Assembly: GCF_014251375.1 (NCBI RefSeq)
Contig: NZ_CP059187.1
Coordinates: forward strand, 186,001-250,000
Direction: 5' to 3'
Length of the DNA stretch: 64,000 bases
From: Blattabacterium cuenoti
GTDB lineage: Bacteria > Bacteroidota > Bacteroidia > Flavobacteriales > Blattabacteriaceae
Position numbers and translations under genes: made by a program. This document shows positions 1 to 64,000 of this stretch, piece after piece; the stretch's first letter is position 1, and the number at the start of each line of letters is the position of its first letter. A model generated the notes under the pieces. The model did no database searches. It was not told where the DNA came from and saw only the letters and a list, made by a program, of their open reading frames with translations.

Positions 1-431
1 GGAAATCCTGATAAATTAGCAGAGGTAGATATTATCGGTCTATCTAATTTACTAATTAAATGAGTACAAAATGGATCCTTTGTTAAACGGATAGCTAAAG
101 TACTGTTGTTATTAAAATTTATAACTGTTTTACGAATATTTTCGTATATAATAGTAATAGGTTTTTTTATAAAATGATTATTCTCATCTATTAATTTTCT
201 AACGAAATTAGGAATTCTTTCTACTAATTCACACAAACGATCCATATTTTCTACTAAAATTATCATGGATTTAGAAAAATTTCTATTCTTCATTTTGTAT
301 ATTTTCTTTACAGCATGTAAATTAAAAGCATCACAACCTAATCCCCATACTGTATCTGTAGGATACAACAAACACTTTCCTTTTTTTAAAAAGAAAACAC
401 TTTTTTCTATTTCTTCTTCAAATTCAAACAT
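1..431 (-). CDS. tsaC: Threonylcarbamoyl-AMP synthase, Sua5/YrdC family (3' end outside window)
   Basis: The first 143 residues of a Sua5/YrdC-fold protein are present and the C-terminus lies beyond the window edge. The family makes threonylcarbamoyl-AMP from threonine, bicarbonate and ATP, the first step of t6A37 formation on ANN-decoding tRNAs in the cytoplasm. I see an ATG at 431, PTDTVWGL at residues 24-31 in the nucleotide pocket, and STSANLSG close to the edge, all typical of the family. The gene lies 16 bases downstream of dapD on the same strand, so the two are probably co-transcribed. Whether this is the short TsaC form or the long Sua5 form cannot be decided from the visible part. 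Confidence 0.88.
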   Translation of the reverse strand, partial: MFEFEEEIEKSVFFLKKGKCLLYPTDTVWGLGCDAFNLHAVKKIYKMKNRNFSKSMIILVENMDRLCELVERIPNFVRKLIDENNHFIKKPITIIYENIRKTVINFNNNSTLAIRLTKDPFCTHLISKLDRPIISTSANLSGF

Positions 432-447
432 AAATAACTATAACTAA

Positions 448-1266
448 TTAATTCACAATATTATGTGTTCTTAAGGCTTCATTTAAAGAAGTTTTTTTGT
501 TAGTACTCTCTTTTCTTTTTCCTATAATTAACGCACAAGGAATGTGATAAACTCCTGATGGAAATTTTTTGGGATAAGATCCAGGGATAACTACAGAAGA
601 TTTAGGCACCATTCCTTGCATTTCTATAGGTTTTTCATTTGTAACATCAAAAATTTTAGTAGATGAGGTTAAAACAACATTTGCACCTAACACGGCTTCT
701 TTTTCTATAAGAACACCTTCCACTAAAATACATCTAGAGCCAATAAAAACATCATCTTCTATAATGACTGGAGAAGCTTGTATTGGTTCTAAAACTCCTC
801 CTATTCCTACTCCACCACTTACATGAACACGACTCCCAATTTGCGCGCAGCTTCCCACTGTAGCCCATGTATCTATCATGGTATTTTCTCCTATATATGA
901 TCCTATATTGACATAAGAAGGCATAAGAATAACTCCAGGAGAAATATAAGAACCATATCGAGCTACAGCATGAGGAACCACCCGAATTCCTTTATCTTTG
1001 AATCTATTTTTAATAGGAATTTTATCATAAAATTCTAATGGCCCCAATTTTACTAAATTCATTTTTCTAACAGAGAAATACATAATAATAGCTTTTTTTA
1101 TCCATTCATTCACTATCCATTTTCCATTTAAAAACTCAGAAACCCTTATAGCTCCCTGTTCTATATGATCAATTGTTTCAATAACTCCATCTTGTATTTG
1201 CCGATCAGTACTCCATATTTCTTTCCTATTCCAATATTTTTCTATTTTTGATTTAAGGTTTTTCAC
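448..1266 (-). CDS. dapD: 2,3,4,5-tetrahydropyridine-2,6-dicarboxylate N-succinyltransferase
   Basis: DapD succinylates tetrahydrodipicolinate in the succinylase branch of the lysine and meso-diaminopimelate pathway, using succinyl-CoA; it serves both peptidoglycan and lysine supply. The centre of the protein is a left-handed beta-helix made of hexapeptide repeats (for example the GSYIGENTMIDTWATVG stretch), as in family trimers. I chose the GTG at 1266 (272 residues, close to the usual 270-275) because the family N-terminus begins about there. The frame stays open to a TTG at 1296, but a good promoter box (1294-1301) overlaps that codon, which makes the longer form unlikely. It is followed by tsaC and is divergent from ruvX. 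Confidence 0.93.
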   Translation of the reverse strand: MKNLKSKIEKYWNRKEIWSTDRQIQDGVIETIDHIEQGAIRVSEFLNGKWIVNEWIKKAIIMYFSVRKMNLVKLGPLEFYDKIPIKNRFKDKGIRVVPHAVARYGSYISPGVILMPSYVNIGSYIGENTMIDTWATVGSCAQIGSRVHVSGGVGIGGVLEPIQASPVIIEDDVFIGSRCILVEGVLIEKEAVLGANVVLTSSTKIFDVTNEKPIEMQGMVPKSSVVIPGSYPKKFPSGVYHIPCALIIGKRKESTNKKTSLNEALRTHNIVN

Positions 1267-1293
1267 TTGACATAAATAAATATTTTCTATAGA

Positions 1294-1324
1294 CAAAAGT
1301 AGTAAAAATAAAATAAGATAACAA
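1294..1324 (-). promoter_or_regulatory. Putative dapD promoter (Bacteroidota type)
   Basis: On the minus strand a TTG (1324-1322) is followed after 20 bases by TACTTTTG (1301-1294), matching the Bacteroidota -33/-7 pattern TTTG...TAnnTTTG. It is the best two-part match found in the window and lies just upstream of the GTG start of dapD. This is inferred from the motif and position only. Confidence 0.5.
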
Positions 1325-1345
1325 GTATAGTATCTTAATACTAAT

Positions 1346-1785
1346 ATGAAAATGAAAAAAATATTAGGAATCGATTACGGACATGTAATCACGGGTTTGT
1401 CTATCACAGATTCTAAACAAATATTTGCATTTGGTCTCAATGCAATTCCAACTAAAAAGTTAATGAGTTTTTTAGATATGATTTTAAATAATGAGAAAAT
1501 AGAAAAAATTGTTATTGGATTACCAAAAACATTAAGAAATAAAAATTCTTTAATAGAAAAATCTATTCAAAAATTTATTTTTGAATTTCATAAAAAATAT
1601 CCTAAAATTATTATCGAACGATTCGATGAACGGTTTACATCTAAAATGGCTTTTTATACTATGATAGAATTAGGATTGAAAAAAAAAAAAGAAAACAAAA
1701 AATGATTCTGAACAAAATCAGCGCTATCATCATTCTGCAATCTTATCTTAAAAGAAAAGAAAAAAATAAAAATAAAGAAAAATAA
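1346..1785 (+). CDS. ruvX: Holliday-junction resolvase-like RuvX/YqgF, frameshifted at a 12-A tract
   Basis: RuvX/YqgF is an RNase H-fold protein linked to Holliday-junction resolution and to pre-16S rRNA 5' processing. The N-terminal part shows GIDYG with the first acidic residue and, later, DERFTS. As written in DNA the frame stops at 1703-1705 after 119 codons. Codons from 1702 on, in the next frame, encode the family's C-terminal signature (KISA-III-LQSYL) and run to a TAA ending at 1785. The shift lies at the run of 12 A at 1679-1690; one extra A would give a normal-looking 146-residue protein ending 3 bases before def. The gene is either a fresh pseudogene or expressed through slippage. 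Confidence 0.82.
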
Positions 1786-1788
1786 AGA

Positions 1789-2379
1789 ATGGTTTTACCT
1801 ATAGTTACTTATGGAAATCCTATTCTCAGAAAAAAATGTTTAGACTTAGACATTTTTTCTTGTTGTTATAGTAAAAAAAAAGAAATAAATCAATTAATAA
1901 AAGATATGTTTGAAACTATGCATTCCATGAAAGGAATAGGATTAGCAGCTCCTCAAATTGGAAAAAGGATCAAACTTTTTATAATAGAAGTAGAAATGAT
2001 GCATACGTTAGATGATGAAAAAAAAAAAATAGATAGAATAGATAATTCTTCTTATAAAGAGGTTTTTATTAACGCTAGAATATTAAAATACTATGGTAAA
2101 GAATGTAATTTGTATGAAGGATGTCTTAGTATTCCTGGAATAATGGGATTTGTAAAAAGAAAATCCAATGTATTAATAGAATATTATGATCAAAATTTGA
2201 AAAAAAAAAGAAAAATTTTTCAAGGAATATGTGCTAGAGTTATTTTACATGAATATGATCATCTGAATGGAAAACTTTTTATAGATTATTTTTCTTCTTT
2301 GAAAAAAAAAATAATAAGAAAAAAACTCATTAAGTTGTTAAAAAAGGACAAAAAAATTTATAAAAATACTATGAAATAA
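1789..2379 (+). CDS. def: Peptide deformylase
   Basis: Peptide deformylase removes the N-formyl group from nascent proteins at the ribosome exit. All three family motifs are visible: GIGLAAPQ at residues 49-56, EGCLS at 110-114 with the metal-ligand Cys, and HEYDH at 154-158 with the two metal-ligand His and the catalytic Glu. The length of 196 residues is normal for Bacteroidota. It starts 3 bases after the restored end of ruvX, so the two probably share a transcript. A run of 12 A at 2018-2029 lies inside the gene but is in frame. Its 3' end overlaps convergent rplT by 11 bases. Confidence 0.96.
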
Positions 2380-2716
2380 TGTGATCTACTAACTTTTTGA
2401 AAGTATCCGGATCATTCATAGAAAAATCAGAAAGTACTTTTCTGTTAAGTTTAATGTTTTTATCGGATAATTTTTTCATAAAAACTGAATAAGACATCCC
2501 ATATTGTCGAATCCCCGCATTAATCCTTTGAATCCAAAGCGATCTAAAATCTCTTTTTTTTTTCTTTCTCCCTGAAAAAGCATAACAAAAAGATTTTTCC
2601 ACTGCATTTTTAGCAACGGTATAAACTTTGCTTCTTGCTCCATAAAAACCTTTCGCTAATTTGAGTATTTTTTTTCTTCTTTTTCGAGAAGAAACGGCAT
2701 TTGTAGATCTAGGCAT
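2369..2716 (-). CDS. rplT: 50S ribosomal protein L20
   Basis: L20 is an early 23S rRNA-binding protein needed for assembly of the large subunit. The 115-residue Lys/Arg-rich sequence carries the family core ([10 protein letters not shown] near the N-terminus, then the [18 protein letters not shown] segment). It is the last gene of thrS-infC-rpmI-rplT, the classic order. Its last 11 bases overlap the end of def on the opposite strand, so no separate terminator can be placed between the two. Confidence 0.98.
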
Positions 2717-2748
2717 AACATAAGTTTTTAAAAAATTAATTTTAAGTA

Positions 2749-2946
2749 TTAAAGTAAAAGTAGTTGTTTTTTTATACTTTTTTGATCTGATCTCTTCAAT
2801 AGAGAAAATTGAGAAAGATTTCTTTTTCTTTTTTTAGATTTTTTAGTTAAAAGATGATTTTTAAACGCATGTTTTTTTTTTATATATCCACTAGATGTTT
2901 TTTTAAATCTTTTTTTAGATCCTGATTTTGTTTTTAATTTCGGCAT
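2749..2946 (-). CDS. rpmI: 50S ribosomal protein L35
   Basis: L35 is a small, highly basic large-subunit protein. The 65-residue product begins [15 protein letters not shown] and is rich in Lys, matching the family in sequence and length. It lies 1 base after infC and 32 bases before rplT, the conserved infC-rpmI-rplT order. Confidence 0.97.
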
Positions 2947-2947
2947 A

Positions 2948-3526
2948 TCAAAATTTTTTTGGAGCTAATATCATATACATTCTTTTTCCTTCCATAACTG
3001 GCATTTGTTCGACTTTCCCGTATTCTTCAATTTCTTCTGCAAATTTTAATAATTTAATTTTTCCTTGATCTTTGTAAACAATAGAACGGCCTTTAAAAAA
3101 AACAAATACTTTCACTTTATCTCCCCGCATTAAAAATCTTTCAGCAGTTTTTATTTTGACTTTTCCGTCATGATCTCCGATTTGTGGCCCAAATCTTATT
3201 TCTTTAGTATTTACTTTAACTTGTTTTGCTTTAAATTGTTTTTTTTTCTTTTTTTGTTCATATAAGAACTTCTTATAATCCAATATTTTACACACTGGTG
3301 GATCCAGTTTAGGATTAATTTCAACCAAATCCAATTCTTTCTCTCTGGCAAATTGAAGTGCCTCTTGTAAAGAATAAACTCCATTCTTTATGGAATCAGA
3401 TTCTACACCTACTAAACGAACCTTATGGGAATCAATTTTTGTATTAATTCTATGCTTCTCCTTTTTTTGTGGTAAAAAACGGAAAATTCTCTTTTTTCCT
3501 CTTAAAAATTTATTTTTTATTATAAT
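2948..3526 (-). CDS. infC: Translation initiation factor IF-3 (non-canonical ATT start)
   Basis: IF-3 binds the 30S subunit, checks start-codon pairing and prevents early joining of 50S. The C-terminal domain is clear ([13 protein letters not shown], then [26 protein letters not shown]). The N-terminal domain ([29 protein letters not shown]) is also encoded in the same open frame, but the first ATG, GTG or TTG in that frame is the TTG at 3334, which would cut that domain off. Upstream codons include ATT at 3526, two bases after the thrS stop, and ATT at 3487; an in-frame TAA lies at 3544-3542. E. coli infC also starts with AUU, which lets IF-3 repress its own synthesis, so I place the start at 3526 (192 residues). 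Confidence 0.9.
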
Positions 3527-3528
3527 AT

Positions 3529-4773
3529 TTAATTTTTTTCTTTAAAAATAGTTTTTATTCCATTAGAAATTGTAAAAATCCCTATGTCACCAACCCCATG
3601 ACGTCTGAGTGAAATCATCTCATTTTTTTCTTCCTTTTCTCCTAATATGACCATATAAGGAATTTTATAATCTTCAGAATCTCTTATTTTTTTATTAATT
3701 TTTTCACTTCTACTATCAATGAATACACGAATATTGTAACTTAGCATCAAATTTAAAATTTTTTTCGCATACATTATATTCCTATCAGTGATAGGAAGTA
3801 TAACTACCTGTGTAGGAGCTAACCAAAAAGGAAGGTTTCCTTTTGTATGTTCTATAAGAATAGCTATAAGACGTTCTAAAGACCCAAAAGGAGCTCTATG
3901 AATCATTACAGGACGATGTTTTTCATTATTTTTTCCTCTATAATATAAATCAAACCTTTCAGGTAAATTATAATCTATCTGAACAGTTCCTAGTTGCCAA
4001 TTTCTTCCCAAAGAATCTTTTACAAGAAAATCCAATTTGGGGCCATAAAAAGCCGCTTCTCCATAATTTATGGATGCATTTATTTTTTCTTCTTGAACTG
4101 CTCTTAAAATTACTTCTTCAGATTTTTTCCAATTTTTCTCAGATCCAATATAGAAATTATTATTTTTTTTGGGGTCTCTAAGAGAAACTCTAACCGTATG
4201 ATCCAAAAAACCTAAATGACGGAATACGTAAAAAACTAAATTTATTACTTTCTTAAATTCTTCTAATAATTGATCAAACGTACAAAAAATATGTGCATCA
4301 TCTTGTGTAAAACATCTAACTCTTGTTAGACCATGAAGTTCCCCAGTTTGTTCATAACGATATACTGTTCCAAATTCAGCAAAGCGTTTAGGAAGATCAC
4401 GATATGACCATTCTTGAGATCTATAAATTTCACAATGATGAGGACAATTCATTGGTTTTAAAAGAAATTCTTCTTTTTTATGAGGAGTTTGAATAGGCTT
4501 AAAACTATCTTTTCCATATTTATTCCAATGTCCACTTTGAACATATAATTTTTTATGTCCAATATGTGGGGTAACAATCATTTCATATCCTGACTTTTTT
4601 TGAATATCATTTAAAAATTCTTCTAAATTTTTTCTAAAAATTGTTCCTCTAGGCAACCACAATGGTAATCCCATTCCGACTCTATCAGAAAAGATAAAAA
4701 ACTTTAGTTTTTTTCCTATTTTTCTGTGATCTATAATATTTGAACTATCTTTAGAATTATCATTATCTGACAT
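3529..4773 (-). CDS. thrS: Threonyl-tRNA synthetase lacking TGS and editing domains
   Basis: ThrRS charges tRNA-Thr. This 414-residue protein begins almost at the catalytic domain (DHRKIGKKL near residue 15) and holds the class II core: MNCPHH with a zinc-ligand Cys, [10 protein letters not shown] and [11 protein letters not shown] of motif 2, and [11 protein letters not shown] of motif 3, followed by the C-terminal anticodon-binding domain (from about 310). Usual bacterial ThrRS has about 640 residues, with an N-terminal TGS domain and a Ser-tRNA editing domain (about 225-240 residues); both are absent. An in-frame TAA at 4779-4777, two codons before the ATG, and glpF only 57 bases upstream leave no room for them. 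It heads the thrS-infC-rpmI-rplT operon. Confidence 0.96.
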
Positions 4774-4830
4774 ATATTATCTTCTACACAGAAAGAAGTT
4801 TTTTTTTATAAAAAAAAGTTACAAGTTTTT

Positions 4831-5562
4831 TTATTCAAAGAAAAATAAATACAATACAGAAGCGATTACGCTTCCTACAATAGGTCCTAATACAGGTATG
4901 AAAGCGTAATTCCAATCACTTCCACCTTTTCCAGGTATTGGAATAATAAAATGCATAATTCTTGGACCCAGATCGCGAGCAGGGTTCATAGCATATCCAG
5001 TAGTTCCTCCTAAGGATAATCCAATTCCTAACATCATTAAAGATAATGGAAAAGCTACTCCTAATAACCCCCCCAATTCTACAACAGAATATTTTTCATT
5101 TGTAAGAAAAAAAGAAAAAAATATAAAACTACAAGTAGTAAAAACTTCGCTGAAAAAATTTGAATAAAAATTTTTTATAGAAGGAGTTGTTGCGAAAACA
5201 GATAATTTATGTTGTACATTTTTAGTTACTAAAAAATGATCTTTATATAAAATCCATACTAATAAAGATCCTAACATTGCTCCAATAAATTGAGAAAAAA
5301 TATAAGAAGGAACAAGATTCCAAGAAAATTTTCCAACTATGGCTAATCCTATTGTAATAGATGGATTTAAATGTGCCCCACTATAAGGATAGGAAACTAA
5401 AATTCCCATAAAAACAGCTAAAGCCCATCCAATGGAAATAGTCAGCCACCCCCCCCCATTTCCATGTCCTTTTGTTTTAGACAAAATAACATTTGCGACA
5501 ACTCCATTTCCTAAAAAAACAAGAATCATTGTCCCTATTATTTCTGATACCATGTTTGTCAT
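4831..5562 (-). CDS. glpF: Glycerol uptake facilitator (aquaglyceroporin)
   Basis: A 243-residue MIP-family channel that should let glycerol cross the inner membrane. Six hydrophobic segments and the two half-helix motifs are visible: HLNPSIT (Ser in place of the usual Ala of NPA) and MNPARDLGPR, whose Arg and following Asp mark the glycerol-conducting branch rather than a pure water channel. The gene lies 27 bases downstream of glpK and after glpD on the same strand, which supports glycerol as substrate. The product would deliver host glycerol to GlpK. Confidence 0.95.
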   Translation of the reverse strand: MTNMVSEIIGTMILVFLGNGVVANVILSKTKGHGNGGGWLTISIGWALAVFMGILVSYPYSGAHLNPSITIGLAIVGKFSWNLVPSYIFSQFIGAMLGSLLVWILYKDHFLVTKNVQHKLSVFATTPSIKNFYSNFFSEVFTTCSFIFFSFFLTNEKYSVVELGGLLGVAFPLSLMMLGIGLSLGGTTGYAMNPARDLGPRIMHFIIPIPGKGGSDWNYAFIPVLGPIVGSVIASVLYLFFFE

Positions 5563-5589
5563 ATAATATTTATTTTTCTATTTTATCTA

Positions 5590-7089
5590 TCACTTTCTAC
5601 TAGACCAAGAACGAGTTGTTTGGATTGCTTTTTTCCAACCTTGAATTCTTTCCAAACGATTTGACATTCTTTTTGGTTCAAAAACTTGTTCTAATTGCCA
5701 TTTATCTTGAATTTCTTCTAGATTTGTCCAATAATTTACTGCTAATCCTGATAAATAAGCTGCTCCAGCTGCAGTGAGTTCAGATACTTTAGATTTTACA
5801 ACTTTTACATTTAAAATATCAGATTGAAATTGCATTAATAATTTATTTACTGTTGCTCCTCCATCTACACGAAGTTCTTTGATAGAAATTTCTGAATCCG
5901 CTTCCATAGCTTTAAGAACATCCATATTCTGAAAAGCAATACTTTCCAAAGCAGCTCTTACAAAATGAGCAGAAGAAGTTCCTCTTGTAATTCCAACAAT
6001 AGTCCCTCTTGCTTGTTGATCCCAATAAGGAGCGCCTAATCCAGAAAAAGCGGGGACCATGTACATTCCTTCTGTATTTTCTACAGAAGCAGCAAGTGTT
6101 TCCGCTTCGTTAGCAGATAAAATCAACCCTAATCCATCTTTAAGCCATTGTACAACAGCGCCAGCAATAAAAACACTTCCTTCTAAAGCATATTGAACTT
6201 TATTTTTGATTTTCCAAGCAATAGTAGTTATTAAATTATTTCTAGAAAAAACTGGTTTATCTCCTACATTCATTAACATAAAACAACCAGTTCCATAAGT
6301 GTTTTTCACCATTCCAATCTTAGTGCACATCTGCCCAAAAAGAGCAGCTTGTTGATCTCCTGCAATTCCTGATATAGGAATTTTATGAGAAAGGATATGT
6401 CCCGTAGTATACCCCAAAATTTCACTAGAAGATTTGACTTCTGGTAGCATTGTTCTTGGGATATCAAATAAATCTATTAATTCTTGATCCCAACTAAGTG
6501 TATGAATATTAAAAAGCATGGTACGAGATGCATTAGTTACATCTGTAACATGAATCTTTTTTCCTGTTAAATTCCATATAAGCCATGAGTCTATAGTTCC
6601 AAAGGCCAATGTCCCGGAATAAGCTTTTTTTCTAGCTCCAGAAACATTATCTAAAATCCATTTAATTTTAGTGGCAGAAAAATATGGATCTATAATAAGT
6701 CCTGTTTTTTTTCTAATCATTTCAGTTAATCCATCGCATTTGATTTGATCACAATAGTCTGATGTTCGTCTATCTTGCCAAACAATAGCATTGAAAATGG
6801 GTTCTCCAGTTTTCTTATCCCACACTACAGTGGTTTCTCTTTGGTTAGTAATTCCTATTGAAATAATATTTTCACCTTCTAAATTTGCCTTTAGAATGGC
6901 TTCTAAAGCAACTGAAGCTTGCGTAGACCATATTTCTTCTGCATTATGTTCTACCCATCCAGGTGAAGGGTAAATTTGTGTAAATTCTCTTTGAGCTATA
7001 GAAATAATATTTCCAATTTTATCAAAAATAATAGCTCTAGAACTAGTTGTTCCCTGATCTAATGATAGCACATATTTTTTCATAAGCAT
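5590..7089 (-). CDS. glpK: Glycerol kinase
   Basis: GlpK phosphorylates glycerol to sn-glycerol 3-phosphate with ATP, trapping it in the cell. The 499-residue sequence carries the FGGY-family signatures: DQGTTSSRA near the N-terminus, the [10 protein letters not shown] segment, [10 protein letters not shown] and [15 protein letters not shown]. Length is normal (about 500). The start may be two codons later (MKKYVLS). It sits between glpD (upstream, 106-base gap) and glpF (downstream), forming a glycerol-use block. Confidence 0.98.
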
Positions 7090-7195
7090 ATTGAATAATA
7101 ATAAATAATGGTATTTCCAACTTTTCTCTCTTTAATTACTTTATTATTTCACATTATTTATTTGGTAATGGTAAGCAGAAGAAAAGAAGAAAATA

Positions 7196-8863
7196 TCAAA
7201 CTGATGGATCTGATGGATAATAATATTGCATAGCTAACTCTTTGAAAGAAGCGACTTGTGATTTTTCCCATGATTCATCTCTAGAGAGTTCTTGAGCCAT
7301 TAATGATGCAACTTTTGGGGCAATCTCTATAGCTATTTTTGCATTTAAAAATAATAAACGGAGTCTTCTTGCTAAAACATCTTCAATTGTTCTAGCCATT
7401 TCATAACGTACCATCCATATAACTTCTGCTTTAGTACAGGAATAATAAGAAGAATACTTATTCTTATCGTCTTTGTTGTCTTCTTCTTGTGAGATTATTA
7501 ATGAATCTCCTAGTAAAGGATTGTCTTGTATTAGTTTTTTTATATGATATTCATCTTCTCCGTATTTTTTCCAACAAGAACTTTGTTTTTTTCTATTATT
7601 ATTTGAATTTGAAGAAGAAACGGAACCATAAATTTTTATATTTTTTGTTAAAGAAGGGACTTTATTTAAATTTCCTATTTCAATGGCTTTATTAACAGTA
7701 TCCTCAGCCATTTTTCTATATGTTGTCCATTTTCCACCTATAATTGTAACCAATCCCGAAGGACTTATCATTAGTTTATGAGATCTAGAAATATCTTTAG
7801 TAGAAGAAGAATGAGATAAATGATGGGACACAACAAGAGGTCTTAATCCTGAGAAAGCGCTTAATATATCAGATTTTCTAGGAGAATGTATAAAATATTT
7901 ATTAAAAGTTTTTAAAATAAAATCTATTTCTTTTTCTAAAGGTTTAGGTTCAAGAATACATTTATCTAGAAACGTATCTGTAGTTCCTACTAAAACATGA
8001 TCATACCATGGAACACTAAACAAAACTCTTCCATCAGAAGTTTTCGGAATAACTATAGCATTAGAACTACTAAAAAAAGATTTTTTTAATACAATATGTG
8101 TTCCTTGGCTAGGCTTTATCAATATGGTACATTTTGATTCATCCATTTTTGAAATAGCATTGGAAAATACCCCCGTAGCATTAATCACTGTTTTTGAATA
8201 AATAGAATATTCTTTTTTAGTTTCAAGATCATCCGCGATCACCCCAGATATTTTATTTCCAACTTTTTTGATCAGGTTTTTAACTTGAAAATAATTTAAT
8301 AAAATACCTCCTTTTTGAACACAAGTTTGTGCTAAATTAATAGCCAAACGAGCGTCGTCAAATTGTCCATCATAGTACAGGATTCCTCCTTTTAACTTAT
8401 CAGGTTTAATTTCAGGAAAAATTTTTAATATTTCATTTTTGGATAAAAACTTGCATTTTCCAAAACTTAATGATCCAGCTAACCACTCGTAAAGTTTCAA
8501 ACCTGTCCAATATAAAAACCCCATTTTCCAACTAAAAATTGGAATAACAAATCGTTGTTTTTTTACTAAATGAGGAGCATTTTTCAATAATAGTCCTCTT
8601 TCTTGCAATGCTTCATAAACTAATTTTATATTTCCTTGAGCTAAATATCGTATTCCTCCATGAACCAATTTGGTACTTCTGCTAGAAGTCCCCTTAGAGA
8701 AATCGGATTGTTCCAAAAGAATCGTTTTATATCCTCGAGAAGCTGAATCCAAAGCAATTCCTAATCCTGTAGCACCTCCTCCAATAATGAGAACATCCCA
8801 AATATTTATATTATCTAAAATGTTCAAAAATTTATCTCTATTTAAAAAAAAACCTTTCATCAT
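7196..8863 (-). CDS. glpD: FAD-dependent glycerol-3-phosphate dehydrogenase
   Basis: GlpD oxidises glycerol 3-phosphate to dihydroxyacetone phosphate at the inner membrane and passes electrons to quinone. The FAD-binding Rossmann motif GGGATG lies at residues 28-33, followed by the family signatures SKGTSSRSTKLVHGGIRYL and, later, FSGLRPL and GGKWTTYRKMAE. The C-terminal DAO_C-type domain carries a low-complexity Asp/Lys/Ser insert around residues 450-475. It is 555 residues long, normal for the Bacteroidota form. It is the upstream gene of the glp block; a possible promoter box lies at 8935-8942. Confidence 0.97.
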   Translation of the reverse strand: MMKGFFLNRDKFLNILDNINIWDVLIIGGGATGLGIALDSASRGYKTILLEQSDFSKGTSSRSTKLVHGGIRYLAQGNIKLVYEALQERGLLLKNAPHLVKKQRFVIPIFSWKMGFLYWTGLKLYEWLAGSLSFGKCKFLSKNEILKIFPEIKPDKLKGGILYYDGQFDDARLAINLAQTCVQKGGILLNYFQVKNLIKKVGNKISGVIADDLETKKEYSIYSKTVINATGVFSNAISKMDESKCTILIKPSQGTHIVLKKSFFSSSNAIVIPKTSDGRVLFSVPWYDHVLVGTTDTFLDKCILEPKPLEKEIDFILKTFNKYFIHSPRKSDILSAFSGLRPLVVSHHLSHSSSTKDISRSHKLMISPSGLVTIIGGKWTTYRKMAEDTVNKAIEIGNLNKVPSLTKNIKIYGSVSSSNSNNNRKKQSSCWKKYGEDEYHIKKLIQDNPLLGDSLIISQEEDNKDDKNKYSSYYSCTKAEVIWMVRYEMARTIEDVLARRLRLLFLNAKIAIEIAPKVASLMAQELSRDESWEKSQVASFKELAMQYYYPSDPSV

Positions 8864-8934
8864 GGATTACTTATTCACATTCACAATAGTGTAATTTATG
8901 AATATTTCAATTAAATTAATTAATATAATATGAA

Positions 8935-8942
8935 CAAAATTA
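8935..8942 (-). promoter_or_regulatory. Possible glpD promoter -7 box
   Basis: TAATTTTG on the minus strand, a full match to TAnnTTTG, 71 bases before the glpD start in the 144-base glpD-ffh gap. No TTG at the expected -33 distance is visible, so this is a weak call. Confidence 0.25.
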
Positions 8943-9007
8943 AAAATATTTATAATAAATAAAAGACATATTTTTTATAAAAAATAAAATCCCATTGCAA
9001 TTCCATT

Positions 9008-10360
9008 TTATTTTTTTATACTTGATAAAAAATTTTTTATTATTTGTTGTCCGGAATTAACATTGATAGTTTTCATCATTTTGCTTATACTATGAAATTG
9101 ATTTAAAAAAAGATCTATTTCTTTCAATGGGATTCCAGATCCTTTTGAAATTCTTTTTTTTCTACTTTCAGAGAAAAGTTTTTTTGGATTTTTTCTTTCA
9201 TAAGGAGTCATAGAATGAATGATTGATTCTATTCTTTTGAGAGAATCCTTTTTTTTATTAGTAGCTTTCTTATCAAAAAATCTTTCTATTCCTAGACTCC
9301 CCGGAATCATGGAAATAATGTTTTTTAGATCTCCTATTTTTTTTATTTGTTGAATTTGTTCTAATAAATCTTCAAAATTAAAACGATTTTTTGAAATTTT
9401 ATTATAAATTTTTTGAGTTCTTTCTTCATCAAATTGTTCCTGAACTCTTTCTACAAAAGAAACTATGTCCCCCATTCCTAGAATTCTATTAGCTATTCTA
9501 TCTGGATGAAAAATCTCTATATCTTCTATTTTCTCTCCATTACTAATAAATTTAATAGGCTTTCCAACAATACTGGATATGGTAATAGCTGCTCCACCTC
9601 TGCTATCTCCATCTAATTTTGTCATAACTATTCCATCAAAATTCAAAAATTTTGAAAAAATTTGAACAGTGTTTATAGCATCTTGTCCAGTCATTCCATC
9701 TACAACAAATAAAATTTCATCTGGTTGACATGATTTATCAATTTTTTGTATTTCATCCATCATTGTTTTATTAATAGATAATCTCCCTGCAGTATCAATG
9801 ATAATTATATCGTGGTTTTCTTTTTTAGCATAACAAATAGATTTTTGAACAATTTCTATTACATTTTTACTTCCTTTTAAAAAGAAAACAGGAATTTTAA
9901 CTTTCTCTGCAAGAATTCTCAATTGATCTATAGCTGCAGGACGATAAATATCTGCAGCTACTAATAAAGGAGATTTGTTTTTTTTTTGAAAAAAAAAAGC
10001 TAATTTAGAGGAAAAGGAAGTTTTTCCACTTCCCTGTAATCCACAGATTAAAATAACGGAAGGATTTCTTCTGGATATATTGATTTCCGTATTTTTTTCC
10101 CCCATAAGGGTTACTAATTCATCATATACTATTTTTATAATTAGTTCTTTTGGTTTTAAAGAAGTGATAACTTTTTTTCCAATGGATTTTTCCTTAACTT
10201 TCTGAATAAATGTTCGGGCAATTTTATAATTCACATCTGAATCTATAAGAGCTCTTCTGATTTCTTTTAGTGTTTCTGAAATGTTGATTTCAGTAATTCT
10301 GTTATTTCCCTTTAAAATATGAAGAGCTTTATCTAGTTTTTTTTGTAATTGGTCAAACAT
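9008..10360 (-). CDS. ffh: Signal recognition particle protein Ffh (SRP54)
   Basis: Ffh binds the 4.5S RNA and signal sequences of inner-membrane proteins and delivers ribosomes to FtsY. The order of domains is normal: an N-terminal helical bundle, the GTPase G domain with CGLQGSGKTSFSSK, DTAGR and TKLDGDSRGG, then a Met-containing M domain with the RNA-binding RISKGSG element near residue 405. Length (450 residues) is typical. It is 14 bases downstream of argS. The matching SRP RNA gene is not in this window. Confidence 0.98.
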   Translation of the reverse strand: MFDQLQKKLDKALHILKGNNRITEINISETLKEIRRALIDSDVNYKIARTFIQKVKEKSIGKKVITSLKPKELIIKIVYDELVTLMGEKNTEINISRRNPSVILICGLQGSGKTSFSSKLAFFFQKKNKSPLLVAADIYRPAAIDQLRILAEKVKIPVFFLKGSKNVIEIVQKSICYAKKENHDIIIIDTAGRLSINKTMMDEIQKIDKSCQPDEILFVVDGMTGQDAINTVQIFSKFLNFDGIVMTKLDGDSRGGAAITISSIVGKPIKFISNGEKIEDIEIFHPDRIANRILGMGDIVSFVERVQEQFDEERTQKIYNKISKNRFNFEDLLEQIQQIKKIGDLKNIISMIPGSLGIERFFDKKATNKKKDSLKRIESIIHSMTPYERKNPKKLFSESRKKRISKGSGIPLKEIDLFLNQFHSISKMMKTINVNSGQQIIKNFLSSIKK

Positions 10361-10374
10361 AATTTTGTTTTTTT

Positions 10375-12135
10375 TTACATACGATCAAGTATTTCTATTC
10401 CTAATAATCCCATACCATATTTTAAAATATCTCCTGTTACATGAATAATATTCATTCGAATGTTACTATGAACAATATCCAAAATATCTATCATTTTTTT
10501 GTTTTGATAAAGATGATTAAAAATTTTAGAAACTTCATAAATATAATTAGCGACCAAAGAAGGATTCAAATTTTCTGCTGATTTTTTTAATATTAATGGA
10601 TATTTTTTAAGAATTTTAATCATATTTCTTTCATATGTATCAAATTTCGCATTATTCCAATATTCATTAGTAAATGAACATTGATCAAAAAATTTTCGTT
10701 CTAATGAACGAATTCTAGAATAAGTATATTGAATATATGTCCCAGTATTCCCCTTAAAGTCTATAGATTTTTCAGGATAAAAAACAATTTTTTTTTTGGG
10801 ATCCACTTTAAGAAAATAATACTTTAAAGCTCCTATTCCTATTATTTTAGAATATTTTTCTTTTTCTTCTTTTGAAAAATTCTTGAAAAAATTTTTTTTT
10901 GCTATAGAATACATTTCTAAAATGAGACGATCTGCATCTATAATATTTCCCTCCCTAGATTTCATTTTTCCACTGGGTAATTCAACCATTCCGTAAGAAA
11001 GATGAGATAATTTATTAACCCATACATATCCCAAACGGGATAATATGTTAAAAAGGACCTGAAAATGATAATCTTGTTCTTCTCCAACAATATAGATTAA
11101 CTTATCTATCTTGTATTTTCTAAAACGTTCTACAGCAGTTCCTATGTCTTGAGTCATATATACAGAAGTTTTATCAGATCGTAAAAGAAGTTTTTCATCA
11201 AACCCTTCTTTCATTAGATCTATCCAAACTGATCCATCTTTTTTTTTGAAAAAAATTTTTTTTTTAAGACCTTTTTTTATAATATTCTTTCCAATTTCAT
11301 AAACATCACTTTCATATTCTACCTGATCGAAAGTGATTCCTAATTCTTTATAAGTTTTTTTGAATCCATTATAAACCCATTGATTCATTTTTTTCCAAAG
11401 ATTTATAGTCGGTCTATCTCCAGATTCCCATTTTTTTAATAATTTTCTAGATTTTTCCAAAATTGGGACATCTTTTTTTTTTGAATTTATTCCGGAATAG
11501 TTTTGAATTTCTTCACGATAAATTTTGTCAAATAAACAATAATATTTTCCTACAAAATGATCCCCTTTCATCCCTACGCTTTCTGGAGTGTCTCCTTTTC
11601 CAAACTCTTCCCAGGCAATCATAGATTTGCAGATATGTATTCCCCTATCATTGATGATCTGAATTCTTATGATTTTATGTCCAACCATTTTTAATATCTC
11701 TGATATAGAATAACCAATTAGATTATTTCTAATATGTCCTAAGTGAAGAGGTTTATTTGCATTAGGAGAAGAGTATTCTACCATTATATTTTCAGTTTGT
11801 AATTTTAAATCATAAAAATTCTTATTTAACATTTCTTTTAGGATATGAAAATAATAACTATCCTCAAAAATAAAATTTAAATAACCTCCTACAACAGAAA
11901 AAGAGATAAGTCCCATCAATTTATTCTGTACATAATTCCCAATATGAGCCCCAATTTGTTCTACAGGTTTTTTTAATTTTTTAGATAAAGAAAACAAAAT
12001 TAAAGTAATATCTCCTGTATATTTTTTTTTAGTATACTGAAAGTCTAATTTAGGACAAGGATCTACCCCATATAAAATAGATATAGATTGCTCGGTAATT
12101 TCCTCTATAGATTGAAAATCATTATTACTAATCAT
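10375..12135 (-). CDS. argS: Arginyl-tRNA synthetase
   Basis: Class I synthetase charging tRNA-Arg. It carries the ArgRS additional N-terminal domain (residues about 1-110), the HIGH-type motif HLGH in NANKPLHLGHIRNN, a KMSKS-region equivalent KMKSREG, and a C-terminal DALR anticodon domain (from about 465, with TYIQYTYSRIRS just before it). The 586 residues match the usual size, so this synthetase, unlike ThrRS, is intact. It lies 38 bases downstream of ilvE and 14 upstream of ffh on one strand. Confidence 0.98.
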   Translation of the reverse strand: MISNNDFQSIEEITEQSISILYGVDPCPKLDFQYTKKKYTGDITLILFSLSKKLKKPVEQIGAHIGNYVQNKLMGLISFSVVGGYLNFIFEDSYYFHILKEMLNKNFYDLKLQTENIMVEYSSPNANKPLHLGHIRNNLIGYSISEILKMVGHKIIRIQIINDRGIHICKSMIAWEEFGKGDTPESVGMKGDHFVGKYYCLFDKIYREEIQNYSGINSKKKDVPILEKSRKLLKKWESGDRPTINLWKKMNQWVYNGFKKTYKELGITFDQVEYESDVYEIGKNIIKKGLKKKIFFKKKDGSVWIDLMKEGFDEKLLLRSDKTSVYMTQDIGTAVERFRKYKIDKLIYIVGEEQDYHFQVLFNILSRLGYVWVNKLSHLSYGMVELPSGKMKSREGNIIDADRLILEMYSIAKKNFFKNFSKEEKEKYSKIIGIGALKYYFLKVDPKKKIVFYPEKSIDFKGNTGTYIQYTYSRIRSLERKFFDQCSFTNEYWNNAKFDTYERNMIKILKKYPLILKKSAENLNPSLVANYIYEVSKIFNHLYQNKKMIDILDIVHSNIRMNIIHVTGDILKYGMGLLGIEILDRM

Positions 12136-12173
12136 ATATAAAAAAATAATATAATATATTTAATGGATTGAAT

Positions 12174-13241
12174 TTATAAGTATTTTTTTAATGGGGATCT
12201 CCATCCAAAAGGATCTTCAGATAAATTATGTTGTAGGTCTAATAAACTTTTTCTTAATAGAATAGAAATTCTCTCTTTCTCGTTTAAATTCGGTAAAAAA
12301 AATTTTTTACCTTGATAACTAATTGTTTTAAAATAGTTTACTACTACTGCCGTACCACATCCAAAAGCTTCCTTTAGAATACCTTTTTTTAATGCGTCTA
12401 TTATTTCTGAAACACTTAAATCTCTTTCTTGTACATTTATTCCTTTTTTTTTAGCTAAAGACATAATACTCTTGCAGGTAATTCCGCTTAATATATTATC
12501 GTTTGCTTTTGGAGTAATGAGCTTCTTTTCTAACCAAAAAAAAACATTCATAGTCCCCGATTCTTCTATTAATGTATGAGTAGAAGAATCGGTCCATAAA
12601 ATTTGATCAAATCCTTCTTCTCTTGCTAATCTAGTAGGATAAAAAGAAGAAGCATAATTTCCAGCAGCTTTAGTAAAGCCAACTCCTCCTGATGCAGAAC
12701 GACTATACTTTTCTTCTATTTTTATTTTTAAAGGAGATTTATAATAAGAGTCTGCAGGAGTAGATATAATCATAAACAAATATTCATTAGATGGGTTAGC
12801 AGATAAAACCCCATCTGTTGCGATTAAAAAAGGACGAATATACAAAGATTGTCCATAATTTTTGGGAATCCAATCCCTATCTATATCAATTAATTTTTTC
12901 AAACCATTCATGAAAATAGATTCTGGAATAGTAGGCATTTCCAACCGAATAGCAGATCTATTCATTCTTCTAAAATTTTCTTCTGGACGAAATAAAAAAA
13001 CTTCCCCGTTTTTATCCTTATAAGCTTTCATACCTTCAAAAATAGCTTGGCCATAATGAAATACGAGAGAAAGAGGAGAAACCACTATATCTCCAAACGG
13101 TTTTATAATAGAGTTCTTCCACTCACCATTTCTAAATTCAGAACAAAACATATGATCAGAACAATGATTTCCAAAAGAAATATTATTAAAATTTATTTTT
13201 TTAATCCTTGAATGCAAGGTTTTTTCTATTTTCATACACAT
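12174..13241 (-). CDS. ilvE: Branched-chain amino acid aminotransferase
   Basis: IlvE transfers the amino group between glutamate and the 2-oxo acids of valine, leucine and isoleucine, with PLP as cofactor. The fold-type IV sequence shows HYGQAIFEGMKAY near residue 65, the PLP-lysine segment GGVGFTKAAGNYA and the closing GCGTAVVV. Its 355 residues match the eukaryote-like long BCAT form common in Bacteroidota. The gene follows the fused E1 dehydrogenase on the same strand, which suggests a shared role in branched-chain oxo-acid metabolism. A TATATTTG box lies 22 bases before the start. Confidence 0.96.
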   Translation of the reverse strand: MCMKIEKTLHSRIKKINFNNISFGNHCSDHMFCSEFRNGEWKNSIIKPFGDIVVSPLSLVFHYGQAIFEGMKAYKDKNGEVFLFRPEENFRRMNRSAIRLEMPTIPESIFMNGLKKLIDIDRDWIPKNYGQSLYIRPFLIATDGVLSANPSNEYLFMIISTPADSYYKSPLKIKIEEKYSRSASGGVGFTKAAGNYASSFYPTRLAREEGFDQILWTDSSTHTLIEESGTMNVFFWLEKKLITPKANDNILSGITCKSIMSLAKKKGINVQERDLSVSEIIDALKKGILKEAFGCGTAVVVNYFKTISYQGKKFFLPNLNEKERISILLRKSLLDLQHNLSEDPFGWRSPLKKYL

Positions 13242-13263
13242 ACAAAAACAATAAAAACTTTAT

Positions 13264-13271
13264 CAAATATA
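13264..13271 (-). promoter_or_regulatory. Putative ilvE promoter -7 box
   Basis: TATATTTG on the minus strand, an exact TAnnTTTG match, 22 bases before the ilvE ATG in the 64-base gap after the E1 gene. No clear -33 TTG is visible. Confidence 0.4.
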
Positions 13272-13305
13272 AATTAGATTTTTAAAAAAAATTCTTAACT
13301 TTTAT

Positions 13306-15759
13306 CTAAGTATCATGCATAATTTTTAACACTTTTTCTACAATATTTTCAACAGAAGGTTTTGAAAAGTAATCCCCATCAGATCCATAAGGAGGACGAT
13401 GTTCTTTAGCTGTAATTGTAATAGGTGGACTATCTAAATAATAATACCCCTTTTGTTCTTCTAATATCTTTTGTAGAAGATAAGCAGATGCTCCTCCCGG
13501 AACATCTTCGTCTATAATCAATAACCGATTTGTTTTCTTTAAACTTTTTCTAATATCTTTTTGTATATCCAAAGGTAATAGAGATTGAACATCAATAATT
13601 TCAGAATCTATATGAATTTTAGATAATTCTTCTGCTGCTTCATTTACAATTCTCCATGTAGAACCATAAGTAACAATGGTAATATCTTTTCCTATTCTTG
13701 TAATCTCTACTATTCCTATTGGGGTTCTAAAATTTCCCAAGTTTTCTGGCAATTTTTCTTTTATTCTATATCCATTAAGACACTCAATTACCAAAGCGGG
13801 GTCATCTCCAGCTAACAAAGTATTATAAAAACCAGCTGCTTTTACCATGTTTCTAGGAACAAGAATAAAAACCCCCCTTAAATAATTAATAAGACCTCCC
13901 ATAGGAGATCCAGAATGCCATATTCCTTCTAAACGATGTCCTCTAGTTCTAATAATTACAGGTGATTTTTGTCCTCCTCTCGTTCTATATTGTAAACAAG
14001 CTAGGTCATCACTCATAATTTGTAAAGCATACAATATATAGTCTAAATATTGAATTTCAACTATAGGACGAAGTCCACGCATTGCAAGACCTATACCTTG
14101 TCCCAGAATAGTTGATTCTCGTATTCCCGTATCAAAAACACGTGTTTCTCCATATTTTCTTTGAAGACCTTCCAATCCTTGGTTTACATCTCCTATTTTT
14201 CCCACATCTTCTCCAAAAATTAAAAGATCAGGATATAACTCTAATAATTTATCAAAATTCTCTCTTAAAACAATTCTTCCATCCACTTCAAAAGTGGCAT
14301 TTCTTTTATTATATAGAGGAAGCACTTCATTTATTTTGACTGCTGATTTTTCTGAAAAACTATATAAATGTGAAGAATAGTTCTCTTCTTCTTTACTATA
14401 TTTTTTATGAAACCATCTCTTCAAACAATCTTTTTGATATGATTTTTCCTTAGAAAGAAAATATAGAGTTTTTCTAACTACACGGTAAATAGATTTTTTT
14501 GTCTGCAAATGTTTAGAATTATGTAACTCTTTTAGAAATTTTTTTATCCATTTTTTATATGGAAATGTTTCTTGTAACTTCTGTAAAAAAATTACAGATT
14601 CATTTTTTATTTTTTTAATAGGCCTCTGAAAAGCCACCCAAGCTATTTCTTGTTCTTTTTTAACATATGCTTTAGCTTCTATATCTATTTTATTCAAAGA
14701 ATAAACATTAGAAATGTTCCGAAATACACCTTTATTTTTTTCAAACTTAAAGTTTAAAATCCAATCTCTAAATTTTTTTATTCCATCATTTCTCATTTCC
14801 CATTCTAAACGTTCTTTCGATTTATATCTTTCATGTGATGAAGATGTAGAATGGCCTTGAGGTTGAGTTAAATTTGTTACATGAATGATTACTGGAATAT
14901 GTGCATTTCTAGCTATTTTCTCTGCTCTTAAATATGTTTTTGTAAGATCCATATAATTCGATCCATTTACACGTATAATTTCTATTCCATTCTCTTTTTT
15001 TGTTCTCTGAAATCCATATAAAAGATCACTGATATTTTTTTTTGAAAATTGATACTTATTAGTAACTGAAATTCCATATTCATCATCCCAAATAGAAAGA
15101 ATAATGGGAATTTGCAAAACTGATGCTGCATTTACAGTTTCCCAAAATAAACCTTCAGAGATACTTGCATTTCCAATAGTTCCAAACGCCACTTCGTTTC
15201 CATTATTGGAAAACATTCTATGTGTTTTATTCAGATTTTTTAATTTCTTATAAATTTTAGAAGCCTGAGCTAATCCTAATAGTCTTGGCATTTGAGATGC
15301 AGTAGAAGATATATCTGCAATAGAATTTTTTTGACGTATAAGATTCTTCCAACTTCCATCATCGTTCAGTAACCGCGTTCCAAAATGCGCAGTCATCATT
15401 CTTCCAGATGAAACCGGTTCAGCTTCTAAATCAGAATGTGCGTACAACTGAGAAAAAAAACTTCTGACATTCAAAACTCCTATTGCCATCATAAAAGTTT
15501 GATCTCTATAATATCCAGATCTAAAATCTCCATTCTTAAAAACTTTTGCCATAGCCAATTGTGGAATTTCTTTTCCATCTCCAAATATTCCAAATTTTGC
15601 TCTTCCATTTAATACTTCTTTACGTCCTAAAAGGCTTGTTTCACGACTAATACGTGCTAATTTATAATCATCTAAAATCATTTTTCTAAATGAATCAAAA
15701 GAAGATTTAATTTCAGAATTATTATTTTTATATTCTTGATCACTGTTATTATTATTCAT
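13306..15759 (-). CDS. Fused E1 alpha/beta subunit of a 2-oxo acid (branched-chain type) dehydrogenase
   Basis: An 817-residue fusion of the thiamine-diphosphate E1 alpha subunit (about residues 30-370, with GNASISEGLFWETVNAASV and WDDEYGISV for TPP and Mg binding) and the E1 beta subunit (about 480-815, with GEDVG, RESTILGQGIGLAMRG and EHRPPYGSDG), joined by a Lys-rich linker. It decarboxylates a 2-oxo acid and passes the acyl group to lipoyl E2. Fused E1 of this size is common in Flavobacteriia. Adjacency to ilvE favours branched-chain 2-oxo acids, but pyruvate or 2-oxoglutarate cannot be excluded from sequence alone. No E2 or E3 gene is in the window. Confidence 0.9.
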   Translation of the reverse strand: MNNNNSDQEYKNNNSEIKSSFDSFRKMILDDYKLARISRETSLLGRKEVLNGRAKFGIFGDGKEIPQLAMAKVFKNGDFRSGYYRDQTFMMAIGVLNVRSFFSQLYAHSDLEAEPVSSGRMMTAHFGTRLLNDDGSWKNLIRQKNSIADISSTASQMPRLLGLAQASKIYKKLKNLNKTHRMFSNNGNEVAFGTIGNASISEGLFWETVNAASVLQIPIILSIWDDEYGISVTNKYQFSKKNISDLLYGFQRTKKENGIEIIRVNGSNYMDLTKTYLRAEKIARNAHIPVIIHVTNLTQPQGHSTSSSHERYKSKERLEWEMRNDGIKKFRDWILNFKFEKNKGVFRNISNVYSLNKIDIEAKAYVKKEQEIAWVAFQRPIKKIKNESVIFLQKLQETFPYKKWIKKFLKELHNSKHLQTKKSIYRVVRKTLYFLSKEKSYQKDCLKRWFHKKYSKEEENYSSHLYSFSEKSAVKINEVLPLYNKRNATFEVDGRIVLRENFDKLLELYPDLLIFGEDVGKIGDVNQGLEGLQRKYGETRVFDTGIRESTILGQGIGLAMRGLRPIVEIQYLDYILYALQIMSDDLACLQYRTRGGQKSPVIIRTRGHRLEGIWHSGSPMGGLINYLRGVFILVPRNMVKAAGFYNTLLAGDDPALVIECLNGYRIKEKLPENLGNFRTPIGIVEITRIGKDITIVTYGSTWRIVNEAAEELSKIHIDSEIIDVQSLLPLDIQKDIRKSLKKTNRLLIIDEDVPGGASAYLLQKILEEQKGYYYLDSPPITITAKEHRPPYGSDGDYFSKPSVENIVEKVLKIMHDT

Positions 15760-15816
15760 GAATACAAATTTTTGTGTTATGAAAATACAGGAATTTTAAT
15801 TTTTTAGATGAACAGA

Positions 15817-15888
15817 TTTCCTATTCTTTTTTTTGCATAGATAGAAAAGAGAACTATTCAGTATTTTAGCAAAAAAAAGAATAGGAAA
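15817..15888. repeat. Perfect 20-bp inverted repeat between divergent E1 gene and ndk
   Basis: Left arm 15817-15836 and right arm 15869-15888 are exact reverse complements over 20 bases; the 32-base loop is 15837-15868. Each arm is an AATAGG-type core next to a run of eight T or A and a GC end. It fills the middle of the 161-base gap between two divergent genes, starting 57 bases before the E1 start and 32 before the ndk start. It can form a long hairpin in either transcript. Its role is unknown. Confidence 0.85.
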
Positions 15889-15920
15889 AATACATTTAAA
15901 ATCATTATTATATTATTATT

Positions 15921-16379
15921 ATGATTTCTCATTTTTTTAATGGAAGAATTACATGTGCTATGATAAAACCTGATGCAGTTAAAAAAGGATATACATGGGA
16001 AATCTTGTTTAAGATAGTCAATGCAGGATTTCGTATTAGAGCGATAAAAATGATGGTACTTTCAAAAAAATCTGCTAAAAAATTTTATTCAGAACATAAA
16101 AAAAGTTTATTTTTTGAATCCTTAGTAGAATTTATGTCTTCTGGTCCAATTGTATCAGTTCTATTAGAAAAAGAAAATGCCGTAGAAGATTTTAGAACTC
16201 TAATAGGAAATACAAATCCTATATACGCAGCAGAAGGAACTATACGAAAATTATATGCAAGTTCTTTAGAAAAAAACGCTATTCATGGATCGGATAGTAA
16301 TAAAAACGCTTTAAAAGAATGTCAATTTTATTTTTCTAATAGAGAAATTTTTTTTACTGAATTGAAAAATTCAGATTAA
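15921..16379 (+). CDS. ndk: Nucleoside diphosphate kinase
   Basis: Ndk moves the terminal phosphate between nucleoside triphosphates and diphosphates through a phospho-histidine. The active site NAIHGSDS places the catalytic His at residue 122, and MIKPDAV near the N-terminus and RTLIGNTNP are family signatures. At 152 residues it is slightly longer than the usual 138-145. It is divergent from the E1 gene across the inverted repeat and is followed by lemA. Confidence 0.97.
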   Translation: MISHFFNGRITCAMIKPDAVKKGYTWEILFKIVNAGFRIRAIKMMVLSKKSAKKFYSEHKKSLFFESLVEFMSSGPIVSVLLEKENAVEDFRTLIGNTNPIYAAEGTIRKLYASSLEKNAIHGSDSNKNALKECQFYFSNREIFFTELKNSD

Positions 16380-16383
16380 AAAT

Positions 16384-16397
16384 TTACAAATTTGTAA
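16384..16397. repeat. 14-bp perfect palindrome between ndk and lemA
   Basis: TTACAAATTTGTAA is its own reverse complement, and a related imperfect dyad (TTTGTTACAAA) follows directly. It lies in the 39-base ndk-lemA gap. With no loop it is not a terminator; an operator is possible but unproven. Confidence 0.4.
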
Positions 16398-16418
16398 TTT
16401 GTTACAAAATTAAAAAAA

Positions 16419-17021
16419 ATGAAAAAAATTTTTTTCATTACAATTTCCAGTATTTTCATATTTCTATTTGGAATAGGAATATGGATGACTGGAACATATA
16501 ATCAATTGGTAAAATTGAATGAAAACATTAAAACACAATGGGGGCAGGTAGAAACTGTTTATCAACGTAGAGCGGATCTCATTCCAAATTTAGTAAATAC
16601 AGTAAAAGGGTCAGCTAATTTTGAAAAAAATACACTTAATCAAATAATAGAATCAAGATCAAAAGCAACTTCCATAAAGATCAACTCAAATGACTTAAGC
16701 CAAGATAAAATTAGCAAATTCCAAAAAGCACAAGAAGAACTAAACCGTTCTGTTGGAAGATTATTGTTGATAGTAGAGAATTATCCTGATCTGAAATCTA
16801 CACAAAATTTTTACGAATTACAAAATCAATTAGAAGGAACAGAAAATAGAATCAGTGTGGAAAGAAATCGTTTTAATGATCAAGTAAATAATTTTAATAC
16901 TTATAGAAATCAATTTCCTAAATTTATAGTTGCAAATTTGTTTTATCAATTTAAAGAGAAAGGATATTTTCAATCTCATATTGGAGCAAAAAAATCCCCT
17001 CTTATAGATTTTAGGGATTAA
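16419..17021 (+). CDS. lemA: LemA family protein
   Basis: LemA proteins have one N-terminal membrane helix and a cytoplasm- or periplasm-exposed three-helix coiled bundle; their exact role is not established. The product has a hydrophobic segment at about residues 4-24, then the family motif QVETVYQRRADLIPNLV and, near the end, the NRFNDQVNNFNTY segment. At 200 residues it has the standard length. It is followed by a TPM-domain protein, a conserved lemA-TPM pairing in Bacteroidota that suggests a common envelope function. Confidence 0.95.
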   Translation: MKKIFFITISSIFIFLFGIGIWMTGTYNQLVKLNENIKTQWGQVETVYQRRADLIPNLVNTVKGSANFEKNTLNQIIESRSKATSIKINSNDLSQDKISKFQKAQEELNRSVGRLLLIVENYPDLKSTQNFYELQNQLEGTENRISVERNRFNDQVNNFNTYRNQFPKFIVANLFYQFKEKGYFQSHIGAKKSPLIDFRD

Positions 17022-17099
17022 TTTTTTTTTTTGATCCAAATTTCCTATTATTTTGAAATAATAAAATCAGTTTACAATGTCTTTAAAAAAAAGATTTTA

Positions 17100-17882
17100 A
17101 TGACAAACTACATGCAAATTCTGAATTTTTTTTTAGTTTTATTGATTTTCACTTCCAATTCAGTGAAAGGGCAATTTCATCATATCCCCCCCCCTCCAAA
17201 AAAAATATCTCCTATTCAAGATTATGCAGGTGTATTGTCAACAACTGATATAGATTCTTTAAATAAGAAACTTATTTCATATTCCAAAATAACGTCTACA
17301 GAAATTTTAGTTTCTATAGTTCAAGATCTTTATGGAGAAGATCCAAGTATTTTGGCTTCTAAATGGGGTGAAAAATGGCATATTGGAAAAAAATATAAAA
17401 ATAATGGAATTGTTCTATTACTCTCTGTTAGAGACAAGAAAATATCCATTCAAAATGGATATGGAATAGAACCATATATAACAGATTTATCAACTGGACA
17501 GATCATAAAAAAAATAAAACCTCAATTACAGAGGGGGGATTTTTATCAAGCTATAGATTTCAGTACAAAAGAGGTTTTTAATATTTTGAATAATAAATTC
17601 AAAAATAATAATAAATACAGAAAAAAGAAAAAAAATAATAATTTTTTTTTATGGACTTTTTTGATCCCGTTTAGTATTTTTCTAGTTGCATTTCTACTAC
17701 ATAGAAAAAATGATTTAGAATTTTATTCATTACTGATAAATCCGTTTTTTTTAACAAATTTTCTATTTAGAAATTCACACCAAAAATATGAAGAAGAAGA
17801 AAATGAAGATTTCTTTGATGATGATGGATTTGGAGGTGGAGGATCGTTTGGGGGAGGAGGAGCCAGCGATAATTGGGATTAA
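17100..17882 (+). CDS. TPM-domain membrane protein (YgcG type)
   Basis: A 260-residue envelope protein with a signal peptide (about residues 1-20, ending near SVKGQ), a TPM domain (about 33-160: ISPIQDYAGVLS, then GIVLLLSVRDKKISIQNGYGIE), one membrane helix (about 183-203) and a Gly-rich tail ending GGGGASDNWD. TPM domains are proposed phosphatase-like or protein-repair modules, but function is uncertain. The frame is open to 17031; I prefer the ATG at 17100 because it directly precedes the signal peptide. It follows lemA and ends 5 bases before convergent valS. Confidence 0.88.
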   Translation: MTNYMQILNFFLVLLIFTSNSVKGQFHHIPPPPKKISPIQDYAGVLSTTDIDSLNKKLISYSKITSTEILVSIVQDLYGEDPSILASKWGEKWHIGKKYKNNGIVLLLSVRDKKISIQNGYGIEPYITDLSTGQIIKKIKPQLQRGDFYQAIDFSTKEVFNILNNKFKNNNKYRKKKKNNNFFLWTFLIPFSIFLVAFLLHRKNDLEFYSLLINPFFLTNFLFRNSHQKYEEEENEDFFDDDGFGGGGSFGGGGASDNWD

Positions 17883-17887
17883 TTAAT

Positions 17888-20557
17888 TTATTGATTTCTT
17901 AAATAGCCTTTTAAAATAGCTATTTTTTCCAAAGTATCATTTTCTTTTTTTTTTTCCTTTAAAAGAATTTGTTTGGGAACAGACTTGACATATTTATCGT
18001 TTGATAAATTTTTTCGTATTCTAGATAATAGATTGTCAAAATATTTAATTTCTCTTTCAATTTTAATAACATCTATTATTTCATCTTGATCATTCTTATT
18101 CTTAATGAAAAAGATATTTTCTTTTTCTTCTGATAAAAAATATCTATCTTTTCCTAAAAGAAATGAAAAAAAATTTCCTTTTACAGGTTTTTTTATAGAA
18201 ACAATTTTAGATAAGTTTGCTAATTTTAAAATTACTGAATCACATTTTTTTTCTATTATACTATTAGTAAATAACACAAGTTTCCTTTTATAAGGAATAC
18301 GTTTAATATTTCTAATATTTCGTATTTGAGATACAATTTCAGTTGCTTTTTCAAAAGAAACTAATATATCATGATTATATGAATTTTTTTTAGGCCAAGA
18401 AGAAATAATTAAAGCTTCTTCTGAAGTTCTCTTTTGAATAAGATTCCAAATTTCTTCTGAAAGAAAAGGCATATAAGGATGTAATAATTTTAATATATTT
18501 TCAAACCATTTTACGGTATTTAAATAAACGTATTTTGATCTAAAATCTCCAGATGATTTTATTATTTCAAGGAAATAAGAACAAAAATCATTCCAAATAA
18601 ATTTGTACAAAATCATCAATGATTCATTGAACTTATACTTTATAAAAAATTTTTCAAAAGTTTCTAGAACATAATAAAAACGATTTTCAAACCATATGAA
18701 AGCGATATTAGATGATTCAGAAATATCTGTTTTATCAGATTTTGATTTTATTTTCCAACTTTGAATTAAACGAAAAGCATTCCATATTTTGTTAGAAAAA
18801 TTTCTTCCTTGTAAACAAATTTTTTCATCAAAATGAAAATCTTTTCCCGCGTTAGTTCTAAGCATAATTCCTACACGAACAGCATCTGCTCCATATTTTT
18901 CAATCAAATTCATAGTATTCGGAGAATTGTTTAGAGATTTAGATATCTTCCTATTTTTAGAATCTCTTATTATACCAGTAAAATAAACATTTTTAAATGG
19001 TTTTTCTTTTTGAAAAAGAAACCCTGCCATAATCATACGTGCAACCCAAAAAAATAAAATATCAGAACCTGTTACCAAATCTTCAGTAGGATAATAATAA
19101 GATATTTCACGGTTATAAGGATGATGAATTCCGTTAAATACAGATATAGGTAAAATCCAAGAAGAAAACCAAGTGTCTAAAACATCTGTTTCCATTTTAA
19201 TTTGATCAGATTGCAATTTTTTATTTTTACTTTTTTTTCTAGCTTTTTTTAAAGCTATTTCAAAATTTTCTGCTACAACGAAATCACTATTTTTTTTTCC
19301 ATAGTAATAAACAGGAATACGATGTCCCCACCACAATTGTCTAGATATATTCCAATCTCTAATTTTTTCCATCCACTGGAAATAATTTTTTTTGAATTTA
19401 CTGGGATGAAATTGAATCTCTCCATTCTTTACTGCATCTATAGCATGGATGGATATTTTTTTCATTTTTAAAAACCATTGAAGTGACAATCGTTGTTCTA
19501 CTATAGATTGAGTTCTTTCTGAAAAACCTATTTTATAATTATGATTTTCTTCTATCTTCACTACAGATTTTAATTGAAATAATTCTTTAATAACTCTCTT
19601 TCTAACTTCAAAACGATCCATACCTTTATAATGAAGTCCTTTTTCATTTATAGTAGCGTCTTCATTGAAGATATTAATAACCTCTAAATGATGTTTATCA
19701 GAAATATTTTTATCATTAATATCATGAGCAGGGGTTATTTTTAAACATCCAGTTCCAAAATTTTGATCTACATATGAATCTTGAATCACAGGAATCACTC
19801 TATTAACTATTGGAACTATAACTTTTTTATTTTTTAAATGAAAATAACGAATATCATCCGGATGAAAACAAATAGCAGTATCTCCAAATATAGTTTCAGG
19901 ACGAGTTGTTGCAATAGTTACAAAATTTTTTTCTCCTTCAATTTGATATTTTATATGATAAAGTTTCCCCTTTTGTTCTTTGTAGATTACTTCTTCATCC
20001 GAAAGAGTGGTTTTTGCTTCTGTATCCCAATTCACGACATGATGCCCTCTGTATATATATCCTTTTTCATATAAATCTATAAAAACTTTTGTAATAGATT
20101 TCGACAACCCTTGACTCATCGTAAATTGAGTTCTCTTCCAATCGCAAGAACACCCCAATCTTTTTAGTTGATTCAAGATAATATTCTGATGTTTTTTAGA
20201 CCATTTTAAAACATGATACAAGAATTTCTCTCTTCCCATAATAATTTTGGATAATCCTTGTTGCTTTAACAAATTAACAACTTTTGCTTCTGTAGCAATA
20301 GAAGCGTGATCTGTTCCCGGAATCCAACACGTATTGTATCCTTTCATTCTGGCGTATCGAATTAATATATCTTGAATAGTGTTGTTTAAAATATGACCAA
20401 TATGAAGAATTCCAGTGATATTAGGTGGAGGCATTAAAATTGTATAAGGAATCTTATCCTTATCTGGATAAGATCCAAAATAACCTCCTTTCATCCAATG
20501 ATGATATATTTTTTTTTCTACGTATTTTGGATCGTATTTAATAGGAATAATATCCAT
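17888..20557 (-). CDS. valS: Valyl-tRNA synthetase
   Basis: Class I synthetase charging tRNA-Val, with editing of misactivated threonine. It has the exact HIGH sequence in GILHIGHILNN, the GTDHASIATE segment, a central CP1 editing domain (TIATTRPETIFGDTAI), the KISKS form of KMSKS, an anticodon-binding domain and a C-terminal coiled coil ending near residue 885. At 889 residues it is full length for Bacteroidota, so valine proofreading appears retained although ThrRS proofreading is lost. It is divergent from folA. Confidence 0.98.
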   Translation of the reverse strand: MDIIPIKYDPKYVEKKIYHHWMKGGYFGSYPDKDKIPYTILMPPPNITGILHIGHILNNTIQDILIRYARMKGYNTCWIPGTDHASIATEAKVVNLLKQQGLSKIIMGREKFLYHVLKWSKKHQNIILNQLKRLGCSCDWKRTQFTMSQGLSKSITKVFIDLYEKGYIYRGHHVVNWDTEAKTTLSDEEVIYKEQKGKLYHIKYQIEGEKNFVTIATTRPETIFGDTAICFHPDDIRYFHLKNKKVIVPIVNRVIPVIQDSYVDQNFGTGCLKITPAHDINDKNISDKHHLEVINIFNEDATINEKGLHYKGMDRFEVRKRVIKELFQLKSVVKIEENHNYKIGFSERTQSIVEQRLSLQWFLKMKKISIHAIDAVKNGEIQFHPSKFKKNYFQWMEKIRDWNISRQLWWGHRIPVYYYGKKNSDFVVAENFEIALKKARKKSKNKKLQSDQIKMETDVLDTWFSSWILPISVFNGIHHPYNREISYYYPTEDLVTGSDILFFWVARMIMAGFLFQKEKPFKNVYFTGIIRDSKNRKISKSLNNSPNTMNLIEKYGADAVRVGIMLRTNAGKDFHFDEKICLQGRNFSNKIWNAFRLIQSWKIKSKSDKTDISESSNIAFIWFENRFYYVLETFEKFFIKYKFNESLMILYKFIWNDFCSYFLEIIKSSGDFRSKYVYLNTVKWFENILKLLHPYMPFLSEEIWNLIQKRTSEEALIISSWPKKNSYNHDILVSFEKATEIVSQIRNIRNIKRIPYKRKLVLFTNSIIEKKCDSVILKLANLSKIVSIKKPVKGNFFSFLLGKDRYFLSEEKENIFFIKNKNDQDEIIDVIKIEREIKYFDNLLSRIRKNLSNDKYVKSVPKQILLKEKKKENDTLEKIAILKGYLRNQ

Positions 20558-20614
20558 AAATTGTTTACTATACTATACTAATATATATTATAATATAAAA
20601 AAAATTTAACTTTA

Positions 20615-21126
20615 ATGATCGTAATTCTTGTTGCTTCAGTTTCAGAAAATGGATTTATAGGAAAAAATAATAAATTAATGTGGTATTTGCCTAATGATTT
20701 TAAACGTTTTAAAAAACTTACTATTGGAGAAACAGTTTTAATGGGCAGAAAAACTTTTGAATCCATTGGAAATATTCTTCCAAAAAGAAGAAATATTATT
20801 TTAACGAAAAAAAAAAATTTTTTTCCAAAAGTTTCAATAATAATAGAAACGTAAAAATCCTTTCTTCTTTGAAGGATATCTATCATTTATCTTATAAAAA
20901 AATATTCATTATTGGAGGAGAAAAAGTATATAAATCAATAATAGATCAAGCAAATATTATAGAGTTAACCCTTGTTCATGAAAAATTTAATGGAGATGCA
21001 AGATTTCCAAAAATAGATTCAAAAAAATGGAAAAAAATATATGAATTCTCCTACAAAAAAGACAAAAAACATTTATACAATTATAGTTTTATTAGATATG
21101 AAAACATATTATTCTCTTCTGTCTAA
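20615..21126 (+). CDS. folA: Dihydrofolate reductase, interrupted by a frameshift at an 11-A tract
   Basis: Dihydrofolate reductase regenerates tetrahydrofolate with NADPH. The N-terminal half is typical (SENGFIGKNNKLMWYLPNDF with the acidic catalytic Asp, then GRKTFESIG), but the frame stops at 20852-20854 after 79 codons. The C-terminal half (KIFIIGGEKVYK, then LTLVHEKFNGDARFP) continues in the next frame to 21126. The switch fits a missing base in the run A11-T7 at 20807-20824; one extra base restores a 170-residue reductase of normal size. It is either a recent pseudogene or decoded by slippage. The end overlaps the convergent DUF151 gene by 18 bases. Confidence 0.85.
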
Positions 21127-21753
21127 TTCTTTTTTTATTCGTGCTGCAAGCTCATAACATTCATTAATTACTGCATGATTTAATAGAGCATTAAGATCTT
21201 TATCAGTCATTTTTTCTAACTCTTGTTGAGTTTTTTCTTTATTAAAAAAAAGGGGGATTGAATAATTTTCAATACATTCTTCAGTATCTTCGTTATCTTC
21301 TTTATTTTCAATTTCAATAGGAAATCCATTTTCAAAATATATTCCCGCTTTATCAAAAATTTCTTTTGTAGTATAAATAGGGGCTTGAAATCTTACAGCT
21401 AACGCTACTGCATCTGACGTCTTTGAATCTATTTTATGTTCTGTTTTTTGATCTCCCTCCTTATAAAATAGAATATAAGAAAAAAATATTCCGTTTACTA
21501 ATTTGTATATAACAACTGATTTTAATTTTATACGAAATATTTCTGAAACAGAAAGAAATAGGTCATGAGTAAAAGATCTAGATGGATCTCTTTTTCCTAA
21601 AGCAGAAGAGATAGATTGAGCTTGCAAACTTTCTATAATAATAGGAAGTTTTATTTTTCCAGATTCTTCTTCTTCTAGTAATAAAACATATATCCCAGAC
21701 TGTATTTGACTTAAGGATATCCCACGTATAGTTAATCTGATGAGTTGTTCCAT
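21109..21753 (-). CDS. Bifunctional nuclease family protein (DUF151) with C-terminal UVR motif
   Basis: A 214-residue protein with an N-terminal DUF151 domain (about residues 1-140: LPIIIESLQAQSISSAL, then KTSDAVALAVRFQAPIY) and, after an acidic linker, a UvrB/UvrC-like helical motif (about 175-212, ELEKMTDKDLNALLNHAV then ELAARIKKEL). Some members have been reported as bifunctional DNase/RNase, but the cellular role is not settled. This two-domain form is usual in Bacteroidota. It is convergent with folA and overlaps it by 18 bases. Confidence 0.85.
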   Translation of the reverse strand: MEQLIRLTIRGISLSQIQSGIYVLLLEEEESGKIKLPIIIESLQAQSISSALGKRDPSRSFTHDLFLSVSEIFRIKLKSVVIYKLVNGIFFSYILFYKEGDQKTEHKIDSKTSDAVALAVRFQAPIYTTKEIFDKAGIYFENGFPIEIENKEDNEDTEECIENYSIPLFFNKEKTQQELEKMTDKDLNALLNHAVINECYELAARIKKELDRRE

Positions 21754-21849
21754 AATTAGAAAAAAAATGTATAAAAAATCTTTATTTAAAGATACTAAAT
21801 TTGAAAGTAATTTTTTACTAATTCTAATCTAATTTTATTCCTAAATACT

Positions 21850-21877
21850 GAATTTGATGGATTTCAGAATCAAATTC
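21850..21877. repeat. 9-bp inverted repeat in the gap before the lipoprotein gene
   Basis: GAATTTGAT (21850-21858) and ATCAAATTC (21869-21877) are perfect complements around a 10-base loop. The 264-base gap 21754-22017 also holds a small dyad TTGATA-GA-TATCAA at 21980-21993, about 25 bases before the lipoprotein ATG. These may be regulatory sites; no T tract follows, so a terminator is unlikely. Confidence 0.4.
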
Positions 21878-22017
21878 TTGAGTCAAATAAAAAAAAATTG
21901 TTGTTATACGGAGTAATTTTTTTTATATATTTATATAAAATAAAATGTTCAAAGTCAGTGAAAGTGAAAACGAATCCAATTGATAGATATCAAATCTAAT
22001 TAAAAATTATTATTATT

Positions 22018-22782
22018 ATGAATACTAGATTTCTAACAATTTTTTCTCTAGCATTAGGAATTTTACTTGTATCCTGTAATGATGACAACACCATCTCTTC
22101 TTCTGATCCTTCTTCTTCTTCTTCTTCTTCTTACGAACCTCCTGCTCCTTCTCCTGATCCTGAAACTGAACAAGAAGAAACTTCTTCAGATCCATCTAAT
22201 TCTAAAAAAATCTTCTCTTTTACAAATCATCATCCTAACACCCTAGATTCATCTGTTTATTCTTATTCTTATCCTTATTTTTATTCCAGTGAAAAAGAAA
22301 AATATAAGTTTCCTCCTACTCCACAACCTTCTTTTGATATAATAGAAGAAAAAAAATTAGAACAAGAGCAAAACAAGTTTTTTTCGAGTCTAGATTCTAA
22401 TACTTTAGATATAAGAATTAAAGAATTAGGAAATAGAATAGAAAGATTACAACAAGAAAGTGATTACCATCATGATGAATATTCTCATATGATCAATATT
22501 CAAAAATTAATTCTGGATGAAATGAGAAAAAAAAAAAGGATCATAAACTCAAAAACTTCTGGACCAGAAGAAATAATCAAAGCAAAACAAGAATTTGAAG
22601 AGAAGAAAAAACTGGAGGAAGAAAGATCACAAATTATCAAAGAAAAAGGTGATTTATTGAATCAGATAAATAATATCATATCAGCAGCAAGAAAAGAAGA
22701 ATATGATCTTAAAAAGATACAAGATAGTAGAAAAGAAGAAATGCTCAATAATCATCGATCAAAAGAAGAAGAATATAAATAA
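22018..22782 (+). CDS. Predicted lipoprotein with poly-Ser tract and coiled-coil tail
   Basis: I do not recognise a family. The N-terminus has a lipoprotein signal peptide: a hydrophobic stretch then LVSC with the lipid-acceptor Cys at residue 20. Residues 21-60 are low-complexity Ser/Pro/Asp/Glu, including seven Ser encoded by part of a (CTT)8 run at 22109-22132. Residues about 110-250 are charged and helical, with heptad-like Glu/Lys/Leu, and probably form a coiled coil. It would be anchored in the inner or outer membrane facing the periplasm or surface. It stands alone, followed by a strong terminator. Confidence 0.75.
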   Translation: MNTRFLTIFSLALGILLVSCNDDNTISSSDPSSSSSSSYEPPAPSPDPETEQEETSSDPSNSKKIFSFTNHHPNTLDSSVYSYSYPYFYSSEKEKYKFPPTPQPSFDIIEEKKLEQEQNKFFSSLDSNTLDIRIKELGNRIERLQQESDYHHDEYSHMINIQKLILDEMRKKKRIINSKTSGPEEIIKAKQEFEEKKKLEEERSQIIKEKGDLLNQINNIISAARKEEYDLKKIQDSRKEEMLNNHRSKEEEYK

Positions 22783-22816
22783 TAATAATTAATTTGATTA
22801 ATAATAATTATTTCAA

Positions 22817-22850
22817 AACGGAAAAGGCCTCCTTTTCCGTTATTATTTTT
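22817..22850 (+). terminator. Intrinsic terminator after the lipoprotein gene
   Basis: A perfect 11-bp stem (AACGGAAAAGG at 22817-22827 with CCTTTTCCGTT at 22831-22841) closes a 3-base loop and is followed by ATTATTTTT. It is the clearest Rho-independent terminator in the window and separates the lipoprotein gene from pdhB. Confidence 0.88.
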
Positions 22851-22851
22851 G
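22844..22851 (+). promoter_or_regulatory. Possible pdhB promoter -7 box inside the terminator T tract
   Basis: TATTTTTG matches TAnnTTTG and lies 23 bases before the pdhB ATG, overlapping the T-rich end of the upstream terminator. No -33 TTG is visible at the right distance, so the call rests on one motif. Confidence 0.3.
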
Positions 22852-22874
22852 ACGTTTCGTAACTTTTATTATGT

Positions 22875-23864
22875 ATGAAGAAAATGAAAAAAATGACCTT
22901 TCGAGAAGTAATAGCTGAAGCGATGAGCGAAGAAATGAGAAGAGATGATTCCGTCTATCTCATGGGAGAAGAAGTCGCTCAATATAATGGAGCTTATAAA
23001 GCTTCTAAAGGAATGCTAGATGAATTTGGCCCCAATAGAGTTATTGATACACCTATCTCAGAATTAGGATTTTCTGGAATAGGAGTGGGTTCTGCTATGA
23101 ATGGATGTAGACCTATCATTGAATTTATGACATTTAATTTTTCTTTGGTAGCAATGGATCAAATTATTAATAATGCTGCAAAAATACGTTATATGAGTGG
23201 AGGACAATGGAATATACCTATTGTTTTTAGAGGGCCAACTGGTTTTGCTGGCCAATTAGGTGCAACACATTCTCAATCTTTTGAAAGTTGGTATGCAAGT
23301 TGTCCAGGATTAAAAGTTGTAATTCCATGTAATCCCTATGATGCAAAAGGGCTATTAAAATCTTCCATACGAGATAATAACCCAGTTATTTTTATGGAGT
23401 CAGAACAAATGTATGGAGATAAAATGATGATTCCAGAAAAAGAATACATTCTTCCTATTGGAAAAGCAGATATAAAAAAAGAAGGAACTGATATAAGTTT
23501 AGTTTCTTTTGGAAAAATCATGAAAATGGCTTTAAGTATAGCGAAAAAATTAGATAAAGAAAATATTAGTGTAGAAGTAATAGATATTCAAACTATTCGT
23601 CCGTTGGATTATAAATCTATACTTTTGTCTGTAAAAAAAACTAACCGATTAGTCATTTTAGAAGAATCTTGGCCGTTTTCTTCAATAGCATCTGAAATTT
23701 CATATATTATACAAAAAAAAGCGTTTGATTATCTAGATGCACCTATTAATAGAATCACGATTCTTGATACCCCTGCTCCTTATGCTTCCAATTTAATTAA
23801 AGCTTGGTTTCCCAATGAAGAAAAAATAATAAAAGCCATTAAAGAAACTCTTTATATATTCTGA
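22875..23864 (+). CDS. pdhB: Pyruvate dehydrogenase E1 component subunit beta
   Basis: This subunit joins E1 alpha to decarboxylate pyruvate with thiamine diphosphate and feed acetyl groups to lipoyl E2. Signatures are MGEEVAQYNGAYK, the DTPISELGFSGIGVGSAM stretch, FRGPTGFAGQLGATHSQSFE and ILDTPAPYA near the end. Length (329) matches the family. The start may be the first (22875) or a nearby Met at codons 4 or 7. It stands apart from any E1 alpha or E2 gene here, so the partners must lie elsewhere. Its end is 19 bases from convergent metF. Confidence 0.95.
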   Translation: MKKMKKMTFREVIAEAMSEEMRRDDSVYLMGEEVAQYNGAYKASKGMLDEFGPNRVIDTPISELGFSGIGVGSAMNGCRPIIEFMTFNFSLVAMDQIINNAAKIRYMSGGQWNIPIVFRGPTGFAGQLGATHSQSFESWYASCPGLKVVIPCNPYDAKGLLKSSIRDNNPVIFMESEQMYGDKMMIPEKEYILPIGKADIKKEGTDISLVSFGKIMKMALSIAKKLDKENISVEVIDIQTIRPLDYKSILLSVKKTNRLVILEESWPFSSIASEISYIIQKKAFDYLDAPINRITILDTPAPYASNLIKAWFPNEEKIIKAIKETLYIF

Positions 23865-23883
23865 TAATAATATCAATATGATT

Positions 23884-24843
23884 TTAATAAATAGCTTTAA
23901 CAATTTTATAAATATTTTCTGGTTTATCCATTGTATAATAATGAATTACTTCTATTCCAGAATCTTTTAACTCTTTTGATTGATGTATCGCCCATTCTAT
24001 TCCAATTTTAGAAACAGATTTTTTATCTTTAGCTTTTTCAATTTCTTTTACTAATTCATTTGGAATATTTAAGTAAAAACGAGAAGGAAGAATATTTAAC
24101 TGTTTTTTTGAAGAAATAGGTTTAATTCCAGGAATTATAGGAACAGAAATTCCTTCAGATCTACATTTTTTTACAAAAGAAAAAAATTTTTTATTATCAA
24201 AAAACATTTGAGTTACAATATAATTGGCACCAGATTCTATTTTTTTTTTTAAAAAAAAGAGATCTCTTTCAATATTTGGAGCTTCTAAATGTTTTTCAGG
24301 ATATCCAGCTACTCCAATACAAAAATCAAATAATGGTGCATTTTTTCGTTCTAGATTTTTATCAAGATACTTTCCTTTATTCAAATCTTGAACTTGTTTG
24401 ACCAATTCAATTGCATATTTATGTCCATTTTTTTTTGCAAAAAAACTCTTTTCAGTTTTGAGAGGATCTCCTCTAAGAACTAAAACATTATCTATTCCTA
24501 AAAAATTGATTTCTATTAAAGCATTTTCAGTCATTTGTCTATTTACCCCACCACAAATAATATGTGGGACAGCATCTATCCCATATTTATTCATAATTGA
24601 TGCACAAACTCTTACAGTTCCAGGACGTTTTGAAATAGTTTTTTTTTGTAAAAGTCCATTTTCTTTCTCAAGATAAATAAATTCTTCACGATGATATGTC
24701 ACATCAATGAAAGGAGGATTGAATTCCATTAAAGGATCCAAAGTTGAAAAAATATCTTTCATATCATCTCCTATCAAAGGAGGTAAAATTTCAAAAGAGA
24801 ACAAACTTTTTTTAGCTTTAGCTATATGATCAATGACTTTCAT
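23884..24843 (-). CDS. metF: 5,10-methylenetetrahydrofolate reductase
   Basis: MetF reduces methylene-THF to 5-methyl-THF with FAD, supplying the methyl group for methionine. Signatures are FSFEILPP near the N-terminus with the catalytic Glu, the NVLVLRGDPLK segment and GANYIVTQMFFDN for FAD and folate binding. Its 319 residues are the normal bacterial TIM-barrel size. With folD and folA nearby it belongs to one-carbon metabolism. Confidence 0.97.
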   Translation of the reverse strand: MKVIDHIAKAKKSLFSFEILPPLIGDDMKDIFSTLDPLMEFNPPFIDVTYHREEFIYLEKENGLLQKKTISKRPGTVRVCASIMNKYGIDAVPHIICGGVNRQMTENALIEINFLGIDNVLVLRGDPLKTEKSFFAKKNGHKYAIELVKQVQDLNKGKYLDKNLERKNAPLFDFCIGVAGYPEKHLEAPNIERDLFFLKKKIESGANYIVTQMFFDNKKFFSFVKKCRSEGISVPIIPGIKPISSKKQLNILPSRFYLNIPNELVKEIEKAKDKKSVSKIGIEWAIHQSKELKDSGIEVIHYYTMDKPENIYKIVKAIY

Positions 24844-24897
24844 ATCAAAAACTATTTTTGTATGTAATGGAGAGACAATAAATTAAAATTGTTTATT

Positions 24898-26166
24898 TTA
24901 TGTGATTGTTATATAGTCAAATCCTGTATAAGGAACCAAAACTTTAGGAATATAAATTTGATTTTCAGTTTGATTATTTTCTAATAAAGCTGCCATAATA
25001 CGGGGTAACGCTAGAGAACTACCATTTAAAGTATGACACAATTCCATTTTTCCATAAAGAGTTTTATAACGAATTTTCAATCTATTTGATTGAAAATTCG
25101 TACAATTTGAAACAGAACTTACTTCTAGCCATTTTTTTTGCCCCATAGAATACACTTCAAAATCATAAGTCATTGAAGAAGAAAATCCAAGTGTTTCTCC
25201 ACTTAAACGAATAAGTCTAAACGGTAATTCCAAAGATTTTAGAATATTTCTAATATGCAAAATCATTTCATCTAAATAATCATAAGAAGTATCAGATGGT
25301 GTAATTTGAATTATTTCTACCTTTTCAAATTGATGCAATCTATTTAGCCCTCGTACTTTAGATCCATAAGACCCGGCTTCTCTTCTAAAACAAGAAGTAT
25401 AGGTGGTCGCTCTAACAGGAAGATCTTTATATGTAAAAACATTGTTTCTAAAACAATTTACAAGAGGGACTTCTCCAGTTGGAATCAGATAAAGATTGTC
25501 TTTTTCTATAAAATACATCTGATTTTCTTTATCTGGAATTTGTCCAGTAGCATATACAGACATTTCATTTGCAAGATAAGGAAAACTATACTCTATATAG
25601 GAAGCACGGATGTTTTGATCTAAAAAATATTGAATTAAACTTCTTTGTAATTTAGCACCTTTTCCAAAATAAACTGAAAATCCAGATCCACATATTTGTG
25701 TACCTAAATCTGAATCGAATAAATGAAATTTTTTGGATAATTCCCAATGAGGAAGCCCACATTCAATTGTACGATAAATAGAACCTTCTTGAAAAAGAAT
25801 ATTTTCTGTATTTTCATTAATTTTTTCGTCAGGAACATTAGGAATTTGGTTTAGTTTTTTTTCCAAATTTTGAACTATATCTTTTAATTCTATATTAAGA
25901 TCCTTTTTTTTTCTTTTAAAAAAAAGTGCCTTTTCTTTCAAAGAATTAATTTGAAAAGAAAAATCTAAACTTTTTACTAGATTACTTATTTTTTTAGAGA
26001 TTAAGTTTTCTTTTTCTGAAATCTTATTTAGAATATTTTGTACTCTCTTTTTTCTTTTATCTAAAATTAATATTTCATCTATTAAATTTATTTCTTTAAA
26101 TTTTCGTTTATTTAGTCCTGATAAAACTTTTTTTCTATTTTCTCTTATAAAAGACACTTGAAGCAT
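24898..26166 (-). CDS. serS: Seryl-tRNA synthetase
   Basis: Class II synthetase charging tRNA-Ser. The N-terminal long antiparallel coiled coil (about residues 25-110) is followed by the catalytic core with LYLIPTGEVPLVN, FRREAGSYGSKVRGLNRLHQF (motif 2) and LNGSSLALPRIMAALLEN (motif 3). I set the start at the ATG at 26166 (MLQVSFIRENRK), the typical SerRS N-terminus, giving 422 residues; a longer start at 26184 overlaps a promoter-like TATTTTTG box (26182-26189) and is less likely. It is divergent from rsmA. Confidence 0.97.
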   Translation of the reverse strand: MLQVSFIRENRKKVLSGLNKRKFKEINLIDEILILDKRKKRVQNILNKISEKENLISKKISNLVKSLDFSFQINSLKEKALFFKRKKKDLNIELKDIVQNLEKKLNQIPNVPDEKINENTENILFQEGSIYRTIECGLPHWELSKKFHLFDSDLGTQICGSGFSVYFGKGAKLQRSLIQYFLDQNIRASYIEYSFPYLANEMSVYATGQIPDKENQMYFIEKDNLYLIPTGEVPLVNCFRNNVFTYKDLPVRATTYTSCFRREAGSYGSKVRGLNRLHQFEKVEIIQITPSDTSYDYLDEMILHIRNILKSLELPFRLIRLSGETLGFSSSMTYDFEVYSMGQKKWLEVSSVSNCTNFQSNRLKIRYKTLYGKMELCHTLNGSSLALPRIMAALLENNQTENQIYIPKVLVPYTGFDYITIT

Positions 26167-26181
26167 AACAAAAAAAAAATT

Positions 26182-26189
26182 CAAAAATA
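26182..26189 (-). promoter_or_regulatory. Putative serS promoter -7 box
   Basis: TATTTTTG on the minus strand, an exact TAnnTTTG match, ends 15 bases before the preferred serS start at 26166. It supports that start over the Met at 26184. No -33 element is visible. Confidence 0.35.
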
Positions 26190-26232
26190 ATATAAAATTA
26201 CAAGATAAATAATAAATATCTTACTATAAGTC

Positions 26233-26240
26233 TATATTTG
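26233..26240 (+). promoter_or_regulatory. Putative rsmA promoter -7 box, near-leaderless transcript
   Basis: TATATTTG is an exact TAnnTTTG match ending 9 bases before the rsmA ATG at 26250. Transcription would begin at or within a few bases of the start codon. No -33 TTG is seen at the expected spacing. Confidence 0.45.
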
Positions 26241-26249
26241 TACTTAACT

Positions 26250-27026
26250 ATGCGTAAGTTTTTCTATTCTTCTAGAAATAAATTAGATCAACATTTTTTG
26301 AGTGATCAAAAAATAGCTGAAAAAATTGTAAAAAATCTTTCTTTTAAAGATTATAATACAGTAGTAGAAATCGGACCAGGATTAGGAATATTAACAACTT
26401 ATTTATTAAATATATGTGATAAGGTGTTTTTGATAGAAATTGATGAAGAATTAATTTCTTTTTTAAGAAATAATTTTCCTCTTTCTAAAAAACAGATAAT
26501 CCATAAAAATTTTTTAGAATGGAGTCCAGAAGAAATTAATCTTAAGAATTTTGCATTGATTGGAAATTTTCCTTATAGTATTTCTTCTCAAATATTATTT
26601 CATATTTTGAAATATAATCAATACATTCCAGAATGTGTTGGAATGTTTCAAAAAGAAGTAGCAGAACGTATAGTTTCTCATAATGATAAAAAAACTTACG
26701 GAATTTTATCGGTTCTTGTCCAAACATTTTACGATGTAAAATATCTTTTTACTGTTGATAAAAATGTTTTTTTTCCTGTTCCAAATGTAATGTCAGCAGT
26801 TCTTTTCTTAAAAAGGAAAAAAGTAGAAATTTTCAATAAAGATCTTTTATTCAAATGTGTGAAAATATCTTTTAATCAAAGAAGAAAAATATTAAAAAAT
26901 TCTCTAAAATCTTTTAAAAAAAAAATTACAGATTTTTACAATCTTCCATTTTTGAACAAAAGAGCAGAACAACTTTCCGTAAGAGAATTTCTTCAATTAA
27001 CAAAAGAAATAGAAATTCGAAAATGA
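26250..27026 (+). CDS. rsmA: 16S rRNA dimethyladenosine transferase
   Basis: RsmA (KsgA) dimethylates two adjacent adenines in helix 45 of 16S rRNA with S-adenosylmethionine. The SAM-binding motif VVEIGPGLGILT, the acidic EIDEEL segment and the catalytic NFPYSIS (usual NLPY) are visible, as is the QHFL N-terminal signature. I use the ATG at 26250 (258 residues); a TTG at 26238 overlaps a promoter box. It overlaps folD by four bases (ATGA), so translation is likely coupled. Confidence 0.97.
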   Translation: MRKFFYSSRNKLDQHFLSDQKIAEKIVKNLSFKDYNTVVEIGPGLGILTTYLLNICDKVFLIEIDEELISFLRNNFPLSKKQIIHKNFLEWSPEEINLKNFALIGNFPYSISSQILFHILKYNQYIPECVGMFQKEVAERIVSHNDKKTYGILSVLVQTFYDVKYLFTVDKNVFFPVPNVMSAVLFLKRKKVEIFNKDLLFKCVKISFNQRRKILKNSLKSFKKKITDFYNLPFLNKRAEQLSVREFLQLTKEIEIRK

Positions 27027-27898
27027 TTACTAAAATACTGAATGGGGACAAATTAGCAATAAAAATAAGAAAAGAAATTTCTAAAGAAATAGAAAATATA
27101 AAAAAGAAAAAAAAACGGATTCCTCATCTTGGAATTATTTTATCAGGAACTAATAGTTCTAGTTTAACATATGTGAATAGCAAAATTAAAGAATGTAAAA
27201 ATATAGGGCTCCAATCTACTTTAGTCCATTTACCAGAATATAGTTCTGAACATGATATACTAAAAGAAATTCAAAGAATGAATAAGGATCCATTAATAGA
27301 TGGTTTTATTGTTCAACTCCCTCTTCAAAAACACATCAATCAGAATAATATAATTTTGTCTATTAATCCAAAAAAAGATGTAGATGGATTTCATCCTGAA
27401 AATTTTGGAAAAATGTCTTTGAATATGAAAGCTTTTTTTCCAGCTACTGCATTAGGGATATTAACTCTTTTAGAAAAAAACAAGATAAAAATATCTGGAA
27501 AACATACTGTAGTAATTGGAAGAAGTAATATTGTAGGAAGACCAATTAGTATTTTGATGAGTAGAAGAAAAGATATTGGAAATAGCACTGTTACATTAAC
27601 TCATAGTTCCACTCCTAATATAGAATATTATACAAAACAAGCAGATATAATTATTACCGCTGTAGGAATTCCAGGTTTTTTAAAAGGAGAAATGATTAAA
27701 AAAGGTTCTATAGTCGTAGACGTAGGGATTACTAGAATTCAAAATGGAAAAAAATTCTATTTTAAAGGAGACGTTGATTTTAATAGTGTTTATGGAAAAG
27801 CTTCTTATTTGACTCCTGTTCCAGGCGGAGTAGGCCCTATGACTCGTATTATGCTTATCAAAAACACTTTAATTGCTGCATTAAAAAATAGAGAATAA
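27023..27898 (+). CDS. folD: Bifunctional methylene-THF dehydrogenase / cyclohydrolase
   Basis: FolD interconverts methylene-, methenyl- and formyl-THF with NADP. Family features seen are YVNSKIKECKNIG with the catalytic Tyr and Lys, DGFIVQLPLQKH, DVDGFHPENFG, the VIGRSNIVGRP dinucleotide site and LTPVPGGVGPMTR. Length of 291 is normal. It supplies formyl groups for fMet and purines and methylene-THF for metF. It overlaps rsmA by four bases and is 7 bases before queE. Confidence 0.98.
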   Translation: MITKILNGDKLAIKIRKEISKEIENIKKKKKRIPHLGIILSGTNSSSLTYVNSKIKECKNIGLQSTLVHLPEYSSEHDILKEIQRMNKDPLIDGFIVQLPLQKHINQNNIILSINPKKDVDGFHPENFGKMSLNMKAFFPATALGILTLLEKNKIKISGKHTVVIGRSNIVGRPISILMSRRKDIGNSTVTLTHSSTPNIEYYTKQADIIITAVGIPGFLKGEMIKKGSIVVDVGITRIQNGKKFYFKGDVDFNSVYGKASYLTPVPGGVGPMTRIMLIKNTLIAALKNRE

Positions 27899-27905
27899 AT
27901 AAACA

Positions 27906-28546
27906 ATGAGAGAAAAAATCATTCATGAATATTATAATAATACTGTTACTTTTCCTGTGAAAGAATCTTTTTATTCCCTTCAAGGAGAAGGACATTATTC
28001 TGGAATAGCTGCTTATTTTATCCGTTTAGGAGGATGTCACATAAAATGTAATTGGTGTGATACTAAAACAAGTTGGAAAATCAATAAAAACGATTTTTTA
28101 ACAGTAAATCAAATTATTAAAAACATAAATAGTCAAGCAAAAATAATAGTTATTACTGGTGGGGAACCCACAATGTGGAATTTATCTCCTTTAACTAAAA
28201 TTCTTAAAAAAAGAGGATACCGAATTCATGTAGAAACTTCAGGAACCTATCCAATTCAGGAAGAATTTATTGATTGGATTACTATATCTCCTAAAAAAAA
28301 AAGCTTCCACTAAAAGAAAATTATAAAAAAATGAATGAATTAAAAGTTGTTATTCATGATGAAAATGACTTTTTTTTTGCAGAAGAACAGTCAAATTCAG
28401 TAAATAAAAATCCACATTGTGTTTTATTGTTACAACCTGAATGGAAACAAAATATAAAAATGATTCCAAAAATCATTTCTTATATAAAAAAACATCCTAA
28501 ATGGAAAATTTCTCTTCAAATTCATAAAATATTAAATATTTCTTAA
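27906..28546 (+). CDS. queE: 7-carboxy-7-deazaguanine synthase, interrupted by a frameshift at a 10-A tract
   Basis: QueE is a radical SAM enzyme making the deazaguanine core of queuosine, a modified base in GUN-anticodon tRNAs. The first part shows SLQGEGHYSG, the CxxxCxxC iron-sulfur motif GCHIKCNWCDTK and ITGGEPTM. The frame stops at 28311-28313 after 135 codons, just past a run of 10 A (28293-28302). The C-terminal part (LPLKENYKK, ELKVVIHDENDF, LLQPEW) continues in the next frame to 28546. One added A rebuilds a 213-residue enzyme of usual size. Status is pseudogene or slippage-expressed. The end overlaps hisIE by four bases. Confidence 0.85.
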
Positions 28547-29169
28547 TTTTTTTTTATCTTTAAATGTCTTTTTTTTAAAACCTCTATCACTTCTTGAAGC
28601 GAACAGTTTTTACTATACAAAAGTAAAAGATAATGAAACAACAAATCTGCAGATTCATTTAAAAATAAATTTTTGTTCATATCTTTAGATTCAATGATAA
28701 CTTCTACTGATTCCTCTCCAAACTTTTGAGCAATTCTATTAATTCCACTTTGAAAAAGTTTCAACACATAAGAATTTTTATTTCTTTTTTTTATTCTATT
28801 AGAAATAATTTTTTCTAAAAAAAATAAAAAATTTATTTGATTTTCTTCTTTCCAACAAGTATCCGTTCCTTTGTGACAAGTAGGCCCTGTTGGATCTGCT
28901 TTAATTAATAATGTATCTTGATCGCAATCAACTAATATGTCTTTAATCAAAAGATAATTTTTACTGATTTCTCCTTTTGTCCATAATCTTTTTTTAGATC
29001 TACTATAAAAAGTGATTTTTCTTTCTTCAATACTTTTTCTATATGCTTCTTGATTCATATAACCTAACATTAAAACTTTATCTGTTTTTGAATCTTGAAC
29101 AATAACGGGAATCAATCCGTTCTTAAACTTTATTCTTTTTTCTTGAATAAGAAGATTATTTTTCATCAT
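28543..29169 (-). CDS. hisIE: Bifunctional phosphoribosyl-AMP cyclohydrolase / phosphoribosyl-ATP pyrophosphatase
   Basis: Steps 2 and 3 of histidine synthesis in one 208-residue protein. The HisI half (about 1-115) has LGYMNQEAY, the metal-binding DCDQDT and the PTCHKGTDTCW segment with Cys/His ligands. The HisE half (about 120-205) has the MazG-like EESVEVIIESK and ESADLLFHYLLLL helices. It is the last gene of the his operon, as usual. Confidence 0.97.
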   Translation of the reverse strand: MMKNNLLIQEKRIKFKNGLIPVIVQDSKTDKVLMLGYMNQEAYRKSIEERKITFYSRSKKRLWTKGEISKNYLLIKDILVDCDQDTLLIKADPTGPTCHKGTDTCWKEENQINFLFFLEKIISNRIKKRNKNSYVLKLFQSGINRIAQKFGEESVEVIIESKDMNKNLFLNESADLLFHYLLLLYSKNCSLQEVIEVLKKRHLKIKKN

Positions 29170-29186
29170 TTACATTTAGATTTTTT

Positions 29187-29942
29187 TTACCGAATCAGAA
29201 TGTTTTTATTTCTTAAATAAGATTTAAGTTCAGGAATTTCTATTTCTCTATAATGAAAAATACTAGCTGCTAAAGCAGCATCTGCTTTTCCATTTTTAAA
29301 AATTTCATAAAAATCTTTTAATTTTCCAGCTCCACCTGAAGCAATAACTGGAATAGAAAGTTTTTCAGATATTTTTTTAGTGATATCCAAAGCAAATCCA
29401 CTTTTTGTTCCATCATGATTCATTGAAGTTAATAAAATCTCTCCTGCTCCTCTCCTAAAAGCTTCTTTTGCCCAATCCAAAGTTTTTCTTTTAGTTGGAA
29501 TTCTTCCCCCATTTAAATATACCCACCACTCATTTTCCTCATATTTTGTATCAATTGCCAAAACAATACATTGACTTCCAAATCTATTCGAAAGAATTTC
29601 TAATAGTTTTGGTTTTTCAAAAGCTGCAGTGTTAATAGAGATTTTATCCGCTCCTGCATTTAATAACAATTCAACATCTTTTTCTCCTCTAATCCCTCCA
29701 CCTACAGTAAAGGGAATGTTTATATGTCTCGCTATTTCTCTTACTAAACTTAATAATGTTTTACGTTTTTCATTTGTTGCCGTAATATCTAAAAATATTA
29801 ATTCATCTGCTCCTTGTTTCGTATACCAACTTCCTAATTCAACTGGATTTCCAGCATCTTTTAGATGTTTAAAGTTCACTCCTTTTACAGTTCTTCCATT
29901 TTTTATATCTAAACAAGGTATAATACGCTTAGCTAACAACAT
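29187..29942 (-). CDS. hisF: Imidazole glycerol phosphate synthase, cyclase subunit
   Basis: HisF is the (beta/alpha)8 barrel that combines ammonia from HisH with PRFAR to give IGP and AICAR. The two catalytic aspartates lie in PCLDIKNGR near residue 11 and in LAIDTKYE near 130; the phosphate-binding VGGGIR and ASGGAGK loops are present. Length of 251 is standard. The start overlaps the end of hisA by 10 bases. Confidence 0.98.
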
Positions 29943-30685
29943 TTTTTTATTTTTTTTTGATTATTCTTTTTTTTCCAATCCATCAATTCTATCAGAGAGA
30001 TTCTATTCTCATAGAGTGCTTTTCCAATAATTACTCCATAACATCCCAAATTTGATAATATATCTATATCTCTCATATTACTGATTCCCCCACTTGCAAT
30101 AAATTCAATATCCGGAAATTTTTGAATAATTTTCTTGTATAAAGAAAAAGAAGGCCCAGATAAAACTCCATCTTTGGATATATCCGTGCAAAAAATTTTT
30201 TTTATACCATGTCGGCTTTTTTCTTTTAAAAAATCCCAAAAAGAAATTGAGTAAAACTTTGTCCATCCATTAGTTGCGATTTGATTATTCTTAACATCTA
30301 CTCCAAGTAATATTTTATTTTTTCCATAAATATGAATCCATTTTTTGAAAAGTAAAGGTTTTTGCACTGCTATACTTCCAACAGTCGCCATATATCCACC
30401 ATTTTCAAAAACAATACGAACATCATCATCTGTATGAATCCCCCCTCCAAAATCAATAATCAAATGTGTATATGTTGCTATTTTTTCTAATATTTTCCAA
30501 TGAACTACTTTTCCTTTTTTTGCTCCATCTAAATCTACTAAATGTAATCTAGATATCCCATGATCTTCTAATAAAAATGCAACATCTAACGGATCATTAT
30601 TATAAATCTTTTTCTTTTTATAATCTCCTTGTATTAAACGAACACATTTTCCATCAATAAGATCTATAGCCGCAATAATATTCAT
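29933..30685 (-). CDS. hisA: ProFAR isomerase
   Basis: HisA isomerises the ProFAR aminoaldose to PRFAR, an Amadori rearrangement on a (beta/alpha)8 barrel. The catalytic Asp is in [12 protein letters not shown] near residue 8 and the second in [13 protein letters not shown] and ASGGIS bind the two phosphates. It has 250 residues including a Lys-rich tail. It lies between hisH and hisF in the operon. Confidence 0.97.
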
Positions 30686-30702
30686 TTTTTTTGAATTTTT
30701 TT

Positions 30703-31293
30703 TTATAATCGAATAAAATTTTCTAATATTTTATGTCCTACATAAGAAGATTTTTCTGGATGAAATTGGACAGCATAAAAATTTTTTTTTTGTAAAGCGG
30801 CACTATAAGAGACTATATAATCAGTTTTAGCGATAGTGTATTTTCCTAAATGAGCATAATAACTATGTACAAAATATTGATAACTTCCATCTGTAATTTT
30901 TTCAAATAAAGGTCCTTTTAGATTATGAATTGTATTCCATCCTATTTGAGGGATTTTATCATTTTTATTTTCAGATTGAAATTTTTTGACTAATAAGTCA
31001 AAAACTCCTATACATGTAGTGCTTCCTTCTTCTGAAGATTTACAAAGCAATTGCATCCCTAAACAGATTCCTAATACAGGTTGTTCTAATTTAGATAGAA
31101 GAATATCCAATTTTTTTTTTTTTAAATGTTTCATAGCAAAATTAGCTTCTCCTACACCAGGTAGAATTACTTTTTCAGCAGTTTGAATAGATTCTTGTGA
31201 ATCTGTTACAACTGCTTGTACTCCTATTCTTTCCAACGAAAATAGAACAGATTGGACATTTCCAGCAGGATATTTTATAATAATTGTTTTCAT
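30703..31293 (-). CDS. hisH: Imidazole glycerol phosphate synthase, glutaminase subunit
   Basis: HisH hydrolyses glutamine and channels ammonia to HisF. The class I amidotransferase triad is visible: the nucleophile Cys 77 in LGICLGMQLLC and the His and Glu of VQFHPEKS near the C-terminus. LPGVGEANFAM near residue 44 is a HisH signature. The length of 196 is normal. It is 17 bases upstream of hisA. Confidence 0.97.
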   Translation of the reverse strand: MKTIIIKYPAGNVQSVLFSLERIGVQAVVTDSQESIQTAEKVILPGVGEANFAMKHLKKKKLDILLSKLEQPVLGICLGMQLLCKSSEEGSTTCIGVFDLLVKKFQSENKNDKIPQIGWNTIHNLKGPLFEKITDGSYQYFVHSYYAHLGKYTIAKTDYIVSYSAALQKKNFYAVQFHPEKSSYVGHKILENFIRL

Positions 31294-31312
31294 AATTTGT
31301 TATTAAAATTTT

Positions 31313-32467
31313 TTACAATAGTCCCTTAGAACTAGGTAAATGATGACTAGAATTTATTTGTATGGCCATTTTTAAGGCTTTTGCAAAAGCCTTAAAAATG
31401 GATTCTATTTTATGATGTTCGTTTTCTCCTGTAGAACGAATATGCAAATTGCATTTTGCAGAAGAAGAAAAAGATTTGAAAAAATGAGAAAACATTTCAG
31501 TAGGAATTTTTCCTATTTTTTCTCTTAAGAATTGGACATTCCAAGATAATTGACTTCTTCCCCCAAGATCCAATGCGACTGTAGACAAACAATCATCCAT
31601 AGGAATTAAAGAAAAACCATAACGTTCTATTCCTTGTTTTTTCTTATTATTAATAGCTTTATGAAATACTTTTCCTAAAGTTATCCCAGTATCTTCTATA
31701 GAATGATGTTCATCTACATGTAGATCTCCTTTCGTATAAATATTCAAATCTATCAAACTATGAAACGAAATCTGTTGTAACAGATGATCGAAAAATCCAA
31801 GACCTGTTTGAATCTCCGATTTTCCTTTTCCATAAAGTCTAAGAGTGATTTTCACATCTGTTTCTAATGTCGTACGTTTATGTACGAAAAATTTTTTCGA
31901 TATATTTTTTAAATATTCGTATATTTTTTTCCAGTTATCAGTTTTTAAAACTATTATATTTTTCACATCCTCATATATAGAAAATTCATTTGATGAAATG
32001 ATGTGATTGTGGTCTTCTTTATTAATCCATATGGATTTACATCCTAAATTTTTTGCAAGAATAACATCTGTAAATCTATCTCCTATGACAAAAGATTTTG
32101 GTAGATCATAATAAGAATCCTTTAAATAAGAAGTTAACATTCCTGTACCAGGCTTTCTATTGGGAGATTTTTCTTCTTGAAAAGTTTTATCAATATGAAC
32201 AGAAGAAAAATTGATTCCTTCTGTTTTTAGAACTTTTAATATATGATTGTGAATGGGCCAAAAATTTTTTTCCGGAAATCTTTCCGTTCCTAATCCATCT
32301 TGATTGGTAACCATTACCAAATCATAAGTCAATTCATGAACTATTTTTGTTAAAAAAAATATAACATTTGGATAAAATTCTACTTTTTCTAGAGTATCAA
32401 TTTGATAAGTTGGAGGAGATTCTTTAATGATTGTTCCATCTCTATCTATAAATAATATTTTTTTCAT
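31313..32467 (-). CDS. hisB: Bifunctional histidinol-phosphatase / imidazoleglycerol-phosphate dehydratase
   Basis: The N-terminal HAD-type phosphatase (residues about 1-165; FIDRDGTI with both catalytic Asp, then RKPGTGM and GDRFTDV) removes phosphate from histidinol phosphate. The C-terminal dehydratase (about 190-384) converts IGP to imidazole acetol phosphate and shows the metal-binding DEHHSIEDTG and EHHKIES motifs. The 384 residues match the fused HisB type. The gene lies 4 bases after hisC. Confidence 0.98.
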   Translation of the reverse strand: MKKILFIDRDGTIIKESPPTYQIDTLEKVEFYPNVIFFLTKIVHELTYDLVMVTNQDGLGTERFPEKNFWPIHNHILKVLKTEGINFSSVHIDKTFQEEKSPNRKPGTGMLTSYLKDSYYDLPKSFVIGDRFTDVILAKNLGCKSIWINKEDHNHIISSNEFSIYEDVKNIIVLKTDNWKKIYEYLKNISKKFFVHKRTTLETDVKITLRLYGKGKSEIQTGLGFFDHLLQQISFHSLIDLNIYTKGDLHVDEHHSIEDTGITLGKVFHKAINNKKKQGIERYGFSLIPMDDCLSTVALDLGGRSQLSWNVQFLREKIGKIPTEMFSHFFKSFSSSAKCNLHIRSTGENEHHKIESIFKAFAKALKMAIQINSSHHLPSSKGLL

Positions 32468-32471
32468 TTTA

Positions 32472-33575
32472 TTAAAAACATTTCTTGGAATATTTTTTTA
32501 TTTGATTTATTAAATATTCATTTTCTTCGTGAGTTCCTACTGTTATTCTTAAACATTCATTGCATAGAATAATTTTGGATCGATCTCTAACTATAATGTT
32601 ATTTTCAATTAAATATCTATAAATATTTTTAGAAAATATAGGGATTTTTACAAGTAAAAAATTTGAAGCACTAGGATATACTTTTTCTATTATAGAAATT
32701 TTTTTTAGAGATTCTTCCATATACTTTCTTTCTAAAAGAATATTCTTCAAATGATAAAAAAATAGATCTTTATTTTCTAATGCTCGAATTGCTATTTCTT
32801 GCGAAATTTGACTAATATTGTACGGATATTTTATTTTGTTCATCCATTGAATTATTTCTTCAGAAGCAATAGCTATTCCGATTCTTAATCCTGCTAATCC
32901 CCATGATTTAGAAAGGGTTTGAAGAATAATTAAGTTAGGATATTTGTCTACTTCTTTGGAAAAAGATTCTTGTTCTGAAAAATCAATGTAAGCTTCATCT
33001 AAAACTACTATTCCTGTAAATTTTTTTATAATTTTCTGAATATCTTTTCTTTGTATATCATTTCCAGTAGGATTATTTGGAGAACAAATAAAAATTATTT
33101 TACTATACTGATTAATTACATTTTCTATTCTTTTTAAATTTAATTGATATTCCTCTTTTGTTAAAAAGACTTGAATAACATCTACTCCATGAATTCTTCC
33201 ACTTACTTCATACATTCCATAAGTAGGAGGAAAAACAATAGAATGATCTACTTTTGGACGTGAAAAAATACGATAAATTAAATCAATAATTTCATCGCTT
33301 CCATTTCCTAAGAATATTTTAGATTCAGAAATATTCTTTATTTCCGATATCTTTTTTTTTAATTCCATTTGCAATGGATCAGGATATCTATTATATGAAT
33401 TAGAAAAAGATAAAGGAGATCCAAAAGAATTTTCATTAGCATCCAAAAAAATCATAGATTTTTTTTCTTTTTGTTGATACTCTTCTCTAGCTGAAAGATA
33501 AGGAGATACATTAATAATATTTTCTCTTATTAAGGAATTTAAATCAAAATTTGATGAAGACGAAAAGGTGTTCAT
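32472..33575 (-). CDS. hisC: Histidinol-phosphate aminotransferase
   Basis: HisC transfers the amino group from glutamate to imidazole acetol phosphate using PLP. Fold-type I features are visible: NENSFGSP near the N-terminus, SPNNPTGNDI, VLDEAYIDFS and the PLP-lysine segment TLSKSWGLAGLRIG. Length of 367 is within the family range. It lies between hisD and hisB. Confidence 0.97.
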   Translation of the reverse strand: MNTFSSSSNFDLNSLIRENIINVSPYLSAREEYQQKEKKSMIFLDANENSFGSPLSFSNSYNRYPDPLQMELKKKISEIKNISESKIFLGNGSDEIIDLIYRIFSRPKVDHSIVFPPTYGMYEVSGRIHGVDVIQVFLTKEEYQLNLKRIENVINQYSKIIFICSPNNPTGNDIQRKDIQKIIKKFTGIVVLDEAYIDFSEQESFSKEVDKYPNLIILQTLSKSWGLAGLRIGIAIASEEIIQWMNKIKYPYNISQISQEIAIRALENKDLFFYHLKNILLERKYMEESLKKISIIEKVYPSASNFLLVKIPIFSKNIYRYLIENNIIVRDRSKIILCNECLRITVGTHEENEYLINQIKKYSKKCF

Positions 33576-33606
33576 GGATTAGAATTATTATTGATTGATT
33601 CATTTT

Positions 33607-34905
33607 TTATTTTAATCTAATATTAACAGATTTTTTATGCGCTATTAATCCTTCTTCAGAAGATAAAATCTCTACACATTTTGATAAATTTCGTAATCCT
33701 TTTTTAGAAATTTTTTGAAATGTAACTTTTTTAAGAAAACTCTCTACAGAAACCCCACTGTAAGATTTGGCATATCCATGTGTAGGAAGAACATGATTTG
33801 TACCAGAAGCATAATCTCCTACGCTGACGGGGGAATAATTCCCCAAAAAAATTGATCCAGCATTTTTTACTTGACTTCCCCAATAAGAGGAATTATTGCA
33901 ATTAACAATAAGATGTTCTGGAGCTACTGTATTTATTAAATAAATGCATTTTTCTAAAGAAGAAAGAAGAATAATTTTGCTGTTTTCTAAAGATTTTTTA
34001 ATGATATGTTGTTTCTTAGTCTTAGAAAGATGTTGGAACTGTTTTTTCAATTCACATTTTACTTTTTTAATCCAACAATCATTAGAAATTGTGACTAGAA
34101 GAATATAACTTTCTGAGTCATGTTCAGATTGAGAAAGTAAATCAGATGCAACATATTTTGGATTGGCAGTATTATCTGTTAAAATTACTACTTCAGAAGG
34201 GCCCGCAGGAATATCTATAGAAACAATTCCTTTTTGAGATACAATTTGTTTGGCTTTTGTGACATAAGAATTTCCAGGACCAAATATTTTATAAACAGAA
34301 GAAATACTTTCAGTTCCATAAGCCATAGCTGCAATAGCTTGAGCGCCTCCAACTTTATATATTTTTTCAATTCCTACATATTTAGATGTATATAAAATAG
34401 ATGGATGAATTTCTCCATTTTTATTTGGAGGAGTACATAAAATAATCTCTTCACATCCTGCCAATTTACTAGGAATTCCTAACATTAAAACAGTAGATAG
34501 TAAAGGGGCAGATCCTCCAGGAATATACAACCCTATTTTTTCTATTGGAATAGATTTTCTCCAACAAATCACTCCTGGAATAATCTCTATTTTAGATTCT
34601 TCATAAATTTGGTTTTTATGAAAACAGAGAATATTCTCATACGCTGTATCAATAGATTTTTTTAAACCGCTTGAAATATTCAAGTATGACTTATTAATAT
34701 CTTCTTCTGTTACTTGAATATTTTTTAAATTAAAATTATCATATTTCTTTGTGTAAGCTCTTAAAGCAACATCGCCATATAATTTTACATTATTTATAAT
34801 AGATAATACTGAATCTTCTATATTATTATTTGTTACAGGTCTTTTTATAAGATTTCTCCATATCCTTTCTGAAGGATAAGAGTAGACTGGAATATCCATA
34901 TCCAT
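33607..34905 (-). CDS. hisD: Histidinol dehydrogenase
   Basis: HisD performs the last two oxidations, from histidinol to histidine, with NAD and zinc. Visible signatures are VPGGSAPLLSTVLMLGIPSK-like core text (IPGGSAPLLS), GGAQAIAAMAYG, IFGPGNSYVTKAK and the DIPAGPSEVVIL segment, plus SEHDSES for metal and substrate. I set the start at the ATG at 34905 (432 residues, usual 425-435), 5 bases after hisG; the frame is open to 34989 but that would overlap hisG by 79 bases. Confidence 0.96.
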   Translation of the reverse strand: MDMDIPVYSYPSERIWRNLIKRPVTNNNIEDSVLSIINNVKLYGDVALRAYTKKYDNFNLKNIQVTEEDINKSYLNISSGLKKSIDTAYENILCFHKNQIYEESKIEIIPGVICWRKSIPIEKIGLYIPGGSAPLLSTVLMLGIPSKLAGCEEIILCTPPNKNGEIHPSILYTSKYVGIEKIYKVGGAQAIAAMAYGTESISSVYKIFGPGNSYVTKAKQIVSQKGIVSIDIPAGPSEVVILTDNTANPKYVASDLLSQSEHDSESYILLVTISNDCWIKKVKCELKKQFQHLSKTKKQHIIKKSLENSKIILLSSLEKCIYLINTVAPEHLIVNCNNSSYWGSQVKNAGSIFLGNYSPVSVGDYASGTNHVLPTHGYAKSYSGVSVESFLKKVTFQKISKKGLRNLSKCVEILSSEEGLIAHKKSVNIRLK

Positions 34906-34910
34906 AATAT

Positions 34911-35768
34911 TTAAAGTATTATTTTTTCTATCGGGAGCACTAATATATCTTGAGCTCCAAGTGCTTTTAAATTTTCTATTATTCCCCAAAAATCATTTTC
35001 ATTTACCACAGAATGTACAGAACTACATTTTGAATTTGCTAAAGGAAGGATCACGGGACTTTTAATTCCGGGAAGATAAGAGATTATTTTTTCTAGTCTT
35101 TCATTAGGAACGTTTAAAAGAATATACTTGTTATTTTTTGCTTTTTTAACGGCTCGTATTCTAAATAATAATTTGTCCATTATAATACTTTGTGGATTAC
35201 CTAAATGAAGATGAGATGCTAAAACAGCTTCTGATTGAAGAATTGTTTCTACTTCTTTCAATCCATTCATAAACAATGTAGAACCACTGCTTACTAAATC
35301 GCAAATGCAATCAGCTAAACCTATTCCGGGGGCAATTTCTACAGCTCCAGATATTTCATGAATTTCTGATTGAATGTATCTTTTTTCAAAAAATTCCTTT
35401 ACTAAAAAAGGATAACTTGTCGCAATTCTCTTTCCATCTAAATCACTAAGATCATTGTACATAATAGATTTCGGAACAGCTATAGAAAGTCGACATTTTC
35501 CAAATCCTAAAGTTTCTTTAATTTGTATCTTTTTTCTTTTCTCTAGAAGAACATTTTTTCCTACTATTCCTATGTCAGCTACTCCATCTTCTAAATATTG
35601 AGGAATATCATCGTCTCTTAAAAAAAGAATTTCCAGTGGGAAATTAAGAGCTGTTGTTTTCAATTTATCTATCCCAATATTTACCTCAATGCTGCAATCT
35701 TTAAGCAACTTTATAGAGTCTTCATAAAGACGCCCTGATTTTTGAATAGCTATTTTAAGTTTCTCCAT
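34911..35768 (-). CDS. hisG: ATP phosphoribosyltransferase, long form
   Basis: HisG starts the histidine pathway by joining ATP and PRPP. This is the long form (285 residues): the catalytic domain begins KLKIAIQKSGRLYEDS and contains the PRPP loop with ISGAVEIAPGIGLADCICDLVSSGSTL-type text (GIGLADCICDLVSSG), and a C-terminal ACT-like domain (about 210-285) provides histidine feedback in the family, so no HisZ is needed. It is the first gene of hisGDCBHAF(IE); a terminator-like hairpin lies 24 bases before its start. Confidence 0.97.
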   Translation of the reverse strand: MEKLKIAIQKSGRLYEDSIKLLKDCSIEVNIGIDKLKTTALNFPLEILFLRDDDIPQYLEDGVADIGIVGKNVLLEKRKKIQIKETLGFGKCRLSIAVPKSIMYNDLSDLDGKRIATSYPFLVKEFFEKRYIQSEIHEISGAVEIAPGIGLADCICDLVSSGSTLFMNGLKEVETILQSEAVLASHLHLGNPQSIIMDKLLFRIRAVKKAKNNKYILLNVPNERLEKIISYLPGIKSPVILPLANSKCSSVHSVVNENDFWGIIENLKALGAQDILVLPIEKIIL

Positions 35769-35780
35769 GACAGATATAGG

Positions 35781-35823
35781 AAAAAAAATAACAAAAGCTT
35801 ACTTTCTTGTCTTGTAAGCTTTT
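35781..35823 (-). terminator. Terminator-like hairpin in the hisG leader (attenuator candidate)
   Basis: On the minus strand a perfect 10-bp stem (35823-35814 with 35802-35793, arms containing AAGCTT) encloses an 11-base loop and is followed by GTTA and eight T (35788-35781). It has the form of a Rho-independent terminator, but ends only 12 bases before the hisG ATG at 35768 and lies downstream of the likely his promoter. That placement suggests attenuation. No His-rich leader peptide is visible. Confidence 0.65.
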
Positions 35824-35860
35824 TATTAACATCTAGATTTTTAATCATGCTGCATTACAG

Positions 35861-35868
35861 CAAATATA
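35861..35868 (-). promoter_or_regulatory. Putative his operon promoter -7 box
   Basis: TATATTTG on the minus strand, an exact TAnnTTTG match, about 93 bases before hisG and upstream of the leader hairpin. Transcription would start near 35853. The -33 region reads AGTTTA, a poor TTTG. Confidence 0.45.
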
Positions 35869-35973
35869 AAAAATTTTGAATATTATTAAACTTTTTGAAA
35901 CTCTATTTTTGTTATCCAAATTCAATTCTTTCAAAGAAAAAAGATGATTACTTTTAACAAAAAAACTTTTTTT

Positions 35974-36741
35974 ATGAAAATCATTAGTTATAATATAAAT
36001 GGGATTAGATCCGGAATAAATAAAGGATTATTCCATTGGGTTGAAGACATTCAACCAGATATTTTGTGTTTTCAAGAAATTAAAGCTTTTCCAGAACAAA
36101 TAAACACAAATATTCTTGATAATTTTGGGTATTACCATTATTGGTATCCTTCTTCAAAAAAAAAAGGATACAGCGGAGTAGGAATTTTATGTAAAGAAAA
36201 ACCAATTCATGTAGAATATGGAATAGGATTTGATTCTATTGATCAAGAAGGAAGAGTTTTACGTATTGACTTAAAAAAAATATCTGTCATAAGCCTTTAT
36301 CTTCCTTCTGGAAAAAATATAAAAAATAGATTAAGTTTTAAATTTCATTTTATGTATCAATTTTTTCATCATGTGAAAAAAATTAAAAAAGAGTTTAAAA
36401 ATCTCATTATTTGTGGAGATTATAATATTTGTCATAAGGATAAAGATATCCACGATCCTATAAAAAATAGAGAAGTTTCTGGATTCTTACCAGAAGAAAG
36501 AAAATGGATGACGCATTTTTTAAATTTAGGATTTATAGATAGTTTTAGAAACTATGTTCAAGAAAGCAATCATTATAGTTGGTGGAGTTATACTCATAAT
36601 GCTAGAAAAAATAATAAAGGTTGGAGAATTGATTACGCCATGGTTAGTACATCTTTAATAAAAAAGATGAAAAAAGCTTATCTCCTTCCTGAAATTCAAT
36701 ACTCAGATCATTGTCCCGCTGGATTAGAATTAGAAATTTAA
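35974..36741 (+). CDS. xth: Exodeoxyribonuclease III
   Basis: An AP endonuclease/3' exonuclease of base-excision repair. Of the catalytic residues I see Asn 7 in SYNINGIRSG, Glu 35 in FQEIKA, Asp and Asn in CGDYNICH, and the Asp-His pair in SDHCPAG near the end. I use the ATG at 35974 (255 residues), where the family begins; the frame is open from 35944. It is divergent from the his operon and convergent with tRNA-Lys. Confidence 0.95.
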   Translation: MKIISYNINGIRSGINKGLFHWVEDIQPDILCFQEIKAFPEQINTNILDNFGYYHYWYPSSKKKGYSGVGILCKEKPIHVEYGIGFDSIDQEGRVLRIDLKKISVISLYLPSGKNIKNRLSFKFHFMYQFFHHVKKIKKEFKNLIICGDYNICHKDKDIHDPIKNREVSGFLPEERKWMTHFLNLGFIDSFRNYVQESNHYSWWSYTHNARKNNKGWRIDYAMVSTSLIKKMKKAYLLPEIQYSDHCPAGLELEI

Positions 36742-36752
36742 TTCTCATTGAA

Positions 36753-36825
36753 TGACCTGACTGGGATTCGAACCCAGGACCCTTACATTAAAAGTGTAAT
36801 GCTCTACCAGCTGAGCTACCAGGTC
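36753..36825 (-). tRNA. trnK: tRNA-Lys (anticodon TTT)
   Basis: The minus strand folds into a full cloverleaf: acceptor arms GACCTGG/TCAGGTC (7 bp with one G-T), D arm with AGCTCAGCTGGTAGAGC, anticodon stem TTACA/TGTAA around CTTTTAA, which gives anticodon TTT, and a T arm with GGTTCGAATCC. Discriminator is A at 36753. CCA is not encoded. TTT reads both lysine codons, AAA being abundant in this genome. Confidence 0.97.
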
Positions 36826-36859
36826 TTTCCTTAAAAGAGAACACTATTTGCTTGATAAA

Positions 36860-36867
36860 CAAATATA
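36860..36867 (-). promoter_or_regulatory. Putative tRNA-Lys promoter -7 box
   Basis: TATATTTG on the minus strand, exact TAnnTTTG match, 34 bases before the tRNA 5' end. One half forms part of a small dyad (TATTTG 36845-36850, CAAATA 36860-36865). No -33 TTG is visible. Confidence 0.35.
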
Positions 36868-36887
36868 CTACTAATTTTTTTTATTTT

Positions 36888-37403
36888 ATGAAAATAACCT
36901 TAATAGGATATATGGGGTGTGGAAAAACTTCTATAGGAAAAATTTTATCTAAAAAATTAAAATTTGATTTCTATGATCTAGATGATCTTCTTGTAAAAAA
37001 TCAACATGATTCAATTTATAATCTTTTCAAAAAGATAGGAGAAAATTCTTTTAGAAAGATAGAGCATTTGATACTTAAAAATTTTTTTAAAAAAAAAAAA
37101 AGATATATTTTATCTGTTGGAGGTGGAACTCCTTGTTATTATAATAACATTTACTTATTAAATAAATTTTCAAAAACTTTCTATTTAAAAACTAATAGTT
37201 ACACATTGTTCAAAAGATTGTATTTTGAAAAAGAAACAAGACCATTAATCGCGCATTTATCTAAAAATGAATTATTTCAATTTATTCTTAAACATTTTTC
37301 AAAAAGAATTTTATTCTACGAGAAATCTTATCGAAAAATAGATATTACTGGAAAACCCAAAAAAGATATAGTTGAAGAGATAACACAATCTCTCAATCAA
37401 TAA
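36888..37403 (+). CDS. aroK: Shikimate kinase
   Basis: AroK phosphorylates shikimate at the 3-hydroxyl, feeding AroA and chorismate. Walker A GYMGCGKT is at residues 7-14, the shikimate-binding DLDDL near 33-37, GGGTPC near 76-81 and an Arg in the lid (ETRPLI). The ATG at 36888 (171 residues) is the family start; the frame opens at 36852. A 13-A tract at 37089-37101 encodes KKKKR in frame, so transcript slippage here would damage the enzyme. It is 6 bases upstream of tilS. Confidence 0.95.
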   Translation: MKITLIGYMGCGKTSIGKILSKKLKFDFYDLDDLLVKNQHDSIYNLFKKIGENSFRKIEHLILKNFFKKKKRYILSVGGGTPCYYNNIYLLNKFSKTFYLKTNSYTLFKRLYFEKETRPLIAHLSKNELFQFILKHFSKRILFYEKSYRKIDITGKPKKDIVEEITQSLNQ

Positions 37404-37409
37404 TTAATT

Positions 37410-38762
37410 ATGAATAAATTTTCATACGAAAAATATGATCATTTTTTTTTAAAAAAAATTATGAAATATTTTTCAGGAAAAAAAAAAGTCTGTGTTGCTG
37501 TAAGCGGCGGATTAGATAGTATGGTACTTTTAAATTTATTACTTCATATTCCTAATCTAACATTAGGTGTTGCGCATTGTAATTTTACACTAAGAGATAA
37601 AGAATCTAATAAAGATGAAGATTTCGTAAGAAATTTTTGTTTAAAAAAACATATAATGTGTCATATAAAACGATTTAATACTCTTGATTTTTCTAAAAAA
37701 CATAAGTTATCTATACAAATGGCAGCTAGGAAACTTAGATACGATTGGTTTAATGAGTTATTCAATTTATATGAGTTAATAGCATTAGGACATCATTTAA
37801 ATGATTCTATAGAAACTTTTTTTTTAAATCTAATAAGAGGAACAGGAATTAAAGGATTATTAGGAATTCCTGTAAAAAGAGAAAAATTTATTCGTCCTCT
37901 CTCTAACTTTACAAAAGAAGAAATTTTACATTATGCTAAAATAGAAAACATAAACTGGAGATTAGATAAAAGTAATTTTGATAATAATAAGTATTTAAGA
38001 AATAAAATCCGTTCAGTGATATCTATTTTTTCAGATCCTTTTTACAAAGGAGTAAAAAAAAGTATCAATCTTCTTTATCAAGAAAATTTGTTAATAGAAA
38101 ATAAAATTAAAGAAATAAATCAAAAAATAACAATAGAAAAAAAATATAATCCATTTTTTTACTGGAAACTATCGTGTAGTAAAATCTTAGAATTACAACC
38201 TTTATCTTGTTATTTATTTAAATTATTTTTTCCTTATGGATTTTCTAATATGAAAAACTTAGAAAATCTTCTTTACGCACAATCAGGAAAACAATTGATA
38301 TCTAAAAAATATCGTATTATTAAGAACGAAAATAATTGGATTTTAATTTCCAAATCTTTTTTATTTAAAAATAAAAAAAAAGTTTTTTCAATTCAAAATA
38401 TAAATAAAAAAATATCATTTCCTATAAATGTAGAATTTTTTTTTATTACAGAAACAGAAATAGAAAAATTTAATCCTACAATCTCATCATTATCATTGAT
38501 AGATTTTTATAAAATTCAATTTCCATTAAAATTAAGAACCTGGAGAAATGGAGATTATTTTTATCCTATAAATATGAAAGGAAAAAAAAAATTAAGCAAA
38601 TATTATAAAGAAAAAAAATTTTCTCTTTTGGAAAAAGAACAAATATGGTTATTAGTCAATGGAAATGAAGATATTATTTTAGTTATAGGAAATCGTTTAG
38701 ATGATAGATTTAAAGTTACAAAAAAAACAAATAAAATATTAGGAATAAAAATAATATATTGA
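37410..38762 (+). CDS. tilS: tRNA(Ile)-lysidine synthase
   Basis: TilS changes C34 of the CAU-anticodon tRNA-Ile to lysidine so that it reads AUA, an essential step in an AT-rich genome. The PP-loop SGGLDS lies at residues 32-37, followed by CNFTLRDKES, AARKLRYDWF and LGHHLNDSIETFFLNLIRGTGI. A C-terminal domain (about 365-445, with RTWRNGDYFYPI and GNRLDDRFKV) is present, giving a full-length 450 residues. Confidence 0.96.
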   Translation: MNKFSYEKYDHFFLKKIMKYFSGKKKVCVAVSGGLDSMVLLNLLLHIPNLTLGVAHCNFTLRDKESNKDEDFVRNFCLKKHIMCHIKRFNTLDFSKKHKLSIQMAARKLRYDWFNELFNLYELIALGHHLNDSIETFFLNLIRGTGIKGLLGIPVKREKFIRPLSNFTKEEILHYAKIENINWRLDKSNFDNNKYLRNKIRSVISIFSDPFYKGVKKSINLLYQENLLIENKIKEINQKITIEKKYNPFFYWKLSCSKILELQPLSCYLFKLFFPYGFSNMKNLENLLYAQSGKQLISKKYRIIKNENNWILISKSFLFKNKKKVFSIQNINKKISFPINVEFFFITETEIEKFNPTISSLSLIDFYKIQFPLKLRTWRNGDYFYPINMKGKKKLSKYYKEKKFSLLEKEQIWLLVNGNEDIILVIGNRLDDRFKVTKKTNKILGIKIIY

Positions 38763-38856
38763 TTCCCTTTCTAATTATTAGAAGAATAGAATTTAAATTA
38801 ATACTTTTTTTAATTTTGAGAAAAATCAGTTGTTCTCTCTACTATCTATTTTTATT

Positions 38857-39921
38857 ATGAAAATACATAATTTTAATGCAGGCCCTTCTATTTTACCTAA
38901 ACAAGTAATTGAAAGATCCGCTCAATCTGTAATTTCTTTTAATAAAAGTGGATTATCAGTACTTGAAATTTCTCATAGAAGTAAGTATTTTACGGAAATA
39001 ATGGAACAAACAACAGAATTAGTCAAAAGAATTATGAATTTAAACGATGACTATTCTATTTTGTTCCTTCAAGGAGGAGCAACCTTGCAATTTACAATGG
39101 TTCCGTATAATTTAATGAATCAAAAATCAGCTTATTTAGATACAGGGATATGGGCAAATAATGCTCTCAAAGAGGCTAAAAAATTTGGGGAAGTAAATAT
39201 TCTTTTTTCTGGAAAAAAAAATGACTATACATATATATCTGAAAATTATAAAATTCCAAATGAAGTAGATTATTTTCATTGTACTTCTAATAATACAATA
39301 GTCGGAACACAAATGAAAAAATTTCCTAAAACTTCTATTCCAATAGTTTGCGATATGTCTTCAGATATATTTAGTAGAAAATTAAATTTTGGACAATTTA
39401 GTTTGATTTATGCTTCTGCACAAAAAAATATAAGTTCTGCAGGAATGACTATCGTCATAGTGAAAAAAGAAATTTTAGGAAAAGTTAAAAGAAATATTCC
39501 TTCTTACTTAGATTATATGATTCATATCAAAAATGATCGTATTTTAAATACTCCAAATGTGTTTTCTATTTATACATCTATGTTGACATTAGAATGGATA
39601 GAAAAAAAAGGAGGGCTTTCTATTTTGGAAAAAGAAAATGAATATAAGGCTCAATTGTTATATGATGAAATCGATAAAAATAATCTATTTGAAAATAAAA
39701 TTCATAAAAAAGATCGTTCGAATATGAACGTAACTTTTTTTTTAAAGAAAAAAAATCTAGAAAAAGAATTCAATAAAATGTGGGAAAAAGAAAAAATTGT
39801 AGGATTAAATGGTCATAGAACCTTAGGAGGATATCGCGCTAGTATCTATAATGCTCTTTCATTAGAGAGTGTTCGTTTTTTAATACATATCATGAAAGAA
39901 TTTGAAAAAAAATTCTCATAA
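38857..39921 (+). CDS. serC: Phosphoserine aminotransferase
   Basis: SerC converts 3-phosphohydroxypyruvate and glutamate to phosphoserine in serine synthesis, with PLP. The sequence begins with the family start HNFNAGPSILPK, has LFLQGGATLQFTMVPYN, DMSSDIFSR and the PLP-lysine segment SAQKNISSAG, and ends with GHRTLGGYRASIYNA. The ATG at 38857 (354 residues) is preferred over 38830. The 3' end nearly adjoins the YggS-type gene. Confidence 0.97.
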   Translation: MKIHNFNAGPSILPKQVIERSAQSVISFNKSGLSVLEISHRSKYFTEIMEQTTELVKRIMNLNDDYSILFLQGGATLQFTMVPYNLMNQKSAYLDTGIWANNALKEAKKFGEVNILFSGKKNDYTYISENYKIPNEVDYFHCTSNNTIVGTQMKKFPKTSIPIVCDMSSDIFSRKLNFGQFSLIYASAQKNISSAGMTIVIVKKEILGKVKRNIPSYLDYMIHIKNDRILNTPNVFSIYTSMLTLEWIEKKGGLSILEKENEYKAQLLYDEIDKNNLFENKIHKKDRSNMNVTFFLKKKNLEKEFNKMWEKEKIVGLNGHRTLGGYRASIYNALSLESVRFLIHIMKEFEKKFS

Positions 39922-39940
39922 TCATAAATATATTATTATT

Positions 39941-40615
39941 ATGAATCCTATTCAGAATCGTTTTTTTTTCATAAAAAAATCCATTCCAAAAAATATAAAA
40001 ATTTTAGCAGTATCAAAAAATAAAGATATTTCTTACATAGAAGAATTATATAAAATAGGACATAGAGATTTTGGAGAAAATTATGTTCAAGAAATGATAA
40101 AAAAATATCAAAAATTGCCAAAAGATATTCGTTGGCATATGATTGGAAGAATTCAAAAAAACAAATTAAAATACATTACCCATTTTATTTATTTAATTCA
40201 TAGTATTCAAAAAATTGAACACCTTCAAATCATAAATAAAGAAGCATCAAAATACAATCGAGTTGTCAATTGCTTATTACAAATAAAAATTTGTGAAGAA
40301 AAAAATAAATCCGGTATAACGGATAAGAAAGCTAGTAATATATTGGAATCTGAAGAATATAAAAATATGAAAAACGTAAAAATTATTGGTTTTATGGGGA
40401 TAGCATCTTTCCAAAAATCCATTCAAAAAATACGTCATGAATTTCATTACTTAAATGAACTATACAAAAGTTTAAAAAATCAATATAAAGATTTTAAAAT
40501 TCTATCTATGGGGATGAGTAAAGATTATCTAATTGCTATAGAACATGGTAGTAATCTTATTCGTTTAGGAACATTTCTTTTTGGAATTCGAGATAAAAAA
40601 GAAAATTTTATCTAA
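39941..40615 (+). CDS. YggS-family pyridoxal phosphate homeostasis protein
   Basis: Members bind PLP on a single-domain barrel and keep free PLP and amino-acid pools balanced. I see the PLP-lysine in ILAVSKNKD, then GENYVQEM, WHMIGRIQKNK, and the phosphate-binding LSMGMSKDY with HGSNLIRLGTFLFG at the end. The ATG at 39941 (224 residues) fits the family; the frame is open to 39902, which would overlap serC. It overlaps convergent trpA by 8 bases. Confidence 0.93.
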   Translation: MNPIQNRFFFIKKSIPKNIKILAVSKNKDISYIEELYKIGHRDFGENYVQEMIKKYQKLPKDIRWHMIGRIQKNKLKYITHFIYLIHSIQKIEHLQIINKEASKYNRVVNCLLQIKICEEKNKSGITDKKASNILESEEYKNMKNVKIIGFMGIASFQKSIQKIRHEFHYLNELYKSLKNQYKDFKILSMGMSKDYLIAIEHGSNLIRLGTFLFGIRDKKENFI

Positions 40616-41384
40616 TAGATTTTATGTATTTATTAATACTATCTTCTAATTTATTTTTATTTAATGATTCAATAAAAGAACTTCCAATAATTCCTCCATT
40701 TGCATATTGACATGATAAATCAAACGATTTTTTATCTCGAATTCCAAACCCAATTAATTTAGGAATTCTTTGAGATAATTTGTGAACTCTTTCAAAAAAA
40801 GATATCTGTTCTTTTCCAAATAACAGATATTCTCCTGTAGTAGAATTAGAAGAAACTAAATATAAAAAACCATCTGTAAGAGTGCTTAACAAAGAAATTC
40901 TCTGTGTAGTTGTTTTTGGTGTAACTAAAAATATTATAGATAAAAAATATCTTCTAAATAATTTTTGATATTTTTTCAAAAAAAGATCAACTGGTAAATC
41001 AGGTAAAATTAATCCTGATATTCCTGAATCAATGCATTTTTTCAAAAAATTTTCCGCCCCAAATTTATAAAATTGATTATAATATCCCATAAGAATAATG
41101 GGAGTTTTTATTTTCATTTTGTATCTAATTTTTTTTATTTGTGAAAATAAGAAAGAAATATTCATTCCATTTTTTAATGAAATTTGATTACTATTTTGTA
41201 TTACCATTCCATCCGCTAAAGGATCAGAATAAGGAATTCCTATTTCAATTAAATCTACAGGTAGATTTTGCAAAGTTTTTATTAGTACTTCCGTACTATT
41301 TAAATCTGGATATCCAGCAGTAAAATAGATACACAATACATTTTTCTTTTTTGTTCTAAATAACTCATGTATTCTATTGTTCAT
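40608..41384 (-). CDS. trpA: Tryptophan synthase alpha chain
   Basis: TrpA cleaves indole-3-glycerol phosphate to indole, channelled to TrpB. The catalytic Glu 47 and Asp 58 stand in LIEIGIPYSDPLADG; the phosphate-binding GFGIRD and GGIIGSSF loops are present. I choose the ATG at 41384 (258 residues, overlap of 11 bases with trpB); the frame extends to 41435 but that part has no family counterpart. It is the last gene of the trp operon. Confidence 0.97.
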   Translation of the reverse strand: MNNRIHELFRTKKKNVLCIYFTAGYPDLNSTEVLIKTLQNLPVDLIEIGIPYSDPLADGMVIQNSNQISLKNGMNISFLFSQIKKIRYKMKIKTPIILMGYYNQFYKFGAENFLKKCIDSGISGLILPDLPVDLFLKKYQKLFRRYFLSIIFLVTPKTTTQRISLLSTLTDGFLYLVSSNSTTGEYLLFGKEQISFFERVHKLSQRIPKLIGFGIRDKKSFDLSCQYANGGIIGSSFIESLNKNKLEDSINKYIKSIR

Positions 41385-42570
41385 TTTTCTTAGATTTGGA
41401 AAAAAAATTATCGTAAATGTTAATATCTTTATCACCTCTTCCAGATAAATTGATAACTACAATATCATTTTTTTTAAATGGAATTTTTTTTAATGCAGAT
41501 AGAGCATGAGCACTTTCTAAAGCCGGTATAATTCCTTCTAGTTGAATTAGTTCATATCCTGATTGTAAAGCTTCTTCATCAGTAGAATGTAAAAAATTCA
41601 CACGTTTTTTTACAAAAAGATTAGCATGCATAGGGCCTATTCCTGGGTAATCTAATCCAGCAGATATAGAATGTGCAGGAAGAACTTGTCCGTCTTTATC
41701 TTGTAAAACAATGGTCATACTTCCATGCAATATTCCTTTAGTCCCACAAGCTATTGACGCAGCTGTTTTTTTTGTATTTATCCCCAATCCTGCAGCTTCA
41801 ACTGCTATCAAATTCACAGATTTGTGATCTAAAAAATGATAAAAAGCTCCCGCAGAATTACTTCCACCTCCTATACAGGCAATTACATAATTGGGAAAAG
41901 AACAACCTTCTTTTTCTTTTAATTGTATTTTTATTTCTTCACTGATAATGGATTGAAAATCCGCAACCATTTGAGGATATGGATGGGGGCCTACAGTAGA
42001 TCCTATCAAATAATAACTTTCTGGATTATTAATCCAATAACGAATCGCTTCGTTTACTGCATCTTTAAGTGTTTTTTCCCCACTAGATACTGGAAAAATT
42101 TTTGCTCCAAGTGACCTCATTCTAAGAACATTAGACAATTGACGGGCCATATCAATTTTTCCCATAAAAATAACACATTCTAAATTCATTAAGGCACAAG
42201 TAGTAGCAGTAGCTACTCCATGTTGTCCAGCTCCTGTTTCAGCAATAATTTTTTTTTTACCTAATTTTTTGGCTAATAGTGTTTGACCAATGGTATTATT
42301 GATTTTATGCGATCCGGTATGATTTAGATCTTCTCTTTTTAAATAAACTTTTGCTCCATATTTATTGGAATATTTTTCACAAAAAAATAAAGGACTCGGT
42401 CTCCCGACATAATTATGTAAGATATATTTATATGATTTTTTAAATTCATGATTTGTAGTAATCTCTTTATATTTGCACTGCAACTCTTCTATATTATTAT
42501 ATAACATTTCAGGAATAAAAGATCCTCCAAATTCATCATAATACCCATTTTCATTAACTAAATATTTCAT
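41374..42570 (-). CDS. trpB: Tryptophan synthase beta chain
   Basis: TrpB condenses indole with serine using PLP. The PLP Lys 89 is in HTGSHKINN; AETGAGQHGVATAT, the GGGSNSAGAF phosphate site and NLSGRGDKD at the end are clear. The 398 residues are standard for TrpB1, the partner of TrpA. It overlaps trpF by four bases and trpA by eleven. Confidence 0.98.
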   Translation of the reverse strand: MKYLVNENGYYDEFGGSFIPEMLYNNIEELQCKYKEITTNHEFKKSYKYILHNYVGRPSPLFFCEKYSNKYGAKVYLKREDLNHTGSHKINNTIGQTLLAKKLGKKKIIAETGAGQHGVATATTCALMNLECVIFMGKIDMARQLSNVLRMRSLGAKIFPVSSGEKTLKDAVNEAIRYWINNPESYYLIGSTVGPHPYPQMVADFQSIISEEIKIQLKEKEGCSFPNYVIACIGGGSNSAGAFYHFLDHKSVNLIAVEAAGLGINTKKTAASIACGTKGILHGSMTIVLQDKDGQVLPAHSISAGLDYPGIGPMHANLFVKKRVNFLHSTDEEALQSGYELIQLEGIIPALESAHALSALKKIPFKKNDIVVINLSGRGDKDINIYDNFFSKSKKNEQ

Positions 42571-43181
42571 AATTCTCTTATTTTTTTTATAAAATCATTT
42601 ATTGCAGATCTGTTTTTTTTTCCTGGATAAATTTCAAATTTACTATTTATATCAAGACCAAACATTTTAGGATGTGAAAAATTTTTAATTCTATCTACAT
42701 CTTTCATTTCAATTCCTCCACTTAAAAAAAATAGAGTATCTAGTTGATATTCATATAATTTATTCCAAGTAAATTTTTTTCCACTTCCTCCATAAAGTGT
42801 AGTTTTGCTATCAAATAAAAAATAAGAACATAACCCAATGTAATCTCTAATCTTTTTAAAAGAAAAAAGATTATCAATATTAAAAGATTTTATTAATTTC
42901 AATCCTTTTTTTAAAAGACCTTCACAATATGAAGGACTTTCTGATCCATGTAATTGAACAAAATCTAGTTCTTTACTTTTTTCTAAAATATTTTTTTGTG
43001 ATTCGTTTACAAACACACCTGTTTTCAATATTTCTTTTTTTAATCTTGGAAAAATGAAATTACGACCTACAAATCTAGGAGAATGAGGATAAAATATAAA
43101 ACCTATGAAATCAGGAAATAAACTAGAAATTTGTTCAAATTCTGATTTGACACCACATATTTTTATTTTTAATTTCATCAT
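42567..43181 (-). CDS. trpF: Phosphoribosylanthranilate isomerase
   Basis: TrpF isomerises PRA to CdRP on a small (beta/alpha)8 barrel. The catalytic Cys is in KICGVKSE near residue 8, with GFIFYPHSPRFV, the DFVQLHGSES stretch and the catalytic Asp in LFDSKT; FFLSGGIEM binds phosphate. The 204 residues are normal. It overlaps trpC and trpB by four bases each, suggesting coupled translation. Confidence 0.96.
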   Translation of the reverse strand: MMKLKIKICGVKSEFEQISSLFPDFIGFIFYPHSPRFVGRNFIFPRLKKEILKTGVFVNESQKNILEKSKELDFVQLHGSESPSYCEGLLKKGLKLIKSFNIDNLFSFKKIRDYIGLCSYFLFDSKTTLYGGSGKKFTWNKLYEYQLDTLFFLSGGIEMKDVDRIKNFSHPKMFGLDINSKFEIYPGKKNRSAINDFIKKIREL

Positions 43182-43966
43182 ATTTTAACTTCCAATGATT
43201 TTATCATATTTTTGCAACTTATTCCTGGATCATTTGTTTTCATAAAATGTTCTCCAATTAAAAATCCTTTAAATCCTTTTTTTCGTAACAATAAAATATT
43301 TTTAGGATTCTTAGAAAACCCACTTTCGGCGATTTTTAAATTAGGAATTTTTGAAGATAATTTTAAACAATGTTCAGGGTCTACAATAAAAGTTTTTAAA
43401 TTACGGTTATTAATTCCTACTATAACATCTGTATGATCTGTTATTTTATCAATTTCATTTTCTTTATGAATTTCTATAACTACTTCTAACCCAATACTTT
43501 TAGCGATATAAACATGATTTTTTATTTCTTTTTTAGAAAGAATTTCAGATATTAACAAAATGACATCAGATCCTATAGATTTAGATTCTATGATTTGATA
43601 TTCATCAATAATAAAATCTTTTCTAAGCAATGGAAGAGATACAATCTCTCGTGCCTTTTTCAAATCTTCGTTTTTTCCAGAAAAAAAATTCCATTCAGTA
43701 AGAATGGAAATTCCACTTGCACCAGCATTTTCATAATCTTTCACTACTTTTTCCACTGAGACGGTCGTGTTGATGACTCCTTTGGAAGGAGATTTACGCT
43801 TAAATTCTGCAATAATTCCTGTATTACTTTCTTTGAGTTTGTTAGATAGAGAAATACATTTTCTTTCAAAAAGAAAATTATTTTCTAATTTTTTCCGGGA
43901 AAAAAACTCTTTTTTTCTGGTAACTTCTTTTCGTTTAAAAGATATAATTTGATCAAGAAGATTCAT
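43178..43966 (-). CDS. trpC: Indole-3-glycerol phosphate synthase
   Basis: TrpC closes the indole ring from CdRP with loss of CO2 and water. The family signature IIAEFKRKSPSKG with the catalytic Lys is near residue 53, then ILTEWNFFSG, LLRKDFIIDEYQI, GINNRNLKTF and IAESGFSKN. Its 262 residues are the stand-alone TrpC form, separate from TrpF. It overlaps trpD by four bases. Confidence 0.97.
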   Translation of the reverse strand: MNLLDQIISFKRKEVTRKKEFFSRKKLENNFLFERKCISLSNKLKESNTGIIAEFKRKSPSKGVINTTVSVEKVVKDYENAGASGISILTEWNFFSGKNEDLKKAREIVSLPLLRKDFIIDEYQIIESKSIGSDVILLISEILSKKEIKNHVYIAKSIGLEVVIEIHKENEIDKITDHTDVIVGINNRNLKTFIVDPEHCLKLSSKIPNLKIAESGFSKNPKNILLLRKKGFKGFLIGEHFMKTNDPGISCKNMIKSLEVKI

Positions 43967-44949
43967 AAGTTTAATAATTTTTTAAGAATACTCTTTGCCT
44001 TTCCACTTTTTAAAGAATTTTTAGCTTTTTCATAATTACTTTCAAAGCTTTCTTGATTAAGTAAACTTAATGCGAATGTTGCATTAATTAAAACAACTTC
44101 ATTTTGAGCGAATGTTCCGTTTCCAGATAAAATACTAATAAATATACGAGTATTTTCTTCTGTATTTTTTCCTCCTTTTAATTCATCAGGATTTAATTTA
44201 CTTTTTCCTAATTCTTCTATAGAATAAAATCGTTCTCCATTTGGAGTATAACACTTTATGTCACTAGTTAAAGAGATTTCATCATATCCATCTAAACTGT
44301 GAATGATAGCGTAATTATTTTTTGTATTTTGATACATATAATAATATATTCTTGCTAATTCCAAATTATTAACTCCTAATAATTGATTTTTAGGAGTTCC
44401 CGGATTTAGCAATGGCCCCAACGTATTAAAAAGAGTTCTAATTCCTAATTCTTTTCTAATCGGATAAATCAGATTGAATATAGGATGAAATATAGGAGCA
44501 TGTAAATAACAAATTCCAACTTTTTCTAGTTGATTTTTTAAAGAATCTTCTTTATTGGTAAAATGATATCCCAATTTTTTTAAAACATTTGAAGATCCAG
44601 TAATAGAAGAAGATCCAAAACTTCCATGCTTAATAACTTTTTCACCTGCCCCCGCAACTATAAAACATGCTATAGTTGAAATATTGAAAGTATTTTTTCC
44701 ATCTCCACCTGTTCCCACAATATCAATAGCATTGAATTCTGTTAAATTTATCTGTATACATGATTTCATTAAAGCTTTACGAAATCCGATTATTTCTTCT
44801 AAAGTAGGATTTCTCATATTGTATACAATTGTTAGAGCTGCTGCTTGGTTTTTATTTATTTTTCCTTTTGATAAGTTTAGAAAAAGATTTTCAGCTTCTT
44901 TTTTTGTTAAAGTATTTTCTAAAAATAGATGATTTAATATATTTTCCAT
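43963..44949 (-). CDS. trpD: Anthranilate phosphoribosyltransferase
   Basis: TrpD joins anthranilate with PRPP. It shows the PRPP loop GTGGDGKNTFNIST, KHGSFGSSSITGSSNVL, and FNTLGPLLNP. I choose the ATG at 44949 (328 residues), 5 bases after trpG; a longer start at 44973 would overlap trpG by 19 bases. TrpD here is not fused to TrpG. Confidence 0.97.
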   Translation of the reverse strand: MENILNHLFLENTLTKKEAENLFLNLSKGKINKNQAAALTIVYNMRNPTLEEIIGFRKALMKSCIQINLTEFNAIDIVGTGGDGKNTFNISTIACFIVAGAGEKVIKHGSFGSSSITGSSNVLKKLGYHFTNKEDSLKNQLEKVGICYLHAPIFHPIFNLIYPIRKELGIRTLFNTLGPLLNPGTPKNQLLGVNNLELARIYYYMYQNTKNNYAIIHSLDGYDEISLTSDIKCYTPNGERFYSIEELGKSKLNPDELKGGKNTEENTRIFISILSGNGTFAQNEVVLINATFALSLLNQESFESNYEKAKNSLKSGKAKSILKKLLNL

Positions 44950-44954
44950 CACAA

Positions 44955-45539
44955 TTATTTTATATTCAACCAATTTTCTATAATTTTTTCTCCGTATGGA
45001 GTTAAAATAGATTCTGGATGAAATTGAACACCCCGGACATCATAAAATTTATGACGTAAAGCCATTATTTCTCCTTGATTTCCAGTAGCAGTGATTTTAA
45101 GAATATCATCAGGAAAATTGTGTGAAGAAATAATCCAAGAATGATAACGTCCAACTTTTATTTTTCTAGGAAGTTTTTGAAAAAGAATCTCTAAAGGATC
45201 TACAATATTTATTGAACTGGTAATTCCATGATAAACTTTCTTTGTATTAAGAAGAGTAGCTCCAAACACTTCTCCTATAGCTTGTTGTCCTAAACAAACG
45301 CCTAAAATACTTTTAGTGGAAGAAAACCTTTTGATTAACGGTTTTAAAATATGAGATTCATCAGGAATTCCTGGACCTGGAGACAAAATAATTTTTTTGT
45401 ATTTTTCCACATCGGAAAGTTTAATTTCGTTATTTCTAAACACTTGTACAGGATTTTTTGTTAGTTGTTTGACAAGATGAACAAGATTATATGTAAAAGA
45501 ATCATAGTTATCCACTATCAATATTTTATTCATATTCAT
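44955..45539 (-). CDS. trpG: Anthranilate synthase glutaminase component
   Basis: TrpG takes ammonia from glutamine for TrpE. The triad is visible: the nucleophile Cys near residue 83 in GVCLGQQAIGE, and the His and Glu in VQFHPES. The oxyanion segment LSPGPGIPDE is present. The 194 residues are the single-domain form. In some bacteria the same subunit also serves PabB for folate; no pabB is in the window. It directly adjoins trpE with no gap. Confidence 0.96.
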   Translation of the reverse strand: MNMNKILIVDNYDSFTYNLVHLVKQLTKNPVQVFRNNEIKLSDVEKYKKIILSPGPGIPDESHILKPLIKRFSSTKSILGVCLGQQAIGEVFGATLLNTKKVYHGITSSINIVDPLEILFQKLPRKIKVGRYHSWIISSHNFPDDILKITATGNQGEIMALRHKFYDVRGVQFHPESILTPYGEKIIENWLNIK

Positions 45540-46946
45540 TCACTCAATAGTTTTAGCTAGTTCTATAGCTTTAAATAAAGCCATAAGTTTATTATTTACT
45601 TCTTCTAATTCTTTTTCTTCTTTAGAATCAGAAACTATTCCAGCTCCAGCTTGAAAAAAAAGAGTATTATTTTTACTGATAAAAGAACGAATAACAATAG
45701 CTGTATTGATGTAACAATTATTTAATCCAAAAAATCCAATAGCACCTCCATATACTCCTCTATGTTGATTCTCTATCTTATCTATTAATTCCATAGCTTT
45801 ATACTTTGGAGCTCCAGAAAGAGTTCCTGCAGGAAATGTATCTCCAAATACTTTTAGAATAGAGATATTCTCTTCTAATTTTCCGGATACTTTAGAAACC
45901 ATGTGGTACACATGAGAAAAACTTTGTATTTCTTTGAAATACTCTATTTTTACATCTGATGAATTTTTACTTAAATCATTTCTTGCCAAATCTACCAACA
46001 TAACATGTTCTGCGTTTTCTTTTGAATTTTTTATAAGAAATTCAGATAATTTTTTATCTTTTTTTTCATCTCCTGATCTCCGTACAGTTCCTGCTATTGG
46101 TTTTATATAAGCGATTTTATTATTCACAATTAACTGTGATTCTGGAGATGCTCCAAATAATTTGTAACTTCCATAATCAAAATAAAATAAATATGGGGAA
46201 GGATTAATAAATCGTAAAGCTCGATAGACATTAAATTCATCTCCCTTAAATTTTTGTTGAAATTGACGAGATAATACTATTTGAAAAACATCTCCTCGCA
46301 AACAGGATTTTATTCCCTTGGAAACCATTTTTTGGTATTCTTTATCAGTTATATTTGAAGAACGACTCCCCACAGATTTAAAAGGAAAAGATGAAAATTT
46401 TTTTCTTTTAACTAATTTTATCAATTGATCTACAGATAGATTCTTTTTTTTTATGTTAGAAAAATTATGTTCAATGACATACATTTTATTATAAAAATGA
46501 TGAAATATGATTAAGTTACCATAAAATCCAAATCGTATTTGTGGTAACTTATATGATTCTTTAACAGGAGAAAGAAATTGAATATTTTCAAAATACTGAA
46601 TACTATCGTAAGATATATACCCATATAACCCGGAATAAAATTTTTCTGAATTTTCACTTTTGAATTTTTTGAAAAAGTCATCAATTAAAACTTGAATATC
46701 GAATCTATCATTTATAAAAATATGTTTGTGAACACAATTTGGATAAGATATTCTGACTACATTTTTATCTAAAATAAGTTCTGATACTGGATTTATGCAA
46801 AGAATAGAAGAGTTATTTTTCTTATTAGAAGATTCTAATAATAATGTGTTTGGAAAACGATCTCTTAATTTTAAATACAATTCTATAGGTGTAGTACTAT
46901 CAGCTAAAAGTTTTTTCTGAATAGTTCTAAAATTAAATTCAAACAT
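45540..46946 (-). CDS. trpE: Anthranilate synthase component I
   Basis: TrpE converts chorismate and ammonia to anthranilate, the first step to tryptophan. The chorismate-binding domain shows QIVLSRQF, the IKPIAGTVRR segment, HVMLVDLARNDL, GTLSGAPKYKAMELID and QAGAGIVSDS. The N-terminal LLES motif at residues 36-39, which in the family forms the tryptophan feedback site, is intact. It heads trpEGDCFBA; 640 bases of unusual gene-free DNA lie upstream. Confidence 0.97.
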   Translation of the reverse strand: MFEFNFRTIQKKLLADSTTPIELYLKLRDRFPNTLLLESSNKKNNSSILCINPVSELILDKNVVRISYPNCVHKHIFINDRFDIQVLIDDFFKKFKSENSEKFYSGLYGYISYDSIQYFENIQFLSPVKESYKLPQIRFGFYGNLIIFHHFYNKMYVIEHNFSNIKKKNLSVDQLIKLVKRKKFSSFPFKSVGSRSSNITDKEYQKMVSKGIKSCLRGDVFQIVLSRQFQQKFKGDEFNVYRALRFINPSPYLFYFDYGSYKLFGASPESQLIVNNKIAYIKPIAGTVRRSGDEKKDKKLSEFLIKNSKENAEHVMLVDLARNDLSKNSSDVKIEYFKEIQSFSHVYHMVSKVSGKLEENISILKVFGDTFPAGTLSGAPKYKAMELIDKIENQHRGVYGGAIGFFGLNNCYINTAIVIRSFISKNNTLFFQAGAGIVSDSKEEKELEEVNNKLMALFKAIELAKTIE

Positions 46947-47585
46947 GATTCATGATTTAATTTATGTATGGTGTTTTTTACATGATGAAAAAGTTCTCAG
47001 TAAAACGTGATGAAGTAAGTTTTTTTTATTGTTTTAACGACCAATACAAAGCAACCATACAACATTGGTTCTTTCTTATTTCTTTCTTACACTTACTTAT
47101 ACTTATCTTAATTTTCACTCATCACTCACTAGCCCTAGAAAACTAGTAGCTAGAGTTAGCAGCACTACTACTTATTAATTGTTATACTACTACTCTTTTA
47201 CTCTTTAGTTAGTCTTACTTTCTATCTATCTACCAGAACTAACTAATAAATAAGAAGATAGACCCGATCCCCTCTCTCTCTACCTACTCACTCCTCTAGC
47301 CTGCCTCTATAGGATAGGAACGGAACTACTCATACAAACAACACCACACTCCATGTACGACGATTACGTACGTACGACGCATAAAATAAAATTAAAAGTT
47401 AGTTTTTTATATTTATTAGTTTAGTTATAGTTGTTTATCTTACTTTATGATCTAGTGTACTAACTAGGTATTAGGTATAGTACTAAACAAAAATTAGTAG
47501 AAGAAGAAATGATATCAAATACAAATATAAATAAATTTTTCATATTTATTTTATTTTTATGTAATATAGTATGATTCAAATTACT
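46947..47585. other. Gene-free segment of unusual composition between trpE and the porin gene
   Basis: This 639-base gap is by far the longest in the window. From 47101 to 47380 I count 109 G+C in 280 bases (39%), against 12 in the next 60 (20%). It holds seven CTAG sites (47129, 47135, 47143, 47150, 47296, 47452, 47464), a C/T-rich tract with CT, CTAT and ACT repeats, and an 8-base direct repeat GTACGACG (47355-47362, 47372-47379) around the palindrome TACGTACGTA (47365-47374). No convincing gene, tRNA or known RNA is seen. A minus-strand TATATTTG (47522-47529) could start a long trp leader. Confidence 0.7.
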
Positions 47586-49514
47586 ATGAAAATAGTCATA
47601 TTTCCTTTTTTATTCTTTCTGTTTTTTTTTATTGTAGGGATAAGTAAAGGAATCCCCCCCATCCCCATAACAGTGGATGATTCAAAAAAAGAAGTAACAG
47701 AACTTTATTATAATCCTACTTTTCAAGATTATCAATTTTGGACAGAAAAGAGTAAGCAAAAAAAAATTTTAGATAACTCATCTCTTTCTATAGAAAAATA
47801 TTATTCTCATAATTTTTTTAGAAAAGATAATTTTGGTTTTTTTTTTTCGAATAGGAGAAATAATTTATTTATTCCACATAATGTAAAATTAATGCAATTT
47901 ACTCCTTCTAAATCATTGAATAATGATGAATTATTTTGCAATCAACAAATACATTTTTTTAATAATGTTTTTTTTTCTCCTGAAGAGATTAGATATTTTG
48001 ATGTAAAAACACCTACTACAGAAATTCTCTATGTAAAAAATTCTTTTCAAGAAAGAGGCGTTGGAGTTCTTTTTACTCAAAGTCCTAATGAAACAACTAA
48101 TTATTCTGTAGAATATAGAAATTTTCATTTTGGGGAACCTCCTAATTTTTCTGAAAAAAAGTTATTGTTAACAACATTTATTTATCAAAACAAGGAATTG
48201 AAAAAAAAATTATGGGGGCATTATTTATATCAAGATTTTGATGATGAAAAAAAAAGTTTTATTCCCTTTTGGAATACTACGACGGATAATAAAAATTTTG
48301 ATTTTGAGAAGAAAAATTTTTTTCATAAAAGGATTTACATAAGTGGATCTCAAAAAATTTTTCCTTTTTTGTCATGGATAGAAAAAAATAAAAATCAATC
48401 TCTTTTTTTTAAAAACAATATAGAATACACACAATATGTTAAAGATCATCTTTTTTTTAAAGAAGTATTTAAAAATAATATAACTCATCATTCTCATTTT
48501 AAGAATGAATGTTCTTTAATTTTAAAAAAAGAAGAAAAATCAAATGTAGAAATAGGATTCATCTATGATAAAATTCGTGATCAAATTTTTTCAAAAGATT
48601 TATACAACAACAATTACAATGGAATTGCTAAAAAAAAAGATACAAGTGTAAATAAAATTTCTATTAACACAAAAGTTAATTATTTTATAAATAAAGTTTT
48701 TGAATTTTATTCAAATGGAAAATGGATGATAGAAGATCATAATCAGAATTTTTTACAAACAAACGTTCAATTAAATACATTGTTATTTTCAAAATTCAAT
48801 TTTTTAACTTTTTTAAAGTTCACAAAAAAAAATAATATTTTTTCTGATTTTTTTAATTTTTCTCTCATTCAAAAAAATGGGGGGTGTAATAACAATTACC
48901 ACAACAATACAAAGAATGAATTTTATACCAAGTCTATTGGTTTTTTTTTCTTTCCAAAAGAGAAAGAAAATTTAGATATTTTTTTTAAAGTGTCTAAAAT
49001 AAATTTTGATAGTAAGGAAAAAATCCCCAATTTATTGGATTGGAAATATATCAATTCATGTGAATTGAAAATCAGGACAATCCATGATATATGGAAATTT
49101 CAATTCAATAATGTATTTTTATATCAAAAGTATAATTCAGATCAATTCATTTTTTCTATTCCAAACTTTTTGTTTAGAAATACTATCTCTTATAAAGATC
49201 ATTATTTTAATCAATCTTTGTTTATACAAACTGGTTTATCCATTCATTATTTTAGTAAATTTGATTACAAATATTTTTCTTATCCTTCTGATTTTTTTTC
49301 AGAGTCAGAGAATGAATGTTCTCCTTATTATTCATCAAAAAAAGGAATTAAAAGATTTCCTTTTATAGATTATTTTTTCAATTTCAAAGTGTTTAGAATT
49401 CAGATTTATACAAGAATACAAAATATTCAAAATATTATATTTCATCAAAGTAAAAAAGAAGAAAAAGAAAATTTATCTATTAAAATAGGTCTATTATGGA
49501 ATCTTTTTACTTGA
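47586..49514 (+). CDS. Putative outer-membrane porin (Porin_10-like)
   Basis: A 642-residue protein with a signal peptide (hydrophobic residues about 3-20 before KGIPPIP) and many short alternating strands rich in Phe, Tyr and Asn. The segment YFDVKTPTTEILYVKNSF and the N-terminal NPTFQDY pattern resemble the Bacteroidota Porin_10 family, and the protein ends in LLWNLFT, with the terminal aromatic pattern of outer-membrane beta-barrels. It would be a diffusion channel for host metabolites. The assignment rests on remembered family patterns. I prefer the ATG at 47586 over 47571. Confidence 0.7.
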   Translation: MKIVIFPFLFFLFFFIVGISKGIPPIPITVDDSKKEVTELYYNPTFQDYQFWTEKSKQKKILDNSSLSIEKYYSHNFFRKDNFGFFFSNRRNNLFIPHNVKLMQFTPSKSLNNDELFCNQQIHFFNNVFFSPEEIRYFDVKTPTTEILYVKNSFQERGVGVLFTQSPNETTNYSVEYRNFHFGEPPNFSEKKLLLTTFIYQNKELKKKLWGHYLYQDFDDEKKSFIPFWNTTTDNKNFDFEKKNFFHKRIYISGSQKIFPFLSWIEKNKNQSLFFKNNIEYTQYVKDHLFFKEVFKNNITHHSHFKNECSLILKKEEKSNVEIGFIYDKIRDQIFSKDLYNNNYNGIAKKKDTSVNKISINTKVNYFINKVFEFYSNGKWMIEDHNQNFLQTNVQLNTLLFSKFNFLTFLKFTKKNNIFSDFFNFSLIQKNGGCNNNYHNNTKNEFYTKSIGFFFFPKEKENLDIFFKVSKINFDSKEKIPNLLDWKYINSCELKIRTIHDIWKFQFNNVFLYQKYNSDQFIFSIPNFLFRNTISYKDHYFNQSLFIQTGLSIHYFSKFDYKYFSYPSDFFSESENECSPYYSSKKGIKRFPFIDYFFNFKVFRIQIYTRIQNIQNIIFHQSKKEEKENLSIKIGLLWNLFT

Positions 49515-49558
49515 TGTGAAAAAAAATGTAATTTTATCATGAAAATCAACATGAATCA

Positions 49559-50218
49559 GTGAAAGAAAAAGAATTTATTTGTTTTGTTTTTTCTTTTTTT
49601 ATGACTTTTTTGTTTTTATTTTCAAAAGAAAAAGAAGAAGAAGAAAAAAAGAAAAAAAAAGATGCCATTAAGTATATTAAAGAATATGCCCCATTCGCTA
49701 TTGAAGAAATGGAACATTTTGGAATCCCGGCTAGTATTAAATTAGGACAGGGGATTTTGGAATCTTCTTGCGGTCAAAGTACATTAGCAAAATCTACAAA
49801 CAATCATTTCGGAATAAAATGTGGGAAAAATTGGGATGGTGAAATTTATTATCATGATGATGATCTTCCAAAAGAATGTTTTAGAAAATACAAATCAGTT
49901 CGAGAATCTTTTAGTGATCATTCTAAATTTTTAAAAAAACCTCGTTATTCCAAATTATTTTTTTTGAAAAAAAAAGATTATCAATCTTGGGCAATTGAAT
50001 TAAAAAATGCAGGTTATGCTACTTCTCTAAAGTATTCAGATCAATTAATTTTTCAAATAGAAAAATATTCTTTGTGGATTTTTGATAAAGAAAATTCTCA
50101 AGGAATAGAAAAAAGAATAGGTAAATATTTAACAAAAATAGAAATGGGAAAAATAAAAAAAACTATTTTTGAATCTTTTTTTGAAAAAATTTATCTTTTT
50201 TTCAAACTTAAAAAATAA
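49559..50218 (+). CDS. Glucosaminidase-domain (GH73-like) peptidoglycan hydrolase
   Basis: A protein of 219 residues with a hydrophobic N-terminus (about 6-22), an acidic/basic spacer of Glu and Lys, and a GH73-type N-acetylglucosaminidase domain (about 38-175). Family features are the QGILESSCGQS segment with the probable catalytic Glu 68, NNHFGIKC and YKSVRESFSDHSKFL. It would cut glycan chains in the periplasm. No ATG lies at the usual place; GTG at 49559 is the best start, with an internal ATG at 49601 as alternative. It follows the porin gene. Confidence 0.85.
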   Translation: MKEKEFICFVFSFFMTFLFLFSKEKEEEEKKKKKDAIKYIKEYAPFAIEEMEHFGIPASIKLGQGILESSCGQSTLAKSTNNHFGIKCGKNWDGEIYYHDDDLPKECFRKYKSVRESFSDHSKFLKKPRYSKLFFLKKKDYQSWAIELKNAGYATSLKYSDQLIFQIEKYSLWIFDKENSQGIEKRIGKYLTKIEMGKIKKTIFESFFEKIYLFFKLKK

Positions 50219-50245
50219 TTCTACTGTTACGTAAAAAATTATTTT

Positions 50246-50626
50246 ATGGACCCTAAAAATTTTAAATATAGTAAGAATCACGAATGGATTGGATTGTGGG
50301 ATAAAAATTATGTGGTTGGAATTACTCATTTTGCTCAAAATGAATTAGGAGATATTATTTATTTAGATATCAATGAGAATATTGTGGGAACAGAAATCGA
50401 AGAAGGAAATGTGTTTGGTACAATAGAAGCTGTTAAAACTGTTTCAGATCTATTTATGCCAGTTTCAGGTAAAATACTTGAAATTAATAAAAAATTATTA
50501 TCAAATCCAGAATTCATAAATCAGAATTCTTATGACAAAGGATGGATTCTTAGAATTAAAATTTTGGATAAACAAGAATATGATTTGTTAATGTCTTTTG
50601 AAGAATACGAAAAATATACTAACTAG
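50246..50626 (+). CDS. gcvH: Glycine cleavage system H protein
   Basis: GcvH carries the lipoyl arm that shuttles the aminomethyl group in glycine cleavage; in several bacteria it also serves as the site where lipoate is built before transfer to E2 proteins. The lipoyl Lys 64 is in IEAVKTVSDLF and the fold-wide GDIIYLDIN and NSYDKGWILRIK segments are clear. Length of 126 is normal. No gcvT or gcvP is nearby. It is 14 bases upstream of the copper ATPase gene. Confidence 0.97.
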   Translation: MDPKNFKYSKNHEWIGLWDKNYVVGITHFAQNELGDIIYLDINENIVGTEIEEGNVFGTIEAVKTVSDLFMPVSGKILEINKKLLSNPEFINQNSYDKGWILRIKILDKQEYDLLMSFEEYEKYTN

Positions 50627-50640
50627 AAAGAATTTTTTCC

Positions 50641-52887
50641 ATGAAAAAATCTGAAAATTTTGATTTTCTTGATGACGAAAAAATTGCTGATAAAATAATT
50701 AATTTCAAACATAAGAATATTACTTTTGTTCGTTTTTTAATTCCTTCAATTCATTGTAGTTCTTGCGTTTTCAATTTAGAAAAATTGCCAAATTTTAATA
50801 AAAACATTTATGAATCTACAGTTGATTTTACAAATAAGGAAGTTGGGATAACATTCAACAATGCGGAATTAAAACTTAGTGATTTAGCAAGATATCTTGA
50901 AACCATTGGTTATAAACCGTCTATTAATTTTGAATCTATAGAAGAAAAGATTGGAATGAGAGAAGAGAAAAAAATATTTGATAGAAAATTAATAGGAAAA
51001 TTAGCAATTTCTTTTTTTTGCTTTGGAAATATTATGCTTTTAGCTATTCCAGAATACGTAGGTGCTTATGAAGAAGATTTATGGTTCTTAGAACATCGTC
51101 ATTTTTTCAGGTTTTTAATGGCGGTTCTTTCTTTACCAATTGTTTACTTTTCTTTCACAGATTACGTAAAAAACGCTTTTTTTAGCTTTAAAAAACATAT
51201 TTCTAATATAGATATTCCGATTTCTATAGGAATATTGGTTATTTTTTCATGGAGTCTTTATGAAGTTTCTTTTGATTTAGGATCTGGATATTTTGATAGT
51301 CTTTCTAGCTTTTCTTTTTTTTTACTCATTAGTAGACTCCTTCAGATACATACTCATAATAAAATACTTTCTTTTGAAAAGAATTATAAATCTTTTTATC
51401 CTATTTCTGTGACAAAAATTCACAATGAGTATTATAAAGAAGAAAAAATTTTGATTTCCTCTTTGAAAATAGGTGACGTGATTCTTATAAAGAATGAAGA
51501 AATTATTCCTGTAGATTCTATTTTAATGAAAGGAAGCGGGGTATTAGATAATAGTTTTATTACAGGAGAATCTCATTTGGTTCCTAAAAAAGTAGGAGAT
51601 CGTATTTATTCGGGATCAAAACAAAAAGGAGAAGCCATTTTTTTAAAAGTAATTAAAAATGTAGATCAAAGTTATTTAACTTTATTATGGAAAAAAAATT
51701 TTCGTAAAAAAAAATTGTTTCATTTGAATTCAATTACCAATAAATTTAGTAAATATTTTACTCCTATTGTTTTAATGATTTCTGTAATAACAGGAATATA
51801 TTGGTCTTTTATTAATGTTACAAAAGTATTTCAAACAACTTTTTCAGTTTTAATCATTACTTGTCCTTGTGCATTAGCACTTTCAACCCCATTTATACTT
51901 GGAAATATCATACGTTTTTTTTCTAAAAAAGGATTTTACGTAAAAGATATTTTTACAATGGAACGAATTTCCACTATAAAAACTTTAATTTTTGATAAAA
52001 CAGGAACTATTACAGATCCAAATAAAGAGAGAATTTTTTTTGTAGGAAACATTTTGAAAGATGAAGATAAAAAAATGATTTCTTCTTTGTTAAGAAATTC
52101 TTCCCATCCTTTGAGTCAAAGAATATTAACAGAATTATCTGTAAATCTGAAAGAATATTATCCTGTAAAGAATTTTCAAGAAATAATTGGAAAAGGATTG
52201 GAAGGAATAATAAATGATGTTTTAGTTAAAATTGGATCTCAAGAATATTTAGGAATTAAAAAAAATAATTTTTATAAAAGAACAACAAGTGTTTCTATTT
52301 CTATCAATAATGAATTGATAGGTTCTTTTTTATTTAGAAATTATTATCGTAATGGAATAGAAAAAATATTTCAAAATTTAAAAAAATATAAAATTATTAT
52401 TCTATCTGGAGATAATAATGAATTAGAGAAAAAATATTTAAAATCCATTTTACCTCAATCAAGTAAAATTTTTTTTAATCAAAGCCCAGAAGAAAAACTG
52501 AATTATGTGAAAAAATTGCAAAAAAAAGGAGAAAAAGTGATGATGTTTGGTGATGGAATTAATGATTTTTCTGCGTTAAATCAAAGTGAAGTAGGGATTG
52601 CAGTTTCAGAAAACCCGACTAGTTTTTTTCCAAGTTGTGATGCTTTTATTCAATCGAATCATTTGGAAAAAATTTTTTTATTTCTAAAAGTATCCAGGAT
52701 TTCTATAATCTTGGTAATAATTAATTTTGCGATCAGTTTATTTTACAATGGAATAGGAATCGTATTTGCTATAACTGGGCATTTAAAGCCACTTATAGCT
52801 GCTATTTTAATGCCTTTAAGTTCTTTCTCCGTTATTACATTTTCTATGTTATCTACTTGGATGGTTTCACGGAGATTTCTATCTTAG
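50641..52887 (+). CDS. ccoI: Copper-translocating P-type ATPase for cbb3 oxidase assembly
   Basis: CcoI exports or delivers copper across the inner membrane for the CuB site of cbb3 oxidase. Visible are one heavy-metal domain with HCSSC (Cys 39 and Cys 42), the TGES loop, the intramembrane TCPCALAL, DKTGTIT with the phosphorylated Asp, an SSHP motif and GDGINDFSAL. The protein has 748 residues. Flavobacterial relatives usually begin with an extra Cys-rich N-terminal domain of about 80 residues; it is absent here, with gcvH ending 14 bases upstream. It heads the cco cluster and overlaps the possible early frame of ccoS. Confidence 0.95.
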   Translation: MKKSENFDFLDDEKIADKIINFKHKNITFVRFLIPSIHCSSCVFNLEKLPNFNKNIYESTVDFTNKEVGITFNNAELKLSDLARYLETIGYKPSINFESIEEKIGMREEKKIFDRKLIGKLAISFFCFGNIMLLAIPEYVGAYEEDLWFLEHRHFFRFLMAVLSLPIVYFSFTDYVKNAFFSFKKHISNIDIPISIGILVIFSWSLYEVSFDLGSGYFDSLSSFSFFLLISRLLQIHTHNKILSFEKNYKSFYPISVTKIHNEYYKEEKILISSLKIGDVILIKNEEIIPVDSILMKGSGVLDNSFITGESHLVPKKVGDRIYSGSKQKGEAIFLKVIKNVDQSYLTLLWKKNFRKKKLFHLNSITNKFSKYFTPIVLMISVITGIYWSFINVTKVFQTTFSVLIITCPCALALSTPFILGNIIRFFSKKGFYVKDIFTMERISTIKTLIFDKTGTITDPNKERIFFVGNILKDEDKKMISSLLRNSSHPLSQRILTELSVNLKEYYPVKNFQEIIGKGLEGIINDVLVKIGSQEYLGIKKNNFYKRTTSVSISINNELIGSFLFRNYYRNGIEKIFQNLKKYKIIILSGDNNELEKKYLKSILPQSSKIFFNQSPEEKLNYVKKLQKKGEKVMMFGDGINDFSALNQSEVGIAVSENPTSFFPSCDAFIQSNHLEKIFLFLKVSRISIILVIINFAISLFYNGIGIVFAITGHLKPLIAAILMPLSSFSVITFSMLSTWMVSRRFLS

Positions 52888-52910
52888 ATACAAAGAAAAT
52901 TTTTAGATTT

Positions 52911-53078
52911 ATGGATATATTAATTCTTATGATATTATCTAGTATTTTTCTAGGGGGAATTTTTCTGATTCTTTTTTTAATTAGTCTTTATTCTGGTCAA
53001 TTTGATGATTATGAAACTCCTAGAGTTAGAATTTTAATTGATGATGATTCCTACACTTGCAGTGGAAAAAAAAATTAA
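52911..53078 (+). CDS. ccoS: Cytochrome cbb3 oxidase maturation protein CcoS
   Basis: CcoS is a tiny single-pass membrane protein needed to insert heme or copper into cbb3 oxidase. The 55-residue product has one hydrophobic helix (about 3-25) followed by the SGQFDDYETPRVRIL signature. The ATG at 52911 fits the family; the frame opens earlier, inside ccoI. It lies between ccoI and ccoNO, the usual place. Confidence 0.92.
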   Translation: MDILILMILSSIFLGGIFLILFLISLYSGQFDDYETPRVRILIDDDSYTCSGKKN

Positions 53079-53087
53079 TAATTTTTT

Positions 53088-55286
53088 ATGATGAAAATAG
53101 AATTAGAAACATGCTATTATAATAATCGTATTGTTAAAGCTTTTCTATATGCAACACTCTTTTGGGCTATTGTTGGATTTTTTGCTGGATTAGTTATTGC
53201 TTTTATGTTATTTTATCCAGAACTTCCAGAATTTTTATTAAGGAATAAATTAAAAGATTCTCAAGGAATAATGGGATTTGGACGTTGGAGAATGTTACAT
53301 ACAAGCACTACTGTTTTTGCTTTTGTTGGAAACGTAATTTTTACAGGTTCTTATTATTCCTTACAACGTCTTCTGAAAACAAGAATTTTTAGTGATATTC
53401 TTAGCTGGATTCATTTTTGGGGATGGCAAATATTTATTCTTTCTACTTGGATTACTTTTTTATTAGGAATAAATACTAGTAAAGAATACGCTGAACATGA
53501 ATGGCCTATAGATATATGGATTTTATTTATTTGGATTGTTTATGGAATAAATATGATAGGAAGTATTTTAAAAAGGAGAATTCAGCATTTATATGTCAGT
53601 ATTTGGTTTTTTTTAGGAACATGGGTAGCAGTAGCCATGTTACACATATTTAATAATCTTGAATTACCTATTTCTATTTTCTCTTTTAAAAGTTATTCTA
53701 TATATGCTGGAGTACAAGATGCTTTAATGCAATGGTGGTATGGACATAATGCAGTCGCATTTATTTTAACAACTCCCATACTTGGATTAATGTATTATTT
53801 TGTTCCAAAAGCATCCAATCAACCTATATTTTCCTACAAACTTTCTATTATTCATTTTTGGTCCTTAATTTTTATATATATATGGGCCGGACCCCATCAT
53901 TTAATGTATACTTCTCTTCCTAATTGGGCTCAAATGTTGGGAACTATTTTTTCAATTATGTTAATTGCCCCTTCTTGGGGGGGGATGTTAAATGGATTGT
54001 TAACTTTAAGAGGAGCTTGGAATAAAGTAAGAAAAGACCCCATTTTAAAATTTTTTACAGTAGGAATTACTTGTTATGGGATGGCAACTTTTGAAGGACC
54101 TATGCTTGCTACTAAAACACTTAATTCGATTGGTCATTTTACAGATTGGGTGATTGCTCATGTTCATCTAGGAACTTTAGGTTGGAATGGATTTATGGCT
54201 TTTGGAATCATCTATTGGTTAACACAAAAATTATGGAATACTAAATTATATTCTATTTCATTAGCAAATATTCATTTTTTTTTAGGAATATTGGGGATTA
54301 CATTGTATATATTCCCTATGTATTTTGGATCTATATTGCAATCTGAAATGTGGAAACAATTTAATCCTGATGGAACTCTAACATACAAAAATTTTTTGGA
54401 TACGGTTTTATCTATTATTCCTTTTTATAAACTCAGATTTGTAGGTGGGGCACTTTATTTTTTTGGATTTATCTTGATGATTTACAACTTATTTAGAACT
54501 ATAAGAAAAGGGACTTTCCTTGATAAGGAGTCATTTCAAGTAATTCCATTTACTGAAAATGGAAAAAATAAAAATGAAAAATTTCACAGTTGGCTAGAAC
54601 AAAAACCTATACAGTTTACTATCCTTTCTTTTATAGCTGTTGCTATTGGAGGATTTATAGAAATTATTCCTACTTTAGTAATAAAGTCTAATGTTCCTAC
54701 TATAAATAACGTAAAACCTTATAAAGCTCTTGAATTGGAAGGAAGAGATATTTTTGTGAGAGAAGGATGTAATGCTTGTCACAGTGCACAAGTTCGTCCA
54801 TTTAGAGATGAAGTCGTTCGTTATGGTGAATATTCTAAAGCCGGAGAATTTGTATATGATCATCCATTTCTTTGGGGATCTAAAAGAACAGGCCCTGATT
54901 TAGCGCGAGAAGGAGGAAAAAATCCTAATTCTTGGCATTATAAACATATGTATAATCCTCGTTCTACATCTCCAGGGTCCATTATGCCAAGATATCCTTG
55001 GTTAATTTACAATAAATTAGATAGATCTAATACTGAAAAAAAAATAAGAGCTATGATGAAATTAGGAGTTCCATATACTTTGGAATATATAAAAAATTTG
55101 AATGATGAGATGGATTCACAAGCCAATAAAATTGTATCTGATATATATAATGAATATCCAGAAATAAAAAAAGAAATGGATTTACAAAGAAGAAAGGAAA
55201 AAGAAAAGTTTATTCCTTTGGAAAAAAGAGAGGTCATAGCTCTTATTTCTTATTTACAACGTTTAGGAATAGATATTAAATCTTAA
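53088..55286 (+). CDS. ccoNO: Fused cbb3 cytochrome oxidase subunits I and II
   Basis: The 732-residue fusion joins CcoN (residues about 1-480), the 12-helix heme-copper catalytic subunit with HTSTTVFAF, WWYGHNAVAF and WVIAHVHLGTLGWNG holding heme and CuB His, to CcoO (about 500-732), a membrane-anchored monoheme cytochrome with CNACH and the GRDIFVREG segment. It reduces oxygen to water with high affinity and pumps protons. N-O fusion is a Bacteroidota trait. The start may be the second Met (53091). It shares one base with ccoQ. Confidence 0.96.
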   Translation: MMKIELETCYYNNRIVKAFLYATLFWAIVGFFAGLVIAFMLFYPELPEFLLRNKLKDSQGIMGFGRWRMLHTSTTVFAFVGNVIFTGSYYSLQRLLKTRIFSDILSWIHFWGWQIFILSTWITFLLGINTSKEYAEHEWPIDIWILFIWIVYGINMIGSILKRRIQHLYVSIWFFLGTWVAVAMLHIFNNLELPISIFSFKSYSIYAGVQDALMQWWYGHNAVAFILTTPILGLMYYFVPKASNQPIFSYKLSIIHFWSLIFIYIWAGPHHLMYTSLPNWAQMLGTIFSIMLIAPSWGGMLNGLLTLRGAWNKVRKDPILKFFTVGITCYGMATFEGPMLATKTLNSIGHFTDWVIAHVHLGTLGWNGFMAFGIIYWLTQKLWNTKLYSISLANIHFFLGILGITLYIFPMYFGSILQSEMWKQFNPDGTLTYKNFLDTVLSIIPFYKLRFVGGALYFFGFILMIYNLFRTIRKGTFLDKESFQVIPFTENGKNKNEKFHSWLEQKPIQFTILSFIAVAIGGFIEIIPTLVIKSNVPTINNVKPYKALELEGRDIFVREGCNACHSAQVRPFRDEVVRYGEYSKAGEFVYDHPFLWGSKRTGPDLAREGGKNPNSWHYKHMYNPRSTSPGSIMPRYPWLIYNKLDRSNTEKKIRAMMKLGVPYTLEYIKNLNDEMDSQANKIVSDIYNEYPEIKKEMDLQRRKEKEKFIPLEKREVIALISYLQRLGIDIKS

Positions 55287-55489
55287 TGATAAGTTTTTTA
55301 AAAAAATATTTTTCTTACGAAAAAGATATTGGAATTTTTCAATCTATTATATTAGTTCTATTTTTTATGACTTTTTTTTTCATTCTATTTTTTGTTTTTT
55401 CAAGACCTAAAAAATATTATGAAGAAATCAGTGAACTTCCTTTAGAAGTAGAGGGAGAAAAAAGGAAAAAAAAACAAGAATGTTTATGA
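55286..55489 (+). CDS. ccoQ: CcoQ-like small subunit of cbb3 oxidase
   Basis: A 67-residue protein with one membrane helix (about 18-40) and a charged tail containing SRPKKYYEEISELPLE, similar to the CcoQ/FixQ pattern. It begins on the last base of the ccoNO stop (TAATG) and overlaps ccoP by four bases, so the three are translationally coupled. Identification rests on position and topology more than on sequence. Confidence 0.82.
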   Translation: MISFLKKYFSYEKDIGIFQSIILVLFFMTFFFILFFVFSRPKKYYEEISELPLEVEGEKRKKKQECL

Positions 55490-56364
55490 GATCAAAAATT
55501 CCTTCTTTTATTATTATTCCTTCTATTTTATCTGTTATAATGTTTATGTACTATGTTATTTTTGATAATAATTATATAGGCCATCCAGTCACTATATCCT
55601 TTTTTATAACTATAACAATTTTATTACTGATCTTAGATTCCATTGAGTATTTAATATTTAGTAGAAGAATAAAATTTTTAACAGAAAAAGAAAAACGTAA
55701 AATACTAGAAGAAAATGAAGGAAATTATTTTTTTAGGTTTTATAAATTTATATTTCATGATCCTAAAAAAATCAATAGAGGGATTAAAAAAATAGACCAT
55801 GGATTTGATGGAATTTTAGAATTAGATAATAAATTGCCAATGTGGTGGTTACATCTTTTTTATCTAACAATTGTATTTTCCTTAATTTATTTTATTTCTT
55901 ATTTTTTTACAGATTTTTCTGATCCATATAAAGAATACGAAATGGCTTATAAAAAACAATTAAAAGAAATAGAAATTTATGAGAAAAAAATCCCTCAGGT
56001 AACTATAGAAAATGCTTCTTTTGAAGAAAAATTAATTGATAATGGAAAAGTTCTTTTTGAAGAAAATTGTTCTACCTGTCATCAATCTGATGGAAGCGGA
56101 AATATAGGCCCTAATTTAACAGATGATTACTGGATAAATATTGTTGAAAAAGATTTATTTAAAAATATATTTTCTATAATATGGAATGGAAGTAAAAATA
56201 ATCCTACTATGCGAGCTTTTGGACAATCAGGAGAAATTAAAGGAAATGATATTCAAAAGATCTCTAGTTATGTCTATTTTATCAATACTAAATTAAAAAA
56301 ACCTATGAAATCTAAAGAACCTCAAGGAAAAAAAATAATGAATTGGAACTTATTTATTAAATAA
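55486..56364 (+). CDS. ccoP: cbb3 oxidase cytochrome c subunit CcoP (monoheme)
   Basis: CcoP passes electrons to CcoNO. It has two hydrophobic N-terminal segments (about 8-25 and 32-50), a further helix near 120-140 and one c-type heme site, NCSTCHQSDGSGNIGPNL. Proteobacterial CcoP has two CxxCH sites; only one is seen here. I prefer the ATG at 55486, which forms an ATGA overlap with ccoQ, giving 292 residues; an ATG two codons earlier is the alternative. The stop overlaps ccoH by one base. Confidence 0.93.
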   Translation: MRSKIPSFIIIPSILSVIMFMYYVIFDNNYIGHPVTISFFITITILLLILDSIEYLIFSRRIKFLTEKEKRKILEENEGNYFFRFYKFIFHDPKKINRGIKKIDHGFDGILELDNKLPMWWLHLFYLTIVFSLIYFISYFFTDFSDPYKEYEMAYKKQLKEIEIYEKKIPQVTIENASFEEKLIDNGKVLFEENCSTCHQSDGSGNIGPNLTDDYWINIVEKDLFKNIFSIIWNGSKNNPTMRAFGQSGEIKGNDIQKISSYVYFINTKLKKPMKSKEPQGKKIMNWNLFIK

Positions 56365-56843
56365 TGAAAATAAAATTTTCTTGGGAAACAGGAATTGTAT
56401 TGTCTTTGTTTATTTTTATAATTTTTATTATTTACACTGCATTTTTTTTTCCTCATGTAGAAAGTCAACTTGTATCAGATAAATATTATGAAGAAGAAAT
56501 AAAATATCAAGAAATTATCAATGCAAAAAAAAATGCATCAAGACTTCCTCAAAAAATTAAAATATCTATTTTATCTTCTGGAATACAAATTGTATTTCCA
56601 AAAATTTTAGAAAATGGTCATGGTTATTTCACTCTATTTAGATCTTCATCTAAAGACTTAGATGTTTCTCGGTCTTTTAAAATAAGAAAAGACTCAGAGA
56701 AAACATTGTTTATCCCTAAAAAATTTCTAAAAATAGGATATTATAAACTTATAATTCAATGGAAATCAAATGGAAAGAAATATTTTTTTGAAAAAAATTT
56801 ATTTTTTAATAATAAAATGAAAAATGAGAAAAAAAAAAAATAG
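56364..56843 (+). CDS. ccoH: FixH/CcoH family cbb3 assembly protein
   Basis: A 159-residue protein with one N-terminal membrane helix (about 10-30) followed by FFPHVESQLVSDKYYEEEIKYQ, a FixH-family signature, and a beta-rich periplasmic domain. FixH stabilises cbb3 oxidase during assembly. It begins on the last base of ccoP. The gene usually found between ccoP and ccoH, ccoG, is absent. Its end is in a 12-A tract shared with the start of maeB, which it overlaps by 20 bases. Confidence 0.9.
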   Translation: MKIKFSWETGIVLSLFIFIIFIIYTAFFFPHVESQLVSDKYYEEEIKYQEIINAKKNASRLPQKIKISILSSGIQIVFPKILENGHGYFTLFRSSSKDLDVSRSFKIRKDSEKTLFIPKKFLKIGYYKLIIQWKSNGKKYFFEKNLFFNNKMKNEKKKK

Positions 56844-59109
56844 AAGGAGGTTTCGTGAAGAATCTTTAGATTACCATAGTCAATTTCCTTCTGGAAAGAT
56901 ACAAATTTCTCCAACAAAAAAATACAGCAGTCAAAGAGATTTATCTTTAGCATATTCTCCTGGAGTTGCAGAACCTTGCAAAGAAATAGCTCGTTCTTCC
57001 AATGAAGTCTATAAATATACATCTAAAGGAAATCTTGTCGCTGTTATAACTAATGGAACTGCTGTATTAGGTCTTGGAGATATTGGAGCATTAGCATCTA
57101 AACCGGTTATGGAAGGAAAAGCACTTTTATTTAAAATATTTTCTGGAATTGATGTGTTTGATATAGAAATAGACGAATCTGATCCAGAAAAATTCATAGA
57201 TGCAGTAAAAGCTATATCTCCAACTTTTGGAGGAATCAATTTAGAAGATATAAAAGCACCAGAAGCTTTTGAAATAGAACGAAGATTGAAATCTGAGTTA
57301 AATATTCCAGTAATGCATGATGATCAACATGGAACAGCTATCATTTCAGGAGCGGCATTAATTAATTCTATTAATTATGTTGGAAAAAACATTCATGAAA
57401 TAAAAATGGTAGTCAATGGAGCAGGAGCGGCAGCAATTTCTTGCACAAGAACCTATAAACAACTTGGAGTCAATCCAAATAACATCCTTATGTTTGATAG
57501 TAAAGGATTATTGCATACTTCACGAAAAGATTTAAATGAAGAAAAAAAAGAATTTGCAGTTAACACTTATTCCATTCAAAAATTAGAACAAGCGATTCAA
57601 AATGCTGACGTTTTTATAGGACTGTCTGTAGGGGGAGTTTTAACCAAAAAAATGTTAAAAAGTATGGCAAAAGATCCTATTGTTTTTGCGATGGCAAATC
57701 CTGATCCAGAAATAGATTACAATTTAGCCGTAAAAATACGACCTGACGTCATTATAGCTACTGGGAGAAGCGATTATCCTAATCAAGTAAATAATGTATT
57801 AGGATTTCCCTATATTTTTAGAGGTGCGTTAGATGTTCATGCAAGTATTATTAATGATGAAATGAAATTAGCTGCTATTCATGCGATCGCTTCTTTAGCA
57901 AAAGAACCGGTTCCAGAACAAGTTAATGTTGTTTATAATAAAAAAAATATTTTTTTTGGAAAAGAATATATTATTCCTAAACCTTTCGACAATCGGTTAA
58001 TCACTCGTGTAGCTCCTGCTGTTGCTAAAGCAGCTATGGATTCTGGAGTTGCAAGAAATCCTATCCTAGATTGGAAAATCTACAAAGAAAAATTACTTGA
58101 TAGAATGGGGTACGAAAGTAAAATCCTAAGAATGATTCAAAATAGAGCTCGTACGAATCCTAAAAAAGTTGTTTTTTGTAATGGAGTAGAATATGAGATT
58201 CTAAAATCTGTTCAAATTCTTAATGAAGAAGGAATTGTTTCTCATCCTATTGTTTTAGGAAATGAACATAAAATAAAACGTCTAATAAATGAAAACAATC
58301 TAGATGTAGAATTGAAAATAATAGATCCTGAAAAAGAAAAAAATAAAAAAAAAATAGAGAACTATGCTAAAATTCTTTGGAAAAGAAGAAATCGAAAAGG
58401 ATTAACTCTATATGATGCAAAAATCAGAATGCGTACCCCTGATCATTTTGGTGCAATGATGGTTGATCAAGGAGAAGCAGATGCAGTTATTACAGGGTAT
58501 TCTAGAAGTTTTTCATTAAGTTTACGCCCCATGTTAGAAGTTATAGGAAGAGCAGAATCTGTTCAGAAAATAGCTGGAATGATGATTTTATTAACTAAAC
58601 GGGGGCCTCTATTTCTAGCAGATACGGCAGTTATTACAGATCCAACAAGTGAAGAATTAGCTAGAATAGCATTAATGGCTTCTTATGTTGTGAAAGCTTT
58701 TAATATAGAACCACATATAGCTATGTTGTCCTTTCAAAATTTTTCTTCTGGCTCTAAAACTTCTTATAAAGTATCTCAAACAGTTGCTTTTTTGCATAAA
58801 AAATATCCAGATTTAATAGTAGATGGAGAATTACAACCTGATTTTGCTTTAAATGAATTCTTGTTAGCTAGTAAATTTCCTTTTTCTAAACTTGTTAAAA
58901 AAAGAGCAAATATTTTTATTTTTCCAAACTTAGAATCAGGTAATTTAACTTATAAGTTTATTAGAGGATTAGGAAATGTTCAAACTATTGGTCCCGTCAT
59001 GTTAGGAATGCGAAAACCTGCACATGTAATGCAAATGCAGTCTAGTATAGAAGAAATTGTGAATTTAGCTACTTTATCTGTAATAGATGCACAAATTAGA
59101 AAAAACTAA
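56824..59109 (+). CDS. maeB: NADP-dependent malic enzyme with phosphotransacetylase-like domain
   Basis: The N-terminal part (about 1-430) decarboxylates malate to pyruvate with NADP: RDLSLAYSPGVAEPC, the MHDDQHGTAI metal site and VVNGAGAAAISC are present. The C-terminal part (about 440-761) is a phosphate acetyltransferase-like domain that in MaeB is usually regulatory (MVDQGEADAVITGYSRSF). The 761 residues are normal. It supplies NADPH and pyruvate. The start codon is followed at once by a run of 12 A (56829-56840). The stop overlaps convergent murI by four bases. Confidence 0.96.
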   Translation: MRKKKNRRRFREESLDYHSQFPSGKIQISPTKKYSSQRDLSLAYSPGVAEPCKEIARSSNEVYKYTSKGNLVAVITNGTAVLGLGDIGALASKPVMEGKALLFKIFSGIDVFDIEIDESDPEKFIDAVKAISPTFGGINLEDIKAPEAFEIERRLKSELNIPVMHDDQHGTAIISGAALINSINYVGKNIHEIKMVVNGAGAAAISCTRTYKQLGVNPNNILMFDSKGLLHTSRKDLNEEKKEFAVNTYSIQKLEQAIQNADVFIGLSVGGVLTKKMLKSMAKDPIVFAMANPDPEIDYNLAVKIRPDVIIATGRSDYPNQVNNVLGFPYIFRGALDVHASIINDEMKLAAIHAIASLAKEPVPEQVNVVYNKKNIFFGKEYIIPKPFDNRLITRVAPAVAKAAMDSGVARNPILDWKIYKEKLLDRMGYESKILRMIQNRARTNPKKVVFCNGVEYEILKSVQILNEEGIVSHPIVLGNEHKIKRLINENNLDVELKIIDPEKEKNKKKIENYAKILWKRRNRKGLTLYDAKIRMRTPDHFGAMMVDQGEADAVITGYSRSFSLSLRPMLEVIGRAESVQKIAGMMILLTKRGPLFLADTAVITDPTSEELARIALMASYVVKAFNIEPHIAMLSFQNFSSGSKTSYKVSQTVAFLHKKYPDLIVDGELQPDFALNEFLLASKFPFSKLVKKRANIFIFPNLESGNLTYKFIRGLGNVQTIGPVMLGMRKPAHVMQMQSSIEEIVNLATLSVIDAQIRKN

Positions 59110-59894
59110 AATCGTGTGTTTTGTTTGAAAAAAACTTCTTTTCCAAAAATAAGTTTGACTTGTTTTTGGAAAAATGATGATGCAGAACTAGATGTATAAA
59201 AAATTGGATTCTTAGTTGAATGAATAGATAATAAATTATTTTCATGTAATTTTTTTTGTATGTATTGAACTACTATTTTTTGTACATCAATTACACGTAC
59301 TTTTCCATGATAAAAACTATCTATTTCATGCTTAAAAAATAGATAATGGGTACAAGCTAACAATAACGTATCTATTGATTGTAGATGTTTCAAATAAGAT
59401 TCAATAACTGAGTTTATTTTTTTTTTATCCAATCCATTTTCTATAATAGGAGCTAATAACGGGGTCTCTATTTGGATTAGATCCAAATTTAAATGATGAA
59501 AATATTTTTCTATTTCTTTTTTAAAAAAATTTGAACGGATAGTTGCAGGGGTAGCCATGAGTCCGACTTTTTTAGAAGAAACTAATGTTTTGATTACAGG
59601 TTCTACCACATTAAATATTAATATTTTTTTACAAAATTCTTTTTGTATTATATCTAAAGAATTTGTAACCATTGTATTACAAGCTATTACTATAGCTTTA
59701 CAATTTTTTTTATAGAGAAAATAAGCAATTTTCATTGAACATTTTTTAATAAATTCTTTAGATTTTTCTCCATAAGGCATATTTGCATTATCTCCAAAAT
59801 AAATAATATATTCATTAGGCATGTGAATTTTTATTTCTTTAGCTATAAGAAGCCCTCCAATGCCAGAATCAAATATTCCTATTGGAGATGTCAT
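59106..59894 (-). CDS. murI: Glutamate racemase
   Basis: MurI makes D-glutamate for peptidoglycan. The two catalytic Cys are in IACNTM near residue 70 and LACTHY near 185; FDSGIGG near residue 8 is the N-terminal signature. I choose the ATG at 59894 (262 residues); an ATG at 59915 is also in frame. In either case the start lies inside the end of rpsT. With dapD and the wall hydrolases it indicates a kept peptidoglycan layer. Confidence 0.95.
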   Translation of the reverse strand: MTSPIGIFDSGIGGLLIAKEIKIHMPNEYIIYFGDNANMPYGEKSKEFIKKCSMKIAYFLYKKNCKAIVIACNTMVTNSLDIIQKEFCKKILIFNVVEPVIKTLVSSKKVGLMATPATIRSNFFKKEIEKYFHHLNLDLIQIETPLLAPIIENGLDKKKINSVIESYLKHLQSIDTLLLACTHYLFFKHEIDSFYHGKVRVIDVQKIVVQYIQKKLHENNLLSIHSTKNPIFYTSSSASSFFQKQVKLIFGKEVFFKQNTRF

Positions 59895-60174
59895 TTTTCT
59901 GTATTTCAGATTCATTTCTATCTTTTTCTTTAGATTTATTTGATAAAAATTTTTTACTGAATTTATTTTTCAATCTTGCTGCTTTATTTATATGAATTAT
60001 ATTTTTCTTAGCTAATTTATCTATCATAGAAAAAATGTTGGGCAATTGTTCTTTTTTATTTTCCCTCATTAATTTTCTAATAGATGTTCTTGTACTTTTA
60101 TACGAATATCTATTCCGTAATCGTCTAGTATGATTTTGTCTAATTCTTTTTAAAGAAGATAAATGATTCGCCAT
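59869..60174 (-). CDS. rpsT: 30S ribosomal protein S20
   Basis: S20 binds 16S rRNA at the 30S base. The start MANHLSSLKRIRQNHTRRLRNRY and the later INKAARLKNKF segment are typical. With 101 residues it is longer than the usual 85-90; the extra C-terminal tail (about 18 residues, rich in Asp, Glu, Lys and Asn) is encoded in DNA that also holds the first codons of murI in another frame. The frame is open through tRNA-Glu but the family begins at 60174. Confidence 0.94.
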   Translation of the reverse strand: MANHLSSLKRIRQNHTRRLRNRYSYKSTRTSIRKLMRENKKEQLPNIFSMIDKLAKKNIIHINKAARLKNKFSKKFLSNKSKEKDRNESEIQKNDISNRNI

Positions 60175-60197
60175 TTTTTTACGTTTATTTGAATAAA

Positions 60198-60269
60198 TAG
60201 CCCATAGGGGAATCGAACCCCTCTTTCCAGGATGAAAACCTGACGTCCTAACCAATAGACGAATGGGCC
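60198..60269 (-). tRNA. trnE: tRNA-Glu (anticodon TTC)
   Basis: The minus strand folds as a cloverleaf: acceptor GGCCCAT/ATGGGCT, D arm GTCT/GGAC with ATTGGTTA loop, anticodon stem TCAGG/CCTGG around TTTTCAT giving anticodon TTC, and T arm AGGGG/CCCCT with TTCGATT. Discriminator is A at 60198; CCA is not encoded. It lies 23 bases before rpsT. Confidence 0.97.
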
Positions 60270-60348
60270 TTTGAATTTTGAAAAAAAAACCTCATCAAAT
60301 CACAAATACAAATTAAATTTTTTTTATCTTTAATACAAGTATTTTACT

Positions 60349-60356
60349 TACATTTG
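60349..60356 (+). promoter_or_regulatory. Possible promoter -7 box before the NlpC/P60 gene
   Basis: TACATTTG matches TAnnTTTG about 94 bases before the proposed start at 60450. It lies in the loop of a small dyad (CTTACA 60347-60352, TGTAAG 60359-60364). No -33 TTG is seen. The rest of the gap 60270-60449 is plain AT-rich DNA. Confidence 0.3.
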
Positions 60357-60449
60357 ATTGTAAGACTTTTTGTTTCAAATTTTAAAGGTATTTTTTTCTG
60401 AAAAAAGTAAAAAGTAATTATACTGATCATAAAGAATTCTAAAATTGTT

Positions 60450-61025
60450 TTGTTTTTCTTATTTTACTTTCATTTTTTTTCTATTCATTTATTTGGAAAT
60501 ATAGAGTATTATAATAATAAGAAAAAATATGAGAAGATTTCTTTTAGAAGAAAGAAACAAAAATCATTGTACAATGAGGGAAAAAATGATTTGAAATTTT
60601 TTAAAAAAAAAATTCCTAAAAAAACTGATACTGATTCTATTATTCAGATAGCTAAAAATTATATCTATACACCATATAAATATGGTGGAAATTCTAAAAA
60701 AGGAATAGATTGTTCTGCCTTTATAAAAAAGATTTTTTCTTTTTACAAAATTTTATTGCCACGTGTCTCTTACCACCAAGCAAAAAAAGGATTTTTCGTA
60801 CCCCCCAAAAAAATAGAAAAAGGAGATCTCTTATTTTTTTCTACAGAAATGTCTAAAAAAAAAATTAATCATGTAGGAATGGTAGTGCATGTAGAAAATC
60901 ACAACAGTATATTCTTTATTCATGCCTCTACATCAAATGGAGTAATTATTTCTCAACTGTATCAAAAATATTGGAAGAATAGATTTATTACAGCAAGAAG
61001 AATACTTTATTCATCATCAGAATAA
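60450..61025 (+). CDS. NlpC/P60 family cell-wall endopeptidase
   Basis: NlpC/P60 enzymes cut peptide bonds in peptidoglycan stems. The catalytic domain (about 68-190) shows YKYGGNSKKGIDCSAFIKK with the nucleophile Cys, KGDLLFF and INHVGMVVHV with the catalytic His, then FIHAST. The N-terminus is hydrophobic (about 2-16), fitting export. No ATG is available: TTG at 60450 is the best start and ATT at 60444 another option, so the exact start is uncertain. The end overlaps convergent aroA by 19 bases. Confidence 0.87.
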   Translation: MFFLFYFHFFSIHLFGNIEYYNNKKKYEKISFRRKKQKSLYNEGKNDLKFFKKKIPKKTDTDSIIQIAKNYIYTPYKYGGNSKKGIDCSAFIKKIFSFYKILLPRVSYHQAKKGFFVPPKKIEKGDLLFFSTEMSKKKINHVGMVVHVENHNSIFFIHASTSNGVIISQLYQKYWKNRFITARRILYSSSE

Positions 61026-62269
61026 TGAATTGAAAATCCTAAATGTTTCAAATCTTTCCAAAAATCAGGATATGATTTTTCTACAACATTTGGATCCTCA
61101 ATTTTCAGAGAATGACACAATCCAAATGGAGAAAAAGACATAGCCATTCTGTGATCTTGATAAGTTTTTATTCGAATAGATGAATTAATTTCTTTTGATA
61201 AAAAATCTCTGATTTCTAAATCAGAGTTTGTAATGTGTATTTTTACACCTAATTTGAGTAGTTCGTTTTTTAACGCTTGTAATCTATCTGTTTCTTTAAT
61301 TTTCAATGTTTCTAATCCTTTTAACAGACATTTAACACCCAGAGATGCACAAGTCACAACTATAGTTTGTGCAATGTCTGGAGTTTTATTTAGATCTAAA
61401 ATAATAAATTTTAATGGAGTAAAATTGAACTTTTTATTCAGTATAATTTGATTTTTTTTAAAAAGAGTAGATATTCCAAAATATTTTTCATAAATGGAAG
61501 AGATTTCTTTATCCCCTTGTAAACTTTCATTTTTATACGTTTTTAAAGTGATATTGCATTTTTTTGATATAGCAGCCATAGAATAGTAATAAGACGCTGA
61601 ACTCCAATCTGATTCTATAGAAAAACATTTTTTTACTTTTTCTTTTCCTGGTAAAATATGAATAATTTTTTTACTCCAAGAAACTTTTATCCCTGCTTGA
61701 TTTAATAAATCGAAAGTCATTTTTATATATGGAATGGATGTAATTTCTTCTTTTAAATAAATTTTAAGTCCCGTATCAAATTTACTAGCTATTAACATCA
61801 GAGAACTAATATATTGACTACTAATTTTTGCATTAATATCAATTTTTCCTCCTAGAATTTTTTTTCCAATAATTTTTATTGGAGGAAATCCTACTTTTTC
61901 TAAATAATAAATTTCTGAACCTAATTTTTTTAAAGCATCTACAAGTCCGGATATCGGCCTTTCTTTCATTCTATTTGATCCTGTCAAAATGACTTCTTTT
62001 CCTTCTTGTATAGAAAAATAAGAAGTCAAAAAACGCATAGCAGTTCCAGCATGGTGAATATTGAATACATTAGATGTTTGAATGCTATTTAAACTTTTAT
62101 TTAAAACTTCTGTATCCTGGCAATTGGAAAGATTTTCTATGTGAATATCATCGGGATAAATAGCTTTTAAAATTAAAAGACGATTCGAGATACTTTTAGA
62201 TCCTGTTATAGATATGGCTCCACATAAATAATTTTTTTTTAGTTTCCGAATAGTAATGTAAGAAGACAT
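61007..62269 (-). CDS. aroA: 3-phosphoshikimate 1-carboxyvinyltransferase (EPSP synthase)
   Basis: AroA joins phosphoenolpyruvate to shikimate 3-phosphate, one step before chorismate. Visible are GSKSISNRLLIL with the substrate Lys and Ser, HHAGTAMRFLTSYF (the usual NAGTAxR segment), SSQYISSLML, and ETDRLQALKNELLKLG with DHRMAMSFSPFG. Its 420 residues are normal. With aroK it feeds the trp operon. Confidence 0.97.
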   Translation of the reverse strand: MSSYITIRKLKKNYLCGAISITGSKSISNRLLILKAIYPDDIHIENLSNCQDTEVLNKSLNSIQTSNVFNIHHAGTAMRFLTSYFSIQEGKEVILTGSNRMKERPISGLVDALKKLGSEIYYLEKVGFPPIKIIGKKILGGKIDINAKISSQYISSLMLIASKFDTGLKIYLKEEITSIPYIKMTFDLLNQAGIKVSWSKKIIHILPGKEKVKKCFSIESDWSSASYYYSMAAISKKCNITLKTYKNESLQGDKEISSIYEKYFGISTLFKKNQIILNKKFNFTPLKFIILDLNKTPDIAQTIVVTCASLGVKCLLKGLETLKIKETDRLQALKNELLKLGVKIHITNSDLEIRDFLSKEINSSIRIKTYQDHRMAMSFSPFGLCHSLKIEDPNVVEKSYPDFWKDLKHLGFSIHYSDDE

Positions 62270-62279
62270 ATTAATTAAT

Positions 62280-62615
62280 TTATTTTAGTTTTTCATTATC
62301 ATGGTGTCTTTTATGATCTCTTATTTTCTTTTTTTTTAGTTTTTTTTTAAAAGACTCTTCTAAATTAATTCCAGTTTGATTCGCCAAACAAATCAAAACA
62401 AATAAGACATCCGATAATTCTTCACCAAGATTTTCATTGTTTTTGCAATTTTTTTTTGGAGATTGTTCTCCATAGTTTCTTGCAATAATTCTAGAAACTT
62501 CACCTACTTCTTCAGATAAAAGAATAGTGTTAGTTAATACGTTAAAATAACGGATTCCATGGGTAAGAATCCAATCATGAACTAATTTTTGCAAATCTTT
62601 TATTTCCAAATTCAA
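62280..62615 (-). CDS. MazG-like nucleotide pyrophosphohydrolase
   Basis: A 111-residue single-domain all-alpha pyrophosphohydrolase. It shows the MazG metal-binding pattern, EEVGEVSRIIAR near residue 35 and NLGEELSDVLFVLICLANQTGI near 62, with the acidic residues in place. The family hydrolyses (d)NTPs, often damaged or non-canonical ones. Substrate is unknown. It begins four bases before the end of the transketolase subunit upstream, suggesting one transcript. Confidence 0.88.
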   Translation of the reverse strand: MNLEIKDLQKLVHDWILTHGIRYFNVLTNTILLSEEVGEVSRIIARNYGEQSPKKNCKNNENLGEELSDVLFVLICLANQTGINLEESFKKKLKKKKIRDHKRHHDNEKLK

Positions 62616-63595
62616 TTATTATTATAGAGGTTTTTTTTTTTAAGTATTCTTTTTACATGATCTATGATTGATTCACGATCTATTTTATATTTACTTAATA
62701 ATTCCATTGGTTTTCCACTTTCTCCAAAAGTATCGTTTACTGCTACTATACTTTGATAAATAGGATACTTTTTATTATTAGTAGTAATAATTCTAGAAAT
62801 ACTTTCTCCTAATCCTCCTAAATAATTATGTTCCTCTGCAGTGACAACACATTTTGTTTTTTTAATAGAATTTAATATGGTTTTTTCATCTAATGGTTTT
62901 ATTGTATGAATATTAATAACTTCACAATTAATTCCTTTTTTTTCGTATAATATTCTAGATGCTTCTAAAGATTCCCATACCAAATGGCCTGTGCTAATAA
63001 TAGTTACATCTTTTCCTTTTTTTAAAAGAATCGCTTTTCCAATTTCAAACTTTTGATTTTCTTCCGTAAAATTAACTACAGAAGGACGTCCAAAACGTAA
63101 ATAAACGGGACCAGAGTAATCAGCAATAGCTAAAGTTGCCGCATAAGTTTGATTGTAATCACAAGTGTTAATAACAGTCATTCCAGGCAACATTTTCATC
63201 ATTCCTATATCTTCCAAACTTTGATGTGTTGCTCCATCTTCACCTAAGGTTAACCCAGAATGAGAAGCACATATTTTTACATTTTTTCGTGAATAAGCTA
63301 TAGACTGACGGATTTGATCATATACGCGAGATGTAGCAAAATTTGCGAATGTTCCAGCAAAAGGAATATATTTTCCAATGCTAAGTCCAGATGCAATGCA
63401 CATCATATTAGCTTCTGCAATTCCAATCTGAAAAAATCGTTCAGGAAATTCTTTGGAAAATTTTTTCATAAATAATGAACTAGTCAAATCAGCACATAAT
63501 ACTACAATTTTTTTATTTTTTCTACCTAATAAAGTCAAAGCATTTCCGAATCCTGCTCTAGTTTCTTTTAATCCTTTATTTTCATATAGTTTCAT
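62612..63595 (-). CDS. Transketolase, C-terminal subunit
   Basis: Two-subunit transketolase splits the usual protein; this 327-residue part carries the pyrimidine-binding and C-terminal domains. Signatures are FQIGIAEANMMCIASGLS with the catalytic Glu, HSGLTLGEDGATHQSLEDIGMMK and FGESGKP near the end. Together with the N-terminal subunit it moves two-carbon units between sugars, making erythrose 4-phosphate for aromatic synthesis and pentoses. It lies 24 bases after the N-terminal subunit. Confidence 0.95.
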   Translation of the reverse strand: MKLYENKGLKETRAGFGNALTLLGRKNKKIVVLCADLTSSLFMKKFSKEFPERFFQIGIAEANMMCIASGLSIGKYIPFAGTFANFATSRVYDQIRQSIAYSRKNVKICASHSGLTLGEDGATHQSLEDIGMMKMLPGMTVINTCDYNQTYAATLAIADYSGPVYLRFGRPSVVNFTEENQKFEIGKAILLKKGKDVTIISTGHLVWESLEASRILYEKKGINCEVINIHTIKPLDEKTILNSIKKTKCVVTAEEHNYLGGLGESISRIITTNNKKYPIYQSIVAVNDTFGESGKPMELLSKYKIDRESIIDHVKRILKKKNLYNNN

Positions 63596-63619
63596 AATTC
63601 TTATTTTTTTTCTATGATA

Positions 63620-64000
63620 TCAGATTGGGTAATCTCCTAAAGGAGTTTTAGGGAGTTGAGAAAGTGCTTTTTCTAATTCCTCTTGATTAGGAGATTTTCC
63701 ATGCCATATATAATTTCCTTCCATAAAATCTACTCCATACCCCATTTTTGTATATAAAATAATTAAAACTGGTTTTTTTTTTCCAGTTTCATTTTTTGCT
63801 TTTTTTAAAATATTAATGACTTTTTCTATATTGTTTCCTCCTAATTCTTCTAAAACTATCCAATTAAAAGATTCAAATTTTTTTTTAAGATTTCCAAGAG
63901 AAAGAACTTGATCGGTAGGTCCATCTATTTGTACCCCATTATAATCTACAGTAGCTATATAATTATCTATATGATTTGCTCCTGCATATAAAACAGCTTC
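63620..64000 (-). CDS. Transketolase, N-terminal subunit (5' end outside window)
   Basis: The last 126 residues of the TPP-binding subunit are present; the start lies past the window edge. I see ATVDYNGVQIDG, followed by LVLYTKMGYGVDFME-like text (LIILYTKMGYGVDFM) and WHGKSPNQEEL, typical of the transketolase N-terminal half. The stop TGA is at 63622-63620. A run of 10 A (T at 63773-63782 on the plus strand) is in frame. The gene is upstream of the C-terminal subunit on the same strand. Confidence 0.92.
   Translation of the reverse strand, partial: EAVLYAGANHIDNYIATVDYNGVQIDGPTDQVLSLGNLKKKFESFNWIVLEELGGNNIEKVINILKKAKNETGKKKPVLIILYTKMGYGVDFMEGNYIWHGKSPNQEELEKALSQLPKTPLGDYPI

Follow-up and report, generated by a model that had tools for sequence, protein, structure and literature searches.

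The hairpin upstream of hisG in Blattabacterium is probably a decapitated attenuator, that is, the terminator half left over from an ancestral his attenuator, which is kept by purifying selection and now works as a fixed, leaky terminator. Its descent from the leader-peptide attenuator of Bacteroidota his operons appears very likely. Genome comparisons demonstrated purifying selection on the promoter, the hairpin and the U-rich tail, as well as the loss of the His-rich peptide in this genus. Endosymbionts are commonly portrayed as having plainly lost attenuation. In the present case the sensor is gone, yet the hairpin has stayed near-unchanged across 49 Blattabacterium genomes, while its trp counterpart is decaying. 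Together with their relatives, these genomes form a natural series that runs from the whole switch (free-living species), through a possibly part-decayed form (a family member with a 1.3-Mb genome) and the sensorless hairpin of Blattabacterium, to its loss (L108 and, apparently, smaller family members); such a series would make testable the question of how, in the absence of regulation, the genes for nutrient provisioning are set. No paper dealing with attenuators or terminators in Blattabacterium was retrieved in literature searches. Buchnera aphidicola, which likewise lives as an obligate symbiont of insects, makes essential amino acids and has no leader peptides, has been stated to lack both leader sequences and attenuation systems (PMC3091783); Blattabacterium differs from it in retaining a conserved terminator half.

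The hairpin and its setting upstream of hisG

The window analysed was a stretch of 64,000 nucleotides from a Blattabacterium chromosome of 639,840 bp. Among named HisG proteins, the closest to that of the window belongs to B. cuenoti strain EUPOLsin (96%). Reading along the minus strand, the exact promoter box TATATTTG (35861–35868), which corresponds to the Bacteroidota sigma-A −7 box of the his promoter, is followed by a 37-nt spacer, the hairpin (35823–35793), GTTA, a run of eight T (35788–35781), 12 nt, and the ATG of hisG at 35768. The hisG gene (34911–35768), recognised from its ORF and its relatives, is the first of the his operon. The hairpin arms, defined by their sequence and by their conservation in the genus, are AAAAGCTTAC (5′ arm, 35814–35823) and GTAAGCTTTT (3′ arm, 35793–35802), and they enclose an 11-nt loop, AAGACAAGAAA (35803–35813). 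A sequence-only reading of this DNA had described a perfect 10-bp stem and an eight-T run 12 nt before hisG, downstream of an exact promoter box, and both its coordinates and its description were right. A terminator-like hairpin with a U tract thus lies between the promoter and the first structural gene, which is the layout of an attenuator; as a candidate intrinsic terminator it has a perfect 10-bp stem (35823–35814/35802–35793) containing only three G-C pairs, a predicted stem-loop energy of −9.1 kcal/mol, and the T-rich tail GTTATTTTTTTT (35781–35792), which includes the eight-T run. The whole leader was predicted to fold at −22.7 kcal/mol, versus −14.4 ± 2.7 kcal/mol for dinucleotide shuffles (z = −3.0). 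The terminator scan missed the hairpin because it permits loops of at most 8 nt.

The promoter scan used was of the E. coli type, which is ill-suited to Bacteroidota. The sigma-A box of Flavobacterium psychrophilum promoters occupies positions −12 to −5 (PMC9723704); applying this spacing to TATATTTG places the predicted his transcription start at ∼35856, which would render the ATG of a mini-ORF specifying Met-Gln-His-Asp-stop (35841–35855, minus strand; ATG at 35855) essentially leaderless. No position of the box underwent more than three parsimony changes among 48 genomes, and AAAATAGTT-N-TAnnTTTG is likewise found upstream of hisG in free-living Flavobacteriales. A gene for Rho was found in the window genome. 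Covariance models of Rfam 15, including those of the proteobacterial his leader and the T-box, gave no cis-regulatory match at gathering score near hisG.

Conservation of the hairpin within Blattabacterium

The conservation of the hairpin in relatives, which the sequence-only reading had put forward as a check, was analysed in 49 Blattabacterium genomes, all of which contain hisG. The pattern AAGCTTAC-N(2-25)-GTAAGCTT was exact in 45 of them, present once in each and invariably directly before hisG, while the reversed pattern used as a control gave no match in the 49 genomes; the conservation is therefore far beyond chance. Since the arms are single-copy in each genome, a repeated element or a regulon-wide motif was ruled out. 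Three of the four remaining genomes (L118, L119 and L121) carry altered hairpins that can still fold (−12.1, −10.6 and −10.8 kcal/mol, respectively); in L118 one C seems to be gone from each arm of the core, a longer outer stem compensating for it. Only L108 lacks the hairpin (fold of −3.0 kcal/mol). With some form of it kept in 48 of 49 genomes, and letter-perfect in 45, something still depends on the hairpin. For comparison, hairpins were ranked over the 64-kb window, and the strongest other intergenic terminator-like hairpin (22817–22841) was found with its exact sequence in only 1 of the 49 genomes. That hairpin, AACGGAAAAGGCCTCCTTTTCCGTT (plus strand), has a T-rich tail and stands just upstream of a transketolase-family gene (22875–23864); its exact arms are unique to the window genome within the genus.

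On a tree of 48 genomes, the 16 core stem positions accumulated two parsimony changes (the L118 gaps being uncounted), against a mean of 10.1 changes at 62 four-fold sites of hisG, none of which was unchanged; exact counts are approximate since the tree was built from hisG alone, but the contrast is very large. In 100,000 resamples of 16 four-fold sites, no sum fell below 72. The loops, in contrast, came in 24 distinct versions among the 48 genomes and ranged from 4 to 15 nt, which renders a fixed-geometry DNA operator unlikely. The T-rich tail that follows the 3′ arm is partly constrained (1–8 changes at most T positions), unlike the outer flank of the 5′ arm, which has evolved at the neutral rate (9–17 changes) except for the bases adjoining the core. 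This one-sided constraint fits a terminator acting in the direction of hisG, although a U-rich stretch ahead of a start codon could serve translation too.

Relationship to the his attenuators of free-living Bacteroidota

A set of 113 hisG leaders from free-living bacteria, 40 from several families of Flavobacteriales and 73 of the Chitinophaga type, was used for comparison. Every one of them encodes a short His-rich peptide (at least three His). A terminator hairpin was found in 39 of the 40 Flavobacteriales leaders, and a hairpin of the form GCTTAC...GTARGC in 61 of the 73 Chitinophaga-type leaders. Blattabacterium shares with these attenuators the TAnnTTTG promoter, the terminator-like hairpin and the T run before hisG, as well as, in part, the GCTTAC/GTAAGC core of the Chitinophaga-type leaders; since this core is not universal in Flavobacteriales, homology of the hairpin rests partly on its position. 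The differences are that Blattabacterium has neither a His-rich peptide nor a detectable antiterminator, and that its stem has only three G-C pairs: three free-living terminators fold at −16.8 to −20.1 kcal/mol, versus −9.1 kcal/mol for the hairpin of the window strain. Leader-peptide attenuation ahead of amino-acid operons has been reported for F. psychrophilum (PMC9723704). The earlier proposal of an attenuator-like element between a Bacteroidota-type promoter and hisG was right, and the comparison adds its very probable descent from a full attenuator, which is still present in free-living relatives.

Within the same family, the 1.3-Mb genome L130 showed by eye a leader ORF with one His, followed by a AAGTTTGC/GCAAGCTT hairpin and a T-rich tail before hisG; it is a possible intermediate in the decay of the attenuator. 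A comparable hairpin was not seen by eye in the more reduced family members L131–L134.

The anatomy of these leaders suggests that, in the ancestor, transcription from the TAnnTTTG promoter would have produced a leader RNA encoding the His-rich peptide, ribosome stalling at its His codons deciding between antiterminator and terminator. In Blattabacterium, RNA polymerase would start near 35856 and produce a leader of ∼75 nt; part of the polymerases would halt at the U run while others would continue into hisG. In this way the element would set a fixed share of his-operon transcription with no response to histidine, and the hairpin may lower transcription like an attenuator locked in one state. 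This explanation is further supported by the foldable hairpin still present in three of the four genomes with non-exact arms, by the paired changes in the outer stem of L109, L115 and L126, and by the parallel of a peptide-less terminator before trpE (see below).

Alternative roles for the hairpin

Two features count against a terminator role. The stem, given its energy and its three G-C pairs, is weak for a terminator, and the sister genomes L112, L115 and L126 have the stem but not the distal T run. It is mainly because of these three genomes that a second explanation was retained, in which the hairpin would be a non-terminating stem-loop of the 5′-UTR, with a role in protecting or processing the his mRNA or in holding the start region of hisG open. 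In L115 and L126 the stem has in addition been extended by a paired A-T to G-C change common to both (positions −4/+4; another such change, at −5/+5, is present in L109). Even so, all three genomes still have five T among the first eight bases past the core, the T-rich tail is constrained too in most genomes, and the ancestral element was a terminator, so that a stability or processing role is rather unlikely to be the explanation.

The sequence-only reading had held that the hairpin should be conditional, since a full terminator would block the operon. This claim found no support. Neither a constitutive terminator that leaks nor a hairpin for mRNA stability would require a condition, and the genus has no conserved leader ORF. 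A leader ORF with at least three His was present in just 1 of the 49 Blattabacterium leaders, and that ORF runs into the hairpin. No antiterminator was found either: leader segments paired with either arm no better than those of shuffled leaders did, perfect contiguous helices being considered. The two parts that define a leader-peptide attenuator, an ORF with His codons and antiterminator pairing, are thus both missing from the Blattabacterium leaders as searched. On the other hand, the same reading had doubted that the classic leader-peptide model would apply, and it was right to do so for the window strain, in which the Met-Gln-His-Asp frame is unconserved.

In a conditional attenuator without a peptide, the choice between stop and read-through would fall to a protein, to a polymerase pause sensitive to nucleotides, or to some other signal. 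The arms are near-invariant while the loop and the spacer vary (the distance from box to hairpin spans 24 to 134 nt across the genus), as if the sequence of the arms were recognised. However, alternative pairing no better than chance, the absence of an Rfam cis-regulatory match, and a loop of 4–15 nt that excludes a fixed-geometry dimer site all argue against it; no candidate regulator is known, and we regard such an attenuator as improbable. The broader idea that the his (and trp) attenuator has turned into a peptide-independent regulator, its invariant arms being read by some factor or by an RNA-polymerase-based mechanism, is only slightly less doubtful. Were it true, an obligate symbiont thought to be without amino-acid control would still tune its histidine output.

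A minimal peptide, Met-His-stop or, in the window strain, Met-Gln-His-Asp, might still sense His-tRNA. Met-His-stop (ATGCATTAA) is the first leader ORF in 18 of the 49 genomes and lies directly past the predicted transcription start. Its ATG, however, is replaced by ATA in several genomes, and is ATA or absent in many; the G of the mini-ORF ATG changed 13 times on the tree, which is at or above the neutral rate, and the distance between box and hairpin is far from constant. As a genus-wide sensor the Met-His peptide was ruled out because its ATG is unconserved, and any sensing by such minimal peptides is very improbable.

Inversion of the loop and invariance of the arms

The loops of close relatives are often exact reverse complements of each other (TCTT/AAGA, AATATA/TATATT, AAAAA/TTTTT). 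When each of 45 genomes was compared with its nearest neighbour, the loop was the same in 10, flipped in 10 and different in the other 25. Among the loops compared (L082–L129), flips are seen for example in L110/L111, L112/L115 and L086/L087. Plastomes show a small-inversion flip-flop of this kind (PMC6824564). These flips suggest that arm-mediated rearrangement occurs at the his hairpin, which makes it more striking that no paired change was seen inside the core stem, where pairing alone would permit them. Selection therefore seems to act on the sequence of the arms and not on the structure only, as the absence of paired core changes hints, although these may be absent since, with three G-C pairs, the intermediates would be too weak.

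Template switching between the arms, rather than selection, could maintain a perfect repeat, and the loop flips indicate that rearrangement of this type takes place. Template switching would nevertheless keep the arms complementary without freezing their sequence, and the copying of mutations would generate paired changes, which the core lacks; from the genomes compared, invariance of the arm sequences refutes it as the sole cause, and it is an exceedingly improbable explanation. Equally improbable is an alternative named by the sequence-only reading, that the hairpin ends read-through transcription from tRNA-Lys, antisense to xth. In each of the 49 genomes tRNA-Lys precedes the hairpin on the hisG strand, but at a distance of ∼930 bases; the hairpin is separated from xth by the conserved his promoter, and the homologous terminator of the relatives is tied to hisG. 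Synteny itself is uninformative, since the tRNA-Lys/xth/hisG order is kept throughout.

The terminator of the trp leader

The state in which the terminator is kept and the peptide lost is not unique to his, since trp leaders show it as well. In free-living species, trpE leaders commonly encode WWW peptides and carry a terminator such as AAAGGCTTGTCATTCACGACAAGCCTTTTTT. Among the loci scanned, two free-living trp loci matched the Rfam family RF01692 (Bacteroid-trp), whereas that of Blattabacterium L189 did not. A strict pattern, AGGCT(T/C)GTC-TTT-stem-T5 without runs of Trp codons, was present in 18 of 30 Blattabacterium trpE leaders; several of the remaining ones carry variants or have lost the trp terminator. 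The Bacteroid-trp leader follows, at another operon, a logic equal to that proposed for his, and its terminator core persists in many Blattabacterium trp leaders, but not in that of the window's strain. The his hairpin is the stricter case of the two.

The trp terminator kept by many Blattabacterium (AGGCTTGTC...GACGGCCT-T7) has been lost in the window strain from the region before trpE (46947–47300, minus strand). The trpE gene itself is apparently lost in G001, G026, G041 and G043, and apparently broken in G015; G001, G041 and G043 belong to the clade in which the T run at his, or the hairpin altogether, has disappeared. Further upstream of trpE, the window strain has odd low-complexity sequence (GATAGATAG, AGTAGTAGT, GAGAGAGAGG).
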